From Chloroflexota bacterium (lineage in GTDB: Bacteria; Chloroflexota; Chloroflexia; QHBQ01), in contig JANXYP010000061.1 in the NCBI GenBank assembly GCA_025355955.1, positions 1 through 42,118 of the forward strand: a stretch of DNA of 42,118 nt, given 5' to 3'. Made by a program: the position numbers and the translations under genes. Within the stretch, counting starts at the first letter, position 1. Each line of letters starts with the position of its first letter. This document shows positions 1 to 42,118 of this stretch, piece after piece. The notes under the pieces are model-generated. The model worked only from the letters and a program-made list of their open reading frames with translations, did no database searches and was not told the DNA's origin.

Positions 1-222
1 AATTTCGTTCATGGCGCAGAGTATACGCTATCGGCCCGCGCTTTGACAAGCGCGTTCAGGCATGATGTGTAAGCATATTTGTCGTAGGGGCGCATGGCAC
101 ACCGCCCACGGTGGCGCGGCAATGCCCATCGTGGTAATCAATGCACGCCTTTGGTACAGGGCAGCGGGGGCGAAGCCCCCATCCCCCGGAGCTGCTCCCC
201 TTCCCCGCCTGAAGGTTCTAGG
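1..222. other. Intergenic, repeat-rich, no convincing gene
   Basis: Short open frames here run through palindromic and G/C-homopolymer sequence and have no ribosome-binding site or recognisable product. The stretch holds a degenerate GTAGGGGCG-type palindrome near 85-110 and a short hairpin of five G, C-GAA-G, five C at 166-180. I see no promoter that can be assigned with confidence. Confidence 0.5.
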
Positions 223-263
223 AAAAACGCCGCACACCGCCTGGGGTCAGCAGGCGGTGCGCG
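223..263 (-). terminator. Rho-independent terminator of the sigma/anti-sigma operon
   Basis: Arms at 231-243 and 251-263 form a 13-bp GC-rich stem with one mismatch and a 7-nt loop. Read on the minus strand the stem is followed after GCG by five T (223-227). It lies just downstream of the anti-sigma stop codon at 285, so it should end that operon. Confidence 0.8.
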
Positions 264-284
264 GTGGGGGATAGGTGGGCTGGC

Positions 285-1235
285 TTACTGGTAGCGTTCG
301 AGGTGTTGCGGGTCAACCCGCTCGATCGAGTCGGCCATCTTTAGCAGTTCATCGTTGCTCACGTTGTACGAGGCCCGCAGGATGTAGGTAGTGAGGATGC
401 GCTGGCTATGCTGCGGGTCGAGGAAGTAGACGTAGGCAATCTGGCTATCGGGCTGACCTGCTGCGTCGTAGTACAGCTCAATCAGCCGGTCGCTGCGTTG
501 GTAGCGGCCCGTTTGCCCACTCTGCGGCACACTTGTGTCCTTCGTGTTCAACACAAAGCCTTCATCACCTAGCGTCGATTGCCCGAGATTGGCATTGGTG
601 GTTATGCTGAGATCTTTTATATCAGCGGGGTTGGTGCTGTCACGGTAGCTCACCATCCACTGATAACGTGATGGCTCCTGAGTGATAGCGGGTTCGCCAT
701 CAAGGCCTATCACCTGGTAACTATAGAACCCGGTGGTAATATCACCGACCATCCGGTAGTTGGTAGACGAAACTGCGGGCAACAGGAAGGTTGGTTCGCT
801 GCCCATGTATTGAGCGAAGTCGGTGAGGGTGAAGGTGTGCGTGATGTTGGGGCCAGCAATAGGAGTACCATTTTCATTAATGGTGAGGCAGCGGCTGCTC
901 TGGTTGCAAGTTACGGTCCAGCCTTGACCGCCATTGGATACTTGCTGAGTGGCGTGGCTTGCAGCCTGACCAGGCGTGGTGATAGCCTGATTATGCGGTG
1001 CAGATTGCTCGGTGGCTGGAATATTAAGCCCCAACGGACCGAACATCATAAACAGCAACAGCGCAATCGCCATTGCATTTAGCCCAACCAGCAGCGGGCG
1101 CAGGCGAAGGTGCGGCCAGAAGGGGCGGCGCGGCGACTGGCTCTCCACCTGCCCGCTGATGCGCGACCAGATGTCCACGTTGGGCGCGGCGGCGGCCAGG
1201 GTGCGTAGCGAGTCTCTAATCTGTTCGTCATTCAT
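285..1235 (-). CDS. Membrane anti-sigma factor-like protein (partner of the upstream ECF sigma factor)
   Basis: 316 aa. The first ~45 residues are cytoplasmic and hydrophilic with no HxxxCxxC zinc motif. One transmembrane helix follows at about residues 47-68 (LLVGLNAMAIALLLFMMF), then a polar extracytoplasmic domain of about 240 residues. Its end, with a motif like NDELLKMADSIE, resembles the C-terminal sensor domains (DUF4367 type) of other anti-sigma factors. The start codon overlaps the sigma-factor stop by the ATGA arrangement at 1232-1235, so the two are translationally coupled. I infer that it holds the sigma factor at the membrane and releases it on an envelope signal. The family call for the ectodomain is tentative; the anti-sigma role rests mainly on gene order and topology. 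Confidence 0.75.
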   Translation of the reverse strand: MNDEQIRDSLRTLAAAAPNVDIWSRISGQVESQSPRRPFWPHLRLRPLLVGLNAMAIALLLFMMFGPLGLNIPATEQSAPHNQAITTPGQAASHATQQVSNGGQGWTVTCNQSSRCLTINENGTPIAGPNITHTFTLTDFAQYMGSEPTFLLPAVSSTNYRMVGDITTGFYSYQVIGLDGEPAITQEPSRYQWMVSYRDSTNPADIKDLSITTNANLGQSTLGDEGFVLNTKDTSVPQSGQTGRYQRSDRLIELYYDAAGQPDSQIAYVYFLDPQHSQRILTTYILRASYNVSNDELLKMADSIERVDPQHLERYQ

Positions 1236-1825
1236 CGAAGTGCCTCCTTATCGAGGGTAAGCGGGTTGGCGAGATATTCGTTCGCCAGCCAGGGATAGCG
1301 GTCGCGGATGATGCGCTCCAGCGCCAGCTTGCCGTAGTGTAGCCGCGACTTGACCGTGCCGAGGTTTGCGCTGGTGATTGCGGCGATCTCGTTTTCGCTG
1401 AAGCCAGAGTAATACTTCAGCGCCAGCGCGGTGCGTTGCACCTGCGGCAGTTGGGCGAGGGCGAGTTGCAGCGTGGCGCTCTGCTCTTCCAGCGCGGCCT
1501 GCGCGTGCGGGTCGGCAGGCGAAGGGATGTCGTCTTCGAGCGGTTGCGGCTGGGGGTTGCGCCGCTTCTTCAGCGCGGCATTGCTCAGGATCTTGTATAG
1601 CCAGGGGCGGAAGGGGCGGGCAGGGTCGTAGCGGCGGATGTTCAGGTAGGCATTGAGGAAAGCGTCCTGGGTGGCATCCTCTGCCGCACCGCGCTCTCCG
1701 GTAATGAGGTAGGCGAAGCGCAACGCCTCGCTCTGGTAGCGCCGCACAATCACGGCGTAAGCGGCGGTATCCCCGTTGCGGCACAATCTCAGCGCCTCGT
1801 CCTCATCCAGCCACTGGTAGTCCAT
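1232..1825 (-). CDS. ECF-family RNA polymerase sigma factor
   Basis: 197 aa, the usual size for an extracytoplasmic-function sigma factor. Region 2 lies at about residues 22-90, with the typical FLNAYLNIRRYDP and PWLYKILSNAALKKRR segments that melt and read the -10 element. Region 4 lies at about 115-170, with a helix-turn-helix (GFSENEIAAITSANLGTVKSRLHYG) for the -35 element. A short proline-rich linker joins them. The ATG is preceded by a GGGGAGCG-type ribosome-binding site. It is the first gene of a two-gene operon with the membrane anti-sigma factor, and ends in the ATGA overlap. Family assignment is firm; the regulon is unknown. Confidence 0.93.
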   Translation of the reverse strand: MDYQWLDEDEALRLCRNGDTAAYAVIVRRYQSEALRFAYLITGERGAAEDATQDAFLNAYLNIRRYDPARPFRPWLYKILSNAALKKRRNPQPQPLEDDIPSPADPHAQAALEEQSATLQLALAQLPQVQRTALALKYYSGFSENEIAAITSANLGTVKSRLHYGKLALERIIRDRYPWLANEYLANPLTLDKEALR

Positions 1826-1852
1826 CCTCGCGCTCCCCTTGCGTTGGAACGT

Positions 1853-2063
1853 TGGGCGAACGCAATTCGCCCCCTACAGCAACGCCGGTTTTGTAAAGGC
1901 GGCTGCCGCTGCTACCGTTGACCCCTTGCGTTGCGACTATACTCTACCTTATACTATCCAGCAGGGAAACAAAAAGTTCATTGAGCGCACTATTCAACCA
2001 GGGTGGGCCGCCACCCCTATCCGAACCAGGTGCGCGACAGGGCGAACAACGGTTCGCCCCTAC
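1853..2063. repeat. Three dispersed GTAGGGG...CCCTGG palindromes
   Basis: Three stand-alone copies of the core palindrome lie in the gap between the divergent sigma-factor and hydrolase genes: 1853-1877 (arms GCGAA/TTCGC), 1998-2020 (arms AGGGTGG/CCACCCCT) and 2039-2063 (arms AGGGCGAAC/GTTCGCCCCT). The outer bases are conserved while the inner arms differ but still pair. A possible plus-strand promoter, TTGCGT-18-TATACT, lies between them at 1926-1955. Confidence 0.7.
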
Positions 2064-2092
2064 GGATCTGCTCATCTTAAGGGAATGCTACC

Positions 2093-2929
2093 ATGTCACC
2101 ACCCAACGATCAACCACTTTCAACTTTCAACTTGCCACTTGCAACTCCGCCCGCGCCGCAGCTGCTGTTCGTTCACGGCAGCGGTGGCAGCGCCGACTCG
2201 TGGTATTATCAGACCAAAGCGTTGCACGGTGCGGATGCGCTGACCCTGCCCGGCCACGCCGCCGCGCTGGCCCTGCCTCCACCGTCGAGCAGCTTGCAAA
2301 TCCCCACCCAACCCTGCCCCAGCGTGGCGGCCTGCGCCGACTATCTAGCCGAATACATTGCGGCGAAGGGTTATGCGCCGCACAGTGTTGTCACCGTCGG
2401 CCACTCGTTGGGCGGCGCGATCGTGATGACCCACGCGCTGAAGCACGCCGAGCAACTTGCGGGCATCATCCTGGTTGGCACTGGCGCACGACTGCGGGTA
2501 CGGCCGGCGCTGCTCGATATGTTGGAGCATGACTACCCCCAGGCGGTGGAGATGCTGATCGGAGACTACTTCGGCGCGGATGCCGACCCCACGCTGATTA
2601 GTGGCACCCGCCGCAAGATGCTGCGCCTGCCCAGCGCTATCACGCTCAATGATTTCCGCATCTGCAACGACTTCGACGCGATGAGCGACGTGGAGAAGAT
2701 CAACCTGCCTGCTCTGCTTATCTTCGCCAGTGGCGATCCACTCACCCCGCCGAAATATGGCGAGTGGCTGCGCGACCATCTGCCCCACTCCCGCCTGGCG
2801 ATCGTTCCCGCTGCGGGTCATATGTTCCCCCTTACCCAACCTGATGCAGTCAACGCGCTGATTCGCGGCTTCATCACTGAACTGAAGGCCAAGCAGGAAG
2901 GGCGGCTGAACTTAGTGATTAGTAATTAG
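2093..2929 (+). CDS. Alpha/beta-hydrolase fold protein
   Basis: 278 aa, cytosolic, the usual length for this fold. The oxyanion-hole region is FVHGSGG (26-32). The nucleophile elbow is GHSLGG with Ser105. The acid is Asp215 in ASGDPLTP and the base is His243 in AAGHMFP, so the catalytic triad is complete. It resembles small esterases/lipases and haloperoxidase-like hydrolases; the substrate cannot be told. AAGGGA lies 9 nt before the ATG. The first ~20 residues are poorly structured and are encoded partly by a heptamer repeat (2117-2144), and the stop codon lies in another (2914-2934). No alternative start downstream fits. It stands alone, divergent from the sigma operon. Confidence 0.88.
   Translation: MSPPNDQPLSTFNLPLATPPAPQLLFVHGSGGSADSWYYQTKALHGADALTLPGHAAALALPPPSSSLQIPTQPCPSVAACADYLAEYIAAKGYAPHSVVTVGHSLGGAIVMTHALKHAEQLAGIILVGTGARLRVRPALLDMLEHDYPQAVEMLIGDYFGADADPTLISGTRRKMLRLPSAITLNDFRICNDFDAMSDVEKINLPALLIFASGDPLTPPKYGEWLRDHLPHSRLAIVPAAGHMFPLTQPDAVNALIRGFITELKAKQEGRLNLVISN
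2117..2144. repeat. Heptamer tandem repeat, 4 units
   Basis: Four consecutive 7-mers, CTTTCAA, CTTTCAA, CTTGCCA and CTTGCAA, lie inside codons 9-18 of the hydrolase gene. On the opposite strand the unit reads TTGAAAG, the same pattern as the arrays at 15106 and 18820. Confidence 0.85.
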
Positions 2930-2934
2930 TGATA
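2914..2934. repeat. Heptamer tandem repeat, 3 units, at a stop codon
   Basis: Units AGTGATT, AGTAATT and AGTGATA overlap the hydrolase stop codon TAG at 2927-2929. The repeat contains TAG and TGA with a 7-nt period. Confidence 0.75.
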
Positions 2935-3120
2935 GGTGGTGATTTGCGAAAGTGGCGCAAAAAGCCTCCAGCCGGGGTTTGGGGCGATCTTGACCAGGAC
3001 CAATGCCCATCGCAACCATTTTCGGAGTGATTAATGATTTATGTTGCAATGCGTCAGTAGGATGCAAAAAGCCCCCAACGGATGTTAGAGGCGAAATCTT
3101 TCCCGGCGACAATGCTGAAG

Positions 3121-3211
3121 GGGTGAGCGGCGCGTTCTTGCGGAGCAAGCGTTCAGCAAGGGCGAATCGTTGTTCGCCCTGGTCATGTATGCAAGAACGT
3201 GACGCACAGCC
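3121..3211. mobile_element. 91-bp MITE-like element, type B, copy 1
   Basis: The imperfect 20-bp terminal inverted repeats at 3121-3140 and 3192-3211 match those of the element at 13167-13257, and the length is identical (91 bp). It is flanked by a 9-bp direct repeat, ATGCTGAAG at 3112-3120 and ATGCTGAAA at 3212-3220 (8 of 9 identical), as expected for a target-site duplication. The interior holds the core hairpin (AGGGCGAA ... TTCGCCCT at 3159-3180). There is no coding capacity, so it would need a transposase encoded elsewhere. It lies just past the stop codon of the pRiA4b-like gene. Confidence 0.85.
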
Positions 3212-3223
3212 ATGCTGAAATTG

Positions 3224-3925
3224 CTACGTAGCCAAAGCCTTTTCGGTAGAAGCAAAGCGGCCAAGCTTCTGGTTGACTGCCGCCAGATCAAATGCTTTGG
3301 GGTCGAAGTTGTCGCCGATCCAATCCAGCCTATCCTCATGTTCGGGATGCTGGGGGTCGGCAATCGCTTCCAGAAACTCGGCATAGCCCCATATGCCGCC
3401 CACATCATCCGGTGGACAGGCCCGCTTGCCCTCGATGCAGACTGGATAGTTTACCCCATCTGCGGCGGGCAGGATCTTCTCTACCAGGATTTCATGCACC
3501 CAGCCATCGCCAAAGTCATACTCGTAGGTAAGCAGGAATCTCTCCCTGGGTGCAACCTTGTTCAGTATCGCCTGCGTCTCATCCCTTGTCTTCAGTATGC
3601 CAAATTGAGTGTCCGCTGCAGAAGGGCCGTATTCTATTCCTCCAGCGGTGAAGCTGTGCAGGTGGTCGCCATCCCATCCCATCACCGTCTGGATCACCCC
3701 GTGCAGTTCGCCCAGGCTGATCTCGGCAGGCACCTGCACCTTGCGCCAAATCGGCGGACTGCTGTGCCTCAGCGTAATCTTCAACTGATAGATCGAGTCG
3801 CCAGCGAGCAGCGCGGCTGGTTTAGGGCGGGGCGGTTTCGCTGCTTTCGCCGTTTTCACTGGTTGCTCCACTTGCATGGGTTGTGCCGCCTGCCGTTTTC
3901 CACGCGGCAGTCTCTGGTTAGGCAT
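3224..3925 (-). CDS. Plasmid pRiA4b ORF-3-like family protein
   Basis: 233 aa. After a basic, Ala/Pro-rich N-terminus of ~40 residues comes the family domain: YQLKITLRHSSPPIWRKVQVP, the MGWDGDHLHSF motif, YEYDFGDGWVHEI, CPPDDVGG and the PEHEDRLDWIG-type segment near the end. These are the hallmark blocks of the pRiA4b ORF-3-like family (PF07929 type), which is widespread on plasmids and mobile elements and has no settled biochemical function. AAGGAGG lies 6 nt before the ATG. It stands alone on the minus strand, bracketed by two small palindromic elements, which fits an accessory gene. Confidence 0.88.
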   Translation of the reverse strand: MPNQRLPRGKRQAAQPMQVEQPVKTAKAAKPPRPKPAALLAGDSIYQLKITLRHSSPPIWRKVQVPAEISLGELHGVIQTVMGWDGDHLHSFTAGGIEYGPSAADTQFGILKTRDETQAILNKVAPRERFLLTYEYDFGDGWVHEILVEKILPAADGVNYPVCIEGKRACPPDDVGGIWGYAEFLEAIADPQHPEHEDRLDWIGDNFDPKAFDLAAVNQKLGRFASTEKALAT

Positions 3926-3970
3926 TTTGCGCCTCCTTCACTAAAACTGACACCCTCTCGCCTGTACTTA

Positions 3971-4062
3971 TACCAATTAGCCGAGCATCTGGTACAAATT
4001 GGACCAGGGCGAACCACGGTTCGCCCCTACAGAAATTATAGTGTCACCCAGGCTAATTGGTA
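3971..4062. mobile_element. 92-bp MITE-like element, type A, copy 1
   Basis: Terminal inverted repeats TACCAATTAGCC (3971-3982) and GGCTAATTGGTA (4051-4062) are perfect over 12 bp. The element is flanked by TTA on both sides (3968-3970 and 4063-4065), consistent with a 3-bp target duplication. The core hairpin lies in the middle (about 4006-4031). The reverse complement aligns along its whole length with the element at 5456-5547. It has no coding capacity. An internal TATAAT is present near one end. Confidence 0.88.
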
Positions 4063-4120
4063 TTATACCAAATTGCTATGGTGAGTTTGCACCAGAACGA
4101 GTGCAGCCCACCCCTACAAT

Positions 4121-4144
4121 AATACACCATCCAATACACCATCC
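4121..4144. repeat. Perfect 12-bp tandem duplication
   Basis: AATACACCATCC occurs twice in a row in the gap downstream of the HIT gene. No function is evident. Confidence 0.8.
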
Positions 4145-4160
4145 GCCCGGCTAGTGGTTA

Positions 4161-4667
4161 TTACTTGCCCCATGTTTGGTCAATATAAGCCCGTAGCTTG
4201 TCGTAGGTGGTGGATAGCAACTCCGGCAGCACGCGGGTCTGGCCCACCACCGACATGAAGTTGGTGTCGCCGCCCCAGCGCGGCACGATGTGCATATGCA
4301 CATGGTCGGCGATGCCCGCGCCCGCCACCGCGCCCAGGTTCATGCCGATGTTGTAGCCGTGCGGGTTCATCGCCGCCTTGAGCAAGGGGATGCAGCGTTG
4401 CAGCAGCACCATCATCTCGGCGTTGGTTTCGGGGTCGAGCGCGGTCAGGTCGGCAGTGTGCTGGTAGGGGACAACCATCAGGTGGCCGTTGTTGTAGGGG
4501 TAGAGGTTCATGATGATGAAGGCGTGTGCGCCCCGCCAGAGCAGCAGGTGTCCGCGATCCTGTTCAGGGGGGGCGGCGGCGTAGGCGCAGAAGATGCAGC
4601 CGCCTTCATCCTTGCCCTTGTCGGCGGTCAGATACTCCATCCGCCAGGGCGACCAAAGCGTTTCCAT
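4161..4667 (-). CDS. HIT-family nucleotide hydrolase/transferase (AP4A-phosphorylase-like)
   Basis: 168 aa. The histidine triad is HVHMHIVPRW with His122, His124 and His126; His124 would be the nucleophile that takes up the nucleotidyl group. CIFC (Cys24, Cys27) and upstream histidines can form the zinc site seen in many members. The N-terminus METLWSPWRMEYL is typical of the Ap4A-phosphorylase/hydrolase-like branch, which acts on dinucleoside polyphosphates or AMP conjugates. The substrate cannot be fixed from sequence. The promoter at 4674-4703 places +1 on the A of the ATG and there is no ribosome-binding site, so the mRNA is probably leaderless. It is divergent from the toxin-antitoxin pair. 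Confidence 0.92.
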   Translation of the reverse strand: METLWSPWRMEYLTADKGKDEGGCIFCAYAAAPPEQDRGHLLLWRGAHAFIIMNLYPYNNGHLMVVPYQHTADLTALDPETNAEMMVLLQRCIPLLKAAMNPHGYNIGMNLGAVAGAGIADHVHMHIVPRWGGDTNFMSVVGQTRVLPELLSTTYDKLRAYIDQTWGK

Positions 4668-4673
4668 GCGGCT

Positions 4674-4703
4674 ATTCTAACCGCTACCAGCTCAGGCTGT
4701 CAA
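4674..4703 (-). promoter_or_regulatory. Promoter of the HIT gene (leaderless)
   Basis: Read on the minus strand: TTGACA, an 18-bp spacer, TAGAAT, then 6 nt to the ATG. The expected +1 coincides with the start codon. Its -35 is separated by one base from the -35 of the divergent toxin-antitoxin promoter. Confidence 0.8.
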
Positions 4704-4704
4704 C

Positions 4705-4734
4705 TGGACAAACCTGCTGGTATTAGCGTACAAT
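4705..4734 (+). promoter_or_regulatory. Promoter of the toxin-antitoxin operon
   Basis: TGGACA, 18 bp, TACAAT. Unlike the divergent HIT promoter it gives a leader of ~27 nt with a TTGGAGG ribosome-binding site before the antitoxin ATG. Confidence 0.7.
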
Positions 4735-4767
4735 TAGGCAGCAATTCTGATTGGAGGGCCAGTAAAA

Positions 4768-5004
4768 ATGTATGAGCGCATCTCGATCAATCCGAAGATA
4801 CATCATGGTGTGGCCTGCGTCAAAGGCACCCGCATCCCTGTATATCTGCTTGTGCGGATGATGGCGAACGGTGATACGGTTGAGGATTTGCTAGAGGAGT
4901 ATCCCTCGCTGACCAAAGAAGACATCCTTGCGTGCCTGGACTATGCCTCTGTGCTGACGGAGGAACAGGTTGCACCACTTGAGGAGTTTGCAGGTCGGGT
5001 ATGA
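4768..5004 (+). CDS. DUF433 family antitoxin
   Basis: 78 aa. The whole protein fits the DUF433 pattern: ISINPKIHHGVACVKGTRIPVYLLVRMMANGDTVEDLLEEYPSL gives a short beta hairpin followed by a helix-turn-helix-like domain, and ILACLDYA closes it. These proteins bind DNA at their own promoter and neutralise a PIN-like partner. It is preceded by a strong ribosome-binding site and overlaps the next gene by ATGA (5001-5004), the usual order of antitoxin then toxin. Autoregulation from the promoter at 4705-4734 is expected but not shown; binding there could also affect the divergent HIT gene. Confidence 0.9.
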   Translation: MYERISINPKIHHGVACVKGTRIPVYLLVRMMANGDTVEDLLEEYPSLTKEDILACLDYASVLTEEQVAPLEEFAGRV

Positions 5005-5360
5005 AGATCCTGGCCGACGAGAATACCCTGCGTATGACCATACAAGCGCTACGTAGCGTCGGACACGACGTTCTGGATGTGCGGGATAGCACAGTCAAAG
5101 GGTCTGAAGATGAGGTGCTTTGGACAATTGCCCAGCATGATGGTCGCCTGATAGTTACCACCGACAAGGACTTTGCACAGTATCGCAACGAGCCTCACTT
5201 CGGCATCCTTATCGTTCGCCTTCGCCAGCCCAACCGCCACAAGATCCACCCACGTATTATGCAGGTGATTGCACAGTATAGCGCGACCGAGTGGGCGGGC
5301 TTGATGGTAGTGATGCGCGATACGGTGCAGAGTATCTGGCGCGTAGGGCAGAATAGGTAG
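5001..5360 (+). CDS. DUF5615 PIN-like toxin
   Basis: 119 aa. MKILADENTL carries the first acidic residues (ADEN) of the PIN-like fold, Glu near 37-39 (GSEDE) the next, and VTTDKDFAQY the conserved DKDF acidic pair. This pattern is the DUF5615 (Mut7-C-like) group, predicted Mg-dependent ribonucleases. It follows the DUF433 gene with a 4-nt overlap, so translation is coupled. Together they form a type II toxin-antitoxin pair. The RNA target is unknown. Confidence 0.9.
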   Translation: MKILADENTLRMTIQALRSVGHDVLDVRDSTVKGSEDEVLWTIAQHDGRLIVTTDKDFAQYRNEPHFGILIVRLRQPNRHKIHPRIMQVIAQYSATEWAGLMVVMRDTVQSIWRVGQNR

Positions 5361-5382
5361 TCATACCAATAATCACGCTATT

Positions 5383-5453
5383 AGAAAGTGTCTGAAAAGC
5401 CGTTCCGTTGTTTGTAGGGGCGAACCGTTGTTCGCCCTTTTCAGACACTTTCT
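5383..5453. mobile_element. 71-bp palindromic element, type C
   Basis: Perfect 17-bp inverted repeats AGAAAGTGTCTGAAAAG (5383-5399) and CTTTTCAGACACTTTCT (5437-5453) enclose the same core hairpin as the type A and B elements (5414-5437). The ends are unrelated to those elements. No clear target-site duplication is visible. It lies 2 bp from a type A element. Confidence 0.75.
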
Positions 5454-5455
5454 TA

Positions 5456-5547
5456 TACCAATTAGCCGTGGTGACGCTATAATTTCTGTAGGGGCGAACC
5501 GTTGTTCGCCTTGGCCCAATTTATACCATCTGCTCGGCTAATTGGTA
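5456..5547. mobile_element. 92-bp MITE-like element, type A, copy 2
   Basis: Same 12-bp ends as copy 1 (5456-5467 and 5536-5547), same length, opposite orientation. Flanked by TTA at 5453-5455 and 5548-5550. The second TTA is the stop codon (TAA on the minus strand) of the next gene, so the insertion sits exactly at the end of that coding sequence. Confidence 0.9.
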
Positions 5548-7371
5548 TTAGTAGTTTGGTGGAAGATCAATCCGTTCGCCCAGCAACCAGGCCCAGGCAT
5601 CCGCCCGCTCACGCAGGCGGGTGGCCTCGTCCACTTCGCCCGCCAGGGCTTGGGCTGATAGGGTGTAATGCCCCATCTGGAAGGCGATGTAGGCATAGGT
5701 GTAGAAGGCAAGTTGCTGGCTGGTGGGGTGGTAGCCTGTCTGCGCCGCAAACGCGGCGAGTAGTCTCTGCGCTTCGTCGCGGCTCAGGTTCAGTTCGATA
5801 ATCGCACCGACAATATCCCAGGCGATGTCCTGTGCGCCCACCAGATCGTGGCTGGCGTGGTGGTCGAGCGCGTCAGCTTTCAGCAAGCGGCCATCGGGCA
5901 GCAGCAGCCACTCCCAGGGCTGCATCTTGTTGTCGGTAAGGATGCGCCGCTCGGCTGCGGCTAGTTCGTCAATCCGGGCCTGCCAGCGCTCCAGGCGGGC
6001 GGCATATGGTTCGCCAATACTCTGCGCGGTGTTGTAGCGCATCATCTCGAATAGCTGTGGCACGGTTGCACCCGCTCCAGCAGGTGCAGGGAAGTGGCGG
6101 GCGCGGTGGGCCAGGTAGCCAGCGACGAAATCAACCAGCCGCGTGCGGTCAATCTGCCTGAGAAGCGCATTGGTGAGCGGTTTCGCCCCTGCCCACCACT
6201 CGCTGACGCTGAAGCCGTGCCGCAAACCCACCAGCGGCGCGGTGAAGCCCGCTTCGGCCAGGCTACGCGCCAGGGGCAGCTTGTCCTCACCGTAATGCCC
6301 CAGCCCTGCGAACTTGAGCAGCCATTGTCTGCCGCCCACACTGCATAGGTACTTGCGCCGCTCCTGCTGGATATTTACCGGCGGCCAGTCTGCCTCGGGT
6401 AGCAGCTTGGCCCGCCAGCGGCCATAGCCGATGTCTTCCAGTTCGCCCACCCCGCCGGTCAGGTCGCTAACCCACTCAGCCAGCTTACCTGTCTCGATGA
6501 ACACGCTTTCGAACGAGGCAACATATTTGCGGGCGGTAGCCCAGCGTTCGCGGTGCGCCTCACTCGCCTGCGGGCCGAGCGGGTTGTCATGGCTGGGGAA
6601 GAAGACAATACGCTCTCGCGCCAGCCCTTGCGCTTCCAACCAGTCGGCTACCGCGCCAAAGCTGCTGCCCGACAGGCCGGGGCCTTCGTCTATGATTAGG
6701 TGCGAGCGTTGCGCCTGAATGGGATACTTTGTCCACAACTCGCCAGCGGGAGACAAACCAAGGCGGCGCTCGAAGGGATGCCCGTGCGGGCGAAGATAGT
6801 ACCAGCCATTCAGGCCCCGCCGCGCTAGCATCGTGCCTGCCACTACTTCCGCCAATGCCGCGCCGATGCTGAGAATGCCAACCACTTGTGGTCGCTTCAT
6901 CCTATCTCCAGCCAGCAGCTGTATCGCCGCCTTTACATACATTTCGGGGTAGAGGCTGTAATAAGCGAAGCCTTCCAGGGTCTTGACCTGAATCTGGCGG
7001 GGGAGTTTGATATGGGTCAAGGCTTTGATCCCGGCAATTAGCCAGGCGAGATCTGCCTCGAAGAAAGAGCGTGGCTGCATGAATGGTACCAGGTCAAGTT
7101 GCACACAGGAGTCGTGTATGATTGCGCCCAATGTCGGCTGACTTTCCAGGTGATGCACGCCGGATTGTCCCTGCCCGCTGTACCCTCCTGCCTCGTCGTA
7201 GGCATCTGCTAGCCCTTGCATTAGTTCGCCGAAATCCACCAGCAACCGAATCAGATCGAGATGCCGCCGAAGCCCTGGGCGGGTTCCTTCTAGCGATTCG
7301 AGCCGCTTGAGCAGGCCGTCAATCTGTTCACCTGGATCAACTTCGCGGCTGCGTTCACCGTAGACCAGCAT
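5548..7371 (-). CDS. Phosphoribosyltransferase-like and kinase-like fusion protein
   Basis: 607 aa, soluble. The first half ends in a type I phosphoribosyltransferase-like domain whose PRPP-loop-like motif is LIIDEGPGLSGSSF (225-238), preceded by a strand with GILSIGAALAE (165-175). The second half resembles an aminoglycoside-phosphotransferase-type kinase. A catalytic-loop-like LTDNKMQPWEWLL lies near 478-490, and a metal-binding region rich in Asp/His (KADALDHHASHDL, 498-510) precedes AQDIAWDI. I do not know the substrate or any characterised homologue; a nucleoside- or pentose-linked biosynthetic or salvage role is only a guess. The start overlaps the 3' end of the upstream glycosyltransferase by 82 nt, so one of the two boundaries may be wrong, although the helical N-terminus (to ~60) looks genuine. 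A type A element touches its stop codon. Confidence 0.7.
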   Translation of the reverse strand: MLVYGERSREVDPGEQIDGLLKRLESLEGTRPGLRRHLDLIRLLVDFGELMQGLADAYDEAGGYSGQGQSGVHHLESQPTLGAIIHDSCVQLDLVPFMQPRSFFEADLAWLIAGIKALTHIKLPRQIQVKTLEGFAYYSLYPEMYVKAAIQLLAGDRMKRPQVVGILSIGAALAEVVAGTMLARRGLNGWYYLRPHGHPFERRLGLSPAGELWTKYPIQAQRSHLIIDEGPGLSGSSFGAVADWLEAQGLARERIVFFPSHDNPLGPQASEAHRERWATARKYVASFESVFIETGKLAEWVSDLTGGVGELEDIGYGRWRAKLLPEADWPPVNIQQERRKYLCSVGGRQWLLKFAGLGHYGEDKLPLARSLAEAGFTAPLVGLRHGFSVSEWWAGAKPLTNALLRQIDRTRLVDFVAGYLAHRARHFPAPAGAGATVPQLFEMMRYNTAQSIGEPYAARLERWQARIDELAAAERRILTDNKMQPWEWLLLPDGRLLKADALDHHASHDLVGAQDIAWDIVGAIIELNLSRDEAQRLLAAFAAQTGYHPTSQQLAFYTYAYIAFQMGHYTLSAQALAGEVDEATRLRERADAWAWLLGERIDLPPNY

Positions 7372-9068
7372 AACGAGGTGGCTTCCTGATCCGCCAAGTG
7401 GGAACTAGGGTGAGCGCGTTGCACCACATAGCGGCGCGGTGTGTAGCAAATGACCGCAATGATCAGCGCGGGGGCAAACATGAACGCAGCGCGATAATCA
7501 AGCAACCACAACAGACTAGCTGGCACGTCCGACCAGACCACCCAAAGGAACAGGCTGGTACAGGAAAAGACCGTAGCCAGCACAGTTAGCGCATCCGGTG
7601 GACGCAACGCCACCAGCGCAACTAGCGGCCCTACATACCAGGGCCAGAACCAAAGCGCCACGAACAGCAGGTAAAAGAATACCAGCCAACTGCTGCTGCG
7701 TAGGAAGCTGTCGAAATTTCGTACTCGCCATAGGTTCCAGAGCGTCGCCACCGCCATTAGACAAACCGCAATCAATTTAACATCCTTGTCAATCGGATCG
7801 TCGGGGTAGATCGGCCACCGCTTCACCTGATCGTAGTAGAACTGGTTGTACTTGGGGTTCTGGGCCTCTAGGGTGTGCATATCAAGGCGTAGCCACTCCA
7901 GGTAGAACATCTGCCCAGGCGAGTTTATCATGCGCTTAACCTGATTGCTGCCCAGTAGCGTGTGGAAGCTAGCAATTCCTTCCCAGTAGGGCGTGTATAG
8001 GACGACGCTGATTAGAATGAACAATCCTGTTACCTGTGCGAAACGGATAACCCGCGCCCGCAAGGTGGGTACCTGCCATAGCAGGAGCAACCCGAAAGGA
8101 GCAAAAATGATCAGTAGTGTCACTTTCATCAATACTCCAATGGTAAACGCTGCTACGGCCCACATCGGCTTGCCCCGCAGGTAAAGCAATATGCCCGCCA
8201 GCATGAGGCTGACCATTGCGACATCGTTGTGACCGGAATTAGCATACTCCAGCAGCATCAGTGGATTCCAGGCATAGAGCAGCGTGCCAAAGTTGCGGCG
8301 CTCTGGTTTCCAACGGCTGAGAATAGCGTACACGAGGAAGATATTAACCAGATGAGCGATCACTTCCAGCAGCTTATAGAGTAGCACGTACAACGGCAGA
8401 TTGGTATTCATATTCGGGTTGATCGCCTGAGCCACCACGGTAACTCCTCGTGAAAGGTCAATCCAGGCTGGGCCATACACCGAACTCTCATCCGGCCAAT
8501 ACAACTGATCGAGCAAAGTCTTAGAGACTGCCCCTCTAGGCACGCCGACAAAGGGATTGACGTTGTAGACCTGTGGCATCTGACCGTAGGAGATATAGCT
8601 GAACACATCGGTTGAGTTCATCCCTGGGGCGAACATCAGTGGCAGCGTGAACAATGCGGTGGATACGACGATGAAACCGAGCAGATTGGCGTGCTGGTAG
8701 TGTCGTACCAGGTACAGCGCTGCCCCATAAAGCAGCATCACTGCCAATAGCATCAGCGCGAAAGCGCTCATCTGCCCCACAATCCCGTTGTCCTCACGAT
8801 TCACCTGGATCCAGGCCGGGTTTAGCCATCCGCGCAGGGTGTTATAGAAGTTGGGGGCTAGCTGATCAGCCATCGAGGAGTTCTGCCGCACTCCCCCGAG
8901 AAACATCAGGAAGAAGTAGACAATATAAGCAAGCCCGCTGCCGAAGGCAAGCAACACCAGCGCTAGCCTCATCGAGAGCAGCCCCGGCTTAATATCCAGC
9001 GCCTCGCTACTGTCCGCCTTGGATGCGCTTTGCGGGACGCTTTGCTCGATTGCATTTTCCACATTCAT
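7290..9068 (-). CDS. GT-C fold membrane glycosyltransferase (polyprenyl-phosphate-sugar dependent)
   Basis: 592 aa with about 12 hydrophobic helices. After the second helix pair lies STDVFSYISYG (152-162). Its Asp154 sits where GT-C enzymes keep their catalytic acid, and it is followed by NVNPFVGVP and SVYGPAWI. The order resembles the polyprenol-phosphomannose-dependent mannosyltransferases (MptA/MptB-like, GT87 relatives). It should add a sugar from a lipid-phosphate donor to a glycolipid or glycan on the outer face of the membrane; donor and acceptor are unknown. The ATG has AAGG 5 nt upstream. The last ~40 residues overlap the downstream fusion gene and look low in order. Divergent from the lipid kinase gene. 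Confidence 0.8.
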   Translation of the reverse strand: MNVENAIEQSVPQSASKADSSEALDIKPGLLSMRLALVLLAFGSGLAYIVYFFLMFLGGVRQNSSMADQLAPNFYNTLRGWLNPAWIQVNREDNGIVGQMSAFALMLLAVMLLYGAALYLVRHYQHANLLGFIVVSTALFTLPLMFAPGMNSTDVFSYISYGQMPQVYNVNPFVGVPRGAVSKTLLDQLYWPDESSVYGPAWIDLSRGVTVVAQAINPNMNTNLPLYVLLYKLLEVIAHLVNIFLVYAILSRWKPERRNFGTLLYAWNPLMLLEYANSGHNDVAMVSLMLAGILLYLRGKPMWAVAAFTIGVLMKVTLLIIFAPFGLLLLWQVPTLRARVIRFAQVTGLFILISVVLYTPYWEGIASFHTLLGSNQVKRMINSPGQMFYLEWLRLDMHTLEAQNPKYNQFYYDQVKRWPIYPDDPIDKDVKLIAVCLMAVATLWNLWRVRNFDSFLRSSSWLVFFYLLFVALWFWPWYVGPLVALVALRPPDALTVLATVFSCTSLFLWVVWSDVPASLLWLLDYRAAFMFAPALIIAVICYTPRRYVVQRAHPSSHLADQEATSLCWSTVNAAAKLIQVNRLTACSSGSNR

Positions 9069-9144
9069 GATTGCCTTGGCACTCCTCTTCTCTTCTGCCT
9101 ATTTATTGTACGGTATCTGCCTTGCCGCGAGTATTGTACCAGAT

Positions 9145-9182
9145 GCCTGATGTTGCCCTGCTTCGGCAGGGCAACATCAGGC
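9145..9182. other. Perfect 17-bp hairpin with TTCG loop between divergent genes
   Basis: Arms GCCTGATGTTGCCCTGC (9145-9161) and its exact complement (9166-9182) flank TTCG, a C(UUCG)G tetraloop if transcribed. No T-run follows on either strand. It lies between the divergent starts of the glycosyltransferase and the lipid kinase, just upstream of the kinase -35. Possible roles are an insulator, a protein-binding palindrome or a remnant of a repeat. Confidence 0.75.
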
Positions 9183-9188
9183 ACACCT

Positions 9189-9216
9189 TGCGCGGGGCTG
9201 GCATTGCGAGTATAAT
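9189..9216 (+). promoter_or_regulatory. Promoter of the lipid kinase gene (leaderless)
   Basis: TTGCGC, 16 bp, TATAAT, then 7 nt to ATG at 9224. The expected +1 is at 9223-9224 and no ribosome-binding site is present, so the mRNA should start at the codon. Confidence 0.78.
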
Positions 9217-9223
9217 CGTCGCC

Positions 9224-10198
9224 ATGAGCGAAGAACTACGCGCAATGTTCATCATCAACCCGACCAGTGGTGGGGGGCGCGCCCTGAAACAGTGGCCGCT
9301 GGCTGATGCCTACCTACGCAGCCAGCACGACCTGCCCTTCAGCTACCATTATGCCTTCACCACCGCGCCGGGCGAAGCGGCGCAGCTGGCGGCCGACGCG
9401 GCCCAGGCGGGCTATCGCCTGGTGGTGGCAGTGGGCGGCGACGGCACCATCAACGAAGTGGTCAACGGCCTGTTTAGCAGCGGCCCGCCGCCCACCGATT
9501 TGCAGCTTGGCGTGGTGCAGGCGGGGCGGGGCAGCGACTTTGGCCGCACCGTGGGCGTACCGAGCGATATGCGCGAGGCGCTGGCCCGCCTGGTTGGCAG
9601 ACGCACCCAGCGGCTGGATATTGGCCGCATGACTTACTTCGCGGGCCGTCGCGATCAAGAGCCGGGCAAGCAGCTTACTCGCTACTTTGCCAACGTCGCG
9701 GGGGTAGGCTTCGATGCCGAGGTTGCAGTCCGTGCTGACCGCGGCCGTCAGGCGATGGGCCGAGTGCTGGGTGGCAGCATCCCTTACCTGACCGCGCTTG
9801 GCTTGTCGCTGGTTCGTTACCGCAACCGCCGCGTGGTGGTCGAGGCCGATGGCATTATCCTGCCCACCCCTGCGCCGGTCTACAGCGTGGTGGTAGCCAA
9901 CTGCCAGTTCTTTGGTGGAGGGATGCGGGTCGCCCCCGATGCCGACCCCGCTGATGGGCTGTTCGATGTGGTCATACTTGGCAACTTCGGCAAGCTGGAG
10001 GTGGTGCGCGAGTTGCCCAAGCTGTACGAGGGTTCGCACCTCAGTCTGGCGAAAGTGAGCGTCACCCGCGCCCGCCAGGTGGTCGTTCGCTCTGCCGACC
10101 CGCACCGCCGCCTCATCGCCCAGGTAGATGGCGAGGTGGCCGGTCGCACCCCGATCACCTTCGACCTGCTGCCCGCCGCGCTGACCTTGCGGGTGTGA
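9224..10198 (+). CDS. Diacylglycerol/lipid kinase family protein (YegS/DgkB-like)
   Basis: 324 aa from the ATG at 9224. Upstream in-frame starts would read through the hairpin and promoter, so I reject them. The catalytic domain shows IINPTSGGG (10-18), VGGDGTINEVVNGL (70-83) with the GGDGT nucleotide-binding motif, and AGRGSDFGRTVGVP. NCQFFGGGMRVAPDADPADG is the conserved C-terminal half motif. This is the DAGK/LCB5 fold, which phosphorylates a lipid hydroxyl with ATP at the membrane face; diacylglycerol is the commonest substrate but undecaprenol or sphingoid bases cannot be excluded. The length is standard. A heptamer repeat follows the stop codon directly. Confidence 0.92.
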   Translation: MSEELRAMFIINPTSGGGRALKQWPLADAYLRSQHDLPFSYHYAFTTAPGEAAQLAADAAQAGYRLVVAVGGDGTINEVVNGLFSSGPPPTDLQLGVVQAGRGSDFGRTVGVPSDMREALARLVGRRTQRLDIGRMTYFAGRRDQEPGKQLTRYFANVAGVGFDAEVAVRADRGRQAMGRVLGGSIPYLTALGLSLVRYRNRRVVVEADGIILPTPAPVYSVVVANCQFFGGGMRVAPDADPADGLFDVVILGNFGKLEVVRELPKLYEGSHLSLAKVSVTRARQVVVRSADPHRRLIAQVDGEVAGRTPITFDLLPAALTLRV

Positions 10199-10200
10199 GC

Positions 10201-10221
10201 GATTGCAGATTGCAGACTGCA
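10201..10221. repeat. Heptamer tandem repeat, 3 units, after a stop codon
   Basis: GATTGCA, GATTGCA and GACTGCA start 3 nt after the lipid kinase stop codon. The unit does not contain a stop triplet, unlike most other arrays in the window. The rest of the gap to 10340 holds a GGGGTTGGGGGTGGG-type repeat and nothing else that I recognise. Confidence 0.75.
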
Positions 10222-10342
10222 GATTATAATGTTAGTCTCCCCTCCCACTGGGCTTATCTTTACCCACAAATGGAAACATTCAGCGAGGGGTTGGGGGTGG
10301 GTCGGAGCCACCAGTCACCTTCTCCTACGCCCATTGCTATAG

Positions 10343-10376
10343 CAAATAAAATGCCCCTGCTGAGTTGCAGGGGCAT
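10343..10376 (-). terminator. Rho-independent terminator of the second sigma/anti-sigma operon
   Basis: A perfect 10-bp stem ATGCCCCTGC/GCAGGGGCAT (10351-10360 and 10367-10376) with a 6-nt loop is followed, on the minus strand, by TTTATTTG. It lies 30 nt past the anti-sigma stop codon. It may also act on the lipid kinase transcript from the other side. Confidence 0.75.
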
Positions 10377-10405
10377 CGTTGCCTTACAAGGGCAATTATA
10401 TCACA

Positions 10406-12010
10406 TTATCGGCTGATTGAGCAGCCGATCAGCTGGCCCTGCAAGGGCAACACCTTCGCTGCGCCGCCATTAAGCGGCTGGGCTACAAGCTGGGTTTGCT
10501 GCTTTGGGGTGGCAGGATTGGCAGTTTCCTGGTAGAAGACGGTTGTGCCGCACACCTGCATCGTGCTGACTTCAATGTTGCTTGCGCCATCGGGAGCTTT
10601 CACCTCAGCCACCTGATTGTCAATCGGGGTACGCAGGCCAGCGCGGCGGATTTCCATGCTGCCCGGCTGCTTGCCGCTCTCGATGTAGAGCAAGCTGCTG
10701 TCGTCGGGGGCTTCGGCAAGTGGGCCAGATACTTGCTGCCCGCCTGCATCTGCCACCTTGCCGAAGCTACCCGAGCTAACATCATAGCGCATGATTATAC
10801 TAAACGGGCCGCCGCTCCAAGTCCCTTTTTCATCTATAGCAAGGAAATACAGGTACTTACCATCGTTGCTCATCAAGGGCTTACTGTTCATGTGATAAGC
10901 ATCTGTAGATACTATCTTGGTTTGTTTGCCGTCGGTGCTGCTGGCCCATACTCTTGTCCAACCACCTTCGCCAGCTTCCCAGTTGTAGATAAAGCCATCA
11001 ACGCCCCAGCCTATGAAGATTGGGCGAATAAGCGCACTGGTTGGCAGCCCCGGTTGAGTGTGTGGCGTGGGTGGGGTAACAAGTTGACCCCTAGCAATAT
11101 CAAATACTCCTGTATCTTCGTTTCCGTCATAAAACCTACTGTAGGCAAGCTGCTTATCATCGTGGGAGATCGAAGTGTCGGGCAAATCGGAGTAATAATT
11201 ACTGCTCTTGGCACTGGGTACGGCCATGCTCCCCGCCACCTTATGGCTAGTGAGGTTATAGACCTCGACTTTGACATCATTGCCTTGATGAACTGTGTAA
11301 GCTGCATCAGTCTGATCGGGCGAGAGTGCGATCGGCGCATCCTTGATCACGTTGGGGCGGCTGGCGATAGTCTGGGTCATACCCGCGCTATCCACGCTGG
11401 TAAACACCAGGTTGGTGGATGACTCGATGGCGCTGGCCTGCACCGACTGCACGATTAGGGCTTGAGGCAGTGGGGTGCCAGTGGCATCCGGTTGCGCGAC
11501 GAGCGTACCCTTGGCTGCTGCGGAACCCAGCGCGGGAGTAATCGAGGCTGGTACGCCCGCGGTGGGGCTGGCAAGCGCGGGCGTAGCTGGTATCAGCGAC
11601 CGCCCAGTGAACATCAGCCCCAACGCCCCGGCGAAAGCGGCCAACATCGCCAGCGCGGCCATGCTACTTGCCAGGCGCGGGGCGCGGTTCACCACCCCAG
11701 CCATACGCACTGGCTTGAGACTGCGCTTGTCGGATTCGGACGCAGCGATCGCATTCATCACCACAGCGCGGACCCGAGGTGAGGCGGGCGGGTTGGGTAG
11801 AGTCTTAATTTGCTGATCGAGGGTGGAGTATGAGTTCAGGGTGGAGGTGCAGAATGAGCAGGATGCGAGGTGTTGTTGGAGGTTGGCGGTATCGCTAGTT
11901 GAAAGGGTATGACTCAGATAATCACTGATGCGCCGCGCATTAGTCTGACAAGCAGGCGTTGGCGGTGTAGTATACAATCCGGGGTTGTTGTGATTGTGAT
12001 TACCAGTCAT
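10406..12010 (-). CDS. Zinc-finger (ZAS) anti-sigma factor with a large extracytoplasmic domain
   Basis: 534 aa. The cytoplasmic N-terminus holds the zinc anti-sigma signature Cys21-x25-His47-x3-Cys51-x2-Cys54 (HLASCSFC). A transmembrane helix follows at about 113-134 (LASSMAALAMLAAFAGALGLMF). The remaining ~390 residues are outside the membrane and carry repeated segments such as ALSPDQTDAAY, SISHDDKQLAYSRF and MSNDGKYLYFLAI, which look like TolB/WD-type beta-propeller blades. It sits 60 nt downstream of its sigma factor, with AAGG 7 nt before the ATG and no obvious promoter of its own. I infer that zinc or redox state or the propeller ligand controls sigma release. A terminator lies just downstream. 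Confidence 0.88.
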   Translation of the reverse strand: MTGNHNHNNPGLYTTPPTPACQTNARRISDYLSHTLSTSDTANLQQHLASCSFCTSTLNSYSTLDQQIKTLPNPPASPRVRAVVMNAIAASESDKRSLKPVRMAGVVNRAPRLASSMAALAMLAAFAGALGLMFTGRSLIPATPALASPTAGVPASITPALGSAAAKGTLVAQPDATGTPLPQALIVQSVQASAIESSTNLVFTSVDSAGMTQTIASRPNVIKDAPIALSPDQTDAAYTVHQGNDVKVEVYNLTSHKVAGSMAVPSAKSSNYYSDLPDTSISHDDKQLAYSRFYDGNEDTGVFDIARGQLVTPPTPHTQPGLPTSALIRPIFIGWGVDGFIYNWEAGEGGWTRVWASSTDGKQTKIVSTDAYHMNSKPLMSNDGKYLYFLAIDEKGTWSGGPFSIIMRYDVSSGSFGKVADAGGQQVSGPLAEAPDDSSLLYIESGKQPGSMEIRRAGLRTPIDNQVAEVKAPDGASNIEVSTMQVCGTTVFYQETANPATPKQQTQLVAQPLNGGAAKVLPLQGQLIGCSISR

Positions 12011-12070
12011 GGTTTACCTTATACGCTGACGCGAACCGTTTGGTTTGCTCCCGCGCGACTGCCTTTCCGT

Positions 12071-12757
12071 TTAACGGTTGCCTTTACTCTCATCCTCTTG
12101 CTGTAGGCGCAAGTACGCCTCTCTGAACGCCTGGCGGGCGCGAAAGAGGCGGGTTTTCACTGCTGCTTCGGTGCTGTTGGTAATCTGGGCAATCTCAGCG
12201 ATGGAGAAGCCCTCGTGAATGTGCAATAGCAAACTGGTACGCTGCTCAGGGGTGATAATAGAAAGCGCACGCTGCACCATCTCTGCATCTTCGTTCTGTA
12301 GCGCAGGGTCAGCAGTCACGCCCAACCCAGCAGTAGAATGACCTCCCCCAAAGCCATCCCGCTGCTGAGCGGACGTGGCAGAAGAAGAAGAGAGAAAGGG
12401 AAGCAAGTTTGCTAGCGGTACCCACGATATAATCCGACGGCGGCGCAGCGAATTGCGGGCTACATTGGTCGCAATCGTATATAGCCAGGCGACGGCATTG
12501 CTATCGGGGCGGAGCCGATCGAATGCTTGATATGCTCGAATGAAAGTGTCTTGCGCGAGATCCTCGGCCAGGTCAGGGTCGCCGACGATGCGGTAGATGT
12601 AACCGATAATCGTCCGTTGGTAGCGCTCGAACAGTTCATTGAAGCTGGCGAACTGCTCAGGCGCTGGCACAACGTTGGCGGTACCTTCGTCCGCAGCAGG
12701 TAGGTCAAGCACACTATCGCTGCCTGCCACTGCGCTCTCCCGATTTCCTGCGCTCAT
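12071..12757 (-). CDS. ECF-family RNA polymerase sigma factor
   Basis: 228 aa from the ATG at 12757, chosen because GAGAG lies 6 nt upstream; an in-frame start at 12835 would add 26 residues without a ribosome-binding site. After an acidic N-terminal segment, region 2 (FNELFERYQRTIIGYIYRIV ... DTFIRAYQAFDRLR ... AWLYTIATNVARNSLRRRR) and region 4 (LSIITPEQRTSLLLHIHEGF ... TEAAVKTRLFRARQAF) are complete. The linker between them is longer than usual, about 45 residues rich in Ser/Gly. It is paired with the downstream ZAS anti-sigma factor. A TGTAACC motif upstream of the start could be a self-recognised ECF -35 element; this is weak. Confidence 0.92.
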   Translation of the reverse strand: MSAGNRESAVAGSDSVLDLPAADEGTANVVPAPEQFASFNELFERYQRTIIGYIYRIVGDPDLAEDLAQDTFIRAYQAFDRLRPDSNAVAWLYTIATNVARNSLRRRRIISWVPLANLLPFLSSSSATSAQQRDGFGGGHSTAGLGVTADPALQNEDAEMVQRALSIITPEQRTSLLLHIHEGFSIAEIAQITNSTEAAVKTRLFRARQAFREAYLRLQQEDESKGNR

Positions 12758-13019
12758 ATCACTCTCTAACTTATATAAAACCTGGCGTTGCCAAAAGGTT
12801 ACACCGATCTCAACGAGTTTTCGACAAGTTTGCAATTCTTCCCTCCCGCCGAGCTAATTCTCACCTCTATTGGCAAGCTTTCTGTCGTAGCTGGAGGTTG
12901 GCGTTAACCCTGCCGAGTTATCGGGGGTTAGGGTAATAGCCCGATGCCAACCCTCAACCTGCGTAACTGGACAAGCGGCGGGTGATGCCCTACCATTACC
13001 GACCTTCACCACCTGTGGG

Positions 13020-13110
13020 TAACGATTAACCATGGTGCCGCTATAGCTTGAGCCAGGGCGAACAACGGTTCGCCTCTACAGAACTATAGCATCGCCTCGG
13101 CTAATTTGTA
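13020..13110. mobile_element. Decayed type A element, copy 3
   Basis: The ends TAACGATTAACC (13020-13031) and GGCTAATTTGTA (13099-13110) match the type A ends at 9 of 12 and 11 of 12 positions, the length is 91 bp, and the core hairpin lies at 13054-13078. TTA flanks are not preserved. The upstream part of this intergenic gap (12858-13019) shows nothing that I recognise. Confidence 0.65.
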
Positions 13111-13166
13111 TAACGATCAGCCTGATGGAAGGCGGCCTCAATGCTCCTCCCCTCGACTCTCAGCAC

Positions 13167-13257
13167 GGGTGCGCGTCACGTTCTTGCGGAGCAAGCGTTC
13201 AGTAGGGGCGAACCGTTGTTCGCCCTGGTTGGGTATTCAAGAACGTGACGCGCACCC
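13167..13257. mobile_element. 91-bp MITE-like element, type B, copy 2
   Basis: Perfect 20-bp inverted repeats GGGTGCGCGTCACGTTCTTG (13167-13186) and its complement (13238-13257). Directly flanked by the 9-bp repeat TCTCAGCAC at 13158-13166 and 13258-13266. The core hairpin lies at 13202-13227. Removing the element and one 9-bp copy restores an uninterrupted heptamer array (13151 onward), which supports real transposition into that array. Confidence 0.92.
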
Positions 13258-13258
13258 T

Positions 13259-13314
13259 CTCAGCACTCAGCCCTCAGCACACCGGCACACAGCACACAGC
13301 ACTGGCTACTGGCA
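13259..13314. repeat. Heptamer tandem repeat over the GH18 stop codon
   Basis: Eight 7-mers (CTCAGCA, CTCAGCC, CTCAGCA, CACCGGC, ACACAGC, ACACAGC, ACTGGCT, ACTGGCA). On the minus strand the first units read GCTGAG, so they contain TGA. The stop codon of the GH18 gene (13306-13308) lies inside. The array extends left to about 13151 when the inserted element is removed. Confidence 0.8.
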
Positions 13315-14931
13315 GATGGCCCGCACGCTGTCCACCCCCAGCAGACCGAGCAGCACATCGTTAGGTGGCTGGTTCTCGGGGTGGTTCTCGAAGCGCGCCC
13401 GCTCAAAGTATTGCACCGTGTAGGTGCGGCCATCGGTGGGGTTGACCTCGGCGATCTCATCGGTGAGTGGGTAGCCGAACTGGGCCAGGCCGCCATAGAC
13501 CTGCCAGTAGTTGAGGAAGCCGCCTTGCAGCACGTGTTGAGTTTCGGGGAAGTAGTGCTGGGTGTTGCTGTTGGGTACCGGATCGTGGGGAGGGGCGAAG
13601 TTGTCGCCCAACGTCTGCGCCCCCAGCAGGCCGAGTAGCACATCGTAGGGCGGCTGGTTTTCCGGATGGTACTCGAAGCGGTTGCGCTCGAAGTATTGCA
13701 CGGTGTAGGCGCGGCCATCGGTGGGGCTGATCTCGATGTGTTCCTCGCTCAACGGGTAGCCATAGATCGCCAGGCCGCCATGCTGCTGCCAGTAGCGTAG
13801 GAAGCGGCCCCCCAGCGAGTGGCCGGTTTGCGCGAAATAAACTCGCTCGGTGGTCGAGGGGAAGGCTGGGATTGGGGCGCAGCCGTTGCTGCCCCCACCA
13901 CCTCCGCCGTCATGTGACAGCAGCGGCCAAAGCGCGGGATCTTCGTCACCTAGCCGCCACATAGCGATGCCGCTGAAGTTATACTGCTGGATTGCGTCCA
14001 ATTTGGCATTGATGCTGGCGGCGTTCTCGTACCAGACTTCGTGTTGATTGCCGTCGCTGTCGATGTAAGTCATCCAGGGCGATTTATACCGATCAGCGAA
14101 GCCTTCCTGCCCGCCATATTGCTGCTGCAGGTTTTGCACCTGGTTGTAGTGAACCGGGCTGGCCTGGGCGTGTGTGGTCTTGTTCCAGTCGAGGCCATAG
14201 AGGTCAATCCCCCACACCACCTTCGCAGGCACAATGCGGCTGTTGGTGTAGGCGGCGATGCTGCTGACCCAGCCGAGTGAGGCGATCGGCCCGGGGTTGC
14301 CACCGCTGTAGTGTTCGTCGTAAGCCATGATCGCGGCGTAGTCGAGGATCTCGCCTAGTGCGGCGTAATCGTATACCCCAGCGAAGCTGCCACCATCCTG
14401 TGACTTGGCCGCCAGATCCATGGTGATCAGCTTGTGCTGGGCGTGCAGGCGGCTGGCAAGGCGGGTGGCAAAGTCGGTGTAGAGGGCCGCATCGGTGGGC
14501 AGCAGCGACTCGAAGTCCACGTTGATACCATCATAGTTGCCGTCGATGACCAGACCGTAGAGCTTGTCAATCAGCGCGTCGCGCCTGGCGGGGTCGGCAA
14601 TCAGGGTGTGGAAGCCCTGATGCCCAACCAGGTTCTGCACCATTGGCAGGATTTTGACATGGTTGGCCCGTAGCAGGTTGTCGACGTTCGCCTGCGCGCT
14701 ACCCACGATGTTGCCGTTGCCATCCAGCTTGTAGTACCAGGGCGATACGATGTCCAGATTGCCGATGTTGGCGCTGAGGCTATCGAACGATTTACTGTCA
14801 TAGGTAACGTACCAACCCCAACGAATCCCTACTGAGGCAGCGTGGGCGGCAGGGGGTTGCGTCGCCAGTGGTAGCAGTGCAACCAGCAATAGGACAACCA
14901 TACTAGTGACAAACCGTGGCGAATGCAGCAT
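13306..14931 (-). CDS. Secreted GH18-family glycoside hydrolase with C-terminal repeats
   Basis: 541 aa. The signal peptide is at 1-31 (hydrophobic core MVVLLLVALLPLA, cleavage after AHA). The GH18 barrel runs from ~33 to ~340. DGINVDFE (134-141) is the DxxDxDxE motif with catalytic Glu141 and an Asn in place of the first inner Asp, as in YaaH/SleL-type enzymes. AYDEHY (203-208) and GIAMWRLGDED (321-331) are further barrel motifs. After a Gly-rich linker come two ~72-residue repeats (366-437 and 461-533) with RYWQQHGGLAIYGYPLSEE and TVQYFERNRFEYHPEN, of a kind common in Chloroflexota exoproteins. It likely cuts beta-1,4 N-acetylglucosamine links in cell wall or chitin; the repeats may bind wall or carbohydrate. 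AGGAG lies 8 nt before the ATG. The last codons lie in a heptamer repeat. Confidence 0.9.
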   Translation of the reverse strand: MLHSPRFVTSMVVLLLVALLPLATQPPAAHAASVGIRWGWYVTYDSKSFDSLSANIGNLDIVSPWYYKLDGNGNIVGSAQANVDNLLRANHVKILPMVQNLVGHQGFHTLIADPARRDALIDKLYGLVIDGNYDGINVDFESLLPTDAALYTDFATRLASRLHAQHKLITMDLAAKSQDGGSFAGVYDYAALGEILDYAAIMAYDEHYSGGNPGPIASLGWVSSIAAYTNSRIVPAKVVWGIDLYGLDWNKTTHAQASPVHYNQVQNLQQQYGGQEGFADRYKSPWMTYIDSDGNQHEVWYENAASINAKLDAIQQYNFSGIAMWRLGDEDPALWPLLSHDGGGGGGSNGCAPIPAFPSTTERVYFAQTGHSLGGRFLRYWQQHGGLAIYGYPLSEEHIEISPTDGRAYTVQYFERNRFEYHPENQPPYDVLLGLLGAQTLGDNFAPPHDPVPNSNTQHYFPETQHVLQGGFLNYWQVYGGLAQFGYPLTDEIAEVNPTDGRTYTVQYFERARFENHPENQPPNDVLLGLLGVDSVRAICQ

Positions 14932-14951
14932 CTAAAGTCTCCTAAGCAAAG

Positions 14952-14972
14952 GTAGAATGTAGAATGTTGAAT
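14952..14972. repeat. Heptamer tandem repeat, 3 units
   Basis: GTAGAAT, GTAGAAT and GTTGAAT, about 20 nt upstream of the GH18 start codon, in its presumed 5' leader. Confidence 0.7.
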
Positions 14973-14988
14973 AGGTGTATTATTAATG

Positions 14989-15014
14989 TAAGGGCGGGTG
15001 TCGTTCGCCCTGGT
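14989..15014. repeat. Degenerate core palindrome
   Basis: GTAAGGGCG ... CGCCCTGG with a 6-bp stem. A second, weaker copy ending in GCCCTGG follows at about 15025-15044. The sequence lies between the GH18 and potassium channel genes. Confidence 0.55.
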
Positions 15015-15105
15015 TGATGTTGGAGACGGGCGGCGTTTGCCCTGGTGCAATTTACTTATCAGCGTAACGAGCTAACCGTCAAAAAGTTGCGGATCCGCAA
15101 GTCCG

Positions 15106-15119
15106 CTTTCAGCCTTCAA
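15106..15119. repeat. Two heptamer units at the potassium channel stop codon
   Basis: CTTTCAG and CCTTCAA; on the minus strand TTGAAGG and CTGAAAG. The TGA at 15109-15111 is the stop codon of the channel gene. Confidence 0.6.
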
Positions 15120-16200
15120 CTCTCCCCTGAACCGCTGCTTCCAGCGCCCGCAACTGGCTGCGAGTACCGACCACGATCAGGCGATCGCCTTCGACAATGG
15201 GAGCGTCAAGGCTGGGGTTGGGGGTGAGATCATTCTTGGAGCGGTGGATTGCCAGCACGGTTGGCGGTTCGCCATGCACGGCGCGGAGCAAGGCTCCTAG
15301 TTGGCTCGGTTGCCCCACCACCACCTCCTCCATGTTGAAGTCGGTGGTCTCATCGTGCATCAGGGTGTCGAGGTAATTGGCAACCGCAGGACGGGTCGCC
15401 AGGGTCGCCATGCGTAGGCCACCAAGTTCGTAGGGAGAGACGACATGGTTGGCCCCGGCGATACGCATCTTGCTGGTGTTCTCGATGTTGCCGATGCGCC
15501 CCACGATCAGCAGATCGGGGTTGAGCACTCGCGCCGACAGGGTGATGAAGATGTTGCCAGCATCGCTATCGGAGGAGGCGATCAAGGCATGGGCGCGTTT
15601 AATGCCCGCCTCGCGCAGCACCTCATCGCTGGTGGCATCGCCATACAGCACCGGCAGTTCGCGGCGGCGCGCCAGTTCGGCCGAGTCGGCGTTGTTGTCA
15701 ATCACCACTACCTGCATTCGCTCCTGCACCAACTGTCGTGCCACCATCTGCCCCATCCGCCCGTAGCCGCAGACGATATAGTGGCCGCGCATCTGGTTGA
15801 TCTGGTTCTGCATCCGTCGCCTCCTTACCAGCCCTGAAGCCTGGGTCTCGACCGCCAGTTCCGTCACCGCGCCCAGCACGTAGAGCAGGATACCCAGCCC
15901 GCCAATCACGGTCAGCGAGGCGACCACCCGCCCCCAGCCATCCAGCGGATGCACTTCACCATAGCCAACGGTGGTAACGGTGATGATAGTCATGTATAGC
16001 GCATCACCGAGGCTCCAGCCCTCCACTAGCATGAACGCTGCCGTGCTGAGGGCGAGAAAAACCAGCAGGATGATCACGGTGAAGCGCAGCCGCCCCGCCA
16101 GTTCGCGGATACGTCTGACGCTCACCTCCGCCCCTAGCAGGGCGCGGCGCAGTCTGGCCCGCTGATCGCGCCTCTCTCCCTCACCCGGTTCGTCTTTCAC
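15109..16200 (-). CDS. Two-helix potassium channel with RCK (TrkA-N/TrkA-C) domain
   Basis: 363 aa. A charged N-terminus of ~38 residues precedes helix 1 (40-58), the pore loop with the selectivity filter TVGYG (77-81), and helix 2 (about 92-115). The RCK domain starts at ~139: YIVCGYGRMG (141-150) is the GxGxxG nucleotide or ligand loop, VVVIDNN ends strand 2 with the acidic residue, and a TrkA-C-like domain closes the protein (~275-358). This is the MthK/Kch type, a tetrameric membrane channel gated by ligands at the RCK ring. The start codon is GTG at 16200, supported by a TTGACG-17-TATAAT promoter whose +1 falls on it. The gene is monocistronic. Confidence 0.93.
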   Translation of the reverse strand: MKDEPGEGERRDQRARLRRALLGAEVSVRRIRELAGRLRFTVIILLVFLALSTAAFMLVEGWSLGDALYMTIITVTTVGYGEVHPLDGWGRVVASLTVIGGLGILLYVLGAVTELAVETQASGLVRRRRMQNQINQMRGHYIVCGYGRMGQMVARQLVQERMQVVVIDNNADSAELARRRELPVLYGDATSDEVLREAGIKRAHALIASSDSDAGNIFITLSARVLNPDLLIVGRIGNIENTSKMRIAGANHVVSPYELGGLRMATLATRPAVANYLDTLMHDETTDFNMEEVVVGQPSQLGALLRAVHGEPPTVLAIHRSKNDLTPNPSLDAPIVEGDRLIVVGTRSQLRALEAAVQGRVEG

Positions 16201-16206
16201 GATCTG

Positions 16207-16235
16207 ATTATAAATTATCGCGCTGTGTGCGTCAA
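16207..16235 (-). promoter_or_regulatory. Promoter of the potassium channel gene (leaderless, GTG)
   Basis: On the minus strand TTGACG, 17 bp, TATAAT, 6 nt, then GTG. The expected +1 is the G of the start codon. No ribosome-binding site is possible in this arrangement. Confidence 0.82.
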
Positions 16236-16369
16236 TTGCATCACTGATTCCACCACTTACCGGGGAAAGTCATATCTAAATCCATGCAAATGCGTTATAA
16301 TAACTGCACCAGGCAGAGAACAACCTTTTATTGCCATCGTCGAGCATAGTCGGATTCAGGAGCGGCCAG

Positions 16370-17035
16370 GTGCAAGAAAGCAATGAACAAATAAGTCAAG
16401 CCAACCCCGCTATAGCGGCGGCGGCTGCCGCTCAGAGCGATGAAGTGGTATCGCTAGTAGACGCTGCCCGTAATGGTGACAGCACCGCACTAAGCGCCAT
16501 CTACGAGCGCTACTGCGACCGCATCTACCACTATGCGTTGTTCAAGCTGGGCAACAGCCAGCAGGCTGAAGATATTTGCGCTCAGGTGTTCCTCAAGATG
16601 ATGGAGAGTGTTGGTCGATTCGAGTGGCGCTCTGGCGGGAGCAATAGTCATCCGATCAATTCGGCCTCATTCTCATCCTGGCTATATCGCATTGCCCAAA
16701 ACCTAATTACCGACCAAATGCGGCGCGAAGCCCGTCGCCCCGCCGTGCCACTCGACAGCGTAGCTAGCTATCTCCCCGGCAGCAGCGACCCCGCCCATGC
16801 CGCCGAAGAGACAATGTTCCGCGAACAGTTGGCGCTGGCACTCGAAGGTCTAACTGACTTGCAAGCCCAGGTGATTGCGCTGAAGTTCGGCAGTGGCCTG
16901 AGCAATGCCGAGGTAGGGCAGTTGCTGTCGCGCAGCGAAGGGGCGGTCAAGGCGCTGCAGTATAGTGCCTTGCAGAAGCTGCAGCGTTTGCTTGGCCCGG
17001 CGCTCGAGGCGTTACCTACGAAAAACTATGGCTAA
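16370..17035 (+). CDS. ECF-family RNA polymerase sigma factor
   Basis: 221 aa from GTG at 16370, chosen because AGGAG (16358-16362) lies 7 nt upstream; an earlier TTG at 16331 has no such site. Region 2 covers ~35-120 (LSAIYERYCDRIYHYALFKL, AEDICAQVFLKMMESVGRF, SSWLYRIAQNLITDQMRREARR) and region 4 ~155-208 (LTDLQAQVIALKFGSGLSN, RSEGAVKALQYSALQKLQ). TATAAT at 16296-16301 may be its -10, without a clear -35. The stop overlaps the start of the next gene by 8 nt, so the pair is coupled. Confidence 0.92.
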   Translation: MQESNEQISQANPAIAAAAAAQSDEVVSLVDAARNGDSTALSAIYERYCDRIYHYALFKLGNSQQAEDICAQVFLKMMESVGRFEWRSGGSNSHPINSASFSSWLYRIAQNLITDQMRREARRPAVPLDSVASYLPGSSDPAHAAEETMFREQLALALEGLTDLQAQVIALKFGSGLSNAEVGQLLSRSEGAVKALQYSALQKLQRLLGPALEALPTKNYG

Positions 17036-18422
17036 AGTTAGTATTGATGAAGCATTGGACGATTGCTTGCAGCGCCTGCCGCACGAGGGGCTGGATGCTT
17101 GCCTGCGTCGTTACCCTGAATATGCCGATGAACTGCGCGGCCTGCTCCAGGTAGGAGTTATGGTCAGCCGCACCAGCGCGGCTACCGTCCTAAGCGACGA
17201 GGCACGGCAGAGGATGAGGGCGCAGTTGTTCAAGCCTGCTCCTGCTCTCACCGCCAACCCGGTTGTACCCGACCAGGCGGCGCAACCTACCCGCGTTCTG
17301 CCCCTGCCTACCACCCAGCTACGCCCTATGGGGCGCGGTGCGCTCTTCAGCCACCCGCTAGTTCGCGCCGCCCTCGTGCTGCTGATACTGGCCGCCCTGT
17401 TCCTCGGTGGCAGCGCCGCCTCGGCACATACCTCCCCAGGCGATGCGCTTTACCCGGTCAAGCGGCTATATGAGGGCATTCGTTATACCTTCAGCCTCAG
17501 CGACTCCGACAAGGCCAACGCCCGGCTTGACTTCGCTAGTGCGCGGCTCGACGAGATGGAGGCGCTCGTTCAGAGCAAGGGTACGATTGATGCCGACCTG
17601 CTTACCGACCTGACTGGTAATGTTTCCTACTGCAGCGACGAACTCAACTCCAGTAGCTTCAGCGCCAAGCAGCAGCTTGCCAGCGCCTTCGGCACGCTGC
17701 TGCAGCGCGAACAGCAGGTGCTGGGCGCAGTGAGCAGTGAAGTTTCCGCCAACGCCCAATCTCTGTATACCATGGCGAAGCAAAGTATCGTCCCATATTA
17801 CAAGACAGTTACCCGCTACGCGCCCACCGTGCCGCCGCTAGCCAACCCTGTTGGCCTGCCCACCACTGTTCCTGGCGTAACGCCTGGCCTGCCCACGGTG
17901 CAGAATACCGCCACCGTATTGCCCAATGGGGCGACTCCTTCGGATACAGTTGTGCTGACTGGCACCGCTACCGTTCCCACCAATATACCTACCAATACAC
18001 CCACTGTGCTGCCCACCAATACGGTGCAGCCCAGCCTCACCAATGCGGCGCAACCTAGCCCCACTAATGCCGGTCGTCATAACGGACCAACTAATACGCC
18101 ACTGCCCACCACGCCGCGCCCTAGAACAAGTGACACGCCGCTACCTGCATATCTCAGCCCCACGCCCACCAATCTGCCTGCACCTACCGCTACGCATCCG
18201 CCGATCAAGCTCAGGCCGACCCCCACGTTCAAACCAACGTTCCTGCCCACTGTCATCGTGCCGCCAACCCCCAACCCGACCACGATCATGCCACCCATCG
18301 TCAGACCCACCGCCACTGCTGGCACGGCTGGCAGTAAAGATAGTAAGGGTAAGGGTAAAGGCAAGGGCGATGGTGGTGATGGCAATGGTCAGGGTGGTAA
18401 TGGTCAAGGCAATGGGAGTTGA
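17028..18422 (+). CDS. DUF5667 membrane protein, probable partner of the ECF sigma factor
   Basis: 464 aa from the ATG at 17028, inside the last codons of the sigma gene. The cytoplasmic part (1-110) has a short helical head (IDEALDDCLQRLPHEGLDAC). One transmembrane helix lies at about 111-130, ending in ASAHTSPGDALYPVKR, the start of a DUF5667 domain (~134-240, helical, SDSDKANARLDFASARLDEM). A long Pro/Thr-rich stretch follows (~245-435), likely an extended, possibly glycosylated stalk outside the cell. The tail is made of Lys/Gly then Asp/Gly/Asn/Gln repeats. Position and topology suggest an anti-sigma or surface sensor role; no zinc motif is present. DUF5667 has no known activity. I see no terminator after it. 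Confidence 0.8.
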   Translation: MAKVSIDEALDDCLQRLPHEGLDACLRRYPEYADELRGLLQVGVMVSRTSAATVLSDEARQRMRAQLFKPAPALTANPVVPDQAAQPTRVLPLPTTQLRPMGRGALFSHPLVRAALVLLILAALFLGGSAASAHTSPGDALYPVKRLYEGIRYTFSLSDSDKANARLDFASARLDEMEALVQSKGTIDADLLTDLTGNVSYCSDELNSSSFSAKQQLASAFGTLLQREQQVLGAVSSEVSANAQSLYTMAKQSIVPYYKTVTRYAPTVPPLANPVGLPTTVPGVTPGLPTVQNTATVLPNGATPSDTVVLTGTATVPTNIPTNTPTVLPTNTVQPSLTNAAQPSPTNAGRHNGPTNTPLPTTPRPRTSDTPLPAYLSPTPTNLPAPTATHPPIKLRPTPTFKPTFLPTVIVPPTPNPTTIMPPIVRPTATAGTAGSKDSKGKGKGKGDGGDGNGQGGNGQGNGS

Positions 18423-18819
18423 TGCGCTCCGCCCAAGCTAGTGCAACCCGCCCCAGGATATACTTTCGCGGTTGCGATGGCGTTGCTAATGATTTTTGAC
18501 CACCAGATTTGGCAGTCGGCAGGGCAAACACCACCCATACCCATCAAGTTAGTAGAGTTGGGCATCTGCGCGGGGGATCTGGGGTTATCCCCAGTTGCTG
18601 AATAAGTGATAATGCCCATCGTAATCAGCGTCTTTGTGGGTCGGTAAGTGCAAAGGTGAGGCCAACTTGCAGCATAGCGGGCAGGCAGTAGCTGTGGGCT
18701 GAACCCCCAGACCCCCAGAGAGCCATCACCATTAGGCACAAATCAGGCATGAAGTAGGCGGCTGTTTGCTTAGTTGGATGCCAATGGTCGATTGCAGCTC
18801 ACCCCTATATCAACAATGC
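18423..18819. other. Intergenic, no gene seen
   Basis: Convergent gap between the DUF5667 gene and the flippase gene. It holds short G/C palindromes (GGGGATCTGGGGTTATCCCC near 18576-18595, and CCCCCAGACCCCCAGAG near 18703) and AATGCCCATCGTAATCA, similar to sequence near position 121. No reading frame here has a convincing start or product. Confidence 0.5.
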
Positions 18820-18889
18820 ACTCAATCCTCAGTCCTCAATCCTCAATCTTCAGTTCTCAATCTTCAGTTCTCAATCCTCAATCTTCAGT
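18820..18889. repeat. Heptamer tandem repeat, exactly 10 units, over the flippase stop codon
   Basis: Ten consecutive 7-mers fit YYTCART except for the first base of the first unit (ACTCAAT, CCTCAGT, CCTCAAT, CCTCAAT, CTTCAGT, TCTCAAT and so on). On the flippase strand the unit reads ATTGAGG or ACTGAAG, each with TGA. The last codons of the flippase (GLKIED and stop, from 18871) are encoded by this repeat. Confidence 0.92.
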
Positions 18890-20484
18890 CCCATCCCTAA
18901 CTTCCTCCGCATCACCTGCCGGGCCAGGGCTAGTTCCTCCGCGCTGAAGGTGCGTAGGGCGAACAGCATTGTGACGTAGAGCAACGCCATCACCACCGCA
19001 GCCAACAGTGCGGGCAGGCCCAGCGCCAGTGTGGCCCAGATACCCGCCGCACCGATCGCCGCCGCCAGCGTAGGCCGCCAGGCGAGGGCGAGCAGGTTGG
19101 GCATTGTTCCCAGTTCGCCCCGCGTCCATATGTAGAGCGGTATCATCAGCACCAGCTCGCTAGCCACCGTCACCCAACTGGCGGCATAGAGGCTGAACAT
19201 GGGGATAAGGATAAGGTTGGCAACGATGTTGAAGCCCGCGACCAACACAAAGCCGACCGTGATCAACCGTTGCCGGTTGAGCGCGATGAGGACGTACTGG
19301 GTCAAGCCGTTGAAAAAACTGAAGGGCAGGAATAGGATGAGGATCTGCAGCGCCCCCGGCGAGTCGGTCAGGAACTTGTCACCGGCGAACAGCCATATAA
19401 TCGGCACACTGAGAAGCAGGGTGGCGGCCACCGCAGGCATGGCGATCAGCAGCAGCAGCTTGAGGGTTAGGGTGTAGGCCCGCAGCAGGCCGTCGCGGGC
19501 ATCGGCAGCGTAGCGCGAGAGCAGCGGGAAGATGGCGAAGGTCAGGTTGGCGGTAATCAGCGGGAAGAAGTTGATGAATTTGTAGGCGGCATCGTAGCGG
19601 CCCAGCACCTCTTGCTTATACTCAGCCCGCAGGATCTGGTAGTCCACCTTGAAGAATAGGTTCTGCAGCAGGCTGTTGAGCAGTAGAGGTAGGGCGAGTA
19701 GCAGCAGCCCAAAGGCGAAGCGCCGCTCGAACTCCAGATGCGGCTTGAGCATGGTGCGGCGCATCCACACGAACAAGATACCCGCAGTTACGCAGTTGAT
19801 CACCACTGGGGTAGCGCCCAGCGCGAGCAACATCAACGGCGTGGGCTGGTAGCTGTTCTCCACCCAGACTAGCGCCAACACGCCGAGGCCAATCACGAAC
19901 TTGACCGTGGCGGTGATAATCGTGACCACTGCGGGAACGGTCATTCGCTCGTGGGCCTGGAATACTGCGGTGCAGGCAGCGGCCAGCGCGCCCGGCAGCA
20001 GCGAAACCGCCAGCAGCAACGTGGCGGCGATGGCGTAGCCAGCATTTTCCAGATGAGTGCCGAGCAACAGACTGGGATTGGGAATGAGCAGCAGGGCCAG
20101 CAGCACGATAGTCAGCAAGCTGAGGCCGAGGCGCAGCAGCAGGGTATTGCTGAAGTAGCGATTGGCCTGGGCTTTGTCGCGGGCAACATCGCGGATGAGC
20201 AACACGTCGAGACCCCAGTTGGTGATGGCGCTGGCGTAGAGCCAGATACTCACGGCAAAGGCATAGTCGCCATTCAGCTTGTCGCTGATCAGGCGTAGCA
20301 CCAGCAGGCCATAGACCGTATCAATCGCCTTGGTCAGTAGCTGGGCCAGCAGCGGGTTGACGCTATTGCGGGCTACGCGGCGGGCGGTGCTAACGCTATC
20401 GCTCCCACCGTCGGCAGTCGGAGGGTGTGAGGGCTGCGACTCCCTCCCCCATATCGGGGGAGGGTTGGGGAGAGGGCTGTTCAT
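18871..20484 (-). CDS. Polysaccharide/lipid-linked oligosaccharide flippase (MATE/MVF-like, Wzx type)
   Basis: 537 aa with about 14 hydrophobic helices, beginning with VARNSVNPLLAQLLTKAIDTVYGLLVLRLI and DYAFAVSIWLYASAITNWGLDVLLIRDVAR, the usual opening of oligosaccharide flippases. It should move lipid-linked glycans across the cytoplasmic membrane. The first ~30 residues (SPLPNPPPIWGRE and following) are Pro-rich, not conserved in character, and encoded by a G/C hairpin repeat. The ATG overlaps the stop of the upstream small gene (ATGA at 20481-20484), so it depends on coupled translation. The C-terminus is formed by the heptamer array. Substrate unknown; the glycan genes at 29.7-42 kb are possible clients. 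Confidence 0.87.
   Translation of the reverse strand: MNSPLPNPPPIWGRESQPSHPPTADGGSDSVSTARRVARNSVNPLLAQLLTKAIDTVYGLLVLRLISDKLNGDYAFAVSIWLYASAITNWGLDVLLIRDVARDKAQANRYFSNTLLLRLGLSLLTIVLLALLLIPNPSLLLGTHLENAGYAIAATLLLAVSLLPGALAAACTAVFQAHERMTVPAVVTIITATVKFVIGLGVLALVWVENSYQPTPLMLLALGATPVVINCVTAGILFVWMRRTMLKPHLEFERRFAFGLLLLALPLLLNSLLQNLFFKVDYQILRAEYKQEVLGRYDAAYKFINFFPLITANLTFAIFPLLSRYAADARDGLLRAYTLTLKLLLLIAMPAVAATLLLSVPIIWLFAGDKFLTDSPGALQILILFLPFSFFNGLTQYVLIALNRQRLITVGFVLVAGFNIVANLILIPMFSLYAASWVTVASELVLMIPLYIWTRGELGTMPNLLALAWRPTLAAAIGAAGIWATLALGLPALLAAVVMALLYVTMLFALRTFSAEELALARQVMRRKLGMGLKIED
20442..20464. repeat. G/C hairpin repeat inside the flippase N-terminus
   Basis: CCCTCCCCC, a 5-nt loop ATATC, and GGGGGAGGG form a perfect 9-bp stem. 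It encodes PNPPPIWG-like residues, which commonly appear where such extragenic repeats run into a gene. Confidence 0.7.
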
Positions 20485-20690
20485 TTGACCACAATCAGCA
20501 GGATAAGGGCAATCAGCATCATCAGAGCAATGCTGCCGATGGTGAAGAAGCCGACCAGCAGGATGAAGCGGCGGTCGGCGGGGTTGGCCTGCCGCCGCTC
20601 CTCGCTTGGCAGTGGCTTGGGCAATGACTCACGCGCTGGCGCATAGCCAGGCGGCTCTGGGGTGATACGGATTTGTTCCTGTTCGTCCAT
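20481..20690 (-). CDS. Small single-helix membrane protein, coupled to the flippase
   Basis: 69 aa from ATG at 20690. A polar, Pro/Glu-rich N-terminus (1-42) precedes one long hydrophobic segment (about 42-68, FILLVGFFTIGSIALMMLIALILLIVV) that ends at Lys69. No family recognised. It shares the ATGA overlap with the flippase, and its promoter at 20699-20727 is the only one seen for the pair. It may be an accessory subunit or a leader peptide that sets flippase translation. An upstream TTG at 20699 is in frame but would lie within the -10 element. Confidence 0.7.
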   Translation of the reverse strand: MDEQEQIRITPEPPGYAPARESLPKPLPSEERRQANPADRRFILLVGFFTIGSIALMMLIALILLIVVK

Positions 20691-20698
20691 CGCCGCCA

Positions 20699-20727
20699 AT
20701 TATAGCCGACAAAGGGCAAAAGCACAA
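20699..20727 (-). promoter_or_regulatory. Promoter of the small membrane protein/flippase operon (near-leaderless)
   Basis: On the minus strand TTGTGC, 17 bp, TATAAT, 8 nt, ATG. The expected +1 is 2 nt before the start codon at most. Confidence 0.75.
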
Positions 20728-20868
20728 AGTCAGCTTAACCTAAAGTCAAAGTCAGTCACCCCTCTTGACAAGCTATGGTATAATAATCATACAAGCAGCA
20801 CAGAGATGTGCGCTACCGGCAGCATCGCTGCCCCGGCGAACATCTTTGGTATTTTGCGCCCCGCAACC

Positions 20869-20898
20869 TTGACAATTCGCAAGCCGATCTGTTATAAT
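20869..20898 (+). promoter_or_regulatory. Main promoter of rpoBC
   Basis: TTGACA, 18 bp, TATAAT, a near-perfect sigma-70 type promoter with expected +1 at about 20905. A second, extended -10 promoter (TGGTATAAT at 20776-20784) lies upstream and may add to it. Confidence 0.82.
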
Positions 20899-20904
20899 AA
20901 CCCC

Positions 20905-21238
20905 CTAACGCAGTAAAGTTAAGAGCCGGTGTCAGTATCAGACACAAGAAAGGCCATTAGTGATTTTCGCTTCATTCGCAAGCAAGTCGCTCGTGTTGCT
21001 ATTCTTGTGTCTAAGCGCGTCTATGGTGTACTATATTATACTTTAGACCACTTGTCCCTTGCCGCTCTCCTGATGCAACGCCGCGCAGGAGGGTTATTTC
21101 AGACCCAGCGCAATGGGGTCAGTGCCACGGACAGGCTGATGCTCGTCTTCTCTTTACCTCGGCTCAGTCGCTATCAGCGTACTGCGACCCCGACCGCAGC
21201 GTATTTTCCGCTGCCCCACCTCAAGGAGGCTCGCCTAA
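20905..21238 (+). promoter_or_regulatory. Long structured 5' leader of rpoBC
   Basis: About 334 nt separate the promoter from the rpoB start. The leader can form several hairpins: GACACAAGAA (20941-20950) with TTCTTGTGTC (21002-21011); GTCTA/TAGAC around 21019-21048; CTCCTG/CAGGAG around 21067-21091; and GACCC/GGGTC around 21102-21120. I see no clear intrinsic terminator and recognise no known riboregulator family. A frame starting at GTG 20929 runs into rpoB but has no usable ribosome-binding site. The strong AAGGAGG of rpoB is at 21223-21229. Confidence 0.55.
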
Positions 21239-24964
<3,726 letters not shown>

Positions 24965-24978
24965 GGAGAGCTAAACCA

Positions 24979-29472
<4,494 letters not shown>

Positions 29473-29494
29473 GCCTTTAGCCCAGCAAACTATA

Positions 29495-29537
29495 AGAGAA
29501 GGGTCAGGATAACAGTCCTGGCCCTTCTCTTTGTTTT
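29495..29537 (+). terminator. Rho-independent terminator of rpoBC
   Basis: AGAGAAGGGTCAGGA (29495-29509) pairs with TCCTGGCCCTTCTCT (29516-29530) through a 15-bp stem with one G-T wobble and a 6-nt loop, followed by TTGTTTTG. It begins 22 nt after the rpoC stop codon. Confidence 0.93.
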
Positions 29538-29560
29538 GCTCATCATCTACCAGGATAAAC

Positions 29561-29590
29561 CGCCTGAAAAGCGCCTGAAAAGCGCCTGAA
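29561..29590. repeat. 11-bp tandem repeat, 2.7 units
   Basis: CGCCTGAAAAG, CGCCTGAAAAG and CGCCTGAA lie between the rpoBC terminator and the next promoter. Confidence 0.85.
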
Positions 29591-29608
29591 TTGCGACTGC
29601 TTCTGGAC

Positions 29609-29637
29609 TTGACGCTTACTCACAGGCTAGCTACAAT
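29609..29637 (+). promoter_or_regulatory. Promoter of the GT87-like gene
   Basis: TTGACG, 17 bp, TACAAT. The expected +1 is at about 29644, giving a leader of ~47 nt with AGAGG 8 nt before the ATG at 29691. Confidence 0.75.
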
Positions 29638-29690
29638 TGTATATATCGAAGCGAAACGCCGATAAATCCGTTGCTGAAGAGGATGTACTA

Positions 29691-31769
29691 ATGCCTGAAG
29701 GCACTGACCGGACGACAGAAGGCGCGCCATTCGTGCGTATACTTGAAAGTGGCGCATTGCCGATGGTGGTGTTCACGCTTGCCTGCGTCTGGCTGGCGAT
29801 GCTGCTGGCCTTCCAGCAACCATATTCTTATACCCTCGATGTTAGCAAAGCTCACCCTGGCGAAACGACCGGCTTCAGCCCCATAAAAGATCTGGGTCAA
29901 CCCGGCTACCTGTGGGGAAGCCAGTATGCCTCGCTCGATCTAGCTTCTCCGGGCAGCCCTTCGCAGATAACCATCCGTCTCGGTGGGCGCAGCGACGGTG
30001 CAGTTATCCCTTTCACCCTCAACCAGAAGCCGCTTGGCTCCGTCACCTTGCCAGGCGATGGCTCGATGATCACCCATACCTTCACTCTGCCCGCTTCGCT
30101 TATTAGCCGCGATGACTTGCACCTCGGCATCGTCGCCCCCGTCCTCAAAGCAAACAATCAGCGGCTTAGTGTGCAGGTAGACACCGCAACCATAATCAGT
30201 AACCCCTCCCTCGACCTCGCCTGGCCGCCCACTGGCGCAGCACTGGTCGCTACGTTGGCCGCCTTGCTGCTTGCTATGCTGGGTTGGCAGTTGCACAGCC
30301 CTGGGCGCTGGTTCGTGCCGGTGATGGGCGCGATCGCCTTGTACCTGCTGATGGTGGGGCGGGCCAACATTATCGTTCCTCTGCTGCTTTTCTGCGCTGC
30401 TCTGTTGCTGCTGCTGGTAGCGGTTAGCGGGGTCTGGCGCGTCTTGCGAGTCAGGCGCGCCTGGCTACCCGACTTGCGCTCCGGCTTGATACCAATCAGT
30501 TTCAAGCGCCTGCCCAGCCTGGTGCTGGCGAATGGGCCGGAGACAATGCCACTGTTTCGCGTCGCGCTCATCTTCGTTATTCTGCTGCAGATACCGCTCT
30601 ACGGTCGTATGATGGACAGTGCAGAAGTTCCCATCAACTTTTATTATTTCGTTGGTTTGCTGTTGGTGGCTGTGGCTTTTGTGCTGCGTGGGCGCTATAT
30701 AACCCTTGCTCTAGTCGGTGCGATGGTAGTAGCTGGAGTCTTGCTCCGCCTCTACTGGGCTAATCTGCCAACCACTAGCGATGTCTACTGGGCTAACACC
30801 CAGGCTTGCTACTTCATCCTGCACGGGCGTAACCCCTACGCTGAGATATTTACCTGGGTGCCGGGTGGTCAGGTTTATCCCTGGTATGGCTACTTCCCCT
30901 TCACCATCTTCAGTCAATTGCCATTTTATCTGCTTGGCGATGTGCGCTGGGGTCTTGGTCTCTACGATCTGGCAACCATTGCCTTGCTCTACCTGATGCT
31001 GCGTCGCCGTTGGGGGTCGGAAATTGGGCTGGCGGTTGCCAGCTTGCTGCTCCTCTATGTGCCTTTCTCTGATTTGACTATTTTCCCCGGCATCGTCGAC
31101 CCGGTGATGGTGTTCTGGCTGGCGTTGTCATTCTATCTGCTAACTAAAGAGCAGTGGATGTGGGCAGCAGTGGCAGGCGGTTTGGCCTTGGCCAGTAAAC
31201 AGTATGCTGTCTTTTATGTCCTCGCCCTGCTTGCATTCTTCGTCAAGCAGCGGCGCTGGCGCGAAGCAGCCATCCTGGTAGTGGTGCCAGCGATTATCAT
31301 TGTGCCATTCTTCCTCTGGTCGCCCGCCGATTTTATTGGCGATACGATTCAGCTGCACCTGAGTTGGTATCCAGAACCCACACCGGGATCCTGGAACGTA
31401 TCAATTTGGGCGCAGGGGGTTGGTGTGTTTAACGGCGGTGCGCCAGCAGCAGTGGCGCTCAAGCCGGTTGCCAGCATCATCGAGCTGCTGATCCTAATTG
31501 CGGTTGCCATAGTCAACCTGCTGCGCCCTACGTTGCCCCAGGTGATTGGCACCACCACGGTGCTGATGGCGATTGCCTTCGGCCTGAACAGTAACAACAC
31601 CCAGTATTTCTACTGGCGCGATGTCGCGCTTCTACTGATTATATGGGCAGCCGTCTGGCAGCCAGCGTCTGGCCTCCAACCCACAACCGAGCTTTCCGTG
31701 CCGAACGAGCCCGCCCCTGCGCTTCTTCCTGAAAAACAAGCCGCGCAGGTTGCACTCAGCGCAGAATAA
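29691..31769 (+). CDS. GT87/DUF2029-like membrane glycosyltransferase
   Basis: 692 aa from the ATG at 29691 (a TTG at 29637 lies in the promoter and is rejected). Helix 1 (~25-45) is followed by an extracytoplasmic beta-rich domain of ~130 residues, then about 12 membrane helices. DVYWANTQACYFILHGRNPY (from ~364) puts an Asp and the GRNPY motif where GT-C/GT87 enzymes have them, and LASKQYAVFY is a further family motif. It probably transfers a sugar from a polyprenyl-phosphate donor to an envelope glycan. It is the first gene of the glycan region. A broken copy of its 3' end lies at 34572-34851, which shows that this gene and its neighbour were duplicated together. Confidence 0.8.
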   Translation: MPEGTDRTTEGAPFVRILESGALPMVVFTLACVWLAMLLAFQQPYSYTLDVSKAHPGETTGFSPIKDLGQPGYLWGSQYASLDLASPGSPSQITIRLGGRSDGAVIPFTLNQKPLGSVTLPGDGSMITHTFTLPASLISRDDLHLGIVAPVLKANNQRLSVQVDTATIISNPSLDLAWPPTGAALVATLAALLLAMLGWQLHSPGRWFVPVMGAIALYLLMVGRANIIVPLLLFCAALLLLLVAVSGVWRVLRVRRAWLPDLRSGLIPISFKRLPSLVLANGPETMPLFRVALIFVILLQIPLYGRMMDSAEVPINFYYFVGLLLVAVAFVLRGRYITLALVGAMVVAGVLLRLYWANLPTTSDVYWANTQACYFILHGRNPYAEIFTWVPGGQVYPWYGYFPFTIFSQLPFYLLGDVRWGLGLYDLATIALLYLMLRRRWGSEIGLAVASLLLLYVPFSDLTIFPGIVDPVMVFWLALSFYLLTKEQWMWAAVAGGLALASKQYAVFYVLALLAFFVKQRRWREAAILVVVPAIIIVPFFLWSPADFIGDTIQLHLSWYPEPTPGSWNVSIWAQGVGVFNGGAPAAVALKPVASIIELLILIAVAIVNLLRPTLPQVIGTTTVLMAIAFGLNSNNTQYFYWRDVALLLIIWAAVWQPASGLQPTTELSVPNEPAPALLPEKQAAQVALSAE

Positions 31770-31830
31770 GCGCGGTTTGTCGTGGGCTTTGCTTTGGGTA
31801 AGCAGTTATAGGGTGCAATTCATCAAATTG

Positions 31831-31980
31831 CACCGAGTGTGTGGCGTAGGGGCGGATTGCGTCCGCCCTGGTGAGGATAGCACCGAATGTGTGGCGTAGG
31901 GGCGGATTGCGTCCGCCCTGGCGGGGATGGCACCGAATGTGTGGCGTAGGGGCGGATTGCGTCCGCCCTGGTGGGGATAG
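31831..31980. repeat. Tandem array, 3 x 50 bp, of a core-palindrome variant
   Basis: Units 31831-31880, 31881-31930 and 31931-31980 are each exactly 50 bp and nearly identical. Each holds GTAGGGGCGGA-TTGCG-TCCGCCCTGG, a perfect 7-bp hairpin with the outer bases of the dispersed core but other arm sequences. The array lies in the 300-bp gap before the first YfhO-like gene and immediately upstream of its promoter. It is absent from the duplicate copy of this region near 34.84 kb. Confidence 0.93.
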
Positions 31981-31981
31981 C

Positions 31982-32010
31982 TTGCTTACAGCAAGCCTAC
32001 ATTGTATAAT
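31982..32010 (+). promoter_or_regulatory. Promoter of the first YfhO-like gene
   Basis: TTGCTT, 17 bp, TATAAT, expected +1 at about 32017, leader ~53 nt with AAGGAG before the ATG. The duplicate upstream of 34912 keeps the TATAAT (34847-34852) but has no matching -35. Confidence 0.65.
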
Positions 32011-32138
32011 CACGGAGCCGCTTTGCCTGCAGGCCGCACCTTGCCCCAGAATGAGAAGGAGAATGTCTAATGTTCAAACGCCCGCGCCTGATCGATAGCG
32101 GCGTGCTGTTTGTTTACACCCTCATCAGCATAGTGATG
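32000..32138 (+). repeat. 139-bp near-identical leader and 5' coding repeat, copy 1
   Basis: From CATTGTATAAT through codon 23 this copy differs from 34842-34980 at only 3 of 139 positions, while the coding sequence after it differs at roughly a third of positions. Confidence 0.93.
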
Positions 32139-34514
32139 ACCTGGCCAGTGACGGCCAACCTTCGCGGTGGCTACACCCTCTTCGGCTCACCTGATGAGTA
32201 TATGTTCGTGTGGGGATTCTGGTGGATGCATTACTCACTGGCCGATCTGCATACTTGGCCATACCACACTAATATGCTCTATTACCCCTTCGGCACTGGC
32301 CTGGCATTCCATACCGATACGCCGCTTATTACCCTACTATTCAGCCCAATTACGGGCGCGTCGGGTCCAGCCGTTGCCTACAACCTGGCGATCCTGGTAT
32401 CATTCATCTTCTCCGCCTTCAGTATGTACCTGCTGGTCAATTACCTGGTGCGCGACAAACGGGCAGCGTTCTTCGGTGGCATCGTCTTCGCTTTCTCCAC
32501 CTTCAAGTTCATGCAGGCCGCTGGCCACATACATATAGTCAGCACTGAGTTCTTCCCTATATATGTCCTTTTCTTCATCTTGATGCTGCGGGAGCCAGCC
32601 CACCGCCATCGCTATGCGCTGTTCGCTGGGTTGAGCCTGGGCTTCGTCTTTCTGATTGACTACTATCAGACCGTCTACGCGATGTTCTTCTCGATCTGCT
32701 ACCTTACTTACTACCTGTTCGGCAAGGCTGGCGCGAACCCGCCAGCGAACGGCGAGCCATCGCCCACCCCAGCGCCAGTAGAAGCGGCAACCGCAGGTGA
32801 AGCGCAGCTAACCTCTACCGACGAGCTGCCATATCTCGCCCCGCCACCAAGCGCGGTTCATGGGCTGACGACCATAGGCACGCGGCCTGCCAGCCGGGGC
32901 AGCCTGCGGCTGTTCGCTGGTCGGCGGCTGTTCAATCGAAAGGTGGTGCTATCCACCGTTGGTCTACTAGCGATATTGGGGGTCGTCTTCCTGATTATCG
33001 GCTCGCCGTTGCTCTATGCCGATTATAGTGACATTACCAACGGCTATTACGTCAAGTGGGGCGGCGAGGATATCTTCTATGCCGACATGGCGGGCTTCTT
33101 CGTGCCGTACACTCCGCTGCTAAGTAATTATGTCGTCGCGCATCTAAACGCCCTGATCATTGGTCCGGCTGGACCCGAAGCAGTGGTCTACGCTGGCTGG
33201 GCGGTCATCATCCTGGTGGCGATCGGCACCCTGCGGCTGACGCGCCGCCTGATCGGCTTCCGCTTCTGGCTTGTATTCATCCTTATCTGCTACGTATTCG
33301 CCTTGGGGCCGCAGCCTCACTTTCTTGGCACCGCCCTGCCCATCCCCGGCCCTTATGCGCTATGGGCGCAGATCCCGCTGCTCAACAACGCTCGCATCCC
33401 CTCGCGCTTCGACCTGCTGATCACCTTTGCCGGTGGAATATTGGTTGCCTACACAATTCGTGACCTGCTCACCTCGATACCGCAGCGCTGGCCGCGCATC
33501 AAGCAAGGGGCGCTGGCGATTGCCTTCCTCGTCCTGCTCACCCCGCTGATGCTGCTCGAAAATCTAGTTATGCCCCTAGCCACCCAGGGCTATCATCTGC
33601 AGGAGCCAACCGCCGCCTTCGCCCAGATTGCCGCCGACCCAAGTGACGGCGCGGTTCTCGACTTGCCACTGGATGGCGCAAACATCCACGATAGCATTGA
33701 GCATATCATGTATGAGCAAACCCTACATCAGAAGTTCGCCTTCAGCGGCAGCATCTCGCGCCCGCTCCCTGAGTTCAATCAGTATTACGGCAATGATGAG
33801 TATATCAGCCTATTTGACACCGACCCAACTGGCAAGGCTAAGGGCGGGGATCAGATCGAGCAGGTACTGACTAACACCAAGGCGATGAACTTCTACCGTC
33901 ACGATGCGGCGCAGCTTGCCTACTACCTGGATGTGCATTACATCATTGCCCATCCCGCCAGTATGCCATTGAAGGCGCTACAGTTTCTCAGCGAAACCCT
34001 GCCGCTGGAGCAGCTAAATCCCCAGAATGCGGCAACTGGCAACGAGGTGGTTTATCGGATACGCACCGACCTAATCGCCCCGCTGGTGGAAACCAACACA
34101 ATTCAGTTGGGCGGCAAGGGTGCTGCTATATTCCGGCTGATGGGCTGGTATGAGCCTTATACAGATCAAGCCGGGGGATTCAACTTTGCCTGGCTGGGAA
34201 CGGCCAGCGGCCAACTGCTCACCACCGTGCGCGACCCGGCCGATTACACCGTAGCGGTGCAGTTGCAGCCGATGATAGTGAACAACCGCCCGCAGACCCT
34301 TACCATCTATGCAAATGATGAGACCAGCCCTGTCGCTACCTTCCAGTTGTCGAAATACGAATGGCAGCAGCGCAGCTTTGTGATCAGCCGCGAACACTGG
34401 CGCAGCGGCATCAACACCCTGCACCTGACCATGACCTATGCGACCAAGCCCGGCAACGGTGATAATCGCAGCTACTCGCTTGGGGTTAGGAGTATCAGCT
34501 TCATAGCCAAATAG
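32070..34514 (+). CDS. YfhO/GT-C-like multi-spanning membrane protein, paralogue 1
   Basis: 814 aa. About 12 membrane helices in residues 8-500. The first loop carries GSPDEYMFVWGFWWMHY (~39-55) with acidic residues where GT-C enzymes bind metal or donor, then YYPFGTGLAFHTDTPL. A Pro/Ala-rich cytoplasmic loop (~220-275, PANGEPSPTPAPVEAATAG) is not present in the paralogue. The C-terminal ~300 residues are extracytoplasmic. They include RPLPEFNQYYGNDEYISLF and end in a beta-sandwich-like domain (YTVAVQLQPMIVNNRPQTL ... SLGVRSISF). It is probably a glycosyltransferase or glycan-modifying enzyme; I cannot name the reaction. AAGGAG precedes the ATG. About 60% similar to 34912-37242. Confidence 0.75.
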   Translation: MFKRPRLIDSGVLFVYTLISIVMTWPVTANLRGGYTLFGSPDEYMFVWGFWWMHYSLADLHTWPYHTNMLYYPFGTGLAFHTDTPLITLLFSPITGASGPAVAYNLAILVSFIFSAFSMYLLVNYLVRDKRAAFFGGIVFAFSTFKFMQAAGHIHIVSTEFFPIYVLFFILMLREPAHRHRYALFAGLSLGFVFLIDYYQTVYAMFFSICYLTYYLFGKAGANPPANGEPSPTPAPVEAATAGEAQLTSTDELPYLAPPPSAVHGLTTIGTRPASRGSLRLFAGRRLFNRKVVLSTVGLLAILGVVFLIIGSPLLYADYSDITNGYYVKWGGEDIFYADMAGFFVPYTPLLSNYVVAHLNALIIGPAGPEAVVYAGWAVIILVAIGTLRLTRRLIGFRFWLVFILICYVFALGPQPHFLGTALPIPGPYALWAQIPLLNNARIPSRFDLLITFAGGILVAYTIRDLLTSIPQRWPRIKQGALAIAFLVLLTPLMLLENLVMPLATQGYHLQEPTAAFAQIAADPSDGAVLDLPLDGANIHDSIEHIMYEQTLHQKFAFSGSISRPLPEFNQYYGNDEYISLFDTDPTGKAKGGDQIEQVLTNTKAMNFYRHDAAQLAYYLDVHYIIAHPASMPLKALQFLSETLPLEQLNPQNAATGNEVVYRIRTDLIAPLVETNTIQLGGKGAAIFRLMGWYEPYTDQAGGFNFAWLGTASGQLLTTVRDPADYTVAVQLQPMIVNNRPQTLTIYANDETSPVATFQLSKYEWQQRSFVISREHWRSGINTLHLTMTYATKPGNGDNRSYSLGVRSISFIAK

Positions 34515-34571
34515 CAATCGCCCCAGCTCTTTTGCCTGCATATAGCGTGGGGCAGCCACGGTGTTCGCGTG

Positions 34572-34851
34572 CATCTGATTGCGGTCGCCATCGTCAACTT
34601 GCTGCGCCCTAGCTTGCCCGCAGGTGATTGGTACCACCACGGTGCTGACGGCGATTGCCTTCGGCCTGAACAGCAACAACACCCAGTATTTCTACTGGCG
34701 TGATGTGGCGTTGCTGCTGATTATATGGGCAGCAGTCTGGCAGCCAGCGCCTGGCATCTGGCCTGCCACCGAACTTCCCGCGCTGAACGATTCCCCGCCT
34801 GCACTGCTCCTTGAAAAGCGGGCTGGGCAGGTTGTACTTAGCATTGTATAA
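34572..34851 (+). pseudogene. Truncated, frameshifted copy of the GT87-like gene 3' end
   Basis: Matches 31492-31758 at roughly 85% of positions. The N-terminal four fifths of the gene are missing, and one extra base near 34618 (TTGCCCGCAGG against TTGCCCCAGG) shifts the frame. Readable residues include VIGTTTVLTAIAFGLNSNN and YFYWRDVALLLIIWAAVWQP. The frame now ends in the TAA of TATAAT at 34849. It is the left end of the duplicated segment and is not expected to be functional. Confidence 0.92.
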
Positions 34852-34980
34852 TCACGGAGCCGCTTTGCCTGCAGGCCGCACCTTGCCCCAGAATGAGAAG
34901 GAGAATGTCTAATGTCCAAACGCCCGCACCTGATCGATAGCGGCGTGCTGTTTGTTTATACCCTCATCAGCATAGTGATG
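34842..34980 (+). repeat. 139-bp near-identical leader and 5' coding repeat, copy 2
   Basis: Partner of 32000-32138, with the same 70-nt distance from CATTGTATAAT to the ATG and 3 mismatches overall. The sequence upstream is the pseudogene tail instead of the 50-bp array. Confidence 0.93.
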
Positions 34981-37242
34981 GTGTGGCCTGCTGTAGCCAA
35001 TTTGCGCGGTAACTATGGGCTTATCGGTGCGGTTGATGTGTATATGTTCATGTGGGGGTTCTGGTGGATGCACTACTCATTGGGAGTCTTGCATACGTGG
35101 CCCTTTCACACTACCATGCTTTACCACCCCTTCGGCACCGGCCTCTCCTTCCATACCGATACGCCGCTGATTACCCTACTGTTCAGTCCAATTACCGGCG
35201 CGTATGGCCCTGAGTTTTCATACAACCTTGATGTTATTATCTCCTTCATTTTCTCTGCTTTTAGTATGTACCTGCTGGTTAACTACCTGGTTGGCGATAA
35301 ACGAGCGGCCTTTCTCGGTGGCGCAGTCTTTGCCTTCTCTACCTTCAAGGCGGTACAGACAATTGGGCATCTGCATATCACTAACACCGAGTTTTTCCCC
35401 ATATATGTCCTTTTCTTTATCAAGATGCTGCGTGAGCCGAAACATCAGCTTCGTCATGCCATCTTTGCCGGTCTCTCACTTGGCTTCGTCTTTTTGATTG
35501 ATTACTATCAGACTGTATACCTAATCTTCTTTTCAGTTTGCTATCTGATTTATTACCTGTTTAACTATCGCAATGACCCCAGCATCGTGCTAGGCGCGGT
35601 TGCACGGCCCTTCCAGAACACAATTACCTGGTTGCATGAACGCTACTTCGCCGATCGTAGCACCTTGTTTGCTTTGCTACGACGGCTACTAGTGCTGGGC
35701 CTTGTGTTTATAGTAATCGGTTCGCCACTGCTGATTGCGATCTACAGCGATATAAAAGCAGGTTATTACGTAAAGTGGGGTGGGGAAGACATATTCTACG
35801 CGGATATTGCTGGATTCTTTGTGCCGGTCACCCCATTGCTGAGTAAGATACCTGGCGTGGCCCAAGCCAACGTGCCAATTATCCATGCGGGAGGCACCGA
35901 GTCCCTCGTTTATGCGGGCTGGGTGGTGTTGTTGCTGGTTGCCTTTGGCACGATGCGCCTAGCGCGACGCTTGAGCGAGTTTCGTTTTTGGCTTGTCTTC
36001 ATCATTATTTGTTTTCTATTCGCCTTGGGCCTGCAACCGCACTTCCTCGGCTATACTCTGCCCATCCCTGGACCATATGCGCTGTGGGCGCAGATACCGT
36101 TCCTCAACAATGCCCGAATTCCTTCCCGCTTTGATCTGCTTGTCACTTTTGCGGCTGGGATATTGGTGGGTTACAGTGTAAAGGAACTTCTAGCCCTACT
36201 AATCAATCGCCTACCTTCATTCCGTCCCGCTTTGCTTTCGGCGATTCTCCTCGTGCTTATCACCCCGCTAATGCTCGCCGAGCATTACGTGCTACCACCG
36301 CTGCTCCCTGGCGAGGAGTTGAAGGAGCCGCGCGATACCTTCGCGCAAATTGCTGCCGAGCCGGGTGACTTTGCAGTCCTCGACCTACCCCTTGATGGCC
36401 CTGCCACCCCGCACTATGGGCTGGAACACATTATGTATGAGCAAACCATGCACCATAAGAATGCAGTAGGTGGTAGCATCTCCCGTCCGTTGACCGATTT
36501 CTACGCATATTACGGTGGTGATGAATATATTGATTTGCTGAACTACGCGCTACCTAAAACTCCGCACCTCGCTGATGTTCGGGTCGTACTGAGTAACACC
36601 AAAGCAATGAATTTCTATCGTCACGATGCGGCCAATCTAATTTACTATCTCGACATCCATTACCTGATTGTTCGCCCCACCGTCCTGCCCACTAATGCTC
36701 TCAGCTTTATTCAGCAGACCCTACCTGTAGATCAGGTTTATCCCCCGGCGGGTGAGCCAGTAAGCGACACCGTAATCTATCGTGTGGACCCACAGGCAGT
36801 TGCGTCTCTAGCTGTTACGGATACAGTAGATATAGGTAGTAATTTGGGCAATGTGTTTCGCTTGCGGGGTTGGGGTGCGCCACAGCCTGGTTCAACCGAG
36901 GGGTTTCATTTCGCCTGGGCGCAGCAGGTAGAGAGCGAAGTACTCACTTCTGTGCGTAAGCCGGATAACTATACGGTTACGCTAAAGCTGCGCCCGCTAA
37001 TTGTGAACAATCAGCCACAGACACTTACTATATATCTTAACGATGAGACCAATCCCGCCGCAATCATCCCAATGTCTAACCCTGAATGGCAGGAGCAGAG
37101 CGTAGGCATCAGTCGGGAACACTGGCGCGAAGGTATCAACACGATGCGCTTGCGAATGACCTATGCGGCGAAACCCGGCAATGGAGATCCGCGCACCTTG
37201 TCGTTGGCGATCAATACAATCAGGTTTACGCCAAATAAGTAA
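34912..37242 (+). CDS. YfhO/GT-C-like multi-spanning membrane protein, paralogue 2
   Basis: 776 aa, same plan as paralogue 1: ~12 membrane helices, the first-loop motif with VYMFMWGFWWMHY (here AVDV replaces SPDE, so one acidic residue is lost), FGTGLSFHTDTPLITLLFSPITG, shared VKWGGEDIFYAD, then an extracytoplasmic C-terminal region ending in a beta-sandwich-like domain (YTVTLKLRPLIVNNQPQTL ... LSLAINTIRFTPNK). The low-complexity loop of paralogue 1 is replaced by a shorter, ordinary loop. Codon use is more A/T-rich than in paralogue 1. It uses the same ribosome-binding site. Likely a related but distinct substrate or donor. No terminator is obvious before the convergent lipoprotein gene. Confidence 0.75.
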   Translation: MSKRPHLIDSGVLFVYTLISIVMVWPAVANLRGNYGLIGAVDVYMFMWGFWWMHYSLGVLHTWPFHTTMLYHPFGTGLSFHTDTPLITLLFSPITGAYGPEFSYNLDVIISFIFSAFSMYLLVNYLVGDKRAAFLGGAVFAFSTFKAVQTIGHLHITNTEFFPIYVLFFIKMLREPKHQLRHAIFAGLSLGFVFLIDYYQTVYLIFFSVCYLIYYLFNYRNDPSIVLGAVARPFQNTITWLHERYFADRSTLFALLRRLLVLGLVFIVIGSPLLIAIYSDIKAGYYVKWGGEDIFYADIAGFFVPVTPLLSKIPGVAQANVPIIHAGGTESLVYAGWVVLLLVAFGTMRLARRLSEFRFWLVFIIICFLFALGLQPHFLGYTLPIPGPYALWAQIPFLNNARIPSRFDLLVTFAAGILVGYSVKELLALLINRLPSFRPALLSAILLVLITPLMLAEHYVLPPLLPGEELKEPRDTFAQIAAEPGDFAVLDLPLDGPATPHYGLEHIMYEQTMHHKNAVGGSISRPLTDFYAYYGGDEYIDLLNYALPKTPHLADVRVVLSNTKAMNFYRHDAANLIYYLDIHYLIVRPTVLPTNALSFIQQTLPVDQVYPPAGEPVSDTVIYRVDPQAVASLAVTDTVDIGSNLGNVFRLRGWGAPQPGSTEGFHFAWAQQVESEVLTSVRKPDNYTVTLKLRPLIVNNQPQTLTIYLNDETNPAAIIPMSNPEWQEQSVGISREHWREGINTMRLRMTYAAKPGNGDPRTLSLAINTIRFTPNK

Positions 37243-37321
37243 TCAAATATGCCAGTTGAGCTAAAGTGCAAGCCCCTGAATCACGTTTGATACTTTATAC
37301 CTTTTGGTCATATGCCTTGTG

Positions 37322-39121
37322 CTACTTACTTACCTTTGGCACCTCAGCAGGTGGTGGAGCGGTGAAGGGAACTGGTAGGGGCAGATGCTGATATACCGCT
37401 GGCGCACTGAAGGTGTCCTGCACTACCTTGCCACCTGGGTAGACAAACAGACGTTGTGCATGGTCGCCATTGCCAAACAGGATTGCCTGCTCCAATGATC
37501 GTCCATATATTCCACTGAACACTCGCTCCAAAATCTTGTCGTCGGGCCAAAAATAGTTGATCCAGTAATTGTTTCCCCGCTTCAGCAGTACAGGTGTCTT
37601 GTCCTTGCCATCGTTAGCGTAGAGCAATACCTCGGTGCTGCTGTTAGGTTTGATGTCCATCACATCATCTCGGGCTTCCACTGTTTCCAGCTTAACGCTC
37701 TGTACATCTACTATATCAACCTTGCGTCCACGACTGTTATAGTTGGTGCTATCGGCAAAATAGCTGGTCATATCGTTATTGCTGTTGACTAGTGGGTGGT
37801 AGAAGATAATTTTCTTGCTACCAGCCAGTTTGCTGAGTTCAGTATCCAACGCCGGGTTTGAGCGCTGCATTGATACTATCATGTCGTATCCGGCAAGATC
37901 TTCTGGCTTCACCTCGCTTGCAAGCTTGAAGTCGGCCTGAGGAATATAACGACGGAAAGGGAACATTACCGCCATCTCCTCAGCCGAATCGTGCCAATCT
38001 TTCTTGGCTGAGTTGCCGCTAAAATCGTCGGTAATTAGGAGGGTGCGAGGCAGAATGCGCTGACTGTTCTCCTTTATATCCTTAATCATCGCCTTCACCA
38101 GATTAAAGCGCGTATCGCCATAGGTCTCATCTGGCATGATGTTCGCGCCTTCATAATACTCATTCCAGTCATAGATAAACACTAGCTCTGGTTCACTATA
38201 CTTAGCTAGCCAGTACATCTCCTGGATATAGCGAGGATCGTCACGGATTACCCGCATCAGGTTGAAGAGGTGCTGCACACCCAGATTATCGAAGTTGACG
38301 TTCCAAGAGACCTCATTGTGGCCGATCTGATGCTGCATACTGTCCATCACGAAGTTGAAGGGGCGGATGTTCTGCGGAAAATGCTGGAAACCGTACTCCA
38401 AAGACCAGATATTAATCGCAGTGATATACAACACTACGGGGTGGCCTAGGTTCTTCTCCAGATTGCTGATTAGCGTTTGATAGAATTGCTGCCAGGCCTG
38501 TGGGGTATTACTGGTGCTGGAATCAAAGCCGAAGGCAAATATCATGATCGGCATCTGCCCATGCTTATCAATTAGCCATTGCTCCTTGGGCAGGTAGGAA
38601 TAAAACTCGGTTATCTTATTGACAACGGTGTTGGCGATTGCCACATCGGGCTTGACGTATATCTTGTCGCCAGGCTCTGGTCTGCCGGGGGCATTCTCCA
38701 GCGCCCAATCATAGAACGCCCCCACCTTGATGTTATGTCGTTTGATCGAGGCTGTTTCGATGTCGCTGGGGTGAATCATTTTGCCACCCAAAATATTGGT
38801 TTCGTAGGAGATGCCATCCACGCCTAGTCGGTTTAGGAAGTCGAACTGATTATCGTAATATTTAGCGGTGCGATCCACATCTGATGTGCTAAGGCCATAC
38901 TTGGCCCAATCTATCTTATGAGTCCAGCCCGATCCATTGATCGGCCAAGGCTGCCTGGCATACCAGTCGAAGAAGTGAATAGTAAAGGTAGGCGGTTCCA
39001 CCCTCTCTCCGCTGGTTGAAGCCGTGGATGTAGGTGTAACGGGAATTGGTGTGCTGCTATCACAGCCAATCGAGGTAAGCAGTATTACGATTGCTACTAC
39101 CCGACAACATAGTTTTTTCAA
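37322..39121 (-). CDS. Lipoprotein with GH99-like (WbsX/endo-alpha-mannosidase-like) catalytic domain
   Basis: 599 aa. The lipoprotein signal has Cys20 in LLTSIGC, then a Ser/Thr-rich tether (~21-42). Residues ~45-355 resemble the GH99/WbsX-type barrel: FFDWYARQPW (50-59), VDGISYETN (101-109), and DWNEYYEGANIMP (318-330), which matches the WNEWxEGxxxEP signature. Residues ~358-480 look like a Rossmann-type domain (RTLLITDDFSG, GYDMIVSMQRSNP, KIIFYHPLVN). The start is TTG at 39121 with AGGAG 8 nt upstream; a closer ATG at 39126 is out of frame and stops after two codons. It would act on mannose-type glycans on the cell surface. A TTGACC-17-TATAAT promoter lies upstream. Confidence 0.75.
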   Translation of the reverse strand: MKKLCCRVVAIVILLTSIGCDSSTPIPVTPTSTASTSGERVEPPTFTIHFFDWYARQPWPINGSGWTHKIDWAKYGLSTSDVDRTAKYYDNQFDFLNRLGVDGISYETNILGGKMIHPSDIETASIKRHNIKVGAFYDWALENAPGRPEPGDKIYVKPDVAIANTVVNKITEFYSYLPKEQWLIDKHGQMPIMIFAFGFDSSTSNTPQAWQQFYQTLISNLEKNLGHPVVLYITAINIWSLEYGFQHFPQNIRPFNFVMDSMQHQIGHNEVSWNVNFDNLGVQHLFNLMRVIRDDPRYIQEMYWLAKYSEPELVFIYDWNEYYEGANIMPDETYGDTRFNLVKAMIKDIKENSQRILPRTLLITDDFSGNSAKKDWHDSAEEMAVMFPFRRYIPQADFKLASEVKPEDLAGYDMIVSMQRSNPALDTELSKLAGSKKIIFYHPLVNSNNDMTSYFADSTNYNSRGRKVDIVDVQSVKLETVEARDDVMDIKPNSSTEVLLYANDGKDKTPVLLKRGNNYWINYFWPDDKILERVFSGIYGRSLEQAILFGNGDHAQRLFVYPGGKVVQDTFSAPAVYQHLPLPVPFTAPPPAEVPKVSK

Positions 39122-39191
39122 AACATATTCTCCTGGTTAGCAGGGATTGGCAGCCGGAAACCTTATTGCTCAGTTAATGTTTGCTGGGTGC

Positions 39192-39220
39192 ATTATATAC
39201 CAGCGCACTGCGTCGGTCAA
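39192..39220 (-). promoter_or_regulatory. Promoter of the GH99-like lipoprotein gene
   Basis: On the minus strand TTGACC, 17 bp, TATAAT. The leader is about 64 nt. Confidence 0.78.
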
Positions 39221-39243
39221 GCGTTGCCGCTCTCGCACTGCAC

Positions 39244-39272
39244 TGGACAAGCACGGGGGATTCTGCTAGAAT
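39244..39272 (+). promoter_or_regulatory. Promoter of the methyltransferase gene
   Basis: TGGACA, 17 bp, TAGAAT. The leader is ~52 nt with GAAAGGAAAAC directly before the ATG. Divergent from the lipoprotein promoter. Confidence 0.7.
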
Positions 39273-39330
39273 ACTGCTGCCCAACAGATTACCACTGTAG
39301 GAGACTAGGAGAAGTGCCGAAAGGAAAACT

Positions 39331-40590
39331 ATGCCGAAGATTACCCGCCGCATGATCAGAGATTATCTCGCTACATTCGAGTGGTTCAGGGAGCCGGTCA
39401 AACAAGGATACCTGAATCAGGCAATCGATCGCTTTACTCATACCTTGAACATTATTCCCCGACTGCCTAACCCTGAGCAGGTTAGGGTATTGGAGATCGG
39501 CGGTCAACCCTACTTCATGACTGTGCTGATCGCCAAATTCTTTGGCTACCAGGTCGAGGTTATAAACGAGCCATCGCCGAATAGCACAGAGGGCGACAAC
39601 CACCATAGGTTGAATAACGATCTAGGCGAGACTTATGATATAACTTTCAAGATGGCAGACATTGAATATGATAGCTGGCCTTATAAAGATGACACATTTG
39701 ACCTTGTGATTTACTGCGAAGTGCTAGAACATCTCGTTTACGACCCAACCCACACGCTGGTCGAAGCACATCGTGTGCTGAAGAAGGATAGCGGCAGGTT
39801 GCTACTTAGCACCCCCAACGCGCTCACTGTTATGGCACTAATACAAATGATAAAAGGCGACAACTTTTTCCCGCCGTATGATGGGATTAATTACCATGCT
39901 CGCCACCACCGCCTATTTAGCACCGACGAGCTTATTCACCTACTGCAGAAGATAGGCTACGAGGTTAGTGCTTGCTACGCCGCCTACGACGACTCCTACT
40001 TTCACCCTTCCAGGCTTGACAGGTTGATTAAGTTTGCCGCAAAGCGCGGATTGTTGAAGAAGCGTCTAGACGTTATCTATGCGCTAGCCAAGCCGGTCGG
40101 CGAACCGCGCTACATATATCCGGATAGCCCGCCTTTCATTATTTATGCAGATGTGCAAGGCTATCGGCGCATTGCACGTAGCTCGATGAAGATGTCTGAT
40201 GAGGAGTCGGCGCAATTGGTAGATGGCTTCCACCAGCTTGAACACTGGGGCGGTGGTCTGCGCTGGACTGGTAAAGTTGGTCGGCTGTTCCTGCGCTACA
40301 CCAACCAAACGACCCTCTCCATACATTTCTACAGCGGACAAGCGTATCGCGGGCCTGAGGTGCGTGGCACGATAATCATCGGCGATCAGTTCCGCCAGCG
40401 CGAGGAGAGGCATCCGTTTGCTGTTGCCAGCCACGATTGGTACACACTTACCTTCCCCCTGCCGGAGAATCCGCCCAGCGAGTTGCTAGTTACCATTGAG
40501 ACAGATAACCCTATGATACCGGCACAGATGTCAAATACGCCCGATGACCGCGAAGTTGGGATTGCGATAAAGGAAGTAAAACTTTTGTAG
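39331..40590 (+). CDS. SAM-dependent methyltransferase with C-terminal beta-sandwich-like domain
   Basis: 419 aa. The class I methyltransferase domain runs from ~45 to ~220: VLEIGGQPYF (motif I, SAM binding), VEVINEPS (acidic end of strand 2), MADIEYDSWPYKDDTFDLVIYCEVLEHL (motifs II/III) and HRVLKKDSGRLLLSTPNALT. After ~275 comes a beta-rich domain with LRYTNQTTLSIHFYSG and a final DDREVGIAIKEVKLL, a type often attached to glycan-biosynthesis enzymes. It probably methylates a sugar of an envelope polysaccharide. A close paralogue begins at 42039. The gene is convergent with the acyltransferase gene. Confidence 0.87.
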   Translation: MPKITRRMIRDYLATFEWFREPVKQGYLNQAIDRFTHTLNIIPRLPNPEQVRVLEIGGQPYFMTVLIAKFFGYQVEVINEPSPNSTEGDNHHRLNNDLGETYDITFKMADIEYDSWPYKDDTFDLVIYCEVLEHLVYDPTHTLVEAHRVLKKDSGRLLLSTPNALTVMALIQMIKGDNFFPPYDGINYHARHHRLFSTDELIHLLQKIGYEVSACYAAYDDSYFHPSRLDRLIKFAAKRGLLKKRLDVIYALAKPVGEPRYIYPDSPPFIIYADVQGYRRIARSSMKMSDEESAQLVDGFHQLEHWGGGLRWTGKVGRLFLRYTNQTTLSIHFYSGQAYRGPEVRGTIIIGDQFRQREERHPFAVASHDWYTLTFPLPENPPSELLVTIETDNPMIPAQMSNTPDDREVGIAIKEVKLL

Positions 40591-40645
40591 ACCTTACTAC
40601 CAAGCACTTGGGCTAAACACAAAACATCCAACTTAGGCGCTATAA

Positions 40646-41917
40646 TTATGGCGCAGCGTGCTGCTCCGAGGTGTTAGCTGTCACTGGCGACTCGAAGTCG
40701 GGCGGCGGTGGCGCGGTGCGCTGTCGCCACTGCGAGTATCTGCGCCCCCAGCCGATGGTCGGCTTCTCAAAAGCACGGTAGAAGAAATAGGCAAGCACGA
40801 TTATCACCGAAGCCATACCGATAGTATAGGTGAAGAAGGCCGCCCAGCCCTGCCGCCCACCAAACCAGGTCAGCATCTCCACCATTACTGGCTCGTGGAT
40901 AAGGTACAGACTATAGCTAAACGCTCCCAGCCACAGCAATGGTCGCCAGGTGAACAGGTAGTACATCAGCCCGCGCTTCGAGGCCGAGAGTATCAGGAAG
41001 AAGAATCCCGTGCCGAGCATGATGTCGCTCAACGGTGAGAACGGCCCCTCGCGCACGTACATATACGAATAACCTAGCCACAGTATCAATCCGCCCAGCA
41101 GCATACACATCGTGGGACTGATATGGTTGGGATAGCGCACCAGGATGTATGCCGCGAGGATGCCGAGCGCGAACTCGAACATCCTGCCTGGCCCGTTCCA
41201 GGTCCACTCCCAGATAGAAGTGTAATCGCCACTAGGAGCCACTAGGTTCCAGGTCGCCATGCGCCACAGGGCATTAAGCACCAGCACCCCGCCCATCATA
41301 TTGAAAATACCGAAGCGGCGGACAACATAAATTAGCAGAGGGAAGAGCAGGTAGAACTGTACCTCCACCTCCAACGACCAGAACGAACCGTTGAGCAGCG
41401 GGAAGTTGTGATTGAGACCATAGGTGATATTAGCGACGAGCAGGCCATGCGCCAGCACTGGGGCGAGGCCGAAGGGGTGGAAGTGGGTATAATGGCTGGC
41501 ATCGAAAAGTTTGTAAATCAGGGGCATAAACCAGCCCGCCAGGGAGAAAATCAGGATTGCCGCATAGTAAGGTGGCAGGATGCGGATGGCGCGGCGGATG
41601 AAGAAGTCCTTTATTCCGATTTTCTTCCAACTGCCATCGGGCTGAATCAGCCCATAAGCGAGCGAGAAACCGGAGATGACCAGAAAGAGATTGACACCAA
41701 AGGTACCCCAGCCGAACGCCTTGCTTACCCAAACACCGCCAATGGTGAGAACGTACCCGCCACTGAAGAAGAACGAATGGGCAATCAGCACAGTGAGCGA
41801 GGCAAAGCCGCGCATACCGTCAACAAACTCCAACCGGGGCCGTTTAGGTACGGCTGCGGTTGCTGTCTGTATCTCAGTTGCTGTTCTTGGTGTATTAGCC
41901 TCAGCGGTTGTAATCAT
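40646..41917 (-). CDS. Acyltransferase-3 family membrane protein (OafA-like)
   Basis: 423 aa with about 10 membrane helices. LEFVDGMRGFASLTVLIAH (29-47) holds the Arg-x10-His motif required for acyl transfer. FGVNLFLVISGFSLAYGL and the basic FFIRRAIRILPPYY motif (~107-120) follow, as in OafA/NodX-type O-acyltransferases. It would acylate (often acetylate) sugars of exported glycans at the membrane. A polar Ala/Thr-rich N-terminus and a Pro-rich C-terminus flank the core. The promoter places +1 on the ATG (TAGAAT then 6 nt) and there is no ribosome-binding site. Confidence 0.92.
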   Translation of the reverse strand: MITTAEANTPRTATEIQTATAAVPKRPRLEFVDGMRGFASLTVLIAHSFFFSGGYVLTIGGVWVSKAFGWGTFGVNLFLVISGFSLAYGLIQPDGSWKKIGIKDFFIRRAIRILPPYYAAILIFSLAGWFMPLIYKLFDASHYTHFHPFGLAPVLAHGLLVANITYGLNHNFPLLNGSFWSLEVEVQFYLLFPLLIYVVRRFGIFNMMGGVLVLNALWRMATWNLVAPSGDYTSIWEWTWNGPGRMFEFALGILAAYILVRYPNHISPTMCMLLGGLILWLGYSYMYVREGPFSPLSDIMLGTGFFFLILSASKRGLMYYLFTWRPLLWLGAFSYSLYLIHEPVMVEMLTWFGGRQGWAAFFTYTIGMASVIIVLAYFFYRAFEKPTIGWGRRYSQWRQRTAPPPPDFESPVTANTSEQHAAP

Positions 41918-41923
41918 GCCGCT

Positions 41924-41952
41924 ATTCTATCACAATACCTAATCGCAGGCAA
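41924..41952 (-). promoter_or_regulatory. Promoter of the acyltransferase gene (leaderless)
   Basis: On the minus strand TTGCCT, 17 bp, TAGAAT, AGCGGC, ATG. The -10 and discriminator differ from those of the HIT gene by one base only (AGCCGC there). Confidence 0.78.
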
Positions 41953-41965
41953 GCCGCGATCGGGT

Positions 41966-41996
41966 TTGCCCAGCGGCTTCACACTCATGATATAAT
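41966..41996 (+). promoter_or_regulatory. Probable promoter of the second methyltransferase gene
   Basis: TTGCCC, 19 bp, TATAAT. The spacing is long, so the -35 is uncertain; the -10 is good. The leader is ~36 nt with GAAAGGAAC before the ATG. Confidence 0.5.
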
Positions 41997-42038
41997 AACC
42001 GCACCGTTTCGCACAAATCCATATCCGAAAGGAACAAG

Positions 42039-42118
42039 ATGCAGAAGATCACCCGCCGCATGGTCAAGGATTACCTTGCCACCTTCGATTGGTTCAGGGA
42101 GCCAGCCAAGCAGGGCTA
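42039..42118 (+). CDS. Second methyltransferase paralogue, 5' end only
   Basis: 26 complete codons before the window ends. MQKITRRMVKDYLATFDWF aligns with MPKITRRMIRDYLATFEWF of the gene at 39331 (about 20 of 26 residues identical, including REPAKQG against REPVKQG). The same leader type (GAAAGGAA before ATG) is present. The product is therefore most likely the same kind of methyltransferase; the rest lies outside the window. Confidence 0.85.
   Translation, partial: MQKITRRMVKDYLATFDWFREPAKQG

Follow-up and report, generated by a model that had tools for sequence, protein, structure and literature searches.

A near-identical promoter and gene-start tract in two diverged tandem paralogs of a Chloroflexota bacterium: old duplication and probable recent gene conversion

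Organisation of the locus

The window analysed here is a stretch of 42,118 nt from a Chloroflexota draft genome. Two homologous genes, G1 and G2, lie in tandem in it, together with a third gene, X, and a remnant of a second X copy, X′. The relevant features are:

29637–31769, + strand: gene X, upstream of copy 1; 710-aa multi-pass membrane glycosyltransferase-like protein (GT87 / PMT_2; ORF and Pfam)
31812–31983, + strand: dispersed intergenic repeat made up of a hairpin, GGTGCAATTCATCAAATTGCACC, and three units of ~50 bp whose palindromic core is GGGGCGGATTGCGTCCGCCC; at copy 1 only; 46 matches in the genome
32000–32069, + strand: leader of copy 1, 5′ half of the putatively homogenised tract; 100% identical to 34842–34911
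32070–32138, + strand: codons 1–23 of copy 1, 3′ half of the same tract; dS 0.065 versus copy 2
32070–34514, + strand: copy 1 (G1), 814-aa multi-pass membrane protein, putative GT-C-like glycosyltransferase (ORF and family comparison)
34575–34841, + strand: X′, the 3′ end of a second X copy, without the 5′ part; 84% identical to 31494–31759
34842–34911, + strand: leader of copy 2, identical to that of copy 1; TATAAT at 34847–34852
34912–34980, + strand: codons 1–23 of copy 2; 66/69 nt identical to copy 1
34912–37242, + strand: copy 2 (G2), 776-aa paralog of copy 1 (ORF); 62% amino acid identity overall

Gene X gave Pfam matches above the cut-off to GT87 (2.1e-07) and PMT_2 (7.6e-07). G1 and G2 matched no Pfam or NCBIfam family and no meaningful relative in the PDB, and a three-sequence AlphaFold model of the G protein reached a pLDDT of 37.5, too poor for use. 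The large family of multi-pass membrane proteins to which they belong is present in 88 of the 158 genomes of the class. Outside their own genome the best protein match had an E-value of 1.4e-33 and ~31% identity, the compared genomes being no closer than class, and a protein search of genome contigs for relatives returned one distant Bacteroidales locus only. Residues P26, D42, W48 and W52 near the N-terminus are conserved in the family, as is the peptide L.DSGVL..YTLIS.VMTWP, the latter at the amino acid level only. The neighbouring genes (X, polysaccharide export and acyltransferase genes) make a role in envelope glycan assembly likely.

Contigs C354 and C93 of the same genome carry the nearest paralogs, which keep the N-terminal peptide in part. 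The one on C93 also contains, at L011:2115–2537, about three copies of an in-frame, near-repeated peptide, PAPSPSRWEGSA..GGGRERELAVQ, which looks like a repeat of the intergenic type inserted in coding sequence. G2 and the next two genes (34912–40587) have a third-position GC content (GC3) of 0.57–0.60, compared with 0.80–0.82 for rpoB and rpoC, and this stretch was possibly acquired or recently rearranged.

Extent and edges of the near-identical tract

Positions 32000–32138 and 34842–34980 (offset 2842) are identical at 136 of 139 positions, and our count agrees with the three differences reported in the initial annotation. The block was described there as a 139-bp leader and start; the length holds, with 70 nt of leader, containing the −10 box TATAAT and the ribosome-binding site, and 69 nt for codons 1–23. 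All three mismatches (copy 1/copy 2: 32074 T/C, 32086 G/A and 32117 C/T) fall within the coding part, where two of the three are non-synonymous (F2S and R6H), and the untranslated parts are identical at 70 of 70 positions. By two-segment changepoint analysis the right edge lies at 32138 (support 32132–32138). Windows of the same size elsewhere in the G1/G2 pair have at least 23 mismatches each, versus three in the tract, and the observed near-identical run was matched in 0 of 50,000 permutations.

The fall at codon 24 to roughly two thirds, noted earlier, is also right, since the bodies are 73% identical at codons 24–219 and 60.5% identical beyond. Synonymous divergence follows the same course, with dS values of 0.065 for codons 1–23, 1.56 for codons 24–219 and ~2.0 for the remainder. 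Among degenerate codons that specify the same amino acid in both genes, 18 of 19 are identical in codons 1–23 versus 73 of 140 in codons 24–219 (Fisher p = 3e-4). Such values fit no single age, as had been argued.

A duplicated X tail upstream of the leaders

The initial annotation had missed a duplication upstream of the tract: the last 266 nt of X before an indel (31494–31759) recur directly before leader 2 as the X′ remnant. X′ carries a 1-nt frameshift near 34620, and apart from it (match 34603–34842) the genome shows no other trace of X. Since the X tail is repeated before leader 2, the duplicated unit comprised X and G, not G alone. Substitutions in the X tail number 9, 9 and 24 at the three codon positions; since X under constraint by itself would yield much the same distribution, these counts are compatible with a functional as well as a non-functional X′ during most of the divergence. 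The dS of the X tail is 0.44 overall, 0.30 in the first 177 nt and 0.79 in the rest. Because this is a third, intermediate divergence, at least one further event is needed beyond duplication and conversion. Once the X tail is taken into account, the divergences call for two or more events after the duplication, or else for a single event combined with strong constraint.

The two copies also differ in what precedes the leader. In copy 2 the X′ remnant adjoins CATTGTATAAT with no gap, whereas in copy 1 the homologous end of X and CATTGTATAAT are separated by 240 nt, including the dispersed repeat, which copy 2 lacks. In copy 1 the left edge of the tract is therefore the edge of a heterologous stretch.

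Promoters and the dispersed repeat

The copy 1 leader has its −10 box at 32005–32010, a 5′ UTR of ~55 nt and a ribosome-binding site, AGAAGGAG, at 32054–32061. Its motif GCCTRCATTGTATAAT also precedes pyrF on contig C93, and the likeness continues upstream (GCCTA followed by CATTGTATAAT in copy 1 versus GCCTG followed by CATTGTATAAT before pyrF). Thus GCCTACATTGTATAATCACG of copy 1 is close to GCCTGCATTGTATAATAGCG before the pyrF-like gene, which was named by eye from its sequence; exact searches of the genome for this promoter pattern matched these two places only. Copy 2 departs into X′ exactly at CATTG, and a possible −35 element for it, TGGGCA at 34824, lies inside the X′ remnant. Both promoters probably work.

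The dispersed palindromic repeat is built on the core GTAGGGGCGGATTGCGTCCGCCC, to which a GGTGCARTTCATCAAATTGCA arm is often added, and occurs as one to several tandem units, also at L012:2698–3080 (contig C93) and at L068–L087. TATAAT is found 36–64 nt downstream on the same strand in 15 of 22 inspected arrays and upstream in none of the 22; the background frequency in the window, taken over 130-nt stretches, is 3.8%. The repeat may mark, insulate or regulate promoters, and it looks more interesting than the shared leader itself.

Selection, grafting or assembly error as explanations

The tract could be identical because selection acts on the nucleotides of promoter, leader and first codons, which would form a regulatory RNA or a translational start element common to both genes and peculiar to this pair. 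The leader does include a plausible −10 box and ribosome-binding site, and it has remained unchanged at all 70 positions while the adjoining X tail is 84% identical. The earlier proposals of this kind, a regulatory RNA or a nucleotide-constrained start of membrane insertion, nevertheless fared poorly. Folding of the UTR is weaker than that of shuffled controls (z = +1.80 and +2.10), and an Rfam search of the leader matched no family. A search for other genes with the leader, which the initial annotation had suggested along with a look at RNA structure, found only the two copies: there was no third in the genome (the assembly is 84% complete), none in 400 sampled genomes of the phylum, and no match to the exact 39-nt leader pattern when genome contigs were searched for close relatives. 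We considered whether the leader is a dispersed element and rejected this, reading as chance a 47-nt match on C361, which is 83% identical with two gaps and lies opposite an alpha-galactosidase-like gene on the other strand, as well as two matches of 24–27 nt in other genomes. The C354 and C93 paralog loci have no match to the leader, the C354 gene starting 4 nt inside the end of the preceding gene, and we rejected a family-wide 5′ constraint on this ground. Over the same 23 codons, the C354 gene, the nearest paralog, is 65–67% identical to G1/G2 at the nucleotide level with a dS of 1.45–2.15. Synonymous change in the codons of this peptide has thus reached saturation, and nothing in the family keeps these nucleotides fixed. 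A 5′ patch is not a general habit of tandem members of the family either, since, in other genomes of the class, a 5′ identity spike was lacking in all five tandem pairs from the broad family that had detectable nucleotide homology (a sixth pair had no such homology). Selection would, moreover, have to freeze synonymous sites as far as codon 23 and then stop abruptly, while the changes that the tract does contain are confined to its coding part and two of them alter the protein. Nucleotide constraint on the tract is poorly supported, and from the sequence comparisons we favour recent homogenisation over selection, which we hold to be unlikely. The left end of the tract coincides with both the indel and the −10 region of the promoter, which selection could also explain.

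We consider it just as unlikely that X tail, leader and 23 codons were grafted together, by one recombination or duplication, before a G2 body that differed in age, with decay of the X tail afterwards. In copy 2 these three elements are contiguous and all less diverged than the body, and a decaying X′ would account for the frameshift. However, the X tail and the tract are unequally diverged (42/264 versus 3/139, p = 8e-6), also when the X tail is counted at its first two codon positions only and set against the leader (18/176 versus 0/70, p = 0.002), and constraint on the leader would be needed in addition. The initial annotation had offered recombination joining a leader to another body, which is mainly gene conversion in other words; this inequality disfavours its one-event form including the X tail. 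A somewhat more doubtful reading takes the 139-bp block as a maintained constant 5′ module of promoter, leader and membrane-anchor start, which recombination would keep identical so that both genes are expressed in concert, their bodies being left to diverge or to undergo replacement. Least probable is an assembly artefact, with reads from the two 5′ regions merged or wrongly joined owing to their similarity. The genome is a draft of 420 contigs, 84% complete with 3.5% contamination, yet merging predicts 100% identity and three distinct differences remain; the flanks of the two copies are completely different, and X′ is a separate sequence of 84% identity, hence no product of collapse.

Discussion

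Taken together, the pair carries a mosaic of divergences with sharp edges, and its leader is absent from the other loci and genomes searched. We propose, with a probability of about 0.79, that a two-gene unit was duplicated in tandem long ago and that a short gene conversion took place recently, with copy 1 as the more likely donor and copy 2 as the recipient. The duplication would have produced X-G1 followed by X′-G2, after which both G genes would have been retained, diverging to synonymous saturation, and X′ would have been truncated at its 5′ end and frameshifted. A short non-reciprocal recombination, either gene conversion or its equivalent through strand-invasion or template-switching repair, would then recently have copied ~139 bp between the genes, taking in the −10 box, 5′ UTR and ribosome-binding site together with codons 1–23. 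The copied tract would be limited on the left by the end of upstream homology and on the right at about codon 23–24. A low-divergence tract bounded in this way against its flanks (dS 0.065 versus 1.56; changepoint at 32138) is what gene conversion leaves, and recent conversion of the 5′ ends, the first option of the initial annotation, is supported by the dS mosaic, the changepoint and the permutations. The conversion is inferred from one genome because the compared genomes are no closer than class.

As to the probable direction, GC3 in codons 1–23 compared with the body is 0.74 versus 0.57 in G2 and 0.78 versus 0.71 in G1 (p = 0.07). This sequence composition, and a promoter that continues upstream only in copy 1, are no more than suggestive of G1 as the donor to G2.

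Families of surface-antigen genes that undergo cassette switching have constant 5′ ends and variable bodies. G1 and G2 resemble them in that the start is constant and the body differs. Unlike such systems, there are only two copies here, each with a promoter and start, and no silent cassette or further copy sharing the 5′ end was found in the 84%-complete assembly.

Closer to our case, short tracts are copied between bacterial paralogs among the esx, PE and PPE genes of Mycobacterium tuberculosis (PMC13061034), where short, sharply bounded near-identity likewise occurs between otherwise diverged paralogs on one chromosome. The present case differs in that it involves only one pair, from a draft genome with no close relatives among those compared, and in that the tract spans promoter and gene start while the copies are ~60–75% alike elsewhere. 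Recombination tracts in E. coli were estimated at 50 bp on average, and at 120 bp in an earlier MLST-based estimate (PMC2617782); a tract of 139 bp is within this order of size and unremarkable in length, although the E. coli estimates concern exchange between strains and the present one concerns paralogs of one genome.

The near-identical 5′ ends of G1 and G2 most likely reflect gene conversion as an ordinary process, not a special regulatory RNA. They also serve as a warning that near-identical 5′ ends of diverged paralogs are not to be taken for a regulatory element before synonymous sites and outgroup paralogs have been checked. Within a single genome, the locus offers a clean example of patchy conversion between tandem paralogs of old origin, in which three ages lie adjacent: the X tail, the leader with the gene start, and the body.
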